From: Verrucomicrobiia bacterium
GTDB lineage: Bacteria; Verrucomicrobiota; Verrucomicrobiia; Verrucomicrobiales; Akkermansiaceae
Direction: 5' to 3'
DNA: 64,000 nucleotides
Assembly: GCA_030431475.1 (NCBI GenBank)
Contig: JAUIJD010000004.1
Coordinates: 1 to 64,000 of the forward strand
In this document: piece by piece, positions 1 to 64,000 of the stretch
Position numbering within the stretch: the first letter of the stretch is position 1
Layout of the letters: each line of letters starts with the position of its first letter
The notes under the pieces: generated by a model
Database searches by the model: none
What the model was told of the DNA's origin: nothing
Seen by the model: the letters and a program-made list of their open reading frames with translations, nothing else
Position numbers and translations under genes: made by a program

Positions 1-1382
1 CCCTCCAGGAACTCGGCGACCGGGATCCCGAGATCGTTCGCCTCCTGCAGGAACACCTCTCCGTCCCGCGCCGTCGCGAACCCCCAGATGTTGTTGGGTC
101 CGGCCGTCAGCGGCTCGAAGGCCGATCCGTCCGAACGGAATCTCCCCAGCTTGCAGTGCTTGAAGGCAACCGACGCAGATCCATCCGCAAAGGGTTCGCC
201 GTCGGGGCGCCGCACCGTCGAGTCGTTGAAGAGACCCTGCGCGAGATAGATCCAGCCTCCCGGTGCCCGCTCGAACTGGTGGGGAAACAGGTGGGAGTCC
301 TGGATGCCGAACCCCGTCAAGACCACCTCGTGACCGTCGGCGCGGCCATCCCCGTCCCCGTCCCGGTAGTGGCGAATCTGATGGCCATACTGCACCAGGG
401 CGCCGTCGCCCAGAGGCAGCAGGCCCAAGGGGATCGCAAGGCCATCGGCAAACACCCGGGGTTGATGCGGACCGGGGCCGTAGGGATCGTCGAAGACCAG
501 CACCTTGTCCTGTCCGCCGCGCAGATAGAGCGCCTCCGCCTTGAGCCGGTCCTCGTTGGCATCGACCGGGTACTCGAACGCCGTCATCGTCCACATCCTG
601 CCCTGCGGGTCCCAGGTCACCGTGATCGGCTTGCCCACGCCCTGCTCCTCGCTTGCCACCAGCTCCACCTCGAATCCCTCGGGCACCTTGAAGGCCTCGA
701 GCTGCTGCTCCGGTGTTCGAGGGCTCACCACCGGCCACGCCGGTGCGCCCGGCGTGTCGGGCAGCCTCTCGATTTCGATGTCCTTGAACTCCACGAGAAA
801 GCGGCCTCCCCCGTGCGCCTGCAGCCCGATGCGCCCCTCGAGGGGGATCTCCCCATCCGCCTCGGTGTAGTCAATCGCCGCGACCCCGTTGATCCACGTG
901 CGGATGCGCGGACCCTCGCAACGGATCCGGTAGTCATTCCAGCCCCAGTCCTTCACCACCTCGGCGAGCGCTTCGGCACCGACCGGCTCCGAGATCACCT
1001 TCTTCCTACGAGATTCATCGTAGAGCTTCCCCCACCAACCGGTGCCGGCATCCACCTGATAGCCGATCATCTCATGACTGCCCGGCAACCGCTGACTGCG
1101 GATCTGGATGCCCGAATTCATGAAACCCTCGCCCTCCACCAGCCGCACCTTCAGCCTCAACTCGAAGTTCGCATAGCGCTCCTCGCTGGCGATGAAGGTG
1201 TTGTGGGGGACGTTCTTTTCCATCGAGCCGCCCCGGATCGCCCCGTCCTCGACGGACCACCATTTCTCCTCGCCCTCGCGGACGTCCCAACCCTCGAGGC
1301 TGGTCCCGTCGAAGATCGGTTCGGCGGCAAGAGGAAGCGCCAGCAGGGCCGGCCACCCCCGTAAAATGCAGGAAAGTCTCAT
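1..1382 (-). CDS. DUF1080 (3-keto-disaccharide hydrolase-like) protein fused to a PVC-type membrane-bound dehydrogenase/beta-propeller domain; 3' end runs off the window
   Basis: Reverse-strand translation from ATG at 1382: MRLSCILRGWPALLALPLAAEPIFDGTSLEGWDVREGEEKWWSVEDGAIRGGS..., signal peptide then DUF1080 signature, continuing into ...LEAFKVPEGFEVELVASEEQGVGKPITVTWDPQGRMW. Open to the window edge, so absent from the ORF track. Confidence 0.85.
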   Translation of the reverse strand, partial: MRLSCILRGWPALLALPLAAEPIFDGTSLEGWDVREGEEKWWSVEDGAIRGGSMEKNVPHNTFIASEERYANFELRLKVRLVEGEGFMNSGIQIRSQRLPGSHEMIGYQVDAGTGWWGKLYDESRRKKVISEPVGAEALAEVVKDWGWNDYRIRCEGPRIRTWINGVAAIDYTEADGEIPLEGRIGLQAHGGGRFLVEFKDIEIERLPDTPGAPAWPVVSPRTPEQQLEAFKVPEGFEVELVASEEQGVGKPITVTWDPQGRMWTMTAFEYPVDANEDRLKAEALYLRGGQDKVLVFDDPYGPGPHQPRVFADGLAIPLGLLPLGDGALVQYGHQIRHYRDGDGDGRADGHEVVLTGFGIQDSHLFPHQFERAPGGWIYLAQGLFNDSTVRRPDGEPFADGSASVAFKHCKLGRFRSDGSAFEPLTAGPNNIWGFATARDGEVFLQEANDLGIPVAEFLE

Positions 1383-1416
1383 GAGGAGGGTCCTTACGCC
1401 CCCCCCACGCCCCAGC

Positions 1417-1818
1417 TTACGCACCATCGCCGGCCAGCCCCACCCGGACGGCCTCCGCCATCGGGATCGGCCGCGCCTCGCATTGCTCGCGCCACCCCGG
1501 GAAGTTCCATTTGTTGGGAAATCCGGCGCACTGCTCGGGCTTCACCTCGTGAATGCGACACCCGCCGTCCCGGAGCATGATGCAGGAGTGGTCGGACCGC
1601 TCGATCAGCGACAGCCCCTGCCGGTTGGTGCGCAGCCGCGTGTAGCGCTCGATGAATCTCTGCTCGCTCATGCCGAGAAAGGAGGCGATGCGGGGAATTT
1701 CCTCCTCTTCCAGGCGCACGTCGCCGGGCCAGCGGCAGCAGGCGGTGCAACGCTGACACACGTAGTAGGTCTCGGGATCGAGGAAGACGTCCCGGTTCGA
1801 CGGCGATCCGTGGCTCAT
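1417..1818 (-). CDS. YkgJ-family zinc/iron-chelating Cys-cluster protein
   Basis: YYVCQRCTACCRWPGDVRL...HSCIMLRDGGCRIHEVKPEQCAGFPNKWNFPGW; start taken at the internal Met (MSHGSPSNRD). Confidence 0.8.
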   Translation of the reverse strand: MSHGSPSNRDVFLDPETYYVCQRCTACCRWPGDVRLEEEEIPRIASFLGMSEQRFIERYTRLRTNRQGLSLIERSDHSCIMLRDGGCRIHEVKPEQCAGFPNKWNFPGWREQCEARPIPMAEAVRVGLAGDGA

Positions 1819-2594
1819 CAACGGCTTGCCATCTGCTGCGCCCGCGCCGCCTTGTAGTACCCGTTCACCTTCGACTGGAAGGCGCGCCACTTGCGCCCGG
1901 GGCGGCCGTTGTCCAGGAGGAAGTGCGGGCAGTTCTTGTGCGGCTTGCTCACCCCTCGGCGCGGCCAGTGGTAGTGCGGCACCACCCGGCTCAGCGGGAT
2001 GCCGTGCTTGTGCATCAGGTAGGCCGTGAGACGCGCGGTGCGATCAATGGTGGCGCCGAGATCGGCACCGCGGTTCTCGCACATCTCGATCCCGATCGAG
2101 TAGTTGTTGCCCGGCCCGTCGAAGTCGGCGTGTTCGCCCTGCTCGTTGGTCGGCATGTGCTGGATCGCCGCGTCCTCATCCACGGTGAAGTGCCAGATCA
2201 GGTAGCCGATCCGATTGCCGCCCCGCCGCTTCGGCGCCCGCAGCGCTCCCCGCTTGAGCGCGAGCGAATGACGCTCGGCATCCGCCGAGTAGTTCTGGGT
2301 CGAGTGGATCGTGATGTAGCGCGGCGTCATGCGTCGCACCACTTTCCGCCCATGAGTCCCCTTCCGGACCATGTCCTGCTTGAGGTTCACCGATCGCAGC
2401 AGACTCGAGGTCCCCGACGGCCCGCCCGGGGTCGTGGTCCGCGATCCCGAGGAAACCGACGACGCCGAAGTCTGACGATGACTGCCCCACACCGGGACGC
2501 TGTCATCGCTGTAGCCCGCCACCGGGCCGACCTTGGCGCACTGTGAACCAAGTAGTAGCGCCAGCAGCACGGCGGGAATCGTCAGAGCCTTCAT
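1818..2594 (-). CDS. N-acetylmuramoyl-L-alanine amidase (Amidase_2 type), probable lipoprotein
   Basis: MKALTIPAVLLALLLGSQC lipobox-like N-terminus; PRYITIHSTQNYS...YLIWHFTVDEDAAIQHMPTNEQGEHA...NYSIGIEMCEN...VVPHYHWPRR amidase motifs. Confidence 0.85.
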   Translation of the reverse strand: MKALTIPAVLLALLLGSQCAKVGPVAGYSDDSVPVWGSHRQTSASSVSSGSRTTTPGGPSGTSSLLRSVNLKQDMVRKGTHGRKVVRRMTPRYITIHSTQNYSADAERHSLALKRGALRAPKRRGGNRIGYLIWHFTVDEDAAIQHMPTNEQGEHADFDGPGNNYSIGIEMCENRGADLGATIDRTARLTAYLMHKHGIPLSRVVPHYHWPRRGVSKPHKNCPHFLLDNGRPGRKWRAFQSKVNGYYKAARAQQMASR

Positions 2595-2656
2595 TTGGGA
2601 AAAGCGTAACATTCTCAATCGCGAGGGGAAGCAAGGAATCGGACGGAGTCAGGTTC

Positions 2657-5600
2657 ATGGATGATTCACTCCATCCCGAATTTCCGCCCGCCATCGACCA
2701 CCCCTTGCTGGAGCGCTCCTTGACTTGCCATTTTCCAGCCCGCGGCCAAGGTCCGGGCGTGCCCGCCAAGGCGCGTGTCAGTGACCTCTGGCTGACGCCT
2801 CCCCTCGAGGTCCCCGAATTCCGTCAACGCCTCGACCGGATGGTCGCTGGCGGCGGACCCGTTGCCTTCGACCACGTCGAGCCCGCCGCCCACGCGTGGC
2901 TGATCGCCCTGCTCCGCCGCGCCACGGATCTCCGCCGCACCTGGGTGCTCGTGCCATCGCCCAAGCAGCGCGAGCGGCTCGCCGCGGAACTCGGACTCTG
3001 GAACCTGCGGGCATCGATTCTTCCCGATCCGTCGGTGGAGGTCGGCGAGACCGAACTCGGCGACCCCGAGGGAGAAGCCGCCCGCCTGGAGCTCCTGGCC
3101 CGGGTTTCCCAGGACGGCGGGTTCTTCATCCTCGCCTCGCCCGATGTGTTCTCCTCGCCCGCGCCGGATCCCGAGAACCTCCGGCGGCGTCGGATCCGGC
3201 TCGAGCCCGGTGAGGAACACGACCCGACCGAGCTCGCCCGGATCCTGACCGATCAAGGCTACGAAAAGAACGTGCTGGTCCAGGACCGCGGCCAGTTCGC
3301 CGTGCGGGGAGGCATCCTCGACGTCTTCCCGTGGCAGAGCGGGCGCCCGCTCCGCATCGAGTTCTTCGATACCGAGATCGACTCGATCCGCGAGTTCGAG
3401 ATCGATTCCCAGACCTCCGTCCGCAAGCTGTCCCGCGCCGAGCTGCTTCTCGGCGAGGTCGAGAATTCCCGCACCGTCGGCGACTTCCGGCGACCGGGCG
3501 ACCAGGTGATCTCCATCGGGGAATGCGACGAGAACTGCGACGTCTCCATCCTCGAAGGCCCGGCGGACCCCGACGCCGAGGAGGACTTCTCGACCGCCTG
3601 TTTCGGCAAGCCCGTGGGATCGTTCGAGGCCGGGGACTTCGTCCTCGAGGACGCGCTGCGCGACCGCTTCTTCTCCCAGCTCTCCGAGTGGCACCGGGAT
3701 GGCTGGCGGGTCGGCATCGTCTTCTCGAACCGGGGTGAGCAGGAGCGCTTTGAAGAGCTCGTTCCCGGGAACCTCTCCTTCGCGCCCGAGTTCCTGCGCG
3801 GTGAACTGATGGAGAGCTTCACCGTGCCCGCCGCCCGCCTCGCCCTGCTCTCGTCGAGCGAGATCTTCGGCCGCTACCGCACGCCGGGCATGCTCGGGGT
3901 TTCCCGCGGGGACGCCCGGCAGATCACCACCGCGCGGGCGTCCCTGGACGACATCGCCGAGGGGGACCTCGTGGTGCACAGCGAGTACGGGGTCGGCCGC
4001 TTCCTCGGGATTCCCGAGGGCGAGGAGGAGATCACCATCGAGTACCGCGATGGTGCCCTGCTCTCGGTCCCGGTGGACCAGGCCCACCTCGTCAGCCGCT
4101 ACGTCGGAATCGGCGGCCGCCAGCCGCAGCTGTCGAAACTCGGGGGCACCGGCTGGCGGAACACCCGCAAGGGTGCCGAGAAGTCCATCCTCGACTACGC
4201 GGCGCGCCTGCTCCGGGTGCAGGCCGAGCGGGAGGCGGTGCCGGGATTCGCCCACCCGCCCGACAGCCGCTGGATGTGGGAATTCGAGAACTCGTTCCAC
4301 TTCACCGAAACCCCGGACCAGCGACGTGCCATCGATGAAACGAAGCGTGACATGGAATCGCCGCAGCCGATGGACCGCCTGATCTGCGGTGACGTCGGCT
4401 TCGGCAAGACCGAGGTCGCCATTCGCGCCGCCTTCAAGGCGGTGACCGGTGGCAAGCAGGTCGCGCTCCTGTGCCCGACGACGGTGCTCGCCGAGCAGCA
4501 CTGGCGGACGTTCCGCGAGCGAATGAGCGACTATCCGATCCGCATCGACCTCCTCAACCGTTTCCGGACCCCCGCCGAGTCACGGGAAACGATACGGGCC
4601 GTCGCCGATGGCAGCGCGGACATCGTCATCGGCACCCATCGTCTGCTCTCGGCCGACATCCATTTCAAGGATCTGGGCCTCGTGGTGGTCGATGAGGAAC
4701 AGCGGTTCGGCGTGAAGCACAAGGAGCGCTTCAAGGACCTGTTCCGGCAGATCGACGTGCTCACGCTCTCGGCCACCCCCATCCCGCGCACGCTCTACAT
4801 GGCACTCATGGGGGCGCGGGACATGTCGACCATCGACACTCCGCCGCCGAACCGGGTCCCGGTTCACACCACCGTCACTCCCTACGATGAGCGCATGATC
4901 CGCGACGCCGTCCGGCGCGAGCTGGCCCGGGGCGGCCAGGTGTTCTTCCTCCACAACCGCGTCAAGTCGATCGACATGATGCGCAAGAAGCTGACCGAGC
5001 TTCTCCCCGAAGCGCGGATCCTGGTCGGTCACGGGCAGATGGAGAAAGACGAACTCGAGGTCGTCATGCGGGGCTTCGTCCGGGGCGAAGCCGACATCCT
5101 CCTGGCCACAACCATCATCGAGACCGGCATCGACATCCCCAACGCCAACACCATTCTCATCGACCGTGCCGACCGTTTCGGTCTCGCCGACCTCTACCAG
5201 CTTCGCGGCCGGGTCGGGAGGGCGGGAGAGCAGGCCTACGCGATCCTCCTGCTGCCCCGCGAGCTGGTCACGCAGGGCGACGCCCGCAAGCGCATCCACG
5301 CCATCAAGCAGTACACCGCCCTCGGCTCGGGCTTCAAGATCGCCATGCGCGACCTCGAGATCCGGGGCGCCGGCAACCTGCTCGGCACGAAGCAGTCCGG
5401 CCAGATCGCCGCGGTCGGGTTCGGGCTCTACTGCCAGCTCCTGCGGCAATCGATCGACCGGCTCCAGGGCAAGGCACCGAAGGGCGCCGTCGACACGGCA
5501 TTCCGCAGCGACTTCGTCGCATTTTCCGACAGCGAGTTCCAGCGCGGCTCGGCGGATGTCGAGATGCTGCCCGCCTACCTGCCCCACCACTGGCTGGGTG

Positions 5601-5917
5601 AAACCCGCCTCCGCGTCAGCGCCTACCGCGAGATGGCCGAGTGCCTCGACGAGGAGGAACTCAACGGACTGGCCGCGCGCTGGGCCGACCGCTTCGGGCG
5701 GCTGCCCGACGAGGCCCGCCACCTGCTCGACATCACCCGCCTGCGCCTGCTCGGCGCGTCACGCGGCGTCGAGTCGATCGAGATCAAAGGCCAGCGGCTG
5801 ATGCTCCAGCGCAACGGAGACTACATCGTTCTCGAAGGCTCGCGCTTCCCCCGCCTCAAGGCCACCGGTGCGGCCGCCAAGCTGAACGAGTCGATCGAGC
5901 TGCTCCGGGCCCTCTGA
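2657..5917 (+). CDS. mfd: Transcription-repair coupling factor Mfd
   Basis: CarD-like domain (EGDLVVHSEYGVGRFLGI), Walker A DRLICGDVGFGKTEVAIRAAFKA, DEEQRFGVKHKE, TLSATPIPRTLYMAL, TRCF C-terminal domain. Start chosen at MDDSLHPE, internal to the 2543 ORF. Confidence 0.95.
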   Translation: MDDSLHPEFPPAIDHPLLERSLTCHFPARGQGPGVPAKARVSDLWLTPPLEVPEFRQRLDRMVAGGGPVAFDHVEPAAHAWLIALLRRATDLRRTWVLVPSPKQRERLAAELGLWNLRASILPDPSVEVGETELGDPEGEAARLELLARVSQDGGFFILASPDVFSSPAPDPENLRRRRIRLEPGEEHDPTELARILTDQGYEKNVLVQDRGQFAVRGGILDVFPWQSGRPLRIEFFDTEIDSIREFEIDSQTSVRKLSRAELLLGEVENSRTVGDFRRPGDQVISIGECDENCDVSILEGPADPDAEEDFSTACFGKPVGSFEAGDFVLEDALRDRFFSQLSEWHRDGWRVGIVFSNRGEQERFEELVPGNLSFAPEFLRGELMESFTVPAARLALLSSSEIFGRYRTPGMLGVSRGDARQITTARASLDDIAEGDLVVHSEYGVGRFLGIPEGEEEITIEYRDGALLSVPVDQAHLVSRYVGIGGRQPQLSKLGGTGWRNTRKGAEKSILDYAARLLRVQAEREAVPGFAHPPDSRWMWEFENSFHFTETPDQRRAIDETKRDMESPQPMDRLICGDVGFGKTEVAIRAAFKAVTGGKQVALLCPTTVLAEQHWRTFRERMSDYPIRIDLLNRFRTPAESRETIRAVADGSADIVIGTHRLLSADIHFKDLGLVVVDEEQRFGVKHKERFKDLFRQIDVLTLSATPIPRTLYMALMGARDMSTIDTPPPNRVPVHTTVTPYDERMIRDAVRRELARGGQVFFLHNRVKSIDMMRKKLTELLPEARILVGHGQMEKDELEVVMRGFVRGEADILLATTIIETGIDIPNANTILIDRADRFGLADLYQLRGRVGRAGEQAYAILLLPRELVTQGDARKRIHAIKQYTALGSGFKIAMRDLEIRGAGNLLGTKQSGQIAAVGFGLYCQLLRQSIDRLQGKAPKGAVDTAFRSDFVAFSDSEFQRGSADVEMLPAYLPHHWLGETRLRVSAYREMAECLDEEELNGLAARWADRFGRLPDEARHLLDITRLRLLGASRGVESIEIKGQRLMLQRNGDYIVLEGSRFPRLKATGAAAKLNESIELLRAL

Positions 5918-5919
5918 GA

Positions 5920-6336
5920 CTACTCCACCTCCTTCAGCCGGTCCTTGAGATCGGCGAGGCTCTTCCGCCAGTCCTCGTAGTCCTCGGCCTCTTCCCAGGT
6001 CTCCTTCAGTTCGCTCGGCTCGTTGAAGACCCGGTCGACGGTCTTGCGGGCACGCCGCAGGCGACCCTCGTCGTCATCGATCTCCTGGTCATCCACCCAG
6101 TCCTCGAGCGCCTCGGTATCCTCGGCGGATTTCCCCGGTCGGCCGTAGAGCCACGCCGTCACCTCGGCGGCCGCGATCCCTTCCTCGGCCATCGAGGCCT
6201 CGAGGAAATCATCGCCGCACGCGAGTACGGCATCCATGGCCTCGTCGACCATGGCGATCGAGCCGGACTCGACGAGCTCCGTGAGCCAGTCACTCGCCGC
6301 GTCGTTTGCAAATGGAGTCGTGTCCCAAGCACCCAT
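5920..6336 (-). CDS. DUF4259 domain-containing protein
   Basis: MGAWDTTPFANDAASDWLTEL N-terminal signature. Confidence 0.75.
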   Translation of the reverse strand: MGAWDTTPFANDAASDWLTELVESGSIAMVDEAMDAVLACGDDFLEASMAEEGIAAAEVTAWLYGRPGKSAEDTEALEDWVDDQEIDDDEGRLRRARKTVDRVFNEPSELKETWEEAEDYEDWRKSLADLKDRLKEVE

Positions 6337-6378
6337 GACCGTTGTTTGATCGAGACGAAATGCCTCTGTCAATCCCCC

Positions 6379-7218
6379 TCAGTCGCCGATTGTGATCTTC
6401 GACGGATCGAAGTCGACCTCGGGGAACTTCAAATCCAGCCCCTCGAGCACGTTCGCGAACAGTTTCGCCACGCAGAGATTCCGGTACCACTTGTGATCCC
6501 CGGGAATGATGTGCCACGGGGCGAAACGGGTGCTGGTCTTCTCGATGAGGTCCTCGTAGGCCCGCTGGAAGTCGTCCCATCGCTGGCGGTCGGCGAGGTC
6601 GTCCGGATTGAATTTCCAATGCTTGTTCGGATTCTTCAGCCGCTTCTCGAGTCGCCTCTTCTGCTCGTCCTTGGAGATGTGCAGGAAGATCTTCACGATC
6701 TTCGTCCCCTCCTCGGCGAGCATCCGCTCGAACTCGACGATATGGCGGTAGCGCCGCCGCCACACCTCGTCCGGAAGCAGCTTCTTCACGCGCACCGCGA
6801 TGATGTCCTCGTAGTGGCTCCGGTTGAAGATCATGATGTCGCCGTCGCCCGGCACGTGGGGATGCACCCGCCACAGGAAGTCGTGCGCGAGGTCCTCCTC
6901 GCTCGGCTTCTTGAAGGACCGCACGTGGATCCCCTGGGGATCGACCCGGGAAAACACGTGCTTCACGCAGCCATCCTTCCCCCCGGTGTCCATCGCCTGG
7001 ATGATGACCAGCACGCGGTGCTTGCCCTGCGCATACAACACCTTCTGCAGGGTCTGGATCTCGTCGCGGAGCGAATCGAACAACTCCTGGGTCGAGTTCT
7101 TCCCGCCGTCCGGACAGAGGCTGGTGTCGTCGGCATCCTCCTCCCGCAGTTTCACCTTGCTTCCTTCGGGCACGACGTAGGCTTCGAGGGGATCCCCAAC
7201 AATCTTCATCGTCCTCAT
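6379..7218 (-). CDS. ppk2: Polyphosphate kinase 2 family (polyP:nucleotide phosphotransferase)
   Basis: VLVIIQAMDTGGKDGCVKHVF Walker A-like, IMIFNRSHYEDIIAVRV, FAPWHIIPGDHKWYRN. Confidence 0.92.
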   Translation of the reverse strand: MRTMKIVGDPLEAYVVPEGSKVKLREEDADDTSLCPDGGKNSTQELFDSLRDEIQTLQKVLYAQGKHRVLVIIQAMDTGGKDGCVKHVFSRVDPQGIHVRSFKKPSEEDLAHDFLWRVHPHVPGDGDIMIFNRSHYEDIIAVRVKKLLPDEVWRRRYRHIVEFERMLAEEGTKIVKIFLHISKDEQKRRLEKRLKNPNKHWKFNPDDLADRQRWDDFQRAYEDLIEKTSTRFAPWHIIPGDHKWYRNLCVAKLFANVLEGLDLKFPEVDFDPSKITIGD

Positions 7219-7320
7219 GCTTCCGTCCCCATCCGCCCTTGAAAAGCATCAATTGCCCGAATTGGGGGTGTCACACATTCGGCGTTGCATGCAGCCCCCG
7301 CATCGCCACCCTAGCAGCCG

Positions 7321-8871
7321 ATGAGCTCTCCGGATGATCCGCCGTCCCCTCCACCCGCCCCGGTGACGGCGGTGCACATCGGCGCGAGTTCGGTCTCGAT
7401 GCTGGTCGCCGAGCCGCAGGAGAACGGACGCTACTCTCCCATCGATTTCCTCGAGCAGCCCGCTCCACTCGCGCGCGACATCTTCCGCTACGGCGAGATC
7501 GGGGGCGACACGACCGAACGCATCGTCGAGATCCTCGGCGGCTTCGTCGCCGCCGCCCGCGAGTACGGCGCGACTCCCGAGCGGAACGCCCGGGCGGTGG
7601 CGACCAACATCCTCGTCGAAGCCAGCAACCACGAACGCTTCCTCAACCGCGTCCGCATCGCCTGCGGGCTCGAGATCAACCCGATCGACGACGGGGAGAT
7701 GACGCGCCTGATCTACCTCAAGACGAGGCGCCGGCTGCTCGACACGCCCCCGATGAAACGCCGGAGCGCGATGGTGCTTCACGTCGGTCCGGGGAACACG
7801 CGGGCGCTGTTGTTCGAGGACGGGGCCATCCGCCGCTACACCAGCTACCGACTCGGCGCCCATCGCACCCGCGAGTCCATCGAGGGCTCCCACAGCGGCG
7901 GTGAGGCGATGCTGCGGGTGATCCGTGAGAACGCGTCCGGCAACCTCGCCCAGCTCAAGTTCGACTACCACGACGTCCGCATCGGCACGCTCGTGCTCAT
8001 CGGCTACGAGATCCAGCAGATCAGCCGGTTTCTCACCGACGCCTCCGGCTCCTGCGGACCGAAGACCCTGCGCCGGCTCTCCGCCGCCGCCGCGGAGATG
8101 AGCGACCTCGAGCTCGTCCAGCACTTCCAGACCGACTACCAGTCCGCGGAGGCGCTGGTGCCGGCGATCGAGACCAACCTCGCGATCGCCGAGGCGCTCG
8201 GCATCGAGGACCTGCACATCCCGTCGAGCGACTACGAGCAGGGCCTGCTGCAGGACATCCTGGTGTCGAACCAGCTCACCGACTCACTCGACCGGGAGGT
8301 GCTGCGTTCGGCGCGCATCCTCGCCTCGAGGTTCCTCTCCGACCCGAGCCATGGCGAACACGTGGCCCGCATCTCGCTCCATCTCTTCGACGAACTCGCG
8401 GACCTCCACCGCATGGGCCCCCACGAGCGCATGCTCCTCGAGGTTGCCGCCATCCTCCACGAAGTCGGCACCTTCATCAGCCCGCGGGCCCACCACAAGC
8501 ACTCGGAGTACATCATCCTCAACAGCGAGATCTTCGGGCTCGACCGGCGGGATGTCACGGTGATCGCGCTTGTCGGCCGCTATCACCGGCACTCCGGCCC
8601 GCGTCTCGACCACCCGACCTACCGCGAGCTGAGTCCCGGCGACCGGATTCTCGTCTCGAAGCTCGCCGCCATTCTCCGCGTCGCCGACGCCCTCGAGCGG
8701 ACCCACGACCAGCGGGTCCACGACATCATCACCCGGCGCTCGCGCCATCGCCTCCACCTGGTGCTTCCCGGGGTCTCGGACGTCGCGGTCGAACGTCTCG
8801 CGATGGAGTCCAAAGGGGATCTCTTCGAGCAGGTCTTCGGCCTCGAGGTGGTCATCGCCGACCCCGCGTAG
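7321..8871 (+). CDS. Ppx/GppA-family protein with HD-like C-terminal domain; phosphatase motifs divergent
   Basis: Overall Ppx/GppA layout: AVHIGASSVSMLVAE, DGEMTRLIYL, MVLHVGPGNTRALLF, then AAILHEVGTFISPRAHHKHSEYIILNSEIFG...VALVGRYHR. Confidence 0.85.
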   Translation: MSSPDDPPSPPPAPVTAVHIGASSVSMLVAEPQENGRYSPIDFLEQPAPLARDIFRYGEIGGDTTERIVEILGGFVAAAREYGATPERNARAVATNILVEASNHERFLNRVRIACGLEINPIDDGEMTRLIYLKTRRRLLDTPPMKRRSAMVLHVGPGNTRALLFEDGAIRRYTSYRLGAHRTRESIEGSHSGGEAMLRVIRENASGNLAQLKFDYHDVRIGTLVLIGYEIQQISRFLTDASGSCGPKTLRRLSAAAAEMSDLELVQHFQTDYQSAEALVPAIETNLAIAEALGIEDLHIPSSDYEQGLLQDILVSNQLTDSLDREVLRSARILASRFLSDPSHGEHVARISLHLFDELADLHRMGPHERMLLEVAAILHEVGTFISPRAHHKHSEYIILNSEIFGLDRRDVTVIALVGRYHRHSGPRLDHPTYRELSPGDRILVSKLAAILRVADALERTHDQRVHDIITRRSRHRLHLVLPGVSDVAVERLAMESKGDLFEQVFGLEVVIADPA

Positions 8872-8924
8872 TTCCCGTTTCCCGTGAGAAGTCCCAAGTT
8901 CCCAACCTCCCATTCCAGCATCTC

Positions 8925-11027
8925 ATGAAGCTTCCCTACATCAATCGCGAGCTTTCCTGGCTGGAGTTCAACCAGCGGGTGCTCTCCGAGGGAGAGCGCG
9001 AGGATCTCCCCTTGCTGGAGAGGCTCAAGTTCCTCGCCATCACCGCCTCGAATCTCGACGAGTTCTTCCAGGTCCGGGTCGGCGGCCTGATGCTGATGCG
9101 GCGCAGCGGACGCAACCGCCCGGATCCGTCGGGCATGACGCCCCTGAAGCAGATCCAGGCGATTCGCCGGCGCGTCCAGCGGATGATCGCCGACCAGTAT
9201 CGCCTGCTTGGCAGTGAACTGCTTCCGGGCTTGGAAAAGGCGGGCGTCCGCCTGATGTCCGTCGCCGAGCTCGAGGCCACGCAGAGCGACCAGATGGCCT
9301 CCTATTTCCACGCCTCCGTCGAACCGCTGCTGACCCCGCTGGCGATCGATCCCGAAGGCGAACCGCCTCATGTCCCCGGGTTGCAGCTCACGATCGCCTG
9401 CAAACTGACCGACGAGGAATCGGGATCCAACCGCTTCACCCTCGTGCCGATTCCCGAGAGCCTCGGACGGCGGATCCCGGTCGATGTCCCCGATGCGGGT
9501 GCCGCCTTCGTCCTGATCGAGGACCTGGTGGCCACCCACATCGGCTCGCTCTTTCCCGGAGAGAAACTGGTCGCCACCGCCTGCTTCCGCGTCACCCGCA
9601 ATGGCGACATCGCGGTGCAGGAAGAGGACGCAATCGACCTCGCCGGCGAGATGGAGGAGGTCCTCGCCGCGCGCATGATCTCCGACACCGTGCGGCTTGA
9701 GCTCGCCATGCCGGCCCCCCGCGACCTCGGCAACGTGATCCGCGAGGTCTGCCGGGCGGAAACCGGAGAAGTCTACCGCATCAACGGCCCCCTCGCCTTG
9801 TCCTCCTTCATGGAGCTGGCCTTCATCAACGGCTTCGATCATCTCCGCGACCGTACCTGGGATCCGCAACCCTCCCCCGACATCTCGCCGACCGAGCCGG
9901 TCTTCGATGCCATCGCGCAGCGGGACCTGCTGCTCCACCATCCCTACGAGAGCTTCGAGCCGGTCCTCCGGATGCTCGATGAGGCCGCGCGGGATCCGGA
10001 TGTGCTCTCGATCAAGCAGGTGCTCTACCGCACCGCGAAGAACTCCCGCATCATCGATGCCCTGATTCGCGCCGCGGAGCACGGCAAGCAGGTCACCGTG
10101 CTGGTCGAACTCAAGGCGCGCTTCGATGAGGCCAGGAACCTCGACCGTGCCGAGGAACTCCAACGTGCCGGCGTCCAGATCGTCTACGGCGTCAAGGGCC
10201 TCAAGACCCACGCCAAGATCTGCCTGATCGTCCGCCGCGAGAACGGCGTCCTCCGGCGCTACGTCCACTTAGGGACCGGGAACTACAACGAGTCCACCGC
10301 CCGGCTCTACACCGACATCTCGCTGCTCACCTGCCGCCCGGAGTACGGCGCCGACGCCTCGCTCTTCTTCAACGCGGTCACCGGTCGTTCGAAGCTGCTC
10401 CGGTTCCAGCGCATCGTCCCGGCCCCGACCGCGATGAAGCCCCGCTTGCTGGCGCTCATCGCCGACGAGGCCGAACGGGCCCGCCAGGGAGAGCCCGCCC
10501 GCATCCTCGCGAAGATCAACTCGCTTCAGGACCCCGAGATCATCGCCGCGCTGTACGACGCGTCGAAGGCGGGCGTCGAGATCAAGCTCAACGTTCGGGG
10601 CATCTGCTGCCTGAAGACCGGCACCTCGAAACGATCCCGCAACATCGAGGTGGTCTCGATCATCGACCGCTACCTCGAGCATTCGCGCATCTTCTATTTC
10701 CACCAGGGAGGCGACTCGCGGATGTTCATCGCCTCCGCCGACTGGATGGGGCGCAACCTCGACCGCCGCGTCGAACTGATGGTCCCGGTCGAGGAACGCA
10801 CGGCCCATCGCCGGCTGCTGAAGATCCTGGAGACCTTTTTCCACGACAACACCCAGGCCTGGCGGATCCTGCCCGACGGGACCTCCGAGCGCCTCGCCCC
10901 GGGGAAGGGCGAAAAGGCGTTCCGCGCCCAGGAGCATTTCCACCGCAGGGCCCGCCGCACGGCCAAGGCCCGGGAACACGAGCGCGCGATGCGCTTCGAA
11001 CCGCACATGCCCGCCGAAGAATCATGA
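8925..11027 (+). CDS. ppk1: Polyphosphate kinase 1
   Basis: YINRELSWLEFNQRVL N-terminus; KQVLYRTAKNSRIIDALIRAAEHGKQVTVLVELKARFDE; KTHAK with phospho-acceptor His; HLGTGNYNESTARLYTD. Confidence 0.96.
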   Translation: MKLPYINRELSWLEFNQRVLSEGEREDLPLLERLKFLAITASNLDEFFQVRVGGLMLMRRSGRNRPDPSGMTPLKQIQAIRRRVQRMIADQYRLLGSELLPGLEKAGVRLMSVAELEATQSDQMASYFHASVEPLLTPLAIDPEGEPPHVPGLQLTIACKLTDEESGSNRFTLVPIPESLGRRIPVDVPDAGAAFVLIEDLVATHIGSLFPGEKLVATACFRVTRNGDIAVQEEDAIDLAGEMEEVLAARMISDTVRLELAMPAPRDLGNVIREVCRAETGEVYRINGPLALSSFMELAFINGFDHLRDRTWDPQPSPDISPTEPVFDAIAQRDLLLHHPYESFEPVLRMLDEAARDPDVLSIKQVLYRTAKNSRIIDALIRAAEHGKQVTVLVELKARFDEARNLDRAEELQRAGVQIVYGVKGLKTHAKICLIVRRENGVLRRYVHLGTGNYNESTARLYTDISLLTCRPEYGADASLFFNAVTGRSKLLRFQRIVPAPTAMKPRLLALIADEAERARQGEPARILAKINSLQDPEIIAALYDASKAGVEIKLNVRGICCLKTGTSKRSRNIEVVSIIDRYLEHSRIFYFHQGGDSRMFIASADWMGRNLDRRVELMVPVEERTAHRRLLKILETFFHDNTQAWRILPDGTSERLAPGKGEKAFRAQEHFHRRARRTAKAREHERAMRFEPHMPAEES

Positions 11028-11872
11028 TCATCGAACCCATCGGAACCCACCGCAGTCAGTGGGGCGAAGGCCCGATCTGGTGCCGGAACTCACTCTACTA
11101 CGTCGATATCGAAGGACACCGTGTCATCCGCTTCCATCCCGAAACGGGTGAGGAAACGCAATGGGACGTCGGCGAGCGGGTCGGCACCGTGGTGCCGCGC
11201 GAGTCCGGCGGGCTGGTGATCGCCGGCGACCGCGGCTTTCACCTTCTCGATGAGAGCGACGGCCGCCTCACGCCCATCCACGACCCGGAACCGGGCATGA
11301 CCGACAACCGGTTCAACGACGGCAAGTGCTCGCCCGACGGACGCTTCTTCGCGGGCACCATCAGCCTCGTGAAGAAGACCGGCGACGCCCGGCTCTACCG
11401 CCTCGATCCCGATCTCTCGGTTCACGAGGTCTTCGGGCCGGTGACCAACTCCAACGGCATCGCGTGGAATGCGGCGGGCGACACCTGCTACTACATCGAC
11501 ACCCCCCGGCGCGAAGTGCTCGCCTTCGACTACGCCAACGGCGACCTCTCCAACCTGCGCACCGTCGTTTCAACGGCCGCGGTGGAGGCGTCGCCCGACG
11601 GCATGACCATCGATGCCGAGGGCAACCTGTGGATCGCCTTCTGCCACGGTGCCTGCGTGGTCTGCTACAACCCGGCGACGGGTGAGGAAGTCCGCCGGGT
11701 CGAGCTTCCCTGCCTCGAGACCACCGCATGCGCCTTCGGCGGCCCGGAACTCGCCGACCTCTACGTCACGACCGGCATCCACAAGACCGAAGTCGAGGAA
11801 CACGCCGGACGCCTGCTGGTGATCCGCGACCTCGGCGTGAAGGGCGTCCCCGCCCATGCCTTCTCAGGATAG
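11024..11872 (+). CDS. SMP-30/gluconolactonase/LRE family protein
   Basis: WGEGPIWCRNSLYYVDIEGHRVIRF...NRFNDGKCSPDGRFFAGTIS...NSNGIAWNAAGDTCYYIDTPRREVLAFDY; ATGA overlap with ppk1. Confidence 0.9.
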   Translation: MIIEPIGTHRSQWGEGPIWCRNSLYYVDIEGHRVIRFHPETGEETQWDVGERVGTVVPRESGGLVIAGDRGFHLLDESDGRLTPIHDPEPGMTDNRFNDGKCSPDGRFFAGTISLVKKTGDARLYRLDPDLSVHEVFGPVTNSNGIAWNAAGDTCYYIDTPRREVLAFDYANGDLSNLRTVVSTAAVEASPDGMTIDAEGNLWIAFCHGACVVCYNPATGEEVRRVELPCLETTACAFGGPELADLYVTTGIHKTEVEEHAGRLLVIRDLGVKGVPAHAFSG

Positions 11873-11878
11873 GCGTGG

Positions 11879-11924
11879 CGCAGAGCTCCGCTTTGCGAAT
11901 GACGGGCAAACCTCGAGGTTTGCC
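11879..11924. repeat. Two adjacent hairpins/inverted repeats immediately after the SMP-30 stop (CGCAGAGC-tcc-GCTTTGCG and GGCAAACCTCGAGGTTTGCC)
   Basis: Direct reading: 8-bp near-perfect stem at 11879-11897 and a perfect 20-bp palindrome at 11905-11924, between convergent genes. Confidence 0.7.
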
Positions 11925-11972
11925 TCCATCGCAGGACGACGCCCGCCACGCCACGCACCGGAGCGTCGTCGA

Positions 11973-12569
11973 TCACTCGCAGCGTGAAACCCTGCTCCAC
12001 CAGAAGTCCATGACATGCGGCGTTTCCTTCGCGTCGCCGACCTCCCGCCAGTCGAACACCGCCTCGACACCCTCCATGGGCTCGAAGCCCATCTTTCTCC
12101 AGAAGCCATCCAGCGGACGGTATCCCTGCGGCCGTCGCGGGTCCTCCGGATCCCGACGCACCGCGCAGAAGCAGCAGAACTCGACGCCCCCGTGCGCCCG
12201 CGCCGCTTCGAGACGTGCCTCCATGAACATCCGGCCGATGCCCCTCCCGCGATGCTCGGGAAGCAGGATCGACTCTCCGAAGTAGAAGCCCCGGGCCGGA
12301 TCGAAACCCGCGTCCTCCAGCGGCCGCCGGAACTCCGCGACCTCGTCGGCCAGCGGCAGGCAGGTCGAGATCCCGACCAACCGCCCCTGCGACTCCGCCG
12401 TCACGATCCGCGCCCGCGGATTCTTCAGGTAGGTGGCGAGGTAGTCGCGCTCATACTCGACCGTGCCGTCGTACCGATACGGCCACTCCCGGAAGACGGC
12501 GATCCGCAGCGCTGCCAGCTCGTCCCGGCGCCCGGCGAGGTCGGGAGCGCGATGCGTCCCGACCTTCAT
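11973..12569 (-). CDS. GNAT family N-acetyltransferase
   Basis: ESILLPEHRGRGIGRMFMEARLEAARAHG acetyl-CoA binding motif; start MKVGTHRAPDL overlaps the lpxI stop. Confidence 0.85.
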   Translation of the reverse strand: MKVGTHRAPDLAGRRDELAALRIAVFREWPYRYDGTVEYERDYLATYLKNPRARIVTAESQGRLVGISTCLPLADEVAEFRRPLEDAGFDPARGFYFGESILLPEHRGRGIGRMFMEARLEAARAHGGVEFCCFCAVRRDPEDPRRPQGYRPLDGFWRKMGFEPMEGVEAVFDWREVGDAKETPHVMDFWWSRVSRCE

Positions 12570-13384
12570 TCCCCCACCGCGTGGAGCCCGATGCCCTTCT
12601 CGGAACAGAGGCGCCCGACCTCGTCCCGCTCGATCAGCAGGGTCCGGCCCGCCTCGATCGCGATCGCCCCCACCCCGGCCTCGGCGCAGGTCTCGATGGT
12701 CTGCGGCCCGACGACCGGGACGTCGAAACGGAAATCCTGGTCGGGCTTCGACACCTTCACCAGCATCACGTTTTTTCCTCGTCCCAGCTCCCCGCCGCGA
12801 CGGATGCAGGCGTTGGTCCCCTCGAAAGCCTCCACCGCGAGCACCGTCCCGTGCCGCACCACGACCGTCTGACCGATGTCCAGACGACTCGTCTCCTTGG
12901 CGATCCGGTAACCGAACGCGGCGTCGTCGAGCTGGCGATCCTTGAAGCGCGGGCCGCACACGGGGCCGGCCGGCGGCAGCAACTCCTCGAGAAACGTCGT
13001 TGCCGGAAGAAGCTCGATGCCGTCCTTCGACAACTCCTCGGCAATGCCTCCGAACAGCGACTCGGCGTTGCGCTCCTTGATCCGGGCGAGGAGCTTCAAC
13101 GTCCGCAGGTCGGGGCGAAGGTTGAATAGGTTCTTCGGGGCGATCTGGCCGACCATCACCGCCTCACGCGCGCCCTGCTTGCGGAAGTAGCGGATCGGTT
13201 TTCCGAGCTGACCGACCCGCATCCACTCGACCGCATCGGCCTGCTCCGCAACTTCGGGACGGGTCTCCCCCTCGAAAGCGGCCATCACCAGCCTCGCATC
13301 GGGTGCCTTCCGGCGCGCGGCCTCGATGAATACCTCGGGGTAGGCGCCGTTGCCCGCGATGATGCCGATGGTCCGCGTCGCCAT
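12566..13384 (-). CDS. lpxI: UDP-2,3-diacylglucosamine pyrophosphatase LpxI
   Basis: TIGIIAGNGAYPEVFIEAARR; VMVGQIAPKNLFNLRPDLRTLKLLARIKERNAESLFGGIAEEL; TNACIRRGGELGRGKNVMLVKVSKPDQDFRFDVPVVGPQTIE. Confidence 0.9.
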   Translation of the reverse strand: MATRTIGIIAGNGAYPEVFIEAARRKAPDARLVMAAFEGETRPEVAEQADAVEWMRVGQLGKPIRYFRKQGAREAVMVGQIAPKNLFNLRPDLRTLKLLARIKERNAESLFGGIAEELSKDGIELLPATTFLEELLPPAGPVCGPRFKDRQLDDAAFGYRIAKETSRLDIGQTVVVRHGTVLAVEAFEGTNACIRRGGELGRGKNVMLVKVSKPDQDFRFDVPVVGPQTIETCAEAGVGAIAIEAGRTLLIERDEVGRLCSEKGIGLHAVGE

Positions 13385-13406
13385 GCCGTTCAATGAGATG
13401 GGAAAG

Positions 13407-13487
13407 TAGCGGCTGTGGGACTCGAACCCACACTCCAGAGGAACTCGATTTTGAATCGAGCGCGTCTACCAATTCCGCCAAGCCGCC
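13407..13487 (-). tRNA. tRNA-Leu (anticodon CAA)
   Basis: Reverse complement GGCGGCTTGGCGGAATTGGTAGACGCGCTCGATTCAAAATCGAGTTCCTCTGGAGTGTGGGTTCGAGTCCCACAGCCGCTA: acceptor, anticodon stem CTCGA/TCGAG with loop TTCAAAA, long variable arm and T-arm GTGGG-TTCGAGT-CCCAC. Confidence 0.95.
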
Positions 13488-13542
13488 CTTGGGGTGGCGG
13501 ATGTTTGACGAAGGAGGCGGGCCGAGGCAAGCGACAAGTCGA

Positions 13543-15339
13543 TCAGGAGCCGGACGGAGGATCCGCCTCCTTCCCGGCGCCCAGGAACGCCTTTCCGCGA
13601 AGCACCATCACCGGGTGGCTCGGATAGATCGCCATTCCATGCTCGATGACCTCACGGGCCGCCTGCTCGTTCCCCAACTCGCGCCAGGCCTCGGCCAGCA
13701 TGAAGACCGCCGGCATGTGATGCCGATGACGGGGGTCGGCGACCAGCGGTTCGAGGCAGCCCACCGCGCTTTCATACTCTTCCAGCTCGAGGTGGATCTG
13801 CGCGAGCTCCCGCCAGAGCATCCGCTTGTACGGCAAGCGGGACGACTCCCGGGCCAGCTCGGCGAAGAAGATCTCCTTGGCGCCGTCGTGATCGCCGGTC
13901 CGCGCCAGGCACTGGCCGATGATGGGAAGCACGTCGGTGTGCCACGGAGCATCTTCGAGCACCTTGTCACACAAGGCCAACGCCTCCTCGTAGCGACCTT
14001 TCCCGAAGCACTCGTTGGCCGTGAGCAGCGCGCCCTGATACTGGCAGGGTCGGGAATTCATCACCGACCGGTAGAGCTGCTCGGGATCGTCCCACAGGCC
14101 GGCCTGGTGATGGAAAAGCGGAAGCCACGACACCCGCCATCCGACCAGCAGGACCAGCGCGGCCCATGCGGCTCGGCGACCGACCGCAGACCACGAGGTC
14201 CGCTTCAAGCCGGCAGCGGCAAGGCGGATCAGACCCGCCACCGCGATCGCCAGGCCGATGCCCGGAAGGACGATGTAGTAGTCCTCCACGGGTCCGCAGT
14301 AGACGGGAACGAAGTTCGAGGTGGGAAAGCTCGCGGCATAGAACCAGGCAACGCCGAACGCCACCCAGGGCGCGCGCTTCCAGAAGGCGAGAACCGCCAC
14401 GCCCAGGACCGTGACCAGCAGCCAGCACAACGCGGCGCCCAGCGGCGTCACCGACTCGCCCCAGATGAAGGAGCTCGCGAACTCGATGTTGTCGGCCGGC
14501 CAGAGCCACATCAGCAGGTGACGGCACAGGATCCATGGCCCGGACACGAAGAGCTGCCACTTCTCCGTATCGGGTGGAAAACCCATGTTGAACTGCCCGG
14601 CCTCCTGCACGGCGTTGGTCAGGGGACGGAGGGCAAGGAAGGCCAGCGTCAGCAGAAAGGCCATCACGTAGCACTGGATCTCGACCCGGCTCCGGGACCA
14701 CGCATTCCGGCGCAGTTGATCACAGAGAAAGGCCAGGCCGACCGCCGACACCACGGCCTCGTAGGTGAAGAGTCCGCCGACCAGACACAGCGACATCGGC
14801 ACGATCCCGCGGAAATCGAAGCGCCCTCGCAGGACCGCCTTCCGGTGGAAATGGAGGTAGCCGCACAAAAACACGACCGCCAGGCTGATGTTCGCACAGC
14901 TTGGCCAGATGACCGTGCTTACCTGGGTCGGCGAAAGCGCCCAGATGGCCATGGCCGCAAAGGACCAGGCCTTCGATTCGAGCACCTGTCGAAGCAGCAG
15001 ATAGATCGCGGCGGCGGCGGCGAAATACAGGAGAAGCGTGGCCCCGTGCCACACCGGAGGGATGTCCAGGTCGGCCTGGAACACGCCGTAGTAGAAGAGG
15101 TTCTTCGCCGGCCGCAGGAGCCCGAAGCTGTCCGGACCAAAACAATCCGCCCAGCCGCTGAAGTCCCGGACGTGGCGCCACTGGGTCCAGTCATCGAGCA
15201 CCTTCAGGGAGTTCATGCCGGGCCACGAAAGGGCCACCAGCACCCCGAAGAGCACGAGAATCCCGAAGAGCTCCCGCAGGGAGATCCAGCGCTCCGGAGG
15301 CCCCGGTCGAACCGATGCCTGAGACTCAGTTTGATTCAT
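13543..15339 (-). CDS. Polytopic membrane protein with C-terminal TPR region (glycosyltransferase-like membrane architecture)
   Basis: Multiple hydrophobic helices from MNQTESQASVRPGPPERW..., C-terminal TPR-like ...NECFGKGRYEEALALCDKVLEDAPWHTDVLPIIGQCLARTGDHDGAKEIFFAEL.... Confidence 0.7.
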   Translation of the reverse strand: MNQTESQASVRPGPPERWISLRELFGILVLFGVLVALSWPGMNSLKVLDDWTQWRHVRDFSGWADCFGPDSFGLLRPAKNLFYYGVFQADLDIPPVWHGATLLLYFAAAAAIYLLLRQVLESKAWSFAAMAIWALSPTQVSTVIWPSCANISLAVVFLCGYLHFHRKAVLRGRFDFRGIVPMSLCLVGGLFTYEAVVSAVGLAFLCDQLRRNAWSRSRVEIQCYVMAFLLTLAFLALRPLTNAVQEAGQFNMGFPPDTEKWQLFVSGPWILCRHLLMWLWPADNIEFASSFIWGESVTPLGAALCWLLVTVLGVAVLAFWKRAPWVAFGVAWFYAASFPTSNFVPVYCGPVEDYYIVLPGIGLAIAVAGLIRLAAAGLKRTSWSAVGRRAAWAALVLLVGWRVSWLPLFHHQAGLWDDPEQLYRSVMNSRPCQYQGALLTANECFGKGRYEEALALCDKVLEDAPWHTDVLPIIGQCLARTGDHDGAKEIFFAELARESSRLPYKRMLWRELAQIHLELEEYESAVGCLEPLVADPRHRHHMPAVFMLAEAWRELGNEQAAREVIEHGMAIYPSHPVMVLRGKAFLGAGKEADPPSGS

Positions 15340-15386
15340 GCGACAATCAAGGTGTGTTAACCTTGATGGCCGCGAACGAATCACAA

Positions 15387-16313
15387 TCAGTCGCTCTCGG
15401 CAAGCAACCTCTCCGCCTCCAGGGCGGCCGCGCATCCCTGCCCGGCCGCGGTGATGGCCTGGCGGTAGTAGTGGTCCGCGACGTCGCCGGCGGCGAAGAG
15501 ACCCGGCGTTTTCGTCGCCGTGCGACCCGGCTTCTGGATGATGTATCCGTTGTCGTCGGTGTCGACGAGGTCCCCGACAAAGCCGCTGTTCGGGATGTGG
15601 CCGATCGCGACGAACACACACTTCACCTCCAGCTCGCTCTCGCTGTCGTCCTCGGTGTTCTTCAGCGTCACGGCCCGCATCTCGCCCTCGTCATCGGTCA
15701 GGTAGTCGGTCACCACCGAGTTCCAGACCGGCTCGATCTTCTCGTTGGCCAGGGCCCGGTCGGCCATGATCTTCGATGCCCGCAGCTCGTCGCGACGGTG
15801 GATCAGGTAGACCTTGCTCGCGAATCGGGTCAGGAAGTCGGCTTCCTCGCAGGCGCTGTCGCCGCCACCGATCACGCAGACCGGCACGTCGCGGTAGAAG
15901 GCACCGTCGCAGGTCGCGCACGAGGTGAGTCCATGACCGATCAGCTCCTTCTCCCCCTCGATGCCGAGGTGGCGGGGCGCCGCTCCGGTGGCGATGATCA
16001 CGGTCTTCGACTCCAGGGTCTTGTCACCGGTCTTGACCTCGAAGTGCCCCGCCTCGGTCTTCACCACGGCATCGACGTTGGCGAACTCGATGCGGGCACC
16101 GAATTTCTCCGCCTGCTGCTGCATGTTGGTCATCAGCTCCGGCCCCATGATTCCCTCGGGAAAACCGGGGAAGTTCTCGACTTCGGTGGTCGTCGTCAGC
16201 TGGCCGCCGGGCTGCGTCCCGGTCAGCATGAGAGGTTCGAGATTGGCGCGGGCGGAATAGATGGCGGCCGTGTATCCGGCGCAGCCGGTTCCGATGATGA
16301 TGACGTTTTCCAT
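15387..16313 (-). CDS. trxB: Thioredoxin-disulfide reductase
   Basis: [27 protein letters not shown], redox motif [59 protein letters not shown]. Confidence 0.96.
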
Positions 16314-16391
16314 GGTCCTGTGAGTCTCTGGCGGGCGGAGTATTCCGGCCGATCCGCGCCGCCGTCAACGCCCGCTCCCGGGAATTCGCGC

Positions 16392-17306
16392 CTACTCGAT
16401 GCCCCGCTTGCGCTTTTCCGCGGCGATCCACTCCTGATCCTCCACCGAAAGCCGTCGCTCCTGGGTGCGGGCGCGCGTGCCATCGGGCTCGATCAGCACG
16501 AGCTCCCCGTCCCGGTAAGCGATCAGCTTGGCGAAGAACTTCCTCCCCAGCGGGTCGGACCAGGTGCGGTAGCCCTTCCGCTCCATCTTCTGCTTCCAGG
16601 CCGCATGCGACTTCCCGGCCAGATGCGCCCCCTGCCGGAGCTGGCCCCACTTGTATTCCCACTGACCCCGCCGATAGCCCCGGTAGCGGCCGATCACCTC
16701 GCCCGACGGGGTCACGACCAGCAGGGTCGGATACCCCATCACCTTGTAGCGCTTCTTCAGGTCCTTGACGAATGCCGCCTTGCGGGCGCCGTCGTCGTCC
16801 AGCTTGCTGCCCACCTGCTCGTCGACCTGCAGCCGGACGAAGGTGTCCTGCGCCCATTCCTCGAAGTCCTGGCGGCCGAACAGATCGTCGCTGATCGCCC
16901 CGCTCGCCATCGGGTTTCCCGAGTCGTTGAACCAGATCAGGACCGGCTTGTCGGTCTTGCGCGCCTCGCGGAACACCCGGGAGATGCTCCGCCCCCACGG
17001 CCCGTCCTCACTCCGGGATTCCAGCAGCTCGCGCAATTCGGGGACGATGTCCTCGGGATCCTCCGCATCGGGGTCGGTGTAGACGATCTCATCCGGATTC
17101 ATCACCGTGCCCGCGTCGTTCTGCAGCTCCCGCAGCGCCCGGCCACTGTCCAGGGGCGTCGCCCCGCCGCGCAGGGCCGCCGGAATCGCATCGGGCGAGA
17201 ACGGATTCGCCGGCAGTTCGTCGACCACGGCGGGATCGTTGCCGGTTCCGCAGGAAGCCAGCCCGGCGACGGGGATGAGCAGGAGCAGAGAGCGCCGCAT
17301 GAGCAT
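16392..17306 (-). CDS. Thioredoxin-fold lipoprotein with C-terminal SHD1-like domain; lacks CxxC
   Basis: Lipobox LASCGTG; KPVLIWFNDSGNPMASGAISDDLFGRQDFEEWAQDTFVRLQVD; YPTLLVVTPSGEVIGRYRGY; SHD1-like RTWSDPLGRKFFAKLIAYRDGELVLIEPDGTRARTQERRLSVEDQEWI. Confidence 0.75.
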   Translation of the reverse strand: MLMRRSLLLLIPVAGLASCGTGNDPAVVDELPANPFSPDAIPAALRGGATPLDSGRALRELQNDAGTVMNPDEIVYTDPDAEDPEDIVPELRELLESRSEDGPWGRSISRVFREARKTDKPVLIWFNDSGNPMASGAISDDLFGRQDFEEWAQDTFVRLQVDEQVGSKLDDDGARKAAFVKDLKKRYKVMGYPTLLVVTPSGEVIGRYRGYRRGQWEYKWGQLRQGAHLAGKSHAAWKQKMERKGYRTWSDPLGRKFFAKLIAYRDGELVLIEPDGTRARTQERRLSVEDQEWIAAEKRKRGIE

Positions 17307-17424
17307 CAGGCTAGGCCCGGCGTTTCGCCGACCCAAGCCCGAAACCCCGGGACCGGACACCACTTTCCCTTGCCCCCGGGCCGAACCCACGCACACTCCC
17401 GGCGATCCGTTTCGAGCCCCTGCC

Positions 17425-19050
17425 ATGACCCGCCGCATCCTTGCCCTCGCCCTGGCCACCTTCGCCCTTCTCTGCCCGGCTGCCCTCGCCGCCGGCGGAG
17501 GTCACGGTTCCACCGAGCCTCCGGAGTTTCTTCAGAAAATGGAGGAGTTCCCGGCACTCGAAGCGGCCGCCGGCAAGACGTCCATCATGGACAAGATCAG
17601 CTTCCGGGCCACCGAGGAGCCGTTCCTGCTGGTCGCCACCATCATTTTCGTCTGCGCCATCGTCCACACCTTCTTCGCGGTGCCGCTGACCAAACTGGCG
17701 CACAAGGTCCAGCATGACCACGACGCCAAGGTCCGCCGCGAGAAAGAGGAACTCGGCGAGTCCGCCTACGCCACCGACATGGTCAGCTTCAAGGCCACCG
17801 CCCTGCACTTTCTCGGCGAAGTCGAGGCCATCTTCGGCATCTGGGTGATCGTGCTCGTCGCCGCGATGGCCGGCTTCTACGGCGTCGGGTCCGTCGAGAC
17901 TTACATCGGCAGCACGGTCAACTTCACCGAGCCCATGTTCGTCGTGGTGATCATGGCCCTCGCGTCGACGCGCCCCGTTCTGAACTTCGCGGAGGACTGT
18001 CTCAGCTTCTTCGCGCGCTTCGGCAAGGAAAGCCCCGCCGCGTGGTGGCTCTCCATCCTCATTGTCGCCCCCATCCTGGGGTCCTTCATCACCGAGCCCG
18101 GTGCGATGACCATCGCCGCGATGCTCCTGGCCAAGAAGTTCTACCGCCTGCGGCCTTCGCCGAAGTTCGCCTACGCCACGCTCGGCCTGCTCTTCGTCAA
18201 CATCTCGGTCGGCGGCGTGCTCACGAATTTCGCCGCCCCGCCGGTCCTCATGGTCGCCGGCCCCGACAAGTGGGACCTGACCACCGCGGAGATGTTCCTC
18301 CACTTCGGCGAGAAGGCGATCATCGGCATCCTGCTCTCGACCGCGCTCTACTTCTTCGTCTTCAAGAAGGAACTCAAGGCGCTGGCCGGCACCCTGAAGG
18401 ACCACGACGGCGACGGTCAGGGCGACCTCCAGGAACGCCACCGCCCGGTGCCCATCTGGGTCACCGTCACCCACCTGCTGTTCATGGCGTGGACCGTGAA
18501 GTTCGCCCACGACCCGCCGCTCTTCATCGGCGGCTTCCTGTTCTTCCTCGCCTTCCGCCAGGCCACCGCCCACTACCAGCACAAGGTCGACCTGCGGGGC
18601 CCCATCCTCGTCGGATTCTTCCTGTCCGGGCTGGTCGTCCACGGAGGCCTGCAGGGCTGGTGGCTCTCCCCCATCATCACCTCGCTCAGCGAGTGGCCGC
18701 TCTTCGCCGGCTCGGTGATCCTCACCTCCTTCAATGACAACGCGGCCATCACCTTCCTCGCCAGCCAGGTCGACGGCCTCGCCCCGGCACTGAAATACGC
18801 GGTGCTCGCCGGCGCGGTCAGCGGCGGCGGCCTGACCGTCATCGCCAATGCCCCGAACCCCGCCGGTCAGGCGCTCCTCAGCCGCTTCTTCGGCGACGGG
18901 GTCTCGCCCGGGAAACTCGCCGCCGCGGCGATCATTCCGACGCTCATCGTCTCGGCGCTCATGATGCTCTTCCCCGATCCCAACGTGGAGAAGATCTTCG
19001 AGAAGCCGGAGCCGAAGGTCGAGGACGTCAGCCTTCCGGAGGCCCGCTGA
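17425..19050 (+). CDS. Putative Na+/H+ antiporter (DUF1504-type)
   Basis: Signal-like N-terminus MTRRILALALATFALLCPAALA then many TM helices; ILGSFITEPGAMTIAAMLLAKKFY; NISVGGVLTNFAAPPVLMVA; LTSFNDNAAITFLASQV. Confidence 0.85.
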   Translation: MTRRILALALATFALLCPAALAAGGGHGSTEPPEFLQKMEEFPALEAAAGKTSIMDKISFRATEEPFLLVATIIFVCAIVHTFFAVPLTKLAHKVQHDHDAKVRREKEELGESAYATDMVSFKATALHFLGEVEAIFGIWVIVLVAAMAGFYGVGSVETYIGSTVNFTEPMFVVVIMALASTRPVLNFAEDCLSFFARFGKESPAAWWLSILIVAPILGSFITEPGAMTIAAMLLAKKFYRLRPSPKFAYATLGLLFVNISVGGVLTNFAAPPVLMVAGPDKWDLTTAEMFLHFGEKAIIGILLSTALYFFVFKKELKALAGTLKDHDGDGQGDLQERHRPVPIWVTVTHLLFMAWTVKFAHDPPLFIGGFLFFLAFRQATAHYQHKVDLRGPILVGFFLSGLVVHGGLQGWWLSPIITSLSEWPLFAGSVILTSFNDNAAITFLASQVDGLAPALKYAVLAGAVSGGGLTVIANAPNPAGQALLSRFFGDGVSPGKLAAAAIIPTLIVSALMMLFPDPNVEKIFEKPEPKVEDVSLPEAR

Positions 19051-19053
19051 CCC

Positions 19054-19641
19054 ATGTTCACGGGACTTGTCGAGGCCTGCGGCAGCGTGCGTTCGCTTGA
19101 GACGCGCGGCGATCAGGCGAGACTCTCCATCGCGGCCCCCTTCGCGGCCGAGATGTCGTTGGGCGACTCGGTCGCGGTCAACGGTTGTTGCCTGACCGCC
19201 GTCGCCATCGACCCGGTCGGCGTGGACTTCGACGTCCTGATGCAGACCCTCAAGGTGACCTCGCTCGGCGATCTCGAACCCGGCTCACCGGTGAATCTGG
19301 AACGTGCGCTGCTCGCGGGGGATCGCCTCGGCGGCCACTTCGTCCAGGGTCACATCGACGACACCGGCGTCATCGCCCGGCTCGAGCCCCACGGGCAGGA
19401 CCACGTGCTTGAAGTCCGGCTCCCCGAGCACCTCGCCCCGCTCTGCATCGACAAGGGGTCGCTCGCGATCGACGGGATTTCGCTGACCATCGCCGAGCTC
19501 GAAGGGACCCTCGCCCGCTTCTGGATCATTCCCCACACCTTCGAGCAGACCAACCTCCACGCCCGGCGCGCCGGCGACCGCGTGAACCTCGAGGCCGATC
19601 TCCTCGCCAAACACGTCGCGAAACTGATCGGCAAGGCGTGA
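19054..19641 (+). CDS. ribE: Riboflavin synthase (alpha subunit)
   Basis: MFTGLVEACGSV N-terminus, VAVNGCCLTAV, GGHFVQGHIDDTG, lumazine-binding tandem repeats. Confidence 0.95.
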   Translation: MFTGLVEACGSVRSLETRGDQARLSIAAPFAAEMSLGDSVAVNGCCLTAVAIDPVGVDFDVLMQTLKVTSLGDLEPGSPVNLERALLAGDRLGGHFVQGHIDDTGVIARLEPHGQDHVLEVRLPEHLAPLCIDKGSLAIDGISLTIAELEGTLARFWIIPHTFEQTNLHARRAGDRVNLEADLLAKHVAKLIGKA

Positions 19642-20058
19642 TCAACTAGGGGCCAGCCAGGTGAACGGCGCCCACGGCAGGTTGCGCACCACCGTGTAGG
19701 CAAGCACGACCGCGACCAGGATGATCGCGCCGCGGTGACCGAGCGGCACCCGCCACCGGGGAGGCGCACCCCGCACCCAGCCGACGATCTCGGGAACCAA
19801 CGCGGCCAGCGCCAGCGGCAGGAGCACCACCCCCAGAGGATTGAAGCGGAAAGCATCGACGAACCGTCCCTCGAACACCGCGTGCGTCGCCCGGGTCAGA
19901 CCGCAACCGGCACAGTGGAGGCCGGTGATCTCGTGAAACATGCAGGTCAGCGGCATCGCTCCCGGTCCGTGCCCCGCCAACCACAGGCTGGCTCCGGCGA
20001 GAATCAGCAGCACCCCGGCCACCACCCCGAACCGCACGGCCATCCCCCGGCTCGCCAT
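19642..20058 (-). CDS. DUF2752 domain membrane protein
   Basis: MFHEITGLHCAGCGLTRATHAVFEGRFVDAFRFNPLGVVLLPL. Confidence 0.85.
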   Translation of the reverse strand: MASRGMAVRFGVVAGVLLILAGASLWLAGHGPGAMPLTCMFHEITGLHCAGCGLTRATHAVFEGRFVDAFRFNPLGVVLLPLALAALVPEIVGWVRGAPPRWRVPLGHRGAIILVAVVLAYTVVRNLPWAPFTWLAPS

Positions 20059-20062
20059 CGCA

Positions 20063-20581
20063 CTAGAAGTTGCCCGACGCTTCGCCGAAGGCGCCGACGG
20101 CCATCAGCAGGACGGTCACCACGATGCTCACTCCCACCGCGACCCAGCACCACATCTTCGCCTTCTTCGAGGCATCCTGGGCGGCCGCCAGATTGCCCGC
20201 ACGCTTCAAGCTGTCGACCTTGGCGGCATAGACGATGGCGATGATCCCGAAAATCGGCGAGCAGAGCAGCGCGACCACGATGGCCTGCCAGAGGTAGTTC
20301 GGGATGTCCTGACCGACCGCCGGTGTCACCGACTGACCCACCGGTGCGGCGGGCGGTTGATACGGCGAGCCCGCTTCCGGCTCATCCGGAACCGCCTCGG
20401 GCTCCGGGGTCGCCAGCGCCGTCGCGAGGTCGTCGACCTTGCCCAGCGGCTGCCAGTCGCCCATGCCCTCTCGCCACACCAGACTTTCCGCGTCGAGCTT
20501 GCCCGCGCGGATCAGCTCCCGGAGATCCACCTCACCCACGGGCCCGTGCTGCTTGCCCTCACTTGCGTAGTACCACTGCAT
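20063..20581 (-). CDS. GYF_2-domain protein with CD225/dispanin-like TM tail
   Basis: MQWYYASEGKQHGPVGEVDLRELIRAGKLDAESLVWREGMGDWQPL; C-terminal PNYLWQAIVVALLCSPIFGIIAIVYAAKVDSLKRAGNLAAAQDASKKAKMWCWVAVG. Confidence 0.8.
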   Translation of the reverse strand: MQWYYASEGKQHGPVGEVDLRELIRAGKLDAESLVWREGMGDWQPLGKVDDLATALATPEPEAVPDEPEAGSPYQPPAAPVGQSVTPAVGQDIPNYLWQAIVVALLCSPIFGIIAIVYAAKVDSLKRAGNLAAAQDASKKAKMWCWVAVGVSIVVTVLLMAVGAFGEASGNF

Positions 20582-20608
20582 GGTTCCCTCGAATTAGCGA
20601 CTTTCCGC

Positions 20609-21124
20609 CTACATGTCACTCGCGATCGCGACGCCCACGAAGACGCCGAACGCCACGGTCAGGCCGATGGTGATGTAGCCGGTGACCAGCCCGGCGATCG
20701 CCATCCCGCGTCCCGCCATCGGCACCGCGGAGTCGCGAATCTGGCGCAGGGCGATGTGCCCGCAGATCACTCCCGGAATCGCCGCCAGAATCCCGAGCGC
20801 GCAGGTGAAGAGCATCACCAGAGAAGAAATCCCGCACACCAGCGCCGCGATCGCGTTGCCGTTGTTCGGGGTCGCCGGATACGGGGAGTAGCCGCCGGGC
20901 TGGGGAGACTGATAGGGCGACGGTGCCGCCGGGGTCCCCGATGGCGGCGTCACCAGCTGCTGCGACCACTCCGGGATCTCCGACAGCGGCTTCCAGTTCT
21001 CCATCCCCTCGCGCCAGACGATGGTCGAGGCATTCACCTTGCCGGCCGCGATCATTCCGCGGAGCTCGTGCTCCTCCACCGGCCCGCGCTGCTCGCCGTT
21101 CTCTCCGTAGTACCAATTCGCCAC
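20609..21124 (-). CDS. GYF_2-domain protein with DUF4190-like TM tail
   Basis: MANWYYGENGEQRGPVEEHELRGMIAAGKVNASTIVWREGMENWKPL; AIAALVCGISSLVMLFTCALGILAAIPGVICGHIALRQIRDS. Confidence 0.8.
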   Translation of the reverse strand: MANWYYGENGEQRGPVEEHELRGMIAAGKVNASTIVWREGMENWKPLSEIPEWSQQLVTPPSGTPAAPSPYQSPQPGGYSPYPATPNNGNAIAALVCGISSLVMLFTCALGILAAIPGVICGHIALRQIRDSAVPMAGRGMAIAGLVTGYITIGLTVAFGVFVGVAIASDM

Positions 21125-21169
21125 GGACGAGGAGCCTCCCCGATCCGCCCGACCACGGCAAGCCCCGGG

Positions 21170-21961
21170 TCAGCGCCACTCGGCCGGGTCCATCCCGTAG
21201 AAGCGAAGGAACTCGCGGTAGACCTCGGGCTCCTCGTCGCGCATGGCCCGCGGCTTCTCGAAAAACGTCTCCGTCCCGACAGCGAAGAACTCCGCCGGAC
21301 TCTCCGCCCCGTAGTCGTCGAGCACCGTGCGCTTGCCCGCATTCACCCGCTCGCAGAAGCGCTCGTAGGCGGGCGCCAGCGCCGCCGACCAGCGACCGTA
21401 GTCGGGCCCTTCGTCGAATTCCGGCACCCCATCCGCCAGGCCGTCCTCCTGGTCGATCTGATGCGCGAATTCATGCAGCACCACGTTCAGGCCGTCCTCC
21501 GGATTGGCCGATCCCTGCCGGATGCTCTGCCATGAAAACACCACGCTCCCGGTACTCCACGACTCCCCCAAGCGCACATCGTCATCCCCGGCGTGAAACG
21601 CATCGGGGTAGATCAGCACGCTCCTGAGCCGTTCGTAGTAGTCCTGGGGTCGGTGGGCGATCAGCAGGCATGCCGGCGCCGCCACCGCCAGTCGCATTTC
21701 CTCCGTCACCTCCTCCAGCCCCCCGCAGGCCTCGAAGGACTTCTCCTCCAGAAACACCCGCATCCACCCCTCCACCTGATGCCGGGTCGGGGCCGGCAGC
21801 CGCTCCCACAGGGGAAAGCGCTCCGCCACCAGGGCCCGTTCCTCCTCCGACAAGGGCATCGCCCGAAGGTGCTTCCGCCGCCGCCCCCGCTGAGAAGCAT
21901 GCCAGGCGGTCAAAAGGATCACGAGGGCCACCCCGCCGAGAAAGATCCACAAACCGGTCAT
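21170..21961 (-). CDS. MtfA-like zinc-dependent peptidase
   Basis: SWQSIRQGSANPEDGLNVVLHEFAHQIDQEDGLADGVPEF (HExxH). Confidence 0.88.
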   Translation of the reverse strand: MTGLWIFLGGVALVILLTAWHASQRGRRRKHLRAMPLSEEERALVAERFPLWERLPAPTRHQVEGWMRVFLEEKSFEACGGLEEVTEEMRLAVAAPACLLIAHRPQDYYERLRSVLIYPDAFHAGDDDVRLGESWSTGSVVFSWQSIRQGSANPEDGLNVVLHEFAHQIDQEDGLADGVPEFDEGPDYGRWSAALAPAYERFCERVNAGKRTVLDDYGAESPAEFFAVGTETFFEKPRAMRDEEPEVYREFLRFYGMDPAEWR

Positions 21962-22722
21962 CGCTTCTTCCTCACTCCTTCCCAGCCGACCAGGAACAAC
22001 ACCGCCACACCGAGGGTCAGTCCCGCGAGCAGGATCCCCCAGAACCACGGCTGAAGGAAATCCGGGATCTCGACGTTCATCCCCAGCAATCCGGCCACCG
22101 CCACCAGCGGCAGGAAAAAGCCGGCCATCAGGTTCAGGCGGTAGGCGATCACGTTCAACCGCTCGGCCGCTTCCTGATGCTCCTCCGCGCTCTCCGCCTG
22201 CCAGAAGTCAAGGGTCAGCTTCGCATCGCTGTAGAGCAGTTCGGCCGCCCGCTGGACCTCCCGCGCCCGGTCGCGGAGACCAATCAGGGTCCGATGGTCC
22301 TCGTCCGCCCGCACCGCCGCCTCGAGGGCCGCGGCGAGGTTCCTCATCGAGCGTGCGATCGGTCCGGCGTGCCGGATCATCTCGAACACCTCCTGGATCT
22401 CCTCCGTTTCATCGATGTTCGCCTCGTAGCCGTCAATCACCGCCTGATACCGGTCGAGAAGTTTCGACACCCCTCGCAAGCCCTCCGCTCCCTGGGGCCC
22501 CCGCCAGTCGCCCGACGCCGTCCTCCAGAACACCAGGGCGTCGCGCTCCGGAATTTTCGGCACCGGCACCTCGTGCACGATCAACAACGCCTCCTCCTCA
22601 CCCTCCAGATACCGCTGCGTGCCGGAGCGTCCGCTGAGTTGATCGAGCAGATCGGCTTCCAGCTCGAACTCTTCCGGCACGAACCGGGTCACCTTTCTCA
22701 CCGACATGGACAGATTCAACAC
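21958..22722 (-). CDS. CorA-like divalent cation transporter family protein
   Basis: Coiled-coil region followed by RLNVIAYRLNLMAGFFLPLVAVAGLLGMNVEIPD (GMN motif) and a second TM helix. Confidence 0.75.
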   Translation of the reverse strand: MLNLSMSVRKVTRFVPEEFELEADLLDQLSGRSGTQRYLEGEEEALLIVHEVPVPKIPERDALVFWRTASGDWRGPQGAEGLRGVSKLLDRYQAVIDGYEANIDETEEIQEVFEMIRHAGPIARSMRNLAAALEAAVRADEDHRTLIGLRDRAREVQRAAELLYSDAKLTLDFWQAESAEEHQEAAERLNVIAYRLNLMAGFFLPLVAVAGLLGMNVEIPDFLQPWFWGILLAGLTLGVAVLFLVGWEGVRKKR

Positions 22723-22746
22723 GCGCTCCCCCGCCGCCGCAAACCC

Positions 22747-23979
22747 TCAGCGACCGGAGTCACCCGTCGTCGCCCCGGCCGGCAGGCCCCGGTAGAGAAG
22801 CGCGAAGCCGACCGTAACGGCCGCGATGGATCCCCCGAGCACCCCCCAATAGATGGCCCAGCCGCCGCGTCCCGCGACCACCATCACATCGTGCAGCTTC
22901 TGCACGCCGATCACGCCGATCAGACTCCCGACCCCGTTGGAGACCAGAGCCAGCAGTCCCTGCGCCTGCCCGCGAAGCTCGGGGCCCACCCGACGGTCCA
23001 GGAAAAGCTGCGCGGTGATGAAATAGAAGGTGTAGCACAAGCCGTGAAGCGCCACGCCGATCAACAGCCCCGTGCGTTCGCCGCTCATGCCCGACCACGC
23101 AAACAGCCCGTAGCGGAGCGCGGAAAGGCCCAGCGCCAGAAGCAGCAGGGTCTTCACCCGGAAACGCGTGATGAGCGCCGCCATCAGCAGCATCGCGACG
23201 ATCTCGCTCACCTGCCCCATCGCCATCGTCGCCGCCACATGCGGATCCCCCAATTCATCCAGGTGCCGCGGCGCCCAGATGTAGAAGGCCGCCAGGGGAA
23301 TGGAGAGGAGCGCCGTCGCGCCGAAGAAGACGGCATGGTCGCGTTCCCGGAAGAGGCGGAAGGCGTTCAACCCCAGCAGCGTCCGCCACGAGCGCGAACG
23401 CCCCGGCGGCGGCGTGTCGGGAAGGGTGAAGGCGACGAGCCCACCGAGCAGCCGGGCCGCCGCCGCCGCATGCCCGGCCACCGGGGAATGGTCCGCGTTC
23501 AGCACCAGGCTCGTGGCGTAGCCGGCGACCAGCCAGCCGACCGTTCCTCCGAGTCTGACCACCGGAAACTCCCTCTCGCCCAGCCGGAGATGGCGCATCG
23601 AGATCATCGAAAGGGTGCTCCACATCGGCGCCGCGATGATGGAGCTGGCGAAGAAGAGGCAGATGAACCACCACGACGACCAGCCGAACTGCAGGGTCGC
23701 GAAGCCGCCACCGAGAAGCACCGCGCTGGCGATGCCAATCCATCCGAGGAGTCGCTGCGCCGCGAAGCGGTTGTCGGCGAGAGCTCCGACCAGCAGGGGC
23801 GATAGCAAGGCCGCCACCGGACCCGTCAACCACGCCCACTGCACCAGGCTGCTGTCGAGACCGGCCTTGAGCAGGATGTTCGTCAGGATGGGCACGTAGA
23901 AGCCCGGCGACATCCCCAGCAGGAAGAACATCGCCGACAGCCTGACCATCACGCCCGTGGAACTCCGCCCCGTCACCAC
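22747..23979 (-). CDS. MFS transporter (nucleoside:H+ symporter-like)
   Basis: 12-TM pattern: MLFLLGMSPGFYVPILTNILLKAGL-like N-terminus; ALHGLCYTFYFITAQLFLDRRVGPELRGQAQGLLALVSNGVGSLIGVI. Confidence 0.8.
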   Translation of the reverse strand: MVTGRSSTGVMVRLSAMFFLLGMSPGFYVPILTNILLKAGLDSSLVQWAWLTGPVAALLSPLLVGALADNRFAAQRLLGWIGIASAVLLGGGFATLQFGWSSWWFICLFFASSIIAAPMWSTLSMISMRHLRLGEREFPVVRLGGTVGWLVAGYATSLVLNADHSPVAGHAAAAARLLGGLVAFTLPDTPPPGRSRSWRTLLGLNAFRLFRERDHAVFFGATALLSIPLAAFYIWAPRHLDELGDPHVAATMAMGQVSEIVAMLLMAALITRFRVKTLLLLALGLSALRYGLFAWSGMSGERTGLLIGVALHGLCYTFYFITAQLFLDRRVGPELRGQAQGLLALVSNGVGSLIGVIGVQKLHDVMVVAGRGGWAIYWGVLGGSIAAVTVGFALLYRGLPAGATTGDSGR

Positions 23980-24231
23980 GGCGCGACGCTAGCGGTCCAC
24001 CTGCCACCCGCAAGTGGCGATGCGTCGCCCCGCTCTCGCCACCCCGTTGCCGGCATTGCGTCAGACTGACCCGACAGCTTGTCCGCCCCGCGTCAACTTG
24101 CGCCACGAACTTGAAATGAACGGAGCGCCCGAAAAACCCGATAACCCTCTCAACTTCAGTTCTTTGCATCCCACTTGAGCGGATTGGCACCAGGGCTGCA
24201 TAACAGGATCCTGTCAACCAACATCCAATCC

Positions 24232-24588
24232 ATGATTCTTGCACAACATCTCCGCAACTCGAGCCCCTGGCTCAGTGACTTCGGCCGCCTGTTCGACGCC
24301 GCCCTGCGAGGGGCCGTTCGCGCCCCGGTCGACCTCCGCGTCCGCGAGGACGACAACGGCTGGACACTCGAAGCCGATTTCCCCGGCGTTGCCCGGGACG
24401 ATCTCGAACTCGAGGCCAGGGAAGGAGCTCTCCACCTCCAGGTGAAGGGCGACACCCGCTACCGCCTGCCGCTGGGCGAAAAAGTCGACCTCTCCCGACT
24501 CTCCGCCCGGTTCGAGGACGGCGTGCTCGCCATCCGTCTGCCGAAAGCCGACGCCACGGACTCCACCCATCGCATCGAAATCCACTAA
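24232..24588 (+). CDS. Hsp20/alpha-crystallin family protein
   Basis: WTLEADFPGVARDDLELEAREGALHLQVKGD...RFEDGVLAIRLPKADA. Confidence 0.85.
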   Translation: MILAQHLRNSSPWLSDFGRLFDAALRGAVRAPVDLRVREDDNGWTLEADFPGVARDDLELEAREGALHLQVKGDTRYRLPLGEKVDLSRLSARFEDGVLAIRLPKADATDSTHRIEIH

Positions 24589-24602
24589 CTCCCTATCCCA
24601 TC

Positions 24603-25001
24603 ATGAACGATACCACCACCTGCTGCGAAACTCCCGACAAGGAGAAGACCGCCATCGCTCACCGCGAGCCGAACCCCGATCATCTTGCCGAGCCGACTTG
24701 GAATGCCAGTCGCCGCGAGGACGGAGCCGACATCGAGGTCGCGCTGCCGGGCGTCCGGAAAGAAGACCTCAAGGTCGAGGTTCGGCAGTCCCGCCTGCTT
24801 CTCGAGGCACGACGCTCTCAGAGCGAAAACCAGGGCCGCCTGATCCACGGCACACCCGCCCCGGACGGCTACCGGCTTGAGCTCCGGCTCGGCAACGCTC
24901 TCGACGGAGCGTCGCTCACCGCCCGCCTCGAGTCCGGCCTGCTCCGCCTCGCCATCCCGCTGGTCGAGGCCGCGCAACCGAAGCGCATCGAGATCGCCTG
25001 A
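24603..25001 (+). CDS. Hsp20/alpha-crystallin family protein (second copy)
   Basis: ADIEVALPGVRKEDLKVEVRQSRLLLEARRSQ...ARLESGLLRLAIPLVEAAQPKRIEI. Confidence 0.82.
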   Translation: MNDTTTCCETPDKEKTAIAHREPNPDHLAEPTWNASRREDGADIEVALPGVRKEDLKVEVRQSRLLLEARRSQSENQGRLIHGTPAPDGYRLELRLGNALDGASLTARLESGLLRLAIPLVEAAQPKRIEIA

Positions 25002-25023
25002 TCCGGTCCGGGCCCTCCCTTCC

Positions 25024-25060
25024 ACGGCCCGTCCGCTTGCACGAGCGGACGGGCCGTTTC
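25024..25060 (+). terminator. Rho-independent terminator after the second hsp20
   Basis: ACGGCCCGTCCGCT-TGCACG-AGCGGACGGGCCGT: perfect 14-bp stem followed by TTTC. Confidence 0.85.
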
Positions 25061-25113
25061 GCGTCCCGCTTCCATCGTTGATCCCCCGCGATCTTCGCGT
25101 CACACTCCGTGGC

Positions 25114-25413
25114 ATGCAGGTTGTCACGGACCAGATCCGGAACTTTCTCCAGTACGTCGCCGTTCAGTTCATCGAGCATCCGGAGCGCGCCCAGCTCAAG
25201 GTGGCCGAACTCGGTCCGAACCGGCTGCGCTTCAAGCTGGTCCTCGAAAGCTCCGATGTCGCCCTGCTCATCGGACGCAACGGCTTCAGCGCTTCGGCCA
25301 TCCGGGGCGTGCTGAAGGCCGCCTCCGAACGCGCCGGGGTCCAGGTGAATCTCCAGGTCCACTCCCACGAGGAGGAGGAAGCGATGCTCGCCCGCGAGGA
25401 AAGCGAGGACTGA
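25114..25413 (+). CDS. KH-domain RNA-binding protein (KhpA-like)
   Basis: FLQYVAVQFIEHPERAQLKVAE...VALLIGRNGFSASAIRGVLKAASERAGVQVNLQVH with GxxG (GRNG). Confidence 0.8.
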   Translation: MQVVTDQIRNFLQYVAVQFIEHPERAQLKVAELGPNRLRFKLVLESSDVALLIGRNGFSASAIRGVLKAASERAGVQVNLQVHSHEEEEAMLAREESED

Positions 25414-25419
25414 ATCCCG

Positions 25420-26385
25420 ATGCTCTCCTCACCCCTTCTCCTCGGCGTCGAGACGACCCGACTCGGAGAGGTCGAGCGCGACCGTTTCGCCCGCCTCCAG
25501 CCCGCCGGGTATCTGCTGCTCGCCCGCAATTTCGAATCCCCCGAACAGGCCCGGGAGCTGACCGATTCGCTGCGGGAGCTCCACGACATCGATCCCATCC
25601 TCGCGGTCGATGACGAACTTTCGCTCCTGATCCGCTTCGGGGCACTGCCAGCCGACGCCCCGTCCCCGGCGGAACTCGCGGTGGCGGCGAGCACGCCCGC
25701 GATCGCCGACCGGGGCGCCTTCTCCGCCGACCTGCTCCGCCTCCTCGGCATCAACCTGGTCCTTGGACCACATCTCGACATCGCCCGCGACCCGGGAACC
25801 TTCCGCTCAGCGTCCCTCTGGCACGAGGATCCCCAACGCATCATCGACCACGCCGGCATGTGGAACCGCTGGCTGCGCAAGCACAAGGTCCGCTCCTGTG
25901 CCCGCTCGTTCCCCGGTCCGGGAGGCGAGCGGACCCTCTCCGACCTGCTGCGCGAGGATCTCATTCCTTACACGGCGCTGATGCCGGAGCTGGATGCCAT
26001 TCAGGTCGGACACGGCCGCTTCCCGGCTCTCGACCCACGGAACCCGGCCTCGCTCTCGCGCCGCATCGTCACCTCGCTCCTTCGCGACCAACTCGGTTTC
26101 GATCGCCATCTCGTCCTCACCGCGGACCTCTGCGACGAACGGATCCTCCGCCACCATGCCGAGGGCGAAGCGGTGGTCGCCGCGCTCAAGGCCGGCCACG
26201 ACCTCGCCGTGGTCGCCGGCGACCCGCTCCAAGCCGAGAACGCGGCCCGGTCTCTGGAGAAAGTGCCCACCATGCACCTGCAGGACGCCGACCGCCGACT
26301 CGAGCGCTTCCGCAAGCGCCTCCACGATCCCCTCCCGTGGGACCCGGATCGCTGGAAGCGGACCGCGGAAAAGCTCGCGTCCTAA
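25420..26385 (+). CDS. NagZ-like glycoside hydrolase family 3 protein, probable pseudoenzyme
   Basis: NagZ-like collinearity: LLLARNFESPEQARELTDSLREL, RLLGINLVLGPHLDIARD, SLWHEDPQRIIDHAGMW, SCARSFPGPGG, DLIPYTALMPELDAIQVGHGRFPALDP, LRDQLGFDRHLVLTADL. Confidence 0.7.
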   Translation: MLSSPLLLGVETTRLGEVERDRFARLQPAGYLLLARNFESPEQARELTDSLRELHDIDPILAVDDELSLLIRFGALPADAPSPAELAVAASTPAIADRGAFSADLLRLLGINLVLGPHLDIARDPGTFRSASLWHEDPQRIIDHAGMWNRWLRKHKVRSCARSFPGPGGERTLSDLLREDLIPYTALMPELDAIQVGHGRFPALDPRNPASLSRRIVTSLLRDQLGFDRHLVLTADLCDERILRHHAEGEAVVAALKAGHDLAVVAGDPLQAENAARSLEKVPTMHLQDADRRLERFRKRLHDPLPWDPDRWKRTAEKLAS

Positions 26386-26729
26386 GCCGATCGCTCCAGC
26401 TCCACCCCGACCCACTCGGTCCAGGGCAGGATGTATTTCCGGATCCGTATCCGCACCCTCACCGCGCCGAACCTTCCGATCATGAGATCGGCGATTTCCG
26501 AGGCCAGGGTCTCCACCAGCTTCCGCTCGCCGGTCGCCGCCAGCTCGCGCACGGCGACGCTGGCGCGATGGTAATCGATCGTGCGGTCCACCTCGTCCTC
26601 CATCCCCCCGAAGTCCACCGCCGGCTCCATCTCGAGATCGATCTTCAGGCGCTGGGGCGAGGCCCTTTCCTCATCGGGCACTCCGATGCGGGTTTCGACT
26701 TCCAGACCGCGGACGTGGATCGCGTTCAT
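26382..26729 (-). CDS. folB: Dihydroneopterin aldolase (FolB)
   Basis: MNAIHVRGLEVETRIGVPDEERASPQRLKIDLEM...TIDYHRASVAVRELAATGERKLVETLASEIADLMIG. Confidence 0.88.
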   Translation of the reverse strand: MNAIHVRGLEVETRIGVPDEERASPQRLKIDLEMEPAVDFGGMEDEVDRTIDYHRASVAVRELAATGERKLVETLASEIADLMIGRFGAVRVRIRIRKYILPWTEWVGVELERSA

Positions 26730-27766
26730 GCGTCGATCCTGTCGGCCGCCACCGCCTCGAGCAACACCCGCGTCGGCCGGTTCAGATCGAGCGCCGACGC
26801 CTCGTCGGGGGTCACCCACCGGAAATCCTCGGCCTCGTCGTTCAGCACCACCTCACCGGACCGACGTCGCGCATGGTAGTTGAGCAGGAGGAAATGCTCC
26901 GGGCGCTGGAACTCTTCGGAATCGATGCAGTCCTGCACCATGACGAATCGCGGGGCATCGATCTCGAGACCGGTCTCCTCGCGGACCTCGCGCCGCAGCG
27001 CCGCCTCCGCCGCCTCGCCCCGCTCGATCTTCCCTCCCGGAATTCCCCAGCGGTGGCCCCACTTGTGGGTGCGGACCATCAGGAATCGTCCGTCCTCGTC
27101 CTCGATGAGCGCGCCGACGGTCGCCACCGGAGGCCGGCGGTCGAGCGGGCGCTCCATGAGCTTCCGCAGTCCCTCGAGATCGCGGACGGTCACGTCGGGC
27201 AGGGCCTCGGCCAACGGCTCGGCCCGGGTGTAGCCGCTGAGCACGGCGACCGCCGTCACCCGGGCATGCCGGGCGGTGTCGACATCGTGGACCATGTCGC
27301 CGACGAAGGCGGTTTCGGCCGGATCGAGCCGGTGGGTCGCGAGGATCTCCAGGATGCGCTCGCGCTTGTCGAGCACGCCCGCGTAAGTGGCTTCGAAGAA
27401 GCCCCCGAGCTGGAATTCCTCAAGCTGAAGGCGGAAGGCATCCGCATCCATGCTCGTCAGGACGAAACTGCGGATCCCGTGGCGGCGGCACCACTCCAGC
27501 TTTCCGCGAGTGTGGGGCAGCACGGTCACCGGAGCATCCGACGCCGAGAAGGCTGCACGGAAGTGGTCCTCCAGTTCCTCCAATGGAACGCCGGGCAGCA
27601 CTTCCTCGTAGAACTCGCGGTAGGGCAGTCGGAAGCGCTCCCGGAACTCCTCTCGATCCAGCGCGGGCTTTCCGTAGACCTCGAGCACCCGGTTGGTCGC
27701 CTCCAGCACCGGCGGCAGGTCGTCCACCAGCGTCCCCGACCAGTCGAAAATAAGGTTCCTGAACAT
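26726..27766 (-). CDS. HAD-superfamily hydrolase fused to a C-terminal NUDIX hydrolase
   Basis: HAD: LIFDWSGTLVDDLPPVL, FVLTSMDADAF, VGDMVHDVDTARHA. NUDIX box: GGKIERGEAAEAALRREVREETGLEI. Confidence 0.9.
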   Translation of the reverse strand: MFRNLIFDWSGTLVDDLPPVLEATNRVLEVYGKPALDREEFRERFRLPYREFYEEVLPGVPLEELEDHFRAAFSASDAPVTVLPHTRGKLEWCRRHGIRSFVLTSMDADAFRLQLEEFQLGGFFEATYAGVLDKRERILEILATHRLDPAETAFVGDMVHDVDTARHARVTAVAVLSGYTRAEPLAEALPDVTVRDLEGLRKLMERPLDRRPPVATVGALIEDEDGRFLMVRTHKWGHRWGIPGGKIERGEAAEAALRREVREETGLEIDAPRFVMVQDCIDSEEFQRPEHFLLLNYHARRRSGEVVLNDEAEDFRWVTPDEASALDLNRPTRVLLEAVAADRIDA

Positions 27767-28137
27767 CAGCCGAGGGAAAACCGGATCGATTTCACCACGC
27801 CGCGACCCGCCACGCGTTCAAGATTGGCGAGCAGGCGTGGTTTCATCTGCTCGAGTTGGAAACGCATCGCCGGCTGGAGCACCTTCAGGGTCAGACATCC
27901 ACCCTTGAGGGAGTCCGGAGTCGCGTGTCGCGCGATGAAATCGCCGGCGATCTCCACCCACATCTCACGCAGACGCTCCTCATCAATCCCTTCCGAGACG
28001 CGAGCCTGCTTGAGGATCGCCCCGAGGAACTCGGTGGCACGATGCAGGTGCTCGTCCGGGTGATTCGGCTCGTCGCCTCCACGCCACTCGCGAAGCACCG
28101 CGCGACGGATCCGCTCCAGCCGTCCGTCGCGGGCCAT
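27766..28137 (-). CDS. DUF721/DciA-like protein
   Basis: LGAILKQARVSEGIDEERLREMWVEIAGDFIARHATPDSLKGGCLTLKVLQPAMRFQLEQMKPRLLANL. Confidence 0.78.
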   Translation of the reverse strand: MARDGRLERIRRAVLREWRGGDEPNHPDEHLHRATEFLGAILKQARVSEGIDEERLREMWVEIAGDFIARHATPDSLKGGCLTLKVLQPAMRFQLEQMKPRLLANLERVAGRGVVKSIRFSLG

Positions 28138-28139
28138 GG

Positions 28140-28376
28140 TCACTCGTCGCCGTCGTCGCCGATGGCCTCGACCGGGCAACCTTCCATCGCCTCGCGGCAC
28201 TGCTCGACCTCCTCGTCGTTCTCCGGTTGCTTGTAGACGTACGAGTAGCCTTCGTCATCCGAGCGCTGGAAATTGTTCGGCGCCGTTTCACGGCACAGAT
28301 CGCAGTCGATGCACTGGGCGTCCACGTAGAATTTGCCGTCCACGTTCTCCTCGTTCTTCTCTTCTTTGTCAGCCAT
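28140..28376 (-). CDS. Small ferredoxin
   Basis: VDAQCIDCDLCRETAPNNF...EQCREAMEGCPVEAI. Confidence 0.88.
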   Translation of the reverse strand: MADKEEKNEENVDGKFYVDAQCIDCDLCRETAPNNFQRSDDEGYSYVYKQPENDEEVEQCREAMEGCPVEAIGDDGDE

Positions 28377-28507
28377 GGTTCGCGATCGATTGGTTGCCCC
28401 TTCAAATCGCCTGTCCGGCTCCGGCTTGCAACCCCTTTTCCCTCATGGGTGAGGCATGCTTTGCTCTGGCCAAGCCCCCGGGTGGTTTCTAAGAACGTCC
28501 CGCACCC

Positions 28508-29461
28508 ATGGCAGACGACCCCGCCCCCCAGCCATCCCAGCCGCGACGCCATCGTCCGCGGCTCAGCGAATTGTCTCGCGAGACCACCGAAGACGACCTC
28601 TGGGATCTGGACAACGATGCGGGAGTGCCCCCGGAAGAACCGTCGGATGCGGACGAACCGGCCGACACCGGAGCCACCACCCCACCGGTGGTGGACGAGC
28701 CGCCGGACGAGCCCTCCCCGGCCGAATCGGAGACGGACGAAGCTCCGGAGCCCGCCGCCGAAGAGGAAGCCGAGTCGTCGACGGAGGCCTCCGAACCGGA
28801 GCCGGCCGCCGAAGCGCCCGAGGAGGAACCGGCCGCCGCCCCCTCCGAGGCGCCGACACCGGACGTCGCACCGGCTCCCACGAAGCCGGAGGCGAAATCC
28901 CCGGCGACCCTCCCCCCTCCCAACCCGCGGGAGAAGATCAGCCTCGCGGTGATGGCCGTCATCTTCCTCGGACTCGCGATCTGGTGGTTCGTCGGTCTCT
29001 TTTCCGACGTCGCCACGGAACGTCTCGGGTCCGACCTTCCCGACTTCCCGATTGAAGGCAACCACGGCGAGGTCGCGAGCGCCTCGACCTTCTGGCGGAC
29101 GCCGATCCGCGAGGGAGAAGGTCGCGACGTGGCCCGTGCCGATGTCTCCCACCTGCCGGTCGTCACCCTCCGGCTCAATGGCGGGAGTGGCGCCTTGCGC
29201 GCGATCTTCCGCACCGACCGCGGCGACTTCGTCGGCGACAGCATCACCCGCACCTTCGAGAACGGCCGCTTCGTGGACAACGGGTCGAACACCATGGACT
29301 TCCCCGCCACCGATGGTTTCGAGACCGACGGCGAATACAACGGTTACCGGGTCGGCCGCGAACGCTGGACGGTCGAAATCCTCGAGGGCCCGGCCGCCAA
29401 TGCCGCCGGCAGCAGTTTCCGATCCCTCTTCACCACGCCGATTTCCCCCGAGCGCCGCTGA
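28508..29461 (+). CDS. Hypothetical single-pass membrane protein with acidic Pro/Glu-rich N-terminal region
   Basis: Low-complexity E/P/A segment ~28620-28900, TM KISLAVMAVIFLGLAIWWFVGLF, uncharacterised C-terminal domain. Confidence 0.7.
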   Translation: MADDPAPQPSQPRRHRPRLSELSRETTEDDLWDLDNDAGVPPEEPSDADEPADTGATTPPVVDEPPDEPSPAESETDEAPEPAAEEEAESSTEASEPEPAAEAPEEEPAAAPSEAPTPDVAPAPTKPEAKSPATLPPPNPREKISLAVMAVIFLGLAIWWFVGLFSDVATERLGSDLPDFPIEGNHGEVASASTFWRTPIREGEGRDVARADVSHLPVVTLRLNGGSGALRAIFRTDRGDFVGDSITRTFENGRFVDNGSNTMDFPATDGFETDGEYNGYRVGRERWTVEILEGPAANAAGSSFRSLFTTPISPERR

Positions 29462-29471
29462 TTTTTCCACC

Positions 29472-30302
29472 ATGTCCGAAGCAAGCTCCGTCACTCCGCT
29501 CGTGCCCCGCGAAGGCTGGCACGTCATGCACCTGTTCTATCAGATCGACCACGCCCAGTGGAGCCTTCTCGACAGCGAGGAGAAGCGCGCCGCGAAGACG
29601 CGCCTGTCCGAACTCGTGCAGGAGATCCGCAGCACCCCCGACACCCATCTCCTCGTATTCGCGGTGGCCACCCCGAAGGCGGACCTGGGCTTCATGCTGC
29701 TGACCCCCGACCTTCAGGTCGCCAATGCCTACGAGAAGCAACTCACCCTCTCGCTCGGACCCGAAATCCTCGCCCCGGTCTATTCCTACCTCTCGCAGAC
29801 CGAGCGGTCCGAGTACACGACCACTTCCGAGCAGTATGCCGAGGAGACGCTCAAAGGAGAGAAGGGCCTGAAGGAAGGCAGCCCCGAGTTCACGGAGGCG
29901 ATGAAGGAGTTCGAGGAGCGGATGGAGCACTATCTCCAGCATCGCCTTTATCCGGTTCTCCCCGACTGGCCGGCGATCTGTTTCTATCCGATGAACAAGC
30001 GCCGCGACGGTGCGGACAACTGGTACAGCCTCCCCTTCGAAGAGCGGAAGAAGCTCATGGGCGGACACGCCCGCACCGGCCGCACCTACGCCGGCCGCAT
30101 CCTCCAGCTCATCTCGGGCTCCACGGGTCTGGACGACTTCGAGTGGGGCGTGACCCTGCTCGCCAAGGACACCATCGACATCAAGGCCATCGTCTACGAG
30201 ATGCGCTTCGATGAAGTCTCGGCCCGCTTCGGCGAGTTCGGCGACTTCTACATCGGCATGCAGCTTCCGCTTGCCGAGCTCTTCAAGCGCGTCTGCCTCT
30301 GA
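29472..30302 (+). CDS. hemQ: Chlorite dismutase-family coproheme decarboxylase (HemQ)
   Basis: WHVMHLFYQIDHAQW, APVYSYLSQTERSEYTT, CFYPMNKRR, GGHARTGRTYAGRILQLISGSTGLDDFEWGVTLLA. Confidence 0.9.
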   Translation: MSEASSVTPLVPREGWHVMHLFYQIDHAQWSLLDSEEKRAAKTRLSELVQEIRSTPDTHLLVFAVATPKADLGFMLLTPDLQVANAYEKQLTLSLGPEILAPVYSYLSQTERSEYTTTSEQYAEETLKGEKGLKEGSPEFTEAMKEFEERMEHYLQHRLYPVLPDWPAICFYPMNKRRDGADNWYSLPFEERKKLMGGHARTGRTYAGRILQLISGSTGLDDFEWGVTLLAKDTIDIKAIVYEMRFDEVSARFGEFGDFYIGMQLPLAELFKRVCL

Positions 30303-30314
30303 GGTGCCGGCGGG

Positions 30315-31499
30315 TTACTCGCCGATCGATCCCATTTCGCGATCGAGCCGCTTGAGGAAACGGCTCATCTCCTCCAGGTGGTTGCGAAGGCGCCCGGCGG
30401 ACCGGGGATTCATCGGCACGGCCTGGGCGCCGGCACGGGCTCCCTGGACTCCCCCCTCCTGCGGCAACTGGGCCAAGGTCGGATCGATGGGCTCCTGCGC
30501 GAGCATGGCCTGGAGATGGGCCGCGGGCAGGACGAAGCTCCGGGTCCGGTCGGTGCGGGCGATGGTCATGCCGATCACCTCGCCGTCGAGGTCCACGACC
30601 GGCCCACCGCACTCGCGCGGCTTGAGCTGCATGTCGGTCTGCAGCGCCATCGGAAATCCATCTCCCACCAGGCTGATCGGTCCGCCCATCCGCCGCATCG
30701 TCCGCAGGCGTCCCTCGGGGATGCCGGGAAACTCGGGACGACCGGTCAGCAGCACCCGGGCCGTCCCCGAGTCGTCGCGACGTCGGTACGTGACCCCAAT
30801 CTCATCGCCCGGTGAGTAGTTGAGCAGGGCATTGCGAAGCTCGAAGGGACTCGTCACCGATTTCCCGTCGACCTCCAGAATCACATCTCCTTTCCGCAGG
30901 TTCGCCTCCCGCGCCCCTCCATCCGGGGAAGTTTCCAGGATTTTGACGCCCTCGCCATCGAACGACGGGTCCAGCGTGATCCCGATGAAGGCCTGGTCGG
31001 AGTCCCGCAGCGTGCGCTCGGCGACCGCCACGACGCCGATGCCCAGCGGACTGTTCGCATCGGCATTGGCAGCCACCAGGAAGCGCCCGAGGTCCGGCGT
31101 GGGATCGATCGACCACCTCACGGGTGTGAAGCGCGCCCCCTCCAGTTGCAGCAGGGCGACGTCGTCATCCTTGTAAACTCCAAGCACCGTCGCCGTCGCG
31201 GTCCTCCGGTCGCCGCCCACGACCTGCACCGGAGTGCGCGAAAAGGCGATCTCGCTCCACTTCGTCAGGACCTTGTCGCCATCGCCGACCACCGTCCCCA
31301 TCGCGACCTGACGCTGGTCCGCCCACACCCACACGGTCGATGCCGAGGCACCGCGGGCCACCGGCCGGATCACGTCGAACACCTCCCGCGACTGAAGCCG
31401 GGTGGCCTCGCGCTCCTCGGCCCGCTGCAGCGGCACATCCTGAGCCGCCAGCCCACCGGCCAGCACCATCAACATCACGATCGATCGCATTCCCTTCAT
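30315..31499 (-). CDS. HtrA-like (trypsin-fold) protein with internal PDZ domain; catalytic residues not conserved
   Basis: MKGMRSIVMLMVLAGGLAAQ signal peptide; VGDGDKVLTKWSEI, YKDDDVALLQL, PDZ IGITLDPSFDGEGVKILETSPDGGAREANLRKGDVILEVDGKSVTS, then KPRECGGPVVDLDGEVIGM. Confidence 0.75.
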   Translation of the reverse strand: MKGMRSIVMLMVLAGGLAAQDVPLQRAEEREATRLQSREVFDVIRPVARGASASTVWVWADQRQVAMGTVVGDGDKVLTKWSEIAFSRTPVQVVGGDRRTATATVLGVYKDDDVALLQLEGARFTPVRWSIDPTPDLGRFLVAANADANSPLGIGVVAVAERTLRDSDQAFIGITLDPSFDGEGVKILETSPDGGAREANLRKGDVILEVDGKSVTSPFELRNALLNYSPGDEIGVTYRRRDDSGTARVLLTGRPEFPGIPEGRLRTMRRMGGPISLVGDGFPMALQTDMQLKPRECGGPVVDLDGEVIGMTIARTDRTRSFVLPAAHLQAMLAQEPIDPTLAQLPQEGGVQGARAGAQAVPMNPRSAGRLRNHLEEMSRFLKRLDREMGSIGE

Positions 31500-32494
31500 C
31501 GTTTCAATTCCTCCGCAAGTTGATCCATCCGCATGAGTTCCAGCGACAACTCGGTCATCTCGCGCCCCCGCTGGAGCCCGATCTTCACGGTGTCGCCCGC
31601 CGAATACTTCGCCAGCAGCATGCCGAGGCTCCGCCCGCCGCGCACGCGCTCTCCATCCACACTCCGGATGATGTCGCCGGGGCGGATGCCTGCCTTGGCC
31701 GCCGGAGAGCGGGGCGTCACCTGCTCGACCGGGACGCCGCCGTCGCGCAATTCCCGCCCCATCATGATCCCGATCACCGGCCGCTCCGGATTCGTGAGCG
31801 GGTTGAGCTGGAGTTCGCCCCAGCTCTCGCCCGCGAGCATCCGCTTCCAATCCTCCTTGAAGCCGTCGATCCCGGCGTGGTTGTTGTTGTCGAGGGTCTC
31901 GCCGATGGACGAGTTGATCCCCACCAGCTTTCCCTCGAGGTCGAAGAGCGGACCGCCGGAGTCGCCGCCGATCAGCGTGCAGTCGGTGGTCATGAAGTTC
32001 CCCGGCCCCTCGGAAACCACCCGGCCGAAGCGGACCGGCGGTGTCCGCGCCGGGTCGTAGCCCTCGCTGTGCCCCATCGCGATCACCCAATCGCCGGCCT
32101 TGAGGGTTCCGGACTCGCCGAGGGCCACGTGTGGCCAGGGCCCGTCGTCGACGATCCGGGCCATCCCGGCGTCCTTCGAGTAGTTCGACCCCAGCACCTT
32201 GGCCTGCGTCTGCTTGCCGTCGGGAAACACGATATCGACCTCCTCCGCCCCGTCCGTCACGTGCGCCGCGGTCAGGATCAGCCCTTCCTCGTCGACGATC
32301 ACTCCCGAGCCCGAGGCCCCGGTGGCACTGGAGATGATCGCCACCGTTGCCGGCATCACCTGCTTGACCACGGCGGTCGTGCGGGTTTCGAGTGCCGCCA
32401 GGTCCTGCAGGGAGGTCACCGACTCCCGCGCGGCCAGCGGCCCCATCAGCAGCGCCGAAAGGCCGATCCCTTGCAAAATTCCGGATATCTTCAT
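31496..32494 (-). CDS. HtrA/DegP-like trypsin-fold serine protease with C-terminal PDZ
   Basis: ASGSGVIVDEEGLILTAAHVTDG, SKDAGMARI, TLIGGDSGGPLFDLEGKLVGIN, PDZ PAAKAGIRPGDIIRSVDGERV. Confidence 0.9.
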   Translation of the reverse strand: MKISGILQGIGLSALLMGPLAARESVTSLQDLAALETRTTAVVKQVMPATVAIISSATGASGSGVIVDEEGLILTAAHVTDGAEEVDIVFPDGKQTQAKVLGSNYSKDAGMARIVDDGPWPHVALGESGTLKAGDWVIAMGHSEGYDPARTPPVRFGRVVSEGPGNFMTTDCTLIGGDSGGPLFDLEGKLVGINSSIGETLDNNNHAGIDGFKEDWKRMLAGESWGELQLNPLTNPERPVIGIMMGRELRDGGVPVEQVTPRSPAAKAGIRPGDIIRSVDGERVRGGRSLGMLLAKYSAGDTVKIGLQRGREMTELSLELMRMDQLAEELKR

Positions 32495-32595
32495 CGCTTA
32501 GTCACACGTCATAGCGACGCATTTTCGCCGCTTCGTCTTCAACCCGAGTTCGTCGTCGCCCCCGGGCCTCCATCTTCCTAGCCTCTAGCACGTTC

Positions 32596-34971
32596 ATGCC
32601 GAAACGCAATTCGAAGGCCGCTTCTCGGAACGAGAAACGCGGCTCCAAACGCCGGAAATCCCCGCCCAAGCGGCGTGGATTCGGCACCATCCTCCTGTTC
32701 TGGCCGCTGCTGCTTTTCGGTCGGCTGACCGCCTCGCTGCCCGGCGCCGTCCGCTGGCCGCTGCGGCTTTTCGGCTATCCGGCGCTGCTCGCCCTCTACG
32801 CGCTCGTCCCTCTTTCCGTGTTCTACTACGCGCGGGCGCGGAATTTCGACATGGCGAAGGTCGAGGAAATGCCCGAGCGCAGCGTGGTCCTCGATCGCCG
32901 GGGCCGCGAGCTGGGCCGCATCCACGGCGAGAAGCGCGACATCATCGACTTCTCCCAGATCGACCAGGATTTCATCTACGCGATCCTCGCCCGGGAGGAC
33001 GAACGCTTCTTCAAGCACCACGGGATCGACTGGATCGGCTTCGGCCGGGCGACGCTGCGGAACGTCAGCGACCGGCAGTTCAAGGAAGGGGCCTCCACCC
33101 TGACGATGCAGCTGGCCCGCAACAGCTACAACCTCTACGCCCCGTGGCTCAGCTTCTCCGACACCCTCCAGGAGATCGACCGCAAGTTTCTCGAAATGGC
33201 GGTGTCCTACCGCATCGAGTCGAACTACTCGAAAGAGGAGATCCTCGAGCACTACGTGAACCGGATCTTCTGGGGACACACGATCCGGGGCATCGAGGAG
33301 GCCGCGCGCACCTACTACGAGAAGTCGGCCAGCGACCTCAGCCTCTCGGAGGCGGCGCTGCTGGCGGGCATCGTCCGCGGGCCGAACGCCTTCTCGCCCT
33401 TCAAGGACCTGTCGGACGCCCTGCGCGAGCGGAACTCGACGCTGGACCGGATGGTCGTGGCCGATTTCATCAGCGCCGACGAGGCGGAGGCGGCCAAGGC
33501 CGAGGAGATCGAGGTTCGCCCCGAGTGGCGCCGGGTGCTCCACGACAGCTGGGCGATGGACGCCGTGCGACGTGAACTCGAGCGCATTCTCGAGGAGGAG
33601 GACATCGAGTTCGGAGGCCTGCAGATCACCACCACCATCGACTCGCTGGTGCAGAAGCGGGCGGAAGACGCCCTCAACAGCCACCTCCGCAGCATCGAGC
33701 GACGCCGTGGCTACCCCCACCAGACCCGCGCCGCCTGGCAGGAGCTCCCGGAGCCCCGGCCGGTGCCGAAGTACCTGCAGGGCAGCGTGGTGGTCATCGA
33801 GAACCTCACCGGCGCCGTCGTCGCGACCGTCGGCGGTCGGGATCCCGACGAATCGAAGTTCAACCGCGCCACCCAGGCGAAGCGCCAGGTCGGCTCGACC
33901 TTCAAGCCCTTCGTCTACCTCTCGGCCTTCGACGCCGGGCTGCGGCCCGACATGCTGATCAGCGACAACCCGCTCAACCCCGGCGAGGTCAAGGGTGCCG
34001 GCCGCTGGTCCCCGTCAAACTCCGACGGCGAGTTCAACGGCTTCCAGTCGGCCTCCTACGGGCTGATCCGGTCGCGCAACACCATGTCGGTGCGGGTCGG
34101 CAACTATGCCGGCATCGACAAGGTCGCCGAGCTCGCCGAGGACGTCGGTTTCAAGCAGCCACTCGGTCGCGACCCGACCTCCTACCTCGGCACCATCGAG
34201 GCCTCGCCCGAGGAGGTCGCCTCGGCCTACACGATCTTTCCGAACGGCGGCCAGCGCTTCCCGCCCCGCATCATCTCCGAAATCCGCGACCGCAACGGCG
34301 AAGTCCAGTACAGCAACCCGCGCATCTCCTACCAGGCCTGCGGTCATGGCGCGGCGTGGACCACCTCCAAGATCCTCGGCGAAGTGATCGACCGGGGCAC
34401 CGGCGCCTCGGTCCGACGGCTCGGATTCTCCAAGCCCTGCGGCGGCAAGACCGGCACCACCAACGACTACAAGGACGCCTGGTTCGCCGGCTTCACCTCC
34501 AGCCTGACCTGCGCCGTGTGGGTGGGATTCGACCAGCCGAAGAAGACCATCGACCGCGGCTACGGGTCGGTGCTGGCGCTCCCGGTGTGGACCGAGGTGA
34601 TGAAGACCGCCGACCGGCTCGGGTATCAATCCGAAGGCCTGCGATCGCAGCTCTCCTTCACCGAGGTCCGGCTCTGCCGGGTCTCTGGAAAGCGCGCCAC
34701 CGAGGGCTGCGAGGCGGCCGGTGAGGCCTACACCGACAGCGTCCCGCGCGACCTGCTGCCGGCCAGGAACGCCGTCTGCACCGACCACGAGGGCACTCCT
34801 TCCGTCACCGGCGGCAAGCCACCGAAGGCGACCCCCATCGAGCCCGGCGCCGCCCCGCGCGCCGAGCCGGTGACGCCCGCGACGCCCAGGGCCATCCCCG
34901 TCGAACCCACCCGCCCCCCGCGGGCCCAGCCGGTCGAGGAACCGGTGCGGCGGGCGATCCCCGTCGAATAG
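32596..34971 (+). CDS. Class A penicillin-binding protein (GT51 plus transpeptidase)
   Basis: REDERFFKHHGIDWIGFGRA; EGASTLTMQLARNSY; transpeptidase QVGSTFKPF, RSRNTMSV, CGGKTGTTNDYKD. Confidence 0.94.
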   Translation: MPKRNSKAASRNEKRGSKRRKSPPKRRGFGTILLFWPLLLFGRLTASLPGAVRWPLRLFGYPALLALYALVPLSVFYYARARNFDMAKVEEMPERSVVLDRRGRELGRIHGEKRDIIDFSQIDQDFIYAILAREDERFFKHHGIDWIGFGRATLRNVSDRQFKEGASTLTMQLARNSYNLYAPWLSFSDTLQEIDRKFLEMAVSYRIESNYSKEEILEHYVNRIFWGHTIRGIEEAARTYYEKSASDLSLSEAALLAGIVRGPNAFSPFKDLSDALRERNSTLDRMVVADFISADEAEAAKAEEIEVRPEWRRVLHDSWAMDAVRRELERILEEEDIEFGGLQITTTIDSLVQKRAEDALNSHLRSIERRRGYPHQTRAAWQELPEPRPVPKYLQGSVVVIENLTGAVVATVGGRDPDESKFNRATQAKRQVGSTFKPFVYLSAFDAGLRPDMLISDNPLNPGEVKGAGRWSPSNSDGEFNGFQSASYGLIRSRNTMSVRVGNYAGIDKVAELAEDVGFKQPLGRDPTSYLGTIEASPEEVASAYTIFPNGGQRFPPRIISEIRDRNGEVQYSNPRISYQACGHGAAWTTSKILGEVIDRGTGASVRRLGFSKPCGGKTGTTNDYKDAWFAGFTSSLTCAVWVGFDQPKKTIDRGYGSVLALPVWTEVMKTADRLGYQSEGLRSQLSFTEVRLCRVSGKRATEGCEAAGEAYTDSVPRDLLPARNAVCTDHEGTPSVTGGKPPKATPIEPGAAPRAEPVTPATPRAIPVEPTRPPRAQPVEEPVRRAIPVE

Positions 34972-35009
34972 GGTTTCGCAAACGGCGACCCACCGTCCAT
35001 CCTCCCGCC

Positions 35010-36719
35010 GTGTCCACCTGGCGCCCCGTCTCCCGATTTCCCCGCTGGCTTTCCTGGCTGCCGGATTGGTTGCACGCGCCCCTGCGATGGACCCTCCGGG
35101 TCCTGATCGTGCTCGCGATCGCCTTCGCCGCGGTCGCCTTCTACTACATGATGCAGGCCGGGAAGTACGACCTCGACAAGGTCGCCGAACTCCCGGCCCG
35201 GACGACCATCCTCGACCGGAAGGGCATCGCCATCGAGGTCGGCTGGGGCGCCTCCCGGCACCTCGCCCGACGGCAGGACCTCCCCGACTTCCTGATCAGC
35301 TCCCTCGAAGCGCGCGAGGACGCCCGCTTTTTCAGCCACCACGGCGTCGACTTCCGGGGCCTCGCCCGCGCCACCGTGCGCAACCTCAAGGACCGGGATT
35401 TCACGCAGGGGGCCTCCACCCTGACGATGCAGCTCGCCCGCAACACCTACGACATGCGGGCCAAGTCCATCCACCGCAAGCTGCTTGAGATCGCCCTCAC
35501 GCTGCGCATCGAAGGACGCTACTCGAAGGACGAGATCCTCACCCACTACCTCAACCGCATCTACTTCGGGGCCGGGTGCCACGGCATCGAGGAGGCCTCC
35601 CGGACGTATTTCGGCAAGTCGGTGGCCGAACTCCACGAAGGCGAGTGCGCGATGCTCGTCGGGATCATCCGCGGTCCCCATCTGTTCTCGCCGGCCCGCA
35701 ACCTCGAGGGGGCGCGGGCGCAGCAGTCCGAGGTCCTCGACCGCCTGATCGCCATGGGCCGCATCGACCCCGCCGGAAAGAAGCGGATCGAGCAGCTTCC
35801 GATCAAGGTCGTGCCCGAGGAACAGCGCAGCCCCGATCGCTCCTACGCGCTCCAGGCGGTCCGCGAGGAACTCGGCACCCTCCTCGAGGCCCACGACATC
35901 CGCGCCGACGGTCTCATCGTCCACACGACCCTCGACCGCGGCTGGCAGCTGCGTCTCGAATCCGACCTTTCGAAGGCCCTGCTCGCGGTCGAGAAGGGCG
36001 AGTCGTGGGACCATCCGGTCCACGCCGGTCACGAGCCCGGCACCACGCCACGCTACGTGCAGTTCGCCGCGGTCACGCTCGAATCCGAAACCGGCGAGGT
36101 GCTCGCCTGGATCGGCGGGCGCGACTTCCTCGACTCGCGCTTCGATCGTGCCAGCGGTGCCCGCCGCGACCTCGGCACCTCGATCGAACCGTGGATCGCC
36201 GCCGCCGCCGCCGAGCGCGGCAAGCGCGTCCTCCCGGGCAAGCCTCTTCTCACCGGCCGGCAGGTCGGCCCTCTCGAAACCGCCCGCATCGCCAAGCGCT
36301 GCGGCCTCGGCGGGCCGTTCCTCGACACCGAGGACCTCTTCCGCGGCAGCGCCGCCGCGACCCCGGAGGAAGCCGCCAACGCCCTCGCCACACTCGCCAA
36401 CGGCGGCAAGCGCCCCATTTCCTACTTCATCCGCCGCATCACCGATGCCGACGGCGGCGAGCTGTATCGACGGGACCCGGAGCGCTCCCAGGCGATCAGC
36501 CGCCATGCCGCGGAGCGGGGCGCCGACCTGTTCCGTCAGGTCGGCAGCAGCCGCTGCTTCCACGGCGCGACCGGATCCGACCGCGATGCCTGGCTGCTGC
36601 GCATCGGGCCCAGCGGCTCCACCGCCATCTGGATCGGCTTCGACGACCCCGTCGCCATGGCGGACGGACCGGTGATCGAGGGGCTCCTCGACGATCTCGA
36701 GACCCGCCTCGGGGACTGA
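35010..36719 (+). CDS. Class A PBP-like protein: intact GT51 glycosyltransferase, degenerate transpeptidase
   Basis: EAREDARFFSHHGVDFRGLARA; QGASTLTMQLARNTYDMRAKSIHRKLLEI; transpeptidase region DLGTSIEPW and FHGATGSDRDAW. GTG start. Confidence 0.88.
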   Translation: MSTWRPVSRFPRWLSWLPDWLHAPLRWTLRVLIVLAIAFAAVAFYYMMQAGKYDLDKVAELPARTTILDRKGIAIEVGWGASRHLARRQDLPDFLISSLEAREDARFFSHHGVDFRGLARATVRNLKDRDFTQGASTLTMQLARNTYDMRAKSIHRKLLEIALTLRIEGRYSKDEILTHYLNRIYFGAGCHGIEEASRTYFGKSVAELHEGECAMLVGIIRGPHLFSPARNLEGARAQQSEVLDRLIAMGRIDPAGKKRIEQLPIKVVPEEQRSPDRSYALQAVREELGTLLEAHDIRADGLIVHTTLDRGWQLRLESDLSKALLAVEKGESWDHPVHAGHEPGTTPRYVQFAAVTLESETGEVLAWIGGRDFLDSRFDRASGARRDLGTSIEPWIAAAAAERGKRVLPGKPLLTGRQVGPLETARIAKRCGLGGPFLDTEDLFRGSAAATPEEAANALATLANGGKRPISYFIRRITDADGGELYRRDPERSQAISRHAAERGADLFRQVGSSRCFHGATGSDRDAWLLRIGPSGSTAIWIGFDDPVAMADGPVIEGLLDDLETRLGD

Positions 36720-36733
36720 CGGGAGCCCGTCAG
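36716..36733. terminator. Candidate bidirectional hairpin between convergent genes
   Basis: CTGACGGG-AG-CCCGTCAG inverted repeat spanning the stop of the upstream gene. Confidence 0.4.
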
Positions 36734-38211
36734 CCCCCCGTGGCCTCGCCCTCGCCGCCCTCGGACGGCTCCTCCGGATCGGGAAGCAGGTTCTCCCAGC
36801 GGAAGAGCTCGACGCCGTCCCCCAGCCCGCCGACCTCCTCCAGCAGGGCCGCGCACTTGGTACGCCACTTGTCGTAGTCCGGGGGCTCCTTGCCCTTCTC
36901 GCGGCTGGCGGGGAAGACCAGGTAGGTCACCGTCAGATCGGAAACCGGACGACTGTAGGGCGAGGCATTCTTGTTCAGCTGCTTCGCCATCCTCAGCGAG
37001 GCCTCGCCGACCTTGAAGGTCGGCCCGCCGTCGCCGACGAAGGCCGGATAGACCGTGTTCTCGTGCACGACCACCGCGTAGTCGCCGATCCGCGGGGCAT
37101 AGGGATCGCCGGAGGCGGTCAGCAGGTTGACCGGAATCACGATGAAGGGGTCATATTCGGCGATGAGGAAACTCCGGTACTTCATGTCCTCGATCCCCGG
37201 CTTCAGGTAGTTGTCGATGCGGTCCCGCAACCATGCCTTCCGCGCCGCCGTGGTCCCGGGCTCCGCCAGCTCCCGCCGGGCGTTTCCGATCCGCTTCTCC
37301 CAACCGGCCACCATCGGATTCGGAACCTCCGTCCGCTTCTTCCATCCGTAGCTCGTGAACGGCTGGTAGTGGGTCGAGTTGACGATCTCGTCGGGCATCG
37401 TCGGCAGCCGGTCGCCATCCGAACCATCGGAGACGACATCCATCTCCGCCTGCATCAGGAACACCCGGCGCCCGGATGCCGGATGCTTCAGGTTCAGGAT
37501 CGTCTCGCAGTCGTAGAAATTGTGCCGCGTGAGGAGCTCGGACAGCTGGGTCGCCCGCTTCTTCAAACGTTCCGTCTTGTTCTCGTAGAGCTGGTAGAAC
37601 CAGCGCGACACCTTGGCTTCCGGCAGCATCGTCTCCAGCCCGGGCAGCATGCTCCCGAGCGCGGGATTCACCTGGTGCAACTCCTCCAGCGACTTCGACG
37701 GCTTCGGCACCCGGACCTCCAACGTGTAGCTCGCGGCGTAGGCATCGTCGTCCTTGCGCTCCTTCGATGCCAGCCCGCCCTCGCTCACCTTGACCTCGGT
37801 CTTGAGCGTGATCTCGGAGCGAAGCTTCCGGACGTCCCCTCCGGTGCTCGCGGTGTGCTCGTTGATCGGTGGCAGAACCTCCTCCTCGGGTCGCTTTGCG
37901 GCCGCCTCCGCCTGCTTCTTCGCGGCTTCGGCATCGCGACGCAGGGCTTCAAGCTCCGCTTCGTATTGCTCGCGCAGCCGGGCCTCGGCCTGGCGCAGGA
38001 TGTCGTCCTGATCCACCTCGACCGGCGTCTCCCGCTGCGCCTCGAGGTAGCGTTTCACCCCGCGGAGCACCTCTTTCCCCGGGGCCGTGAAGACCATCGC
38101 GACCGCTGCCAGCACCAGCACGAAAAAGCCGGCGCGAAACCAGGGAAAGCCACGACGTCCCCGCTGTTGCCGCCCGAGGCCTTCGATTCGATGGGGGTCG
38201 CGATCACTCAT
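36730..38211 (-). CDS. Membrane-anchored protein with possible GH75 (chitosanase)-like C-terminal domain
   Basis: N-terminal [20 protein letters not shown], coiled coil, then [21 protein letters not shown]...[39 protein letters not shown], resembling GH75 by eye. Confidence 0.55.
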
Positions 38212-38221
38212 CGCCGTCCCT

Positions 38222-38761
38222 CTAGCACATCCCCCGGTCCGGGGAAACATACATCGCCACCAGCGACTCCAACGCCGCCGCATCCACCGCGTCGAAGGCC
38301 GCCGGAAGCACACTGTCGACATCCAGCACGGCGACCACCCGTCCGTTGGCGTCCTTCACCGGCACCACGATCTCGCTCGCCGAGGCCGCATCGCAGGCGA
38401 TGTGTCCGGGAAAGGCGTGCACATCGGCCACCACCTGGGATTCCCCGGACTTCCAGGCCGCCCCGCAGACGCCCCGCCCCCAGCCGATGCGCGCGCAACC
38501 CGGCGTGCCCTGATACGGCCCGATCACCAGCTCCGGACCGACCACCCGGTAGAATCCGGTCCAGTCGTAGTGCGGCATCGCGCCGTGGAGCACCGAGACC
38601 ACCCCGGCCATGCGCGCAATCGAGTCGACCTCGCCCGCCAGCAGCCCTTGCAGCTTCTCCCCGACCTCCCGGTAGAGCCCACGCCTGGTTTCTTCCGCCG
38701 GAATCCCCGTCGTTGCTTGTTTCACGGCACCTTTGAAAACCGAAACCTGACAAACCCGCAA
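38222..38761 (-). CDS. msrC: Free methionine-(R)-sulfoxide reductase (GAF domain, fRMsr)
   Basis: [40 protein letters not shown]...[21 protein letters not shown] with the expected Cys positions. Confidence 0.88.
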
Positions 38762-38781
38762 ACCCCAATACAGTCGCGCCC

Positions 38782-40230
38782 GTGAGCTACCAGGTCTTCG
38801 CCCGGAAATACCGACCCAGAACCTTCCGCGACATCCTCGGACAGGACCACGTCGTCCGCACCCTCGAGAACGCGATCTCCCAGAACCGCCTCGCCCACGC
38901 CTACCTTTTCGTCGGCCCCCGCGGCACCGGCAAGACGACCACCGCCCGCATCCTGGCCAAGGCGCTCAACTGCACCGGCGGCCCGAAGGCCGACTTCGAT
39001 CCCGACGAGGACATCTGCCAGGAGATCGCCGAGGGCCGCTCGCTCGACGTGCTCGAGATCGACGGGGCCTCGAACAATGGGGTCGAGGAGGTCCGCCAGC
39101 TCCGCGAAACGGTCCGCTTCGCCCCCGCCCGCGGACAGTTCAAGATCTACTACATCGACGAGGTCCACATGCTCTCGAACGCCGCCTTCAACGCCTTGTT
39201 GAAGACCCTCGAGGAGCCGCCCGAGCACGTGAAGTTCATCTTCGCGACCACCGAGCCGCACAAGATCCTCGCCACCATCATCTCACGCTGCCAGCGCTTC
39301 GATCTCCGGCCCATCCCCGCCGACATCATCGCCGGGCACCTGCTTCACATCGCTTCGGAGGAGGGCATCGCCCTCGAAGAAACCGCCGCCTGGGCCATTG
39401 CCAAGGGGGCCGACGGCGGCATGCGCGACGCCCAGTCGATGCTCGACCAGCTGGTCGCCTTCTGCGGCGACACCATCCACGAGGCCAACGTCCTCGACGT
39501 CTTCGGCTTCACCTCGCGGGAAACCGTCGCCGCCCTCTCGCTCGCCCTGCTGTCCCGGAAGAGCGCCGAAGCCCTGGCTATCGTCCAGCGCGAGGCGGAT
39601 GCCGGACGCGAGCTTTCGCAGCTCCTCGGAGAGCTGATCGGTGGCCTTCGGGCGCTGCTCGTCGCCGGCCTCGACTCCGATGCGAGCGCCGAGGGCATCC
39701 CGGCGGAGACGTGGACGCAGATGGTCGAGGCCGCTTCGGCCTTCCCGACCGAACGACTGCTGTCCGTGATCGACATCTTCGCGGAGACCGAAGGCCGCAT
39801 GCGCTGGGCGACCAACAAGCGCCTCCACCTCGAGATCGGCCTGATCAAGGCCATCCAGAGCCTCGGCGAAGTCCGCATCAGCGATGTCATCAAGGTCCTC
39901 GCCGCCGGCGCCGACCACCTTCCCGAGGCCGCCGCAACCGCCGCCCCGGAGCCCGCACCCGCCGCTCTCGAAAAGCCCGTCGAGACGCCGACCCCCGCCC
40001 CCCGGGAGAGCGGCGGACTCGATGGACTCGACGCCATGATCGCCACGGCCCCGGATGAACCGGTGGAGTCGGTGGAACGCCAGGCGCCGAAACCGGAACC
40101 GAAGGCCGAATCCGCCCCCGAGCCGGAGAAGAAGCAGGAGGAGGCCCCGAAGGCCGCCGAGGAAGACTTCTATCAGGACCCTCTCATCCAGAAGGCGCTC
40201 GACATGTTCGAGGCCAAGATCCGCAACTAG
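38782..40230 (+). CDS. dnaX: DNA polymerase III gamma/tau subunit
   Basis: YQVFARKYRPRTFRDILGQDHVVRTL; FVGPRGTGKTTTARILAKALNC; YYIDEVHMLSNAAFNALLKTLEEPPEHVKFIFATTEPHKI. GTG start. Confidence 0.95.
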   Translation: MSYQVFARKYRPRTFRDILGQDHVVRTLENAISQNRLAHAYLFVGPRGTGKTTTARILAKALNCTGGPKADFDPDEDICQEIAEGRSLDVLEIDGASNNGVEEVRQLRETVRFAPARGQFKIYYIDEVHMLSNAAFNALLKTLEEPPEHVKFIFATTEPHKILATIISRCQRFDLRPIPADIIAGHLLHIASEEGIALEETAAWAIAKGADGGMRDAQSMLDQLVAFCGDTIHEANVLDVFGFTSRETVAALSLALLSRKSAEALAIVQREADAGRELSQLLGELIGGLRALLVAGLDSDASAEGIPAETWTQMVEAASAFPTERLLSVIDIFAETEGRMRWATNKRLHLEIGLIKAIQSLGEVRISDVIKVLAAGADHLPEAAATAAPEPAPAALEKPVETPTPAPRESGGLDGLDAMIATAPDEPVESVERQAPKPEPKAESAPEPEKKQEEAPKAAEEDFYQDPLIQKALDMFEAKIRN

Positions 40231-40326
40231 GCTCATCAACGGCCGGCGACCCACCCCATCACCGAGTCCGGGCCGAGAACCGCTCTCCACCCCATTTCCA
40301 GAACCACCCACCCACCACGAATTCCC

Positions 40327-40641
40327 ATGAATCTCGCGAAGATGATGAAACAGGCCCAGCAGATGCAGTCCGGCATGCTGGCCAAGCAGGAAGAACTCGC
40401 CAACACCGACTTCGAGGTCGAAGTCGGCGGCGGCAAGGTCAAGGTCGTCGCCACCGGCGCCGGCGACGTGAAGTCGATCGCCATCGATCCCGCCGTGGTC
40501 GATCCCGAGGATGTCGAGTTCCTCGAGGAGCTCGTCCTGAAGGGGGTGCAGGATGCCATCGCCAAGGGCAAGGAAGCCACCGCCGAGGAGATGAAGAAGC
40601 TCACGGGCGGCATGGGCCTTCCGGGCATGCCCGGGATGTGA
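40327..40641 (+). CDS. YbaB/EbfC family nucleoid-associated protein
   Basis: MNLAKMMKQAQQMQSGMLAKQEELANTDFEVEVGGGKVKVVATGAGDVKSIAIDP, directly downstream of dnaX. Confidence 0.93.
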   Translation: MNLAKMMKQAQQMQSGMLAKQEELANTDFEVEVGGGKVKVVATGAGDVKSIAIDPAVVDPEDVEFLEELVLKGVQDAIAKGKEATAEEMKKLTGGMGLPGMPGM

Positions 40642-40642
40642 C

Positions 40643-41677
40643 GTGCGGCGTCCGGCGATGCGCTCGACCTCGACCGCAGCCCGCCGCATCGGCTGGCTCC
40701 TGATCGGTGCCTCCCTCGCGCTGCACTTCCTCACGGTCGTCGCCTTCGCCCGGCAGCCGGATGTCCTCGCAGCCTACACCGTCATGCCCATCTGGGTCTG
40801 GGGCGGCATGGGCCTGCTGCTGTCCGGCGGCGCCTATCTTCTTTTCCGTGCCCCGCTGTCCCTCATCGTCACCGCGGTCTGGGCGCTGACCCTGCTGCTC
40901 GGGGCCGACGAGGCCCGGGTCATCGCCAACCTCGGCACCCAGGCTCCCGAGCCGGGCCGCCCCGATCCCATCGAGGGCCGGCGGCCGATCCGGGTGATCA
41001 CGCTCAACGCCGCCCGCTTCCGCTACGGCGATCCATCGCAGGATCTCGCCGAATGGAGGCCCGACATCGTCATCCTCCAGGAGGCGAGCGGCTACCGGGT
41101 CAAGTCGGTGGCCGATCAACTCTACAGCGGCAACGGCGACTACCGCAGCTTCTCGCTGAACGGGGTCGCCACCCGCTGGAAGATCACCCGCGAAGTCCGC
41201 AATCCCGACCCCCGCTTCCAGTATTTCAACCACAACGTGACCGTCGAACTGCCCGACGGCCGCACGATCGAGGTCGCCAACCTCCACCTCTCCTCCGCCG
41301 CCACCGATCTCCGCCTGTGGCGGCCGGACTGCTGGCGCACCCACCGCACCAACCGCCGTCAGCGCGGCGTGGAAATGGCGGTGGCCCTGGGGATCCTCAG
41401 GGACACGACGGACTTCCCCGGCGTCCAACCCGTCATCCTCGCCGGCGACTTCAACGCCCCCCCCGGCGACCCGGTCCAGCGACAACTCGATCGCGACTTC
41501 GAAGACGCCTTCCTGGTCGCCGGCACGGGGTGGGGAAACACCTTCCAGCGCCGCATCCCGGTCCTTCGCCTCGACCAGATCCACACCACCCGGCACTTCA
41601 CCCCGGTCCGTTGCCGGGTCGTGACCACCCGGCACTCCGACCATCGCTTCGTCGTCGCCGACCTCCTGCTGGAGTGA
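40643..41677 (+). CDS. Membrane-anchored endonuclease/exonuclease/phosphatase family protein
   Basis: N-terminal TM helices then PIRVITLNAARFRYGDPSQDLAEWRPDIVILQEAS...PVILAGDFNAPPGDPV...HSDHRFVVADL. Confidence 0.88.
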   Translation: MRRPAMRSTSTAARRIGWLLIGASLALHFLTVVAFARQPDVLAAYTVMPIWVWGGMGLLLSGGAYLLFRAPLSLIVTAVWALTLLLGADEARVIANLGTQAPEPGRPDPIEGRRPIRVITLNAARFRYGDPSQDLAEWRPDIVILQEASGYRVKSVADQLYSGNGDYRSFSLNGVATRWKITREVRNPDPRFQYFNHNVTVELPDGRTIEVANLHLSSAATDLRLWRPDCWRTHRTNRRQRGVEMAVALGILRDTTDFPGVQPVILAGDFNAPPGDPVQRQLDRDFEDAFLVAGTGWGNTFQRRIPVLRLDQIHTTRHFTPVRCRVVTTRHSDHRFVVADLLLE

Positions 41678-41759
41678 AACCTGAGGATCCAGCCCCCAAA
41701 CCTCAGTCGCGCCGGACTCCGGCCTTTGAATTTTCGAGTTTAGCGTTTCAAGTTTCCCC

Positions 41760-43502
41760 GTGCCCGACGTCACCCGTGAAACCCTCTCCTCGGTGCTCGA
41801 GGAGATCGCCCTTCTCCTGGAACTGAAGGGCGAGAACCCCTTCAAGATCCGCGCCTACCGCCAGGGAGCCGAGATCGTCGAATCCTTCGACGGCGACATC
41901 GTGGCCCGCGCCCGCGAGGACGACCTGAAGGGCATCAAGGGCATCGGCGAGGCCCTCCAGCAGAAGCTCCATGAGCTGGCGACCACCGGGACGCTCGAGT
42001 TCCACCAGAAGCTGCGGGCCGAGTACCCGGATACGATCTTCGACCTGTTCGACGTCGAAGGGCTCGGGCCGAAGAAGGTGGCCGCGCTTCACCGGAAACT
42101 CGGCGTCGACTCCACCGCGTCCCTCAAACAGGCCTGCGAAGACGGCAAGGTCGCCGAACTCTCCGGCTTCGGGAAGAAGACCGAACAGAAGATCCTGGAA
42201 GCGCTGGCACGACGCGAGCGCTTCGCCGATCGCTTCCTGCTCCACACCGCCTCCAACGCCGCCGAGACCATCCTCGACCAGCTTCGCGCCCATCCGAAGG
42301 TGCTGCGCTGCCAGTACGCCGGCTCGCTGCGACGGTCGAAGGAAACCGTCGGCGATCTCGACTTCATCGTGGCGACCGACGCCCCCGGCGAGCTCACCCG
42401 GTGGTTCTCCGAAATGGAGATCGCCGACGAAACCATCGTGCGCGGCGACACCAAGTGCTCGATCCGTCTCGACAACGGGCTCCAGTGCGACCTCCGCGCG
42501 GTTTCGAACGACGAATACCCCTTCGCCCTCCAGTATTTCACCGGCTCGAAGGAGCACAACGTCGCCATCCGGTCCCGGGCTCTGAAGCAAGGGCTCTCCC
42601 TCAACGAGTATGGCTTCAGCGGCGACGGCGAGGTGCCCGATGTCCACGACGAGGCCGACCTCTACAAGGCGCTCGGCCTCGACTGCCCGCCGCCCGAGCT
42701 TCGTGAGAACCGAGGCGAGATCGAGGCGGCCGACGACGGCGAGCTGCCGCGCCTGGTCGAACTCGAGAACCTTCGCGGGACCTTCCACAACCACACCACC
42801 GCCTCCGACGGACGGGCCACCCTTGGGGAAATGGCCGACGCGGCCCTCGACCTCGGGCTCCGCTACCTGGGAATCGCCGACCATTCGAAGGCGTCGTTCC
42901 AGGCCAACGGGCTCGATGAGTCGCGACTGAGGAAGCAGATCGAGGACATCCGCGCGTGGAACCGGGAGCGGGGCGACGAACTCTGGATCTTCGCCGGCAG
43001 CGAGGTCGATATCCTCAAGGACGGCTCGCTCGATTTCGACGACGACCTGCTCGCCGAACTCGACTACAGCGTGGCTTCGGTCCACGCCTCGTTCACCCTC
43101 GACGAGAAGACCATGACCCGCCGCATCATCCGGGCCCTGGAGAACGAACACGTCACCATGCTCGGCCACCTCACCGGCCGGCTCCTGCTCCGCCGCGACG
43201 AGTATGCGGTGAACCACGAGAAGATCATCGACTGCGCGGCCGAGACCCGGACGATCATCGAACTCAACTGCAATCCCCGACGCCTCGACATGGACTGGCG
43301 CTGGTGGCGCAAGGCTCGCGACAAGGGCGTCCTCTGCGCGATCAATCCCGACGCCCACCGCCCCGAACAGTTCCAGTTCCTCAAGTTCGGCATCGGCATC
43401 GCCCGCAAGGGATGGCTGCGGAAGGAAGACATCCTCAACACCCGCGACCTCGAGTCGGTGAAGGACTACTTCGGCCAGCCGAAGGCGGAGCGCCGGTTAT
43501 GA
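41760..43502 (+). CDS. polX: DNA polymerase/3'-5' exonuclease PolX (with PHP domain)
   Basis: GSLRRSKETVGDLDFIVATD; GTFHNHTTASDGRATLGEMADAALDLGLRYLGIADHS; NPDAHRPEQ. GTG start. Confidence 0.94.
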   Translation: MPDVTRETLSSVLEEIALLLELKGENPFKIRAYRQGAEIVESFDGDIVARAREDDLKGIKGIGEALQQKLHELATTGTLEFHQKLRAEYPDTIFDLFDVEGLGPKKVAALHRKLGVDSTASLKQACEDGKVAELSGFGKKTEQKILEALARRERFADRFLLHTASNAAETILDQLRAHPKVLRCQYAGSLRRSKETVGDLDFIVATDAPGELTRWFSEMEIADETIVRGDTKCSIRLDNGLQCDLRAVSNDEYPFALQYFTGSKEHNVAIRSRALKQGLSLNEYGFSGDGEVPDVHDEADLYKALGLDCPPPELRENRGEIEAADDGELPRLVELENLRGTFHNHTTASDGRATLGEMADAALDLGLRYLGIADHSKASFQANGLDESRLRKQIEDIRAWNRERGDELWIFAGSEVDILKDGSLDFDDDLLAELDYSVASVHASFTLDEKTMTRRIIRALENEHVTMLGHLTGRLLLRRDEYAVNHEKIIDCAAETRTIIELNCNPRRLDMDWRWWRKARDKGVLCAINPDAHRPEQFQFLKFGIGIARKGWLRKEDILNTRDLESVKDYFGQPKAERRL

Positions 43503-43556
43503 AACCGGCATCTGCACCGCCGATGGAGCCGGCATCATAATCGACCGTCCCTCTTT

Positions 43557-44105
43557 CTACCACGGAAGAACCGTGTCCCACACGCTGGCACGCGCACAAC
43601 GCAACACCGCCTCGGCCTCGTCCACCCGGCGTAGCCCGCCCTTTTCCTCCAGAGCCTGCCAGCCCCGCTTGACGGCTTGGAGTTCGACGCCGATCCCGGC
43701 GATCCGCAGCACCACGTGGAAGGCGATCAGCACCCCGCCGACCGCCAGCACCCACATGGGCGCGATCCGCGGTTTCAGCAGGGAAAACACCAGGATCAAC
43801 GCGAGCAGTCCCGGGAGGATCCGCAGGTTCCACCAACCGGTGCGACGGCGGCGGGCCACCCGCTCGCCCTCGGCTTCCATCAGCCGCAGACCCGCCTCAC
43901 GCAAGGCCGCCCCCAGGGCCGCCGCGTCCCGCAGGTCCGAAGGCTTGCGCTTGGCCACCCCGAGCCGCTCGAAGAGCTCCGCCACCGTCAGGGAGCACTC
44001 GGTCCGCTGCCCCCGGAGCTTCATCCGACCCCAGAACCACCACCGCGCCACCATCGCACCGATCAGCACGAGAGCGGACAGCACGATGAGCAGGCGGACG
44101 ATCAC
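43557..44105 (-). CDS. Hypothetical membrane protein
   Basis: Hydrophobic helices MIVRLLIVLSALVLIGAMVARWWFW and ILPGLLALILVFSLL...MWVLAVGGVLIAFHVVL. Confidence 0.6.
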   Translation of the reverse strand: MIVRLLIVLSALVLIGAMVARWWFWGRMKLRGQRTECSLTVAELFERLGVAKRKPSDLRDAAALGAALREAGLRLMEAEGERVARRRRTGWWNLRILPGLLALILVFSLLKPRIAPMWVLAVGGVLIAFHVVLRIAGIGVELQAVKRGWQALEEKGGLRRVDEAEAVLRCARASVWDTVLPW

Positions 44106-44285
44106 GCACCCAAGTCAAATCCCCCACCCGCAACTTCCAAGCGCAATCGCCCCGGAGCGCCCCCACCCGGACGCCGGGTTCACCCGGCTGGAGCCCAAGC
44201 CCACCCCCCAAGCTCCTTCGCTGCCTTCGCTGCCGTCTGTAAAAACTCCCCACAACCTCCAGCTCCCCAAGCTCCGCCCGCCGCG

Positions 44286-46883
44286 TCACTCCCTACACCT
44301 CGGATCCTCCGGCCAGGGATGCTTCGGATACCTTCCCGCCAGATCCTTCCTCATCTGGGCGTAGCCGCGCTCCCAGAAACTCTCCAGGTCGCTCGTCACC
44401 TGCCACGGCCTCCGGTTCGGCGCCTGGACCTCGACCTTCAGCCGCACCCGCCCGTCCGCGATGGTCGGGGTGGTCCACTGCCCGAAAAGATCCCGGACCA
44501 TCGCCCCGATCACCGGCTCGCCGTCCAGCGAGTAGCGGACCTTCGCCTGCCTACCTCCCGCCAGCTTCACCCGCTCCGGCGCGTAGGCATCCAGCGCGGC
44601 CCGTTGGGGCGCGCTCAACCAGTCGCGCAGCACCGGCCAGACCTCGGCATCCTTGATCTCCTTGTAGCGCACCGCCCCGTGACAGATCTGGGCCACCGCC
44701 GCCTCACGGTCGTCATCGCCCCAGCCCGGCAGCTCCAACTCGGGCATCCACCCGGAAAGCTGGGCCAGTCGCGCACACCACTGCTCGACCGAATCATCCC
44801 AGCGTTTCAAACGAAGCTCATCCTGCAGAACCTTCTCGGCCAGCAGCTCCGCCGCCGCATCCAGATTCACCTCTTGTTCCCGCTCGACGAAGCTCAGTAC
44901 CAGGTCCCGGAAACGACACTCCTCACGGCCGACCACGCATCGCTTCACGTCGTCCCAGACCACCCCGGATTCCTTTTTCAACTCTTGCGGATAAATCTGC
45001 CTAATCTGCTGGATCTCAACTTTTGATAATCTTCTCACGAAGGTATTCACATCCTTGCCCTCAACCTCCGTGATCTCGCCGCCGACAAACACCGAATCCC
45101 CGCTCACCGCGCTGCGCTCATCGAGTTTTCCCCGACGCTTTCCCACCAATCGGCACGAGCGGGTGCCCAGCCCCAGGCCGATTCCCACCCGATCGCTAAA
45201 GCCCTCAAGCAAGGCCAAGCCGACCTGAGTCTGACGCCTGTTCCAATCGATTGTTTCAATCGGCCATTTTCGCCGATTGGCCAGATCCACCAGGCGCTTG
45301 AAGCTCTGCGAAAGCTCCCGGGCCGCCCGTCCATGCACCCCGATCTGCGCCACCCGCTTGGGGTCGAATTTCATCGCCACCGCCGACTCGAATCCCCGCC
45401 ACTCCGCCTGAAAATCGGAGTAATCGTCATCCTCAACGAAGTGCCGCATCCCGTCCCCACGGCCCGCCCACACGCTCTCCCCCTGGACGGCGGCGCTGAC
45501 GAATGCCATCTCGGTCACGCAACCGTGCTCCACCCCGGCCAGCATCAGACGGGCGTAGCGCGGCTCCAGCGGCAGCTCTCCCATGGCCCGGCCTTCCCCG
45601 GTGAGGCGCCCTTCGGCATCGAGGGCCCCGAGATCCCGAAGCAAGGCCTCGGCACGTTCGAGTGAGATTTCCTCGGGCGCCTCGAGCCAGCGGAACTCCC
45701 GCACCTCCCCCACCCCCGCCCCTTTCAGCATGAGCACGGCCTCGGCCAGATCGACGCGCCGCACCTCCGGAATCTCAAAGGCCGGACGCCGGGCGTGATC
45801 CGCCTCGCTCCACAAGCGGAAGCAGCGCCCGGGGGCCGTGCGGCCGGCCCTCCCCGCGCGTTGATCCGCGGCCGCCCGGGAGATCTTCTCGATCATCAAG
45901 GTCCCGATCCCACGCCGCGGATCGAACCTCGAAAGGCGCGCCAGCCCGGCATCCACGACCGTCCGCACGCCGTCGATGGTCAACGAGGTCTCCGCGATGT
46001 TGGTCGAAACGATGATCTTCGGCGTTTTCGACGGAGCGATTGCCGCCACCTGGAGCTGCGGGGACAGGCCGCCGTGCAGCGGGTGGACCGACCAACCCCG
46101 GCTCCAGTTCCCGGCCTCGATCGCCGATACCGTCCGACGGATCTCATGGGCACCGGGAAGGAAACACAGCACATTCCCGCACTCCGGGTCGGAAAGCGCC
46201 TCCCGGCACGCGGCCGCGACGCGATCCCAGACCGGCGCGTCGCCCATCCTTCCGCTCCGGTCACGCACCGGCTTCGTCGCACGCTGGAACACTTCCACGG
46301 GAAAGGTCCGCCCGCCCGCCTCGAGCATCCGGGCCGAGGGCGCCGGTCCGCGTCCGCCGGCTCCGTGATCCGCCCGGATTTCCTGCAGAAACTCCTTCAG
46401 CCCCGCGGTCTCAAGCGTGGCCGACATCACCACCACCCGCAGGTCCGGGCGGTCGCCCTCCTGCAGGTCGAGGCACCGGCCCAGCCCGACATCCATGGCG
46501 AGACGGCGCTCGTGAAACTCGTCGAACACCACCGCCGCGACGCCCTCGAGACGCGGGTCGTCCTGCAACCATCGCTGGAACACCCCGTCGGTGAGATAGA
46601 TGATGCGCGTGTCCCGGCCGTATCGGCGGTCGAAGCGCACCGAGTAGCCGACTTCGCCCCCGACCGCCCCACCCCGCTGTCCCGCCACCCATCCGGCGAG
46701 CATTCGGGCGGCCATCCGGCGCGGCTCCACCACCACGATCCGGCCTTCGAGACCGGTCTCCAGGAGCATCCCCGGGACCGCGGTCGATTTGCCCGATCCC
46801 GTCGGCGCCTTGAGCAGGATCCGCCCGCCCGGCACCGCCGCCTGCTTCAGCTCCTCCTCGATCTCGAATACCGGCAAACGCAC
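44286..46883 (-). CDS. hrpB: ATP-dependent helicase HrpB
   Basis: LLKAPTGSGKSTAVPGMLLETGLEGRIVVVEPRRMAARMLA; VFDEFHERRLAMDVGL; NIAETSLTIDGVRTVVDAGLAR; QRAGRAGRTAPGRCFRLW; C-terminal HrpB domain. Confidence 0.93.
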   Translation of the reverse strand: MRLPVFEIEEELKQAAVPGGRILLKAPTGSGKSTAVPGMLLETGLEGRIVVVEPRRMAARMLAGWVAGQRGGAVGGEVGYSVRFDRRYGRDTRIIYLTDGVFQRWLQDDPRLEGVAAVVFDEFHERRLAMDVGLGRCLDLQEGDRPDLRVVVMSATLETAGLKEFLQEIRADHGAGGRGPAPSARMLEAGGRTFPVEVFQRATKPVRDRSGRMGDAPVWDRVAAACREALSDPECGNVLCFLPGAHEIRRTVSAIEAGNWSRGWSVHPLHGGLSPQLQVAAIAPSKTPKIIVSTNIAETSLTIDGVRTVVDAGLARLSRFDPRRGIGTLMIEKISRAAADQRAGRAGRTAPGRCFRLWSEADHARRPAFEIPEVRRVDLAEAVLMLKGAGVGEVREFRWLEAPEEISLERAEALLRDLGALDAEGRLTGEGRAMGELPLEPRYARLMLAGVEHGCVTEMAFVSAAVQGESVWAGRGDGMRHFVEDDDYSDFQAEWRGFESAVAMKFDPKRVAQIGVHGRAARELSQSFKRLVDLANRRKWPIETIDWNRRQTQVGLALLEGFSDRVGIGLGLGTRSCRLVGKRRGKLDERSAVSGDSVFVGGEITEVEGKDVNTFVRRLSKVEIQQIRQIYPQELKKESGVVWDDVKRCVVGREECRFRDLVLSFVEREQEVNLDAAAELLAEKVLQDELRLKRWDDSVEQWCARLAQLSGWMPELELPGWGDDDREAAVAQICHGAVRYKEIKDAEVWPVLRDWLSAPQRAALDAYAPERVKLAGGRQAKVRYSLDGEPVIGAMVRDLFGQWTTPTIADGRVRLKVEVQAPNRRPWQVTSDLESFWERGYAQMRKDLAGRYPKHPWPEDPRCRE

Positions 46884-47015
46884 GCGGATCCCGTAACGAA
46901 GAAATTTCGGATGCCAAAGCACCAATGCCGAAACCCCGCCACCACTGAAAGCTCACGCCCTCCCCGACCGTTATTCGCCGTTGCTAACCGGGCACGCCGC
47001 CCGTAATTTCAACAC

Positions 47016-47267
47016 ATGAACGCGCTGCTCGCCTTCGGCATGCCACAGGGACCGGAATGGGTCATCATCTTCGTCGTCGTGCTTCTGCTCTTCGGAGCCA
47101 AGAAGATCCCGGAACTCGCCCGCGGTCTGGGCAAGAGCATGGGAGAGTTCAAGAAGGCCAAGGACGAGTTCGAGCGCGAGATCAAGAGCGCCGAAGCCGA
47201 GGCTTCCGAGGACAAGGAGGAAGCCAAGGTCAAGGAGGTCGCCGGCAAGGAACCGCGTGAAGTCTGA
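47016..47267 (+). CDS. tatA: Sec-independent translocase subunit TatA/E
   Basis: [41 protein letters not shown]. Confidence 0.93.
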
Positions 47268-47271
47268 TCCG

Positions 47272-48285
47272 ATGCGCGACTTCCGGCGATTCATCACCGC
47301 CCCGGGAATCCTCGGGGCGTTTCTTTTGGGCCTCGCCTCGTGCGAGAAGGAAGCCCCCGCCGCCCAGTGGGAGGGCGAGAAGGTCACAAGCGAAGCCGCC
47401 CCACCGGCCACCGAAACACCGGCCACCGAAACACCGGCCACCGAAGCCACCGCCACCGATGGCGAGACGCTCCGGTTCATCGCCTACAACGTCGAGAACT
47501 GGCTGACGATGGACCGCTACATCGACAACCAGCGCGTCAACGGGAAGCCCAAGCCGGAGTCGGAACGCGAGGCGGTGGTCACCCTGCTGGCCCGCCATCG
47601 GCCCGATGTCATCGGCCTGTGCGAGATCGGCACGCCGGAGGACCTCACCGATCTCCAGGATCGATTGAAGGCGGCGGGGGTCGATCTTCCCCACGCCCAT
47701 CACACCGGTGGCGCCGACGACACCCGCCACCTGGCCATGCTGTCGCGCCATCCCTTCGCGTCGCTCGAGCTCCACGAGGACCTCGATTACGAGCTTGAAG
47801 GGCGGACCTTCGGCATGGGTCGCGGCATTCTCGATGTCACCGTGGATTCTCCGGTCGGTGAGATCCGATTCCTCGGCGCCCACCTCAAGTCGAAGCGCGA
47901 GATTCCGGAGGCCGACCAGGAGATGATGCGACGCGCCGAGGCCCACCTGCTGCGCGAGCAGGCGACCCGGATCCTCAAGGCCGACCCCGAGACCCCGCTC
48001 ATCGTCTACGGCGACATGAACGACACCCGTCAGTCTTCGGCCGTCCGCACGCTTCGCGGCCCGAACCAGGGTCCGCTCAAGCTCGGCATGGCGTGGCTCA
48101 AGGACGACCGCGGGGAGACCTGGACCCACTTCTGGTCGTACCAGGATGTCTACTCCCGCTTCGACTACGTCTTCTTCAACAACCCGGTCACCGACCGCGC
48201 GTTGTGGGAGGAGTGCGAGGTGATCGGCGACGACGAGTGGGCCGAAGCCAGCGATCACCGCGCGTTGCTGTTCATCATCCGGTAG
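47272..48285 (+). CDS. Endonuclease/exonuclease/phosphatase family lipoprotein
   Basis: Lipobox LGLASCEKE; TLRFIAYNVENWLTMDRYIDNQR...RPDVIGLCEIG...LIVYGDMNDTRQ...EASDHRALLFII. Confidence 0.85.
   Translation: MRDFRRFITAPGILGAFLLGLASCEKEAPAAQWEGEKVTSEAAPPATETPATETPATEATATDGETLRFIAYNVENWLTMDRYIDNQRVNGKPKPESEREAVVTLLARHRPDVIGLCEIGTPEDLTDLQDRLKAAGVDLPHAHHTGGADDTRHLAMLSRHPFASLELHEDLDYELEGRTFGMGRGILDVTVDSPVGEIRFLGAHLKSKREIPEADQEMMRRAEAHLLREQATRILKADPETPLIVYGDMNDTRQSSAVRTLRGPNQGPLKLGMAWLKDDRGETWTHFWSYQDVYSRFDYVFFNNPVTDRALWEECEVIGDDEWAEASDHRALLFIIR
47402..47446 (+). repeat. Three in-frame tandem copies of a 15-bp unit (CACCGGCCACCGAAA/G)
   Basis: Direct reading; encodes PATETPATETPATEA linker after the lipobox. 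Confidence 0.9.
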
Positions 48286-48309
48286 GCGGCACGCTCCGCC
48301 CCGCCGCCG

Positions 48310-49920
48310 CTAGTCGCCCACTTCGATTCGGAAGTAGGCCGTTTCGTCAGCGGATTCGATGTCGATCTTCACTTCGCCCTCGGCGGTGACGCTGACATCG
48401 CCCGCTTCCAGCGGAAACTCGACGAAGGACTCGAGGTCATCCGACTTCCCAAGCCCGAGGACCAGGGTGAACACTCCGGTGACGGGATCGCGCTCGATCA
48501 CCGGATTCGGCACCGACAGCGCCCGGAACTGCCCGCCGGTGAACAGTCCGGCCTCATTCGCCTTCGCAAGGAGTTCGTCCGCCTCCGCCGATTGATCCAT
48601 CGCCCGATCGAAGCCCAGATCCCGAAGGACGTATTCCATCCAGTCGTTGAAACCGTCGCCATCGCCGTCCTCGGCCGCCGACAACACCGTCGCCGAAATC
48701 GTCAGCACGAAGCTCGGCTGGTCGGGGTCGTTGCTCGAAATGGTCAGCTCGGTTTCAAATTCTCCCGCGACCGCGGAAGTGAAGTCGATCGTGAAGGTCT
48801 CCGTCGCACCCGCATCCACCTTCGTCGGGGGCGCTTCCGCCAATGTGAACGCCGCATCCCCGTTCAGCACCGCTGCGATGCCGTTCAACTCGCCGTCCCC
48901 GAGATTGACGATCTGAAAAACGAGCGAATCCGCCGACGCCACCAGCATCGGACCGAGAGCCCCTCCCGCGCCTCCATTCGTCAGGATCTCGCCGGCCGGC
49001 TGCTCGACGCTGATTTCGGGCTCGGCGATCTTGAAGAAGCTGGCATCTCCCCCGGCCGCCACACGAACCGTCTCCCCCTGAGCCCCGGCGGGCACCGTGG
49101 CCTGACCTTCGAGGTCACTGCCCCAGGCCACCACGGTTCCGTCGCTCTTGAGGGCGATCAGGTGATTGTCGCCGGAAGCGACGGCAACCACTTCCGAGGC
49201 CGCTTCGAGCGGCACGTCTTTCTGGCTCCGATGATTGCGCCCCCACACCACCACCGATCCATCATCCTTCAACGCCGCACTGTGGAACTCTCCCGCAACA
49301 ACGGCACTCACACCGGCCGTTGCCTCCACCGGGACGTTGCACTGTCCATAGAGATTCCACCCCCAGGCGACGACGCCACCAGCCTCGGTGAGTGCCAGCA
49401 GGTGATTTCCGCCGGCGGCGATCGCCGTCACGCCCGAGGTCGCCGAGACCGGCACGATCGTCTGCCCGTAGTCGGCGAATCCCCACACACGCACCGCGCC
49501 TTCGCCCGTGAGGGCCGCGCTGTGGAAGTCGCCCGCAGCCACCGCGAGTACCCCACCGCCCAGATCGGTCGGCACCTCGGTCTGGCCGGAAGTGTTGAGG
49601 CCGGTCGCGAGCACGTCCCCGGCCTCGGTAAGAAGCAGGGTATGACTCCGGCCCGCTGACACCTGGGCCACCTCGGTGGTTGTGGGAAAGTCGAGCTGGC
49701 CGCTCGCGTTCACCCCCCAACCGTCGATCTCATTCCGGAAGCTCCGGACAACCTGGTGGTTGCGGCTCGCCGAAATGGAGACCACATCGCGCAAACGGTC
49801 ATCAAGATCACCCGGTAGCGAACCACCCGGCGAGCCGGCGATGAGCCATGCCGGATCCGCTGCCGAAAGCGTGAGCGCACCGGAAAGAGAAGCGAGAAGG
49901 AGACGCGGCCCGAGTTGCAC
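48310..49920 (-). CDS. Secreted RCC1-like repeat protein with Ig-like/choice-of-anchor D region
   Basis: Signal peptide; repeated VAAGDFHSAALTGEGAVRVWGFADYGQT / VVAGEFHSAALKDDGSVVVWGRNHRSQ; VFQIVNLGDGELNGIAAVLNGDAAFTLAEAPPTKVDAGATETFTIDFTSAVAGEFETELTISSNDPDQPSFVLTISA. Confidence 0.85.
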   Translation of the reverse strand: MQLGPRLLLASLSGALTLSAADPAWLIAGSPGGSLPGDLDDRLRDVVSISASRNHQVVRSFRNEIDGWGVNASGQLDFPTTTEVAQVSAGRSHTLLLTEAGDVLATGLNTSGQTEVPTDLGGGVLAVAAGDFHSAALTGEGAVRVWGFADYGQTIVPVSATSGVTAIAAGGNHLLALTEAGGVVAWGWNLYGQCNVPVEATAGVSAVVAGEFHSAALKDDGSVVVWGRNHRSQKDVPLEAASEVVAVASGDNHLIALKSDGTVVAWGSDLEGQATVPAGAQGETVRVAAGGDASFFKIAEPEISVEQPAGEILTNGGAGGALGPMLVASADSLVFQIVNLGDGELNGIAAVLNGDAAFTLAEAPPTKVDAGATETFTIDFTSAVAGEFETELTISSNDPDQPSFVLTISATVLSAAEDGDGDGFNDWMEYVLRDLGFDRAMDQSAEADELLAKANEAGLFTGGQFRALSVPNPVIERDPVTGVFTLVLGLGKSDDLESFVEFPLEAGDVSVTAEGEVKIDIESADETAYFRIEVGD

Positions 49921-49987
49921 TCCTGAAGCATGAACCTCGGCTTCCTTCCGTCGAGGGTAATCTCTTGGGACCAGGCCGCTCCCGCCA

Positions 49988-51859
49988 CTACCTCAGCTCG
50001 ATCATCCGGGCGCTCAGCGGAGGCAGATCCGGAAGCCGCACCCCATCGTCCGGGAGCACGGAGACCTCCACCGTGGTCTGCCAGTCATCGACCAACCGCT
50101 CGCCGAAACTCAGTCGACCCGAGGTCTTGCCGGCCCACTCGAGCGCGTGCTTCGGGATCCTGACCCGCACATCATGCAAGGCCTCGGTGCCGTGGAAGTT
50201 CGCGACCACGAGAAAGGCCTGGCCGCTGGCCGGGTCGCGGCGGAGGAAGGCATAGAGCCAGTGACCGCTGACCGTTTCGCCCGGCATCCGGCCATAGGCT
50301 TCGTTCTCCTTGTTGGCGTGATTCAGACCGTAGAACTCGCCCTTGGCGAAAGCCGGCTCCTTCACCACCGCCAGCAGCCGCCCATACCACTCGCGCAGCG
50401 CCCGCTGCTCGTCGGACAAGCGCCCGCCGTCGAAGGCCCCGTCGTTCACCCACTTCTGGAACTCGGGCATGGCCCAGTAGTCGAAGATGGTCGTTCTCGC
50501 GTCGTCGCCCCCGAAGCCCTCCGCCCCCAGCGCCGGCTCGCCGACCTCCTGCCCGGAGTAGACCATGACGGGCCCGCGACCCATGCCGAACATCACCGCA
50601 CTCACCGGCCGCCCGACCGCCATTCCGAGCCCGCCCCATTCCTTCGGCGAGGCCAGGCGGATCTCATCGTGGTTCTCCGCGTAGCGCAACGAGCGATGAA
50701 AGCGCTCGCCGGTGAAGGTGAGCTCGTCGAGGTCATTGGCCCACTTCAACCCGCCGTGGAAGTCGTCGTAGAGCCCGAGGCAGATGTCATAGACCGGATC
50801 GTCGTAGACCGCGTCGAAGCCCGACTCCAGCAGCGCATCGAGGACGTTGCCATCGGTCAGCTTGGCCGGATCGTTGTCGTAGGCCTCGCCGAACACGTAA
50901 ACCTCGGCGTCGCGCTCGCGGGCCCGGGAGATCATCCACCGCCAGAATTCCATCGGCACCATGTGCGCCATGTCCACCCGGAAGCCCGCCACGCCCATGC
51001 CCTGCCAGTAGGCGAAGATCTCGTCCATCTTGCGCCAGGTGTCCGGAACCTCGTCCGGCGATGCGTCGGGCCCCGGAAGGTGCGAGGTGTCGCGCCCCTT
51101 GGTGAAGTCGTGACCGTAGTTCAGCTTCACCGTTTCATACCAGTCGCCCTCGCCCGGGGCGAAGGTGATCGAGTTGTTGCCGGTGACCCGGACGAAATCG
51201 GTCTCGGGCTCGAAGCGCCCGGTGCATCCCGGCTTGCCCTCGGTCGGCAGCTTCAGCGGCGGACCGCCGTCGGCCATGCCCGGCTGGACGTAGAAGAAGT
51301 TGTTCTCCTTCGAAAAGAACTGCGACGGGTCATCCCCCTCGCCGAAGCTCAGCTCCGGGCGCACGTCCGATGCGTAGCTGCGCGCCACATGGTTCGGGAC
51401 GAAATCGATGAACACCTCCATCCCGTGCTTCCGACAGCGCTCGATCAGCGCCTGGAACTCCTCGATCCGCTGCGCCGGGTCGTCGGCGTAGTCAGGGCAG
51501 ATGTCAAAGTAGTCGCGGACCGCATAGGGACTCCCCGCGATGCCTTTTAGGATGTCCGCCGGATCGGCCGGGCGCCCGGGATACGCGGTGCCGCTGGCCT
51601 GTTCGATCACGCCGGTCAGCCACAGATGTGTGATCCCCATCTCCTTCAGCGCGCCCAGCGAGCGGTCGTTGAAGTCCGAGAACTTCCCGCAGCCGTTCTC
51701 CGCCAGCGTGCCGTTGGGCTTCCGGGTCTCGTCGGTATTTCCGAACAGCCGCGGCAGCACCTGATAGATCACCGGCCGCTCGGCCTGGGCGGGACTCATG
51801 AAACTCATCGCCCCCATCCATGCGGCGGCAACCCCGCTTTGCCAATGATGCATTCCCAT
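49988..51859 (-). CDS. Alpha-amylase family (GH13) glycosidase, secreted
   Basis: MEVFIDFVPNHVARSY; GVAGFRVDMAHMVP; EVYVFGEAYDND; RYAENHDEIRLASP: the four GH13 regions with Asp/Glu/Asp. Confidence 0.92.
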   Translation of the reverse strand: MGMHHWQSGVAAAWMGAMSFMSPAQAERPVIYQVLPRLFGNTDETRKPNGTLAENGCGKFSDFNDRSLGALKEMGITHLWLTGVIEQASGTAYPGRPADPADILKGIAGSPYAVRDYFDICPDYADDPAQRIEEFQALIERCRKHGMEVFIDFVPNHVARSYASDVRPELSFGEGDDPSQFFSKENNFFYVQPGMADGGPPLKLPTEGKPGCTGRFEPETDFVRVTGNNSITFAPGEGDWYETVKLNYGHDFTKGRDTSHLPGPDASPDEVPDTWRKMDEIFAYWQGMGVAGFRVDMAHMVPMEFWRWMISRARERDAEVYVFGEAYDNDPAKLTDGNVLDALLESGFDAVYDDPVYDICLGLYDDFHGGLKWANDLDELTFTGERFHRSLRYAENHDEIRLASPKEWGGLGMAVGRPVSAVMFGMGRGPVMVYSGQEVGEPALGAEGFGGDDARTTIFDYWAMPEFQKWVNDGAFDGGRLSDEQRALREWYGRLLAVVKEPAFAKGEFYGLNHANKENEAYGRMPGETVSGHWLYAFLRRDPASGQAFLVVANFHGTEALHDVRVRIPKHALEWAGKTSGRLSFGERLVDDWQTTVEVSVLPDDGVRLPDLPPLSARMIELR

Positions 51860-51872
51860 GGTCTTCGAATCG

Positions 51873-53222
51873 TCAGTGCCCTCCCCCGGCCACCGGCGCG
51901 GCCGCCTCGCCCTCGTGATCCACCCGCAGCATCGCCAGTGCGGCGATGATCAGGCACACGCCGCCGACCATGATCGCCATCATCGAATCGCCGCCGAAAA
52001 TCGTCCCCACCAACTTGCCCATCACCAGCGACACCAGCACCTGCGGGATCACCAGGAAGAAGTTGAAGACGCCCATGTAGAACCCCATTTTGGCCGGCGG
52101 CAGCGCCGAAGAAAGGATGGCGTAAGGCATGGAAAGGATGGACGCCCACGCGATCCCCACCGCGGCCATCGAGCCGAGCAGGGCCTGCTGGTTGTCGATC
52201 ACCCGCGCGCTCAGCAGCCCCGCGGCCCCGATCAGCAGGCAGGTCAAATGGATCATTCTCGGCGAAACCGTTCGCGACAGGGCGAGCAGGACGAAGGAAA
52301 AGATGAAGCATACCAGGTTGTAGGTCGCGAAGCAGATCCCGGTCCACGCGCCCGCCTTCTCCATCACCAGCTTCCAGGCCTCCTCGTCCGCCGGGTCGCC
52401 GCCGAAAACCTGACGACCGATCGCCGGCGACCAGTAAATCCACATGCAGAAAAGCGCGATCCAGGTGAAAAACTGAACCACCGCGAGCTGGCGCATCGTC
52501 TTCGGCATCGAGCCGAGACCCTCGACCAGCTCGACCAGGAATCCCCCCACGCCTCTCGACGATGCCTTCATCTTCCGGAAGGCCTCCATGTCCTCGGGTG
52601 GATACTCCGGAGTGGTGACGATGGTATAGACCACCGCGATGAACAGCGCCACCGCCCCGGTGTGGAAGGAAATCACCACCGCCGTCGGAATCGAACCGCC
52701 TCCCGACGCGCCGCTCTCGACCCCGAACCAGTTGGTCAGCATCCACGGCATCGCCGAGGCCACCACCGCGCCCAGTCCGATGAAAAGACTCTGCACCGAG
52801 AAACCCTTCGCCCGCTGGTCCGCCGGCAGCTTGTCGGCCACGAAGGCGCGGAAGGGCTCCATGGTGATGTTGATCGACGCGTCGAGCACCCACAGCAACC
52901 CCACCGCCATCCACAGCACCGACGAGTGGGGCATGAGCACCAGCGCGATGCTGGCCAGGATGGCGCCGACGAGGAAATACGGCCGCCGACGACCGAGCCG
53001 CGTCCAGGTGCGGTCGCTCATGTAGCCGACGATGGGCTGCACGATCAGCCCCGTGAGCGGGGCGGCGATCCAGAGCAGGGAGAGCTCCTCCTCCTTCGCG
53101 CCGAGAAACGAGTAGATGGCCGACATGTTCGCCATCTGAAGGCCCCAGCCGAACTGGATCCCCAGAAAGCCGAACGACATGTTCCAGATCTGCCAGAAAG
53201 ACAGTCGCGGTTTATCATTCAT
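51873..53222 (-). CDS. MFS sugar transporter (SLC45/GPH-like)
   Basis: FWQIWNMSFGFLGIQFGWGLQMANMSAIYSFLGA; QPIVGYMSDRTWTRLGRRRPYFLVGAI; DASINITMEPFRAFVADKLPADQRAKGFSVQSLFIGLGA. Confidence 0.9.
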   Translation of the reverse strand: MNDKPRLSFWQIWNMSFGFLGIQFGWGLQMANMSAIYSFLGAKEEELSLLWIAAPLTGLIVQPIVGYMSDRTWTRLGRRRPYFLVGAILASIALVLMPHSSVLWMAVGLLWVLDASINITMEPFRAFVADKLPADQRAKGFSVQSLFIGLGAVVASAMPWMLTNWFGVESGASGGGSIPTAVVISFHTGAVALFIAVVYTIVTTPEYPPEDMEAFRKMKASSRGVGGFLVELVEGLGSMPKTMRQLAVVQFFTWIALFCMWIYWSPAIGRQVFGGDPADEEAWKLVMEKAGAWTGICFATYNLVCFIFSFVLLALSRTVSPRMIHLTCLLIGAAGLLSARVIDNQQALLGSMAAVGIAWASILSMPYAILSSALPPAKMGFYMGVFNFFLVIPQVLVSLVMGKLVGTIFGGDSMMAIMVGGVCLIIAALAMLRVDHEGEAAAPVAGGGH

Positions 53223-53321
53223 GGGTTTGAAACGGATCGCTGCCGAGGATGACGGAAACCTGCGCCTCCGCCAAGCCACCACACGCCTCCCGCACATGGC
53301 ACCGTCGTCCCCCGGGTTTAC

Positions 53322-53549
53322 TTTGGAGTGCGGCGGCTTGCCGCCGCTATCGTCCACCCCCTGAGGCCGCCCCCCCTTTCCGTTCCCGGAAAGCTCTGCC
53401 GCCCACTCTCCCTCCCGGATCCACCGGACGCTCGGCGGGCGATGCCTTCGTCCGGGGGGACAGATCGCCCGCGAATCCCTCCCGGTGCACCGTCCGGAGC
53501 AGCGCGTCCCGGCATCCGGAAAGCGGAGGCCAGCCTCCGCACTCCAAAA
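53322..53549. repeat. Pair of inverted ~31-bp hairpin repeats flanking ~165 bp (REP/BIME- or MITE-like)
   Basis: Left TTTGGAGT-GCGGCGGC-TT-GCCGCCGC-TATC (53322-53352); right, reverse complemented, TTTGGAGT-GCGGAGGC-TG-GCCTCCGC-TTTCC (about 53518-53549). Confidence 0.8.
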
Positions 53550-53613
53550 TCCTTGCCAAACCCCGGCCGCCTGTCCTAAACCCTCGGCCCCGCCCGCAGG
53601 GGTCCGGAGTCAT

Positions 53614-53688
53614 GCGCGATTAGCTCAGTGGTAGAGCACATCGTTCACACCGATGGGGTCGCTGGTTCGAACCCAGCATCGCGCACCA
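53614..53688 (+). tRNA. tRNA-Val (anticodon CAC), CCA encoded
   Basis: GCGCGAT TA GCTC AGTGGTA GAGC A CATCG TTCACAC CGATG GGGTC GCTGG TTCGAAC CCAGC ATCGCGC A CCA: full cloverleaf. Confidence 0.97.
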
Positions 53689-53718
53689 CCCGTCACCTCT
53701 TCCGAGTCAGGCCCGCCA

Positions 53719-56700
53719 TCACGGCGCCTGGAGGGCACGAAAGCGGTAGAAGGCGCTGCCGCCCGGAGGGTTCTCATCGGTGATCGTGATGTCGGTATCG
53801 CCCGCGCCGCTGTAGTTCGAGGAGACGTCCGAGGTGGAGGTCTCGACATCCGTGGGGCCGGCGAGGCGGTAGATCTCCTGGAAGTTGTCGAGCCCCGGGC
53901 TGGATCGCTCGACCACCCAGATCGTGTAAGGGGCCACGGCCGGATCGAGCGGGAAACTGAAGTTCGACTGACCGAAGACGTTCCGCGAGAAGCCGATCGC
54001 CTGCCCGGCGGAGGGGCTGGAAGAGAAGGGATCGAATCCAAGGGCGAGCTCGACGCCGAAGGGAACCCCGTCTCCGTCATCATCGGTTTCCCACAGGGCG
54101 GTGAACTCCGAGCCGCCCTGGAATTCCACCGCGCCGATGTCGTAGACGGCGCTGCGGACGACACCCCGCTGGTCTTCGGGAAGGTTGTTGCCAGCACCTG
54201 CATCCAAGGCATCAGACTCCGGCAAGGGCAGCCGCACCGGGGTAGGGCCACCGAAGTCGCCCAGCGGAGACAGACGACCGTCCCCCAGCAACAGGTCCCC
54301 GCCGGGACTGACGGTGGATCCGGCGTAGTCGTCCATCAGCAGTGCCCCGGCCACCGTCAGGTCGGACGGGTTCTCGACCAGGATGTTCGGGCCGCCGCCG
54401 GTGCCGGCGAGGTTGCCCTCGATGAGGCAATTCGCCAAGCGGGTCTGCGAGCCGCCCCGGACGAGGATGCCACCACCGCGCCGGGTGGGCCCGCTCTGAT
54501 TGCGGGTGAGGGTGCAGGAGTAGAGCTGTGAATCGGCGCGCAGGGTGTAGATCGCGCCGCCCTCGCCGACGCAGGAATTTCCATCCAAGGTGCAGGCGTA
54601 GAGCAACATCCCGTCGCTGTCCTTGTTGAAGATGGCCCCTCCGTCCGCGGCGGCACTGTTTCCGTGCAGCGTGCATCCGATCAGGACGAGCCGCCCGAGA
54701 TTGAAGATGGAGCCGCCTCGATTGTCCTCGCCGCCGTTCAAGCCGGTGCCGTTTCCACCCGTGAGGGTCAGGTAGGCGATGGCGAGGAACCCGCCGGGCT
54801 CGACCGAGAAATGACGACCGGTCTGATTCGCATCGAGCGTGATCCCGTCGTCGGGTCCGATAATTTCCGCCTGACCGGAAACGGGGATGGCACCCTGCGA
54901 GAGCGTGAGCGTGGATCCATGAAGCGCGGGGACGAAGCCGATCAAATCGGTCGGCTGGGGATCCGCCACCGCCTCGCGCAGCGAGACCCCGGTGCCCGGG
55001 TCGAGGGTCTCATCCGTGGCGGTAGTGACGTAGCGGATGTTGATTTCCCCGGCACCGATGTCGGGCAGCGAGATTCCATCGAAATCGCCGTCGCTGGAGC
55101 GCGCCAGACCCCGTGAATCGGTCTGTGGATTGGTCGGCAAAAGGGCGGCGGCATCGACCAGCGGGGAGGTGATGCGCGGGAGCATCATCCGGGTCGGTCC
55201 GCCGAAGTCGGCAAGGGACTGCAACTGCGGATCCCCGCTGGTGAAGTTGTTGCCGAGAAACAGGGTCGTCCCGGAATCGGCATACTGGGCGTGGTTGTTG
55301 TCGGCGATGACGGTGTTCTCCAGGGTGGCATTGGCAAAATTCGCCACCGCACCTCCGGAGGCCTCGCTGGTATTTCCGGCGATCGTACAGTGGCGGAGCA
55401 GCATCGTGCTGAAGCCCTCGCTCAGGATGGCGCTGCCGTTGCCGCCGGTATTGCGGGTAAAGGTGGTGTTGATCGCCTCCAGCTCGCTTTCCGAGCAGTA
55501 GATCGCTCCTCCGGGGAAACCGTTGGTGCGGTTGCGCTCGAACAGGCAGTCGTGCAGGTTCGCCCGGCCGCCGCCTCGCAGCCACATGGCCCCTCCCGGA
55601 GAATTGCCCGCATCGCCGTCGCTCACCGTCAGGCTCCTCAGTATCAGCTCCACGCCATTGACGTCGAAGACGCGGGTGTCGAAATCGCCGCTGATGATCA
55701 CCCCCTCGGGGATCCCCCGGCCGTCGATCTCGACCGGTCGCGGGATCACCAGGGTCGAGGCCAGCCGGATTTCGTCGGATGACTCGCCGTTGAAGACGGT
55801 CGGGTCGAAGGTGATCGCGGTCGTGGTCGGCCGCGCGAGCACCTCCCGCAGCGAACCCTCGCCGGTGTCGTCGGCATTCGTCACCACGACCGGCGGCAGG
55901 TATTCCACCGCGCCGAGGTCGCCGGCTCCGTCGCTGCGGGCCACGCCCCGCTGGTCTTCCAGAAGCGTTGGCGCACCGAGCACGTCGATCGCCGGGGAAC
56001 CCAGCCGTGGCGGCGCGCTCAGGCTCCCACCGCCGTATTCGGTGAGCGGCAGGAGGAGTGGATCCACGGGATCGGCCGCCGTCCCGACCAGCGGGCCGGT
56101 GGGAAACTGGCCGGTCACCGAGGAGTTGTTTCCGATCAGGTTCGTGCCCTGGGTGTTGAGCGCGCCGCTCGACCGATAGATGTCGGCGTTGCTCGTGCCG
56201 ACCGCCGTGTTTGCCGCGATGATGCTGTCCTTTACCGTAACCACTGCGGGGCTCTGCAGATAGAGACCGCCACCCCCGGAACCGCCGTTGTTCCCCGTCA
56301 TGGTGACATGGTCGAGCGTGAGGGAGCCCTCGAGGATCGTCGCCCCTCCGTTCACGAAGCCGGTGCCGCTTTGATTGTCGGCGAGGGTCGAGTTCGCCAG
56401 CGAGACGGCTCCCCCTCCGATCCAGAGCCCTCCCGTCGTCCCGGCGCTGTTGCCCGTGATCGAGGTGCCGGTGACTTCGACCGAACCGCCAAAGACATAG
56501 ATGCCGCCGCCAGTCGCGGCGTCGGCCACATTGTTCTCGATCCGACAATGCCGGACCTTGACGGAGCTGCCGACGATGTCGATGCCTCCAGTGCCACCGT
56601 TGCCTAGTACGCGGTTGTTGGAAATCGTCGAGTCAGACAGCGTCAGGTTGCCCGACGCACCATTGCACTCGATCCCACCGCCATAGGCCGAATCGCCCGC

Positions 56701-58866
56701 CAACTCATTGTCGGTGATGAGGCATCCGGAGACGACTGCGGCCACATCACTGGCGTGGATACCTCCACCGTCTCCTCCATCTCCCGTGGTCGTATTGCTC
56801 CGGACCGTGCTGTCGGTCAGCGTGAGCGAACCGCCACTGGCATAGATGCCGCCGCCATCGCCCTCGGCGATGTTGTCGCGCACAAGGCAGTCGGTCATCA
56901 GCAGGTGGGCGTTGGTCGCATACACGCCGCCGCCCCGTTTCTGGTCGGCATTCGATCCCACCGCGTTGCCATTCCGAATGGTAAAGCCATCGAGCACCAC
57001 CGGGGCGCTCGGGTCGGTGACGGTGACGACATGGTAGGCGTTGCCCGAGGGGTCGAAGCTGCCGTCGATGTCACCGTCGAGAATGGACGGGTTCGCCGCC
57101 GGGTCGCGGTCGTCGAGGATCGATCCACCGGACGGGAAGCCGCCGAAAATCGAGACGCCGGAGGGCGGAGCGAAGGTGGAGAGCACCGAGTTGGCGACCT
57201 GGTTCTTCCCCTCGTCCGGGAAACAAGTGCCTTCGGCGACGTGGATCCGCTCACCGGGCTGGGCGAATGCCAGCGCGTCCTGGAGATCCTCGTAGGCGTT
57301 GGTCCAGTCTTCGCCGGTGTCGCTGCCGCTCGCCGATCCATCGACAAACAGCTCCCCGCCCTGCTGGACGCTGCGGAAGATCGCGAAGTTCACCATGATT
57401 TCGTCGGAGGTCGCACCGCCCTGCAGGTTGTAGCCGGGCAGGTCGCGACAGTGGATCACCCACTCTTCATCGCCGGCGTTCCATTCGTAGGACACCGCGT
57501 TGTCGACGTTGAAATTACCCCCACCTTCGGCGCTCACGATCAAGGTGGCGTTTTCGGGAGAGTAGCCGTCGAGGCTGAGTTCCCAAACGCCGTCCGAGGG
57601 GGCGGACAGCGCCAGGGCCTTGTTGATACCGTTCTTCAGCGTGCAGGACGCGAGCGAGTTCGCCAGTCTCCCCATGGCCAGGAGTCCCTTGGTGCCGACC
57701 TCCTCGTAGGGCAGGTAGGCGAAGGCCACCGGGTCCTGCTCGTAGGTCCCCGCGGTCGCCTGGCCGTTGTCGAGGGAGTAGATGGTGAAGCTGCCGTCGC
57801 CGTTCGCCCGGCTGAGCGCGAAGTTGTCCTCGTTCTTGCCGCCGTTGACCAGCAGGATGCCATCGGCTGACGAGGCCCCGAGCCCGGTGAGGTCCAGTGT
57901 CGAGATGCCGCCGCCATTGTCGATGAACTGAGTTCCGAGGTTGATGCCCGGCGAGGCGTTGAGCACGTCGTTGGCCCCGCCGTTGGTGCCGCTTGAATTG
58001 TAGGCGTGGCCGACCAACCAGTCGCTCTTGCGGAGGTAGGCGAAGGCGACATCGATGTTGAGTTCTCCGGTCGAACTCGACGCGGCGATGAAATAATCGT
58101 CGCCATCGCGATCGATCGCGCAGGTGCCGTAGAAGGTGCCGGCGGGATCACCGAAGGCCGAGTTGTCCCGGCCGTTCTCGGCAATCGCGGTGAACAGGAC
58201 TCCACTGCTGTTGTCGAACTCCGGGGCGAATTCGAGATCGAAGTCCCCCCGGCTGCTGCCGGAGTCGTCGTAGCTGACATTCAGCGAAGTGAAATCCAGC
58301 AGCTCGCCGTCCACCGCGCCCGAGTCGTTGTTGGCATTGACCTGGGTGACCTGCAGAGTGCCATGTGGCGAGTTCGTGGCCTTCGGCGCCACCAGCATCG
58401 CGAGCTGGTTGTCGGTCACCGCGGAGGCGTAACCGGTGGTCAGGAAGAAGGTCCCCGGAGCCTCCCCGATCATTTCCGAGATGTCGATGATCCCTGCGCT
58501 TTCACCGAGTCGCACCCCGTCGGCATCCAACACGTCGGTCACCTGGCCGGGGCTCGGCGTGGTGTCGCCCGCAGCCTGAGAAGCCCGTAGAGAGTTCACA
58601 TCCACCTGCCAGATGTCGCCTTCACCGTCATCTTCGTTCACGTAGACCCGGCCGTTTGGCGACCAGAACAGGTTGTCCATCGCGGTGAAGCCGGAGATAT
58701 CACCGGCCTCATAGACCAGGGTGACGTCCGAATCCTGAGCCGATGCAAGGTCGCCGGCGACGAATTCAAGCTGGGTGGCATCCAGCAGGAGCAGCCCCTC
58801 TCCCTGGGAGGCGATGATGACTTCCTTCCCGTAACCCGGTGCGGTGCGCTGTTCGTTCGTGTGCAC
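53719..58866 (-). CDS. Giant secreted protein, C-terminal part: rest of a PhoX/DUF839-like propeller plus right-handed beta-helix/CSLREA-like repeats (in frame with 58912-59796 across a TGA)
   Basis: 1715 codons; GGGIYASGGSLTLTDSTVRSN / GGGLYLQSPAVVTVKDSIIAANTA-type beta-helix repeats; NADDTGEGSLREVLA and DETLDPGTGVSLREAVADP CSLREA-like motifs; Verrucomicrobia-type C-terminal region. Confidence 0.85.
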   Translation of the reverse strand: MHTNEQRTAPGYGKEVIIASQGEGLLLLDATQLEFVAGDLASAQDSDVTLVYEAGDISGFTAMDNLFWSPNGRVYVNEDDGEGDIWQVDVNSLRASQAAGDTTPSPGQVTDVLDADGVRLGESAGIIDISEMIGEAPGTFFLTTGYASAVTDNQLAMLVAPKATNSPHGTLQVTQVNANNDSGAVDGELLDFTSLNVSYDDSGSSRGDFDLEFAPEFDNSSGVLFTAIAENGRDNSAFGDPAGTFYGTCAIDRDGDDYFIAASSSTGELNIDVAFAYLRKSDWLVGHAYNSSGTNGGANDVLNASPGINLGTQFIDNGGGISTLDLTGLGASSADGILLVNGGKNEDNFALSRANGDGSFTIYSLDNGQATAGTYEQDPVAFAYLPYEEVGTKGLLAMGRLANSLASCTLKNGINKALALSAPSDGVWELSLDGYSPENATLIVSAEGGGNFNVDNAVSYEWNAGDEEWVIHCRDLPGYNLQGGATSDEIMVNFAIFRSVQQGGELFVDGSASGSDTGEDWTNAYEDLQDALAFAQPGERIHVAEGTCFPDEGKNQVANSVLSTFAPPSGVSIFGGFPSGGSILDDRDPAANPSILDGDIDGSFDPSGNAYHVVTVTDPSAPVVLDGFTIRNGNAVGSNADQKRGGGVYATNAHLLMTDCLVRDNIAEGDGGGIYASGGSLTLTDSTVRSNTTTGDGGDGGGIHASDVAAVVSGCLITDNELAGDSAYGGGIECNGASGNLTLSDSTISNNRVLGNGGTGGIDIVGSSVKVRHCRIENNVADAATGGGIYVFGGSVEVTGTSITGNSAGTTGGLWIGGGAVSLANSTLADNQSGTGFVNGGATILEGSLTLDHVTMTGNNGGSGGGGLYLQSPAVVTVKDSIIAANTAVGTSNADIYRSSGALNTQGTNLIGNNSSVTGQFPTGPLVGTAADPVDPLLLPLTEYGGGSLSAPPRLGSPAIDVLGAPTLLEDQRGVARSDGAGDLGAVEYLPPVVVTNADDTGEGSLREVLARPTTTAITFDPTVFNGESSDEIRLASTLVIPRPVEIDGRGIPEGVIISGDFDTRVFDVNGVELILRSLTVSDGDAGNSPGGAMWLRGGGRANLHDCLFERNRTNGFPGGAIYCSESELEAINTTFTRNTGGNGSAILSEGFSTMLLRHCTIAGNTSEASGGAVANFANATLENTVIADNNHAQYADSGTTLFLGNNFTSGDPQLQSLADFGGPTRMMLPRITSPLVDAAALLPTNPQTDSRGLARSSDGDFDGISLPDIGAGEINIRYVTTATDETLDPGTGVSLREAVADPQPTDLIGFVPALHGSTLTLSQGAIPVSGQAEIIGPDDGITLDANQTGRHFSVEPGGFLAIAYLTLTGGNGTGLNGGEDNRGGSIFNLGRLVLIGCTLHGNSAAADGGAIFNKDSDGMLLYACTLDGNSCVGEGGAIYTLRADSQLYSCTLTRNQSGPTRRGGGILVRGGSQTRLANCLIEGNLAGTGGGPNILVENPSDLTVAGALLMDDYAGSTVSPGGDLLLGDGRLSPLGDFGGPTPVRLPLPESDALDAGAGNNLPEDQRGVVRSAVYDIGAVEFQGGSEFTALWETDDDGDGVPFGVELALGFDPFSSSPSAGQAIGFSRNVFGQSNFSFPLDPAVAPYTIWVVERSSPGLDNFQEIYRLAGPTDVETSTSDVSSNYSGAGDTDITITDENPPGGSAFYRFRALQAP

Positions 58867-58911
58867 ATCCTCCAGCTTGGAGATCAGGGCCGCCCCGCTG
58901 CTGCTGGTGGT

Positions 58912-59796
58912 TCAACTGCCCGTCACCGTGGTTCCCGCTCCCGGCGCAAACAGTCCGCCGGTCTGAACCGTGCCGTTGGTGTTCGTGGTGCCGTCTGGAT
59001 TCCAGTAGTAGACCGTGCCGCCCACCAGGCCGTTGCGTTCGCGGAAGTCTCCCCCGGGTTGCTTGAGCCCGACGTAGAGCTTGATCGGCGCAGTGCCAAC
59101 GGCGCTTGATCCGTCGTCGTCCGCGAGGAGCAGGGCAATCGTGTCGGTCCGTCCCGTGTCGATGGGCGTCGCATTCTCCCAGCTGCCGCCGCCGAGATCC
59201 GGGCACTTGTAGATCGTGCGGGTCGACAATTCCATGAACCAGAAATTGCCGGTGTTGTCGAAGGTCTCCTCGCCCGTCAGATAGACATCGTCGGCGAAGC
59301 CGAGCCCGGGGCCGAAGGTATTCGCAAGCCAGACGTTGGCGGAGCATGGGTTGTCGATGGGGTTCGAGCCATCGACCGCCAGCCACCCGAGGCTGACCGC
59401 CTCGACCACCGGCCCCGGGGGCAGGACTTGGTTTGTAAAGCTGTTGTCGGCGATCCCCGCATGACCCCAGGCCCGCAGGTTGGCGATGTCGAGATCGACC
59501 CGGCTGAAGGTCGAATTGGCGCCGTTCTCATGGTTGATGAAGACCCGTAGCGTGTCGGCATCGAGCCGATAGGCGCCCAGACCGTCCCAGCTGGTGTAGT
59601 CCTCGTTGCTCCAGTCGAAGCCGTCCTCCGCCCGCGAGCCCAGCGTATCGCCGCCGGTGAGGACCTCGAAGCTCTTCCAACCGGTGTCCTTTCCGGTCGG
59701 AGACTTGAAGACGACATCCCCCTGCCCGTCGAGGGCCGGAAGCCCGGGCGTCAGGGAGAGGACGATGGCGGCGCAGAGCGCGAAATGGAGACGCAT
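58912..59796 (-). CDS. N-terminal part of the same secreted protein (signal peptide plus PhoX/DUF839-like domain), ended by TGA
   Basis: MRLHFALCAAIVLSLTPGLPALDGQGDVVFKSPTGKDTGWKS...LRVFINHENGANSTFSRVDLD...; stop 58912-58914, with the reading frame continuing to 53719. Confidence 0.8.
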   Translation of the reverse strand: MRLHFALCAAIVLSLTPGLPALDGQGDVVFKSPTGKDTGWKSFEVLTGGDTLGSRAEDGFDWSNEDYTSWDGLGAYRLDADTLRVFINHENGANSTFSRVDLDIANLRAWGHAGIADNSFTNQVLPPGPVVEAVSLGWLAVDGSNPIDNPCSANVWLANTFGPGLGFADDVYLTGEETFDNTGNFWFMELSTRTIYKCPDLGGGSWENATPIDTGRTDTIALLLADDDGSSAVGTAPIKLYVGLKQPGGDFRERNGLVGGTVYYWNPDGTTNTNGTVQTGGLFAPGAGTTVTGS

Positions 59797-60078
59797 GAAA
59801 ACGGGAAATATTACCGGGGTTGATTGCGGGGGCCTCCTCCCATCGTCGCCGAATCGACAGGGAGGAAAGGGTAGGTGATAAGAGACTCAGCGAATGACCG
59901 CAAGGATCTAGAAGCGTCGACTTCGCCATGATGGCACGGCGGCTGCCCGCAAGAGAATGAAGCAGTCTACATGCCGGATTCTTGATCCTGCAGCTTCCTG
60001 GATTTTCGGATCCGACCGGATTTCCCTCGCTCGCAGCATTTCCTTTCCCGCCCGGCAGGGCCGCGCTAGATCGAAGGG

Positions 60079-60525
60079 GTGTCCGAGATCGACGCCCGCC
60101 CGATCACCCTCGCCGAGCAACCCGCCGCGACCGGCCTGCTCACGCACCTGAATCCGGACTGCCCGACTCCGGTCCTTCTGGAGCGTTTCCGGAGGATTCT
60201 CAGGGAGCACCCCCACTACCTCCCGATCGGAGCGTTCCGCGAGGGAGAAATGGTCGGCTTCGCCGGTGCCTGGGTGGCGACGAAGATCTGGTGCGGGCGC
60301 TACCTCGAGATCGACAACCTGGTCGTCCATCCCGACCACCGCTCGACCGGCGTCGGCACCGCGATCATGGCGCATCTCGAGAACGTCGCCCGCGAGCGCG
60401 ACTGCAACCTGATCACGCTGGACGCCTACACCCACAACCACGACTCCCACCGGCTCTACCACCGCCTCGGATTCGAGATCTGGGGATTTCATTTCGTCCG
60501 CACGCTCGGGTCATTGGATCGATGA
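60079..60525 (+). CDS. GNAT family N-acetyltransferase
   Basis: LEIDNLVVHPDHRSTGVGTAIMAHLENVARERDCNLITLDAYTHNHDSHRLYHRLGFEIWGFHFVR. Confidence 0.9.
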   Translation: MSEIDARPITLAEQPAATGLLTHLNPDCPTPVLLERFRRILREHPHYLPIGAFREGEMVGFAGAWVATKIWCGRYLEIDNLVVHPDHRSTGVGTAIMAHLENVARERDCNLITLDAYTHNHDSHRLYHRLGFEIWGFHFVRTLGSLDR

Positions 60526-61721
60526 CTCCCGCGATCATCAGCGTCCACTACCACCTGCGGCCCGGCGGCGTGACGCGGGTGATCGAGCAGACCGACCGCA
60601 TCCTGCGCGACGCCGGCATCCCCCACCTGACCCTCTCCTCGGAGACCCTTCCCGGACTTGACTACGACGCCTGCCGTAGCGGCGACCTCGTGGATGCCCT
60701 TCGTGCCGCGGCGGACGAACCATTCGGCGATCAGCCCCGCGTCTGGCATTTCCACAATCCCTTCCTCGGCAAGAATCCGGCGCTGAGCCGCGCCATCCTG
60801 CCGCTGGCAAGGGCGGGCGAGGCCATGATCCTCCAGCACCACGACCTTGCCGAGGACGGGCGCCCCGAGAACCTCCGGGCGCTTGACGGGATCCCCTACC
60901 CCGACGCGCCGCGCCTCGCCCACGCCTTTCTGAACGGCCGCGACCGCGACGCCTTCATCGACGCCGGCCTCCCGCCCGAGCGCGCGCATCTCCTCCCGAA
61001 TCCGCTTCCGCCGGGCACCCGCCTCTGCCCGCCGCCCGACGGTCCGGCGGTGGTCCTGCTGCCGATGCGCGGCCTGCCGCGCAAGAACCTCGGCGAGATG
61101 CTCCTGCTCGCCGCCGCCGCCCCGCCGGGCACCCGTTTCCTGCAAGGCAGCGCGCCACAACAAGAGGCATGGCGCCCCGCCTACGAGGCATGGCGGCGCT
61201 TCGCGGAGCAGGCGGGCCTCCCGGTCGAGTTCGACCATTTCTCCCGCAACCCGCCCGACCGCGCCATCGACCGCGCCACCCACCTCCTCACCACCTCCAC
61301 CCGGGAAGGCTTCGGGATGATTCACCTCGAAGCGGCCCGACGCCGCCGCGTCCTCGGCCGCCGCATTCCCTACCTCGACCTCGAGGGCTTTCCCGCCGAT
61401 GGCCTCTACGACGCGCTGCGGATCGACGGCCATGACTACGCGTCCCTCGACGAAGAGCAACAGCGCGACCAGATCCGGGCCTTCTCCCGGCGCGAGATCG
61501 AGGTCATCGTCGATCAGCGGGGACAATCAACGGCGCTGCGACCGTGGCTTGAGGCCCAACTCGCCTCACGCCGTCCCGGCGACGCCTCGGGCGCGCTGGA
61601 GCGACACTCGCCCGACGCCCACCTCAAGCGACTGCTCGGCCTCCGCGACCGCCTGCTCGCCGCGCCCAACGGCGAAATCAAGATCCTCGACCGAGACCTC
61701 ATCGCCCGCGCTTTCCCTTGA
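60522..61721 (+). CDS. Glycosyltransferase (GT4-like)
   Basis: AIISVHYHLRPGGVTRVIEQTDRIL...LLPNPLPPG...VLLPMRGLPRKNLGEMLLLA...HLLTTSTREGFGMIHLEAARRRRVLGR; ATGA overlap with the upstream gene. Confidence 0.75.
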   Translation: MTPAIISVHYHLRPGGVTRVIEQTDRILRDAGIPHLTLSSETLPGLDYDACRSGDLVDALRAAADEPFGDQPRVWHFHNPFLGKNPALSRAILPLARAGEAMILQHHDLAEDGRPENLRALDGIPYPDAPRLAHAFLNGRDRDAFIDAGLPPERAHLLPNPLPPGTRLCPPPDGPAVVLLPMRGLPRKNLGEMLLLAAAAPPGTRFLQGSAPQQEAWRPAYEAWRRFAEQAGLPVEFDHFSRNPPDRAIDRATHLLTTSTREGFGMIHLEAARRRRVLGRRIPYLDLEGFPADGLYDALRIDGHDYASLDEEQQRDQIRAFSRREIEVIVDQRGQSTALRPWLEAQLASRRPGDASGALERHSPDAHLKRLLGLRDRLLAAPNGEIKILDRDLIARAFP

Positions 61722-62341
61722 ATCCCACGATCCCATCCGACGCCCGGGCCGTCCTCTTCGACGTCTACGGCACCCTCCTCGAAGGCCGACGCCTCCCGGA
61801 TCGCGGCAGCCGCATGGCGGAGGTCGCCCGCCACTTCGGCCTGACCCACGACTCCCCCCTCGATTTCGCTTTCGATCGCACCGTCGCCGCCTTCCACCGC
61901 GCCTCGCCCGACCCGTGGCCGGAAATCGACGTCCGGGAGATCTGGGCGGAGATCTTTCCCGGACTCGATGATGTCGAGCGGTTCGCGCTCGAGATGGAAG
62001 ACGCCATCCACCCCGTGAGACCGACCTCATGGGCGGCGGACCTTCTCGACCAGACCTTCGAGCGCGGACTGCCGGCCGGCATCGTCTCCAACGCCCAGGC
62101 CTACACTCGCGTCCTGATGCAGCGGCACTTCCCCCGCCACTGGCCGCATTTCCGTCCCGACCTCCTCGCCTTCTCCTACGAGCACCGCATTGCCAAGCCG
62201 GACCTACGGCTTTTCCGGAAGGCCCTCGCGCCTCTGATCGCCGAGTCCATCGACCCCGCCCGCATCGTCATGATCGGAGACTCGCCGGAGAACGATCACG
62301 CCCCGGCCCAGTCGCTCGGCCTTCTCTCTATCGCCCTCTAA
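61718..62341 (+). CDS. HAD family hydrolase
   Basis: AVLFDVYGTLLEG; GIVSNAQAYTRVLMQRHF; FSYEHRIAKPDLRLFRKAL; IVMIGDSPENDHAPAQSLGL. TTG start. Confidence 0.85.
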   Translation: MNPTIPSDARAVLFDVYGTLLEGRRLPDRGSRMAEVARHFGLTHDSPLDFAFDRTVAAFHRASPDPWPEIDVREIWAEIFPGLDDVERFALEMEDAIHPVRPTSWAADLLDQTFERGLPAGIVSNAQAYTRVLMQRHFPRHWPHFRPDLLAFSYEHRIAKPDLRLFRKALAPLIAESIDPARIVMIGDSPENDHAPAQSLGLLSIAL

Positions 62342-62374
62342 CGGAGCGCCGGGTCCACCCGGCGCTCCCTGCCC

Positions 62375-63781
62375 TTAGAACGACACGCTCTCGCCGAGCA
62401 CGCCGACCTCCACCGGCTGGTCGTGCTTCTCCGCGAGGACCACGCGCAGCGCCTCGGAGTGGTCCTCTTCGCCGTGCACCAGCCAGGTGCGCGTCTTCGG
62501 CCCGCTCATCGCATCGAAGTAGTCGAGCAGCTCCGAGTGGTCCGCGTGCCCGGAGAACGAATCGATCGCGTCCACCTTGGCCCTCACCTTGTAGCGCTTG
62601 CCGAAGATGCTGACCTCGTCGTTGCCGTCGCGGATGAAACGGCCGAGGGTGTTCTGGGCGCAGTAGCCGACGAAGAACACGGTGTTCTTCGGATCGCCGA
62701 TCCCGTTCTTCAGGTGATGGCGGATGCGCCCCGCCTCGCACATGCCCGACGCGGCGATGATGATGCACGCATCGTCGCGCTGGTTGAGCTTCTTCGACTC
62801 GCTCACCGCCCGGATGAGGCGCAACCCGTCGAAGACGAAGGGATCCTTGTCCTGCTCGAACATGAACTCATAGACCTCCTCATTGAAGCACTCGGGATGC
62901 AGGCGAAAGATCTCCGTCGCACCGACCGCCAGCGGGCTGTCGACGTAGACCGGCAGCTTCGGCAATCGGCCCTCGTGGAACAGCCGGTTGAGCACGTAGA
63001 GCACCTGCTGGGTACGCTCGACGGCGAAGGACGGGATCATCACCTTGCCCTTGCGCTCGATCGCCTCGGTCAGGATTCGCGCGAAATGCTCGTCGGCCCC
63101 GGTCGCTTCCTCGTGCTCCCGGCCTCCGTAGGTCGATTCCATCAGCAGGAAATCGATGTCCGGGACCGCCACCGGATCGTTCAGGATATCGTTGTTGCCC
63201 CGCCCCACGTCACCCGAAAAGAGGAAGCGCTTCTTCTTTCCGCCATCCTCCTTGTCGATCACCTCGAGCAGCACCTGCGCCGCCCCCAGAATGTGACCGG
63301 CATCGTAGAACGTCAGCGTGACCCCGTCGGCAATCGGCATCGGGCGCTCGTAGCCGACGGTCACGAACTGCCGCAGGCAGCGCTCCGCATCGGCCTTGCT
63401 GTAGAGCGGCTCCACCGGCCCCTCACCGTCCTTCGCGCGCTTCTTGTTCAGCCACCTCACGTCCTGCTCCTGGATGTGTGCGCTGTCCGCCAGCATGATC
63501 GTGCACAGGTCCCGCGTCGCGAAAGTGGCGTAGATGTTTCCCGTGAAGCCCTTGCTGGTGAGATTCGGCAGGTTGCCGCTGTGGTCGATGTGGGCGTGGG
63601 AGAGGACCACCACGTCCACCTCCGACGGATTGAAGTGGGGAAAGCAGCAATTGACCTCGTAGGCGTCCTTCCGCCGGCCCTGATAGAGCCCGCAATCGAG
63701 CAGGATCTTCGTGCCATTCACCTCCAACAGATGCTGGGAACCGGTGGTCGTTCCCGCCGCGCCACAAAATTTCAACTTCAT
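62375..63781 (-). CDS. MBL-fold/beta-CASP metallohydrolase (RNA-processing exonuclease-like)
   Basis: VVVLSHAHIDHSGNLPNLTSKGF; FYDAGHILGAAQVLLEV; FLFSGDVGRGNNDIL; MLESTYGGR-like; DSFSGHADHSELLDYF. Confidence 0.93.
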   Translation of the reverse strand: MKLKFCGAAGTTTGSQHLLEVNGTKILLDCGLYQGRRKDAYEVNCCFPHFNPSEVDVVVLSHAHIDHSGNLPNLTSKGFTGNIYATFATRDLCTIMLADSAHIQEQDVRWLNKKRAKDGEGPVEPLYSKADAERCLRQFVTVGYERPMPIADGVTLTFYDAGHILGAAQVLLEVIDKEDGGKKKRFLFSGDVGRGNNDILNDPVAVPDIDFLLMESTYGGREHEEATGADEHFARILTEAIERKGKVMIPSFAVERTQQVLYVLNRLFHEGRLPKLPVYVDSPLAVGATEIFRLHPECFNEEVYEFMFEQDKDPFVFDGLRLIRAVSESKKLNQRDDACIIIAASGMCEAGRIRHHLKNGIGDPKNTVFFVGYCAQNTLGRFIRDGNDEVSIFGKRYKVRAKVDAIDSFSGHADHSELLDYFDAMSGPKTRTWLVHGEEDHSEALRVVLAEKHDQPVEVGVLGESVSF

Positions 63782-64000
63782 CACGCCAAGCCTCCCCCAT
63801 CCCCCCGTGGCGGGGAAAGGAGAATCGTCGGTGACGGACCCCGCCGTGGCGGCCGCCGCGCATCGTCCGGTCCAACTGGAATGGCAGAGCCAACCCGTCG
63901 TGGAACATGCCGAAGCGCCACACCGTTGCCGCAACGACCGGAGGCGGGGCGCCCCCGCCCCGCAACCTTTCGTGGTCGCCAGCGCCGCAAGGCCCGCAGG

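Follow-up and report, generated by a model that had tools for sequence, protein, structure and literature searches.

Proteases of the S1C family, such as DegS, DegP and DegQ, and the HTRA1-3 proteins have a trypsin-like fold with an intact triad and a C-terminal PDZ, and a relay between their subunits runs from the PDZ through loops L3 and LD. In DegS and DegP, this relay brings the active site of the adjacent protomer into order. In a survey of serine proteases of prokaryotes from 2008, the PDZs are described as tethered on the C-terminal side of trypsin domains (PMC2605481). In DegS, loop L3 comprises residues 176-189 and carries Arg178. Binding of a peptide to the PDZ frees L3, Arg178 then touches LD' of the neighbouring subunit, and Gln191 is part of the same activation cluster (PMC11642142).

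Active and inactive HtrA domains are brought together in two described types of system. Plant DEG7, with which yeast Nma111p is grouped as a comparable system, holds both domains in one eukaryotic chain, in the order PD-PDZ-PDZ-PDia-PDZ-PDZ. In magnetotactic bacteria, MamO has an HtrA fold with a degenerate triad, arose by duplication and loss, and is found in the same system as its active paralogue MamE. Its protease domain binds metal, and it is through the C-terminal transporter domain that MamO promotes MamE-dependent proteolysis (PMC4794232).

Here, we describe a protein family that belongs to neither the MamO nor the DEG7 type. It was found in a stretch of 64,000 nucleotides (hereafter the window; positions 1 to 64,000 of contig JAUIJD010000004.1, assembly GCA_030431475.1) of a Verrucomicrobiia bacterium of the Akkermansiaceae. 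An earlier note, made from the letters of the window, had described an HtrA-like pseudoprotease with an internal PDZ at positions 30315-31499. The location is right, and translation of the ORF places the gene on the minus strand, with its ATG at 31499 and the end of the stop codon at 30315.

Architecture and degenerate active site

The encoded protein, P0001, is made of the following parts, given in the order of the chain.

30315-31499, minus strand: gene of the nested-PDZ HtrA pseudoprotease P0001, 394 aa (ORF translation, Pfam, AlphaFold2, 119 unique family members)
31440-31499, minus strand: putative Sec signal peptide, MKGMRSIVMLMVLAGGLAAQ, residues 1-20 (visual inspection of the sequence)
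31344-31421, minus strand: long N-terminal helix before barrel 1, residues 27-52 (AlphaFold2 secondary structure)
31110-31343, minus strand: N-terminal beta-barrel of the trypsin-like domain, residues 53-130 (AlphaFold2, alignment to DegP/DegQ)
31251-31265, minus strand: degenerate His site T-K-W-S-E, residues 79-83 (family residue counts, n=114)
31161-31163, minus strand: Asp113, equivalent of the catalytic Asp (Asp in 114/114)
31014-31043, minus strand: strand preceding loop L3, residues 153-162, the last residue being Arg162 (HMM alignment with DegP/DegQ, DSSP, residue counts)
30741-30995, minus strand: PDZ inserted in loop L3, residues 169-253, with the carboxylate-loop motif F-I-G-I (Pfam, AlphaFold2, motif conservation)
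30501-30740, minus strand: second part of the C-terminal barrel, residues 254-333 (AlphaFold2; phmmer matches to HTRA3/DegP-like chains)
30600-30614, minus strand: degenerate Ser motif E-C-G-G-P, residues 296-300 (family residue counts, n=114)
30546-30563, minus strand: family-specific motif I-A-R-x-x-R, residues 313-318 (R315 in 110/114, R318 in 113/114)
30324-30407, minus strand: C-terminal helix, residues 365-392 (AlphaFold2 secondary structure)

The trypsin landmarks listed in the earlier note are all present as it gave them: LTKWSEI (residues 78-84), KDDDVALLQL (110-119) and the motif in which Cys replaces Ser (RECGGPVVDLDGEVIGM, 295-311). Pfam identifies PDZ_2 at residues 171-250 (E 1.7e-12) and matches Trypsin_2 in two stretches (E 5.2e-10), the reported one extending to residue 311, beyond the PDZ. 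P0001 has no further Pfam domain, and in particular no transporter domain. The AlphaFold2 model of the mature protein, computed from 53 sequences (the protein itself and 52 homologues), has a pLDDT of 89.9 and a pTM of 0.77. DSSP analysis of this model gives the order barrel 1, opening strands of barrel 2 up to residue 162, complete PDZ, helix, rest of barrel 2 with the Cys site, and C-terminal helix. Hence, the predicted structure agrees with the Pfam order and with the earlier note in placing the PDZ between the Asp and the Ser/Cys segments, where residues 169-253 divide the second beta-barrel. Since the two methods agree, the nesting of the PDZ within the protease domain is supported. A tandem arrangement, which the same Pfam order and model were used to consider, was ruled out.

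The best structural match of the model in Foldseek is DegS (6ew9, E 4.3e-15). The TM-scores against HtrA structures are only 0.27-0.37 when normalised by the query, because the domain order of P0001 differs from theirs. Pfam (Trypsin_2), AlphaFold2 and Foldseek all point to a trypsin-like double beta-barrel akin to that of DegP and DegS. Thus, P0001 shares with DegS, DegP, DegQ and HTRA1-3 the trypsin-like fold and the possession of a PDZ, but its PDZ is internal, within L3, instead of C-terminal to the protease domain, and only the Asp of the His-Asp-Ser triad is retained. It is HtrA-derived by fold, yet lies outside the definition of S1C peptidases on both the triad and the placement of the PDZ. 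It also differs from MamO, whose protease domain has no nested PDZ, and scores 13.8 bits against the NCBIfam profile of MamO, far below the cut-off of 800. Our searches of the open-access literature yielded no account of an HtrA whose protease domain contains a nested PDZ, and we regard the novelty of this arrangement as provisional. A phylogeny of the PDZs gave no information on the origin of the nested one.

We counted residues at the catalytic positions over 114 unique full-length nested homologues. The position of the catalytic His is occupied by Ser in 111 of them and by His in none, the Lys two residues before it (K80) is found in all, and the site reads T-K-x-S-E. The position of the catalytic Asp is Asp throughout (114/114). 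In contrast, the position of the nucleophile is variable, with Cys in 69 homologues, Ala in 17, Met in 11, Ile in 5, Val and Ser in 4 each, Thr in 2, and Asn and Leu in one each. Other marks of the family are Arg162 and Gln287 (109/114 each), a conserved Asp289, and the I-A-R-x-x-R motif. The absence of His and the variability of the Ser site bear out the status of pseudoprotease given in the earlier note, and from these residues we infer that the family is proteolytically dead. The replacement of Ser by Cys holds for the window protein, but does not define the family, since only 69 of the 114 members have it. ECGGP, the conservation of which was of interest, is not a conserved motif; the loss of His and T-K-x-S-E are the general features instead. 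As judged from the aligned sequences, several residues are tolerated at this site, among them the Cys that P0001 has.

The frequent Cys and the invariant Asp113 might still recall a divergent cysteine protease that has rearranged its active site and remains catalytic. However, proteases of this sort with a chymotrypsin fold combine a Cys nucleophile with a His base, and His is missing from the position of the base in all 114 homologues. Furthermore, 39 members have Ala, Met, Ile, Val, Asn or Leu at the site of the nucleophile and keep the other family features. The invariance of Asp113 suggests a structural salt bridge, perhaps to the equally invariant K80, which may account for its conservation instead. 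With a variable nucleophile site and no His, the change from Ser to Cys is incidental and a cysteine protease is hardly credible.

Distribution and pairing with an intact HtrA

Matches to the nested protein were found in 91 of 97 related genomes, although some of them, at that threshold, are ordinary PDZ or HtrA proteins. Full-length nested homologues are present throughout the order Verrucomicrobiales and in another family of Verrucomicrobiota. Planctomycetota also carry them, including Gemmataceae, Isosphaera and others. Around a tenth of the sampled Verrucomicrobiota genomes (37 of 388) have a match, and around 35 of 294 Planctomycetota genomes have a full-length one; a further group of Planctomycetota shows pieces of the match in frames of ~970 aa. 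A scan of the contigs of 84,980 species revealed 59 loci, all titled Verrucomicrobiota or Planctomycetota, with a single peptide pattern that may miss other phyla. A sequencing or annotation artefact, or chance, can be ruled out, as 119 unique genes share the architecture.

The earlier note had pointed to a canonical HtrA adjoining this unusual architecture with a 4-bp overlap. The overlap is the ATGA at 31496-31499, and the partner, P0002, has the motifs AAHV, KDAG and GGDSGGP and an intact triad (His78/Asp108/Ser179).

31496-32494, minus strand: canonical partner HtrA P0002 with a C-terminal PDZ, 332 aa, triad intact (ORF, Pfam, triad counts)
31958-31960, minus strand: catalytic Ser179 of P0002, in GGDSGGP (Ser in 116/116 partners)
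31997-32008, minus strand: loop L3 of P0002, apparently shrunk to the 4-residue turn G-P-G-N (AlphaFold2 and DSSP of the natural fusion L079; identical sequence in P0002)

Both proteins start with Sec-like signal sequences, read by eye, and are putatively exported to the periplasm. A census of all fetched loci, comprising 119 unique nested genes of which 117 have sequence context, revealed that this pairing is nearly universal. An HtrA is encoded directly upstream and on the same strand in 96 cases, and 18 nested genes are fused to one. The nested part is C-terminal in 17 of these fusions, and the remaining one (L130, G321:C24, a 637-aa frame) has the reverse order, with the nested pseudoprotease N-terminal and the active HtrA C-terminal. 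Two genes are at contig edges and three (L123, L157 and L158) lack a nearby HtrA. The triad of the partners is conserved, with His in 115/116 (one gap) and Asp and Ser in 116/116 each. The association is also reciprocal. Across the 388 Verrucomicrobiota genomes, 69 of 70 nested matches co-locate with a partner-type HtrA, and all but one of the HtrA that score above 185 bits, with the partner family as query, co-locate with a nested gene. In the exceptional genome, G078, the HtrA and the nested gene are located on separate contigs. The genome that contains the window encodes three pairs, one of them fused, which gives an HtrA:nested ratio of 3:3, plus one unpaired DegP-like gene.

The two proteins have diverged together: their distances are correlated over 87 unique pairs (Mantel r 0.866, maximum among permutations 0.10), a value that partly reflects shared species history. 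Hence, the case for a functional unit rests more on the matching of paralogous pairs like with like, on the occurrence of fusions in either order and on the reciprocity. An independent periplasmic chaperone or adaptor, linked to HtrA merely by its ancestry in a tandem duplication, would be consistent with the HtrA origin of both proteins and with the three genes that stand alone. Yet inertia alone is not expected to produce a nearly universal and mutual pairing, fusions that occur in both orders and in several lineages, or like-with-like paralogues, which makes such a protein very unlikely. The functional partnership of the two genes is well supported, and the nested protein is very probably an obligate non-catalytic partner subunit of HtrA; we infer that the two form a physical complex. 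The finding thus exceeds one odd gene, which is half of a conserved two-part module of HtrA and nested-PDZ pseudoprotease, often present in several copies per genome.

This organisation resembles MamE/MamO in that a degenerate-triad HtrA is encoded with an active one. The resemblance to DEG7 lies in the natural fusions (L045, L079, L105 and others), which join an active and an inactive domain; in the window, these are in two genes. Unlike in the nested family, the PDZs of DEG7 come after the dead domain.

The strict 1:1 pairing of the genes would suit a dedicated regulator, possibly an inhibitor or decoy, i.e. a dead subunit that poisons or caps the HtrA oligomers until a PDZ ligand relieves the block. 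The unliganded PDZ of DegS is itself inhibitory (PMC11642142). However, the 18 cis fusions fit a working subunit more readily than they fit a simple poison, and we consider this inhibitory role improbable.

Loop L3 and a possible action in trans

The HMM alignment sets the nested strand that ends in Arg162 on GIVSALGR of DegP/DegQ, which is the position of Arg178 in DegS. Since the PDZ comes immediately after this strand, it is an insertion into L3. In addition, Q287 of P0001 aligns at Gln191 of DegS. The mapping of L3 is based on HMM alignments and DSSP, because a MAFFT alignment of the nested cores with Deg proteins misaligned this region. Similarly, a combined alignment of fusions, HtrA and nested proteins misplaced the nested rows and was left out in favour of one with fusions and nested proteins.

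For the partner, we relied on the AlphaFold2 model of the natural fusion L079 (721 aa, pLDDT 83.4, pTM 0.75), in which only 3 sequences cover the HtrA half. DSSP shows in this half a continuous strand V-R-F-G-R-V-V-S-D, the 4-residue turn G-P-G-N, and the next strand. In this model, L3 of the partner seems reduced to a turn without an equivalent of Arg178. The HMM alignment of the partner to DegP instead sets R-F-G-R on A-L-G-R, which would mean that the partner keeps the L3 arginine. The DSSP register of the model argues against this, although the register of the strand is not beyond doubt. The partners mostly have Thr or another residue at the position of Gln191, in an alignment whose stretch immediately before this position is unreliable.

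Most partner HtrAs keep their own PDZ. The active HtrA has no detectable PDZ in 10 pairs, four in one genus of the same family and six among the fusions, and therefore the sole PDZ of these pairs sits in the pseudoprotease. They recall Arabidopsis Deg5/Deg8, where a PDZ-less HtrA works with a PDZ-bearing one, but Deg8 carries its PDZ at the C-terminus and Deg5 has kept the residues of the triad (PMC3640471).

Across the family, L3 accommodates zero, one or two PDZs while the dead barrel persists. Two are found in L142-L144, the three loci read from the Planctomycetota with frames of ~970 aa, which consist of an HtrA, two PDZs, and a dead protease domain that contains two further PDZs in tandem. 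None is found in L133 (G014:C5, a 548-aa frame), where a PDZ-less HtrA is fused to a dead barrel without a nested PDZ. This protein is a derived or an intermediate form. Its dead barrel retains TKAS and IARLSR (IARxxR) without any PDZ, and the conserved residues of these motifs therefore probably serve the partner, not the PDZ.

The retention of the dead barrel in L133 would also be in line with a scaffold, in which the role of the dead domain is confined to assembling or tethering the active HtrA, and the nested PDZ recruits substrate without an allosteric relay. The fusions in several lineages, including one in reversed order, suit such tethering. There is a precedent in AtDeg7, which has one active and one inactive domain, the latter serving trimerisation (PMC3473262). 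However, a mere tether needs neither an exact insertion into L3 nor near-invariant R162 and Q287, which correspond to residues of the DegS cluster. We thus find a pure scaffold rather unlikely.

As an overall explanation, we lean slightly towards a non-catalytic sensor and activator subunit acting on the upstream-encoded HtrA. The loss of the His and of a fixed nucleophile would have ended catalysis, with the fold retained as a protein-protein module, and the secreted dead paralogue would have become a regulatory subunit. Its nested PDZ presumably binds a C-terminal peptide or an unfolded envelope protein. Sensing, with the PDZ and the L3 arginine, may have shifted to the dead subunit, leaving catalysis in the live one. 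A ligand on the nested PDZ would then reposition L3 of the pseudoprotease against the active subunit, and either switch it on or position the substrate. The direction of control would then be activation. The route through L3 and Arg162 in trans is more tentative. With the same reserve, the Verrucomicrobiota and Planctomycetota might possess a widespread two-component HtrA system, in which an active HtrA with a minimal L3, and in some cases no PDZ, receives an activating arginine in trans from a dead HtrA with a PDZ sensor in L3. The three unpaired nested genes, the PDZ kept by most partners, and the trimers count against a sensor and activator. HtrA trimers are C3, which bears on the stoichiometry of any mixed ring of active and dead subunits.

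Genomic neighbourhood and significance

In the window, the gene of a class A penicillin-binding protein, PBP1A (32596-34971, plus strand), diverges from the pair, and hemQ is convergent with the pair. The divergent arrangement with the PBP is kept in many loci, including those of distant Akkermansiaceae. Loci of the same genus also keep one more gene beside hemQ and the pair.

28508-29461, plus strand: conserved protein without Pfam match

The C-terminal tail of PBP1A (34700-34971, plus strand) has repeats of the form [RKL]A.P[VI][DEN] and ends in the window with ...RAIPVE (cf. PRAIPVE). These repeats reach or nearly reach the C-terminus in most orthologues. Similar coding motifs elsewhere in the genome amount to 13 matches, against 3 in a reversed control. 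The sequence of this tail makes it a possible candidate ligand of a PDZ. In a second class A PBP (35010-36719, plus strand), the transpeptidase is degenerate, both in the window and in all 10 relatives checked: SxxK is changed to [TAE]xx[ET], the SxN region is deleted, and KTGT is changed to xTGS. The adjacent PBP1A retains all three transpeptidase motifs where covered. The two PBPs are therefore another pair of active and dead enzymes, divergent from the HtrA pair.

For DegS and DegP, whose identical subunits contain both sensor and catalyst, the switching of the protease by its PDZ has been a matter of debate. In the family described here, evolution appears to have split sensor and catalyst onto different chains, with the PDZ welded into the relay loop. 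If this is true, effects in cis and in trans would be testable with clean genetics, and the sensor would be a naturally dead subunit. Considering that the module is found in around a tenth of the sampled Verrucomicrobiota genomes and in a similar share of those of Planctomycetota, is often multi-copy, and is divergent from a peptidoglycan synthase in the window, it may be an important uncharacterised system of envelope quality control.
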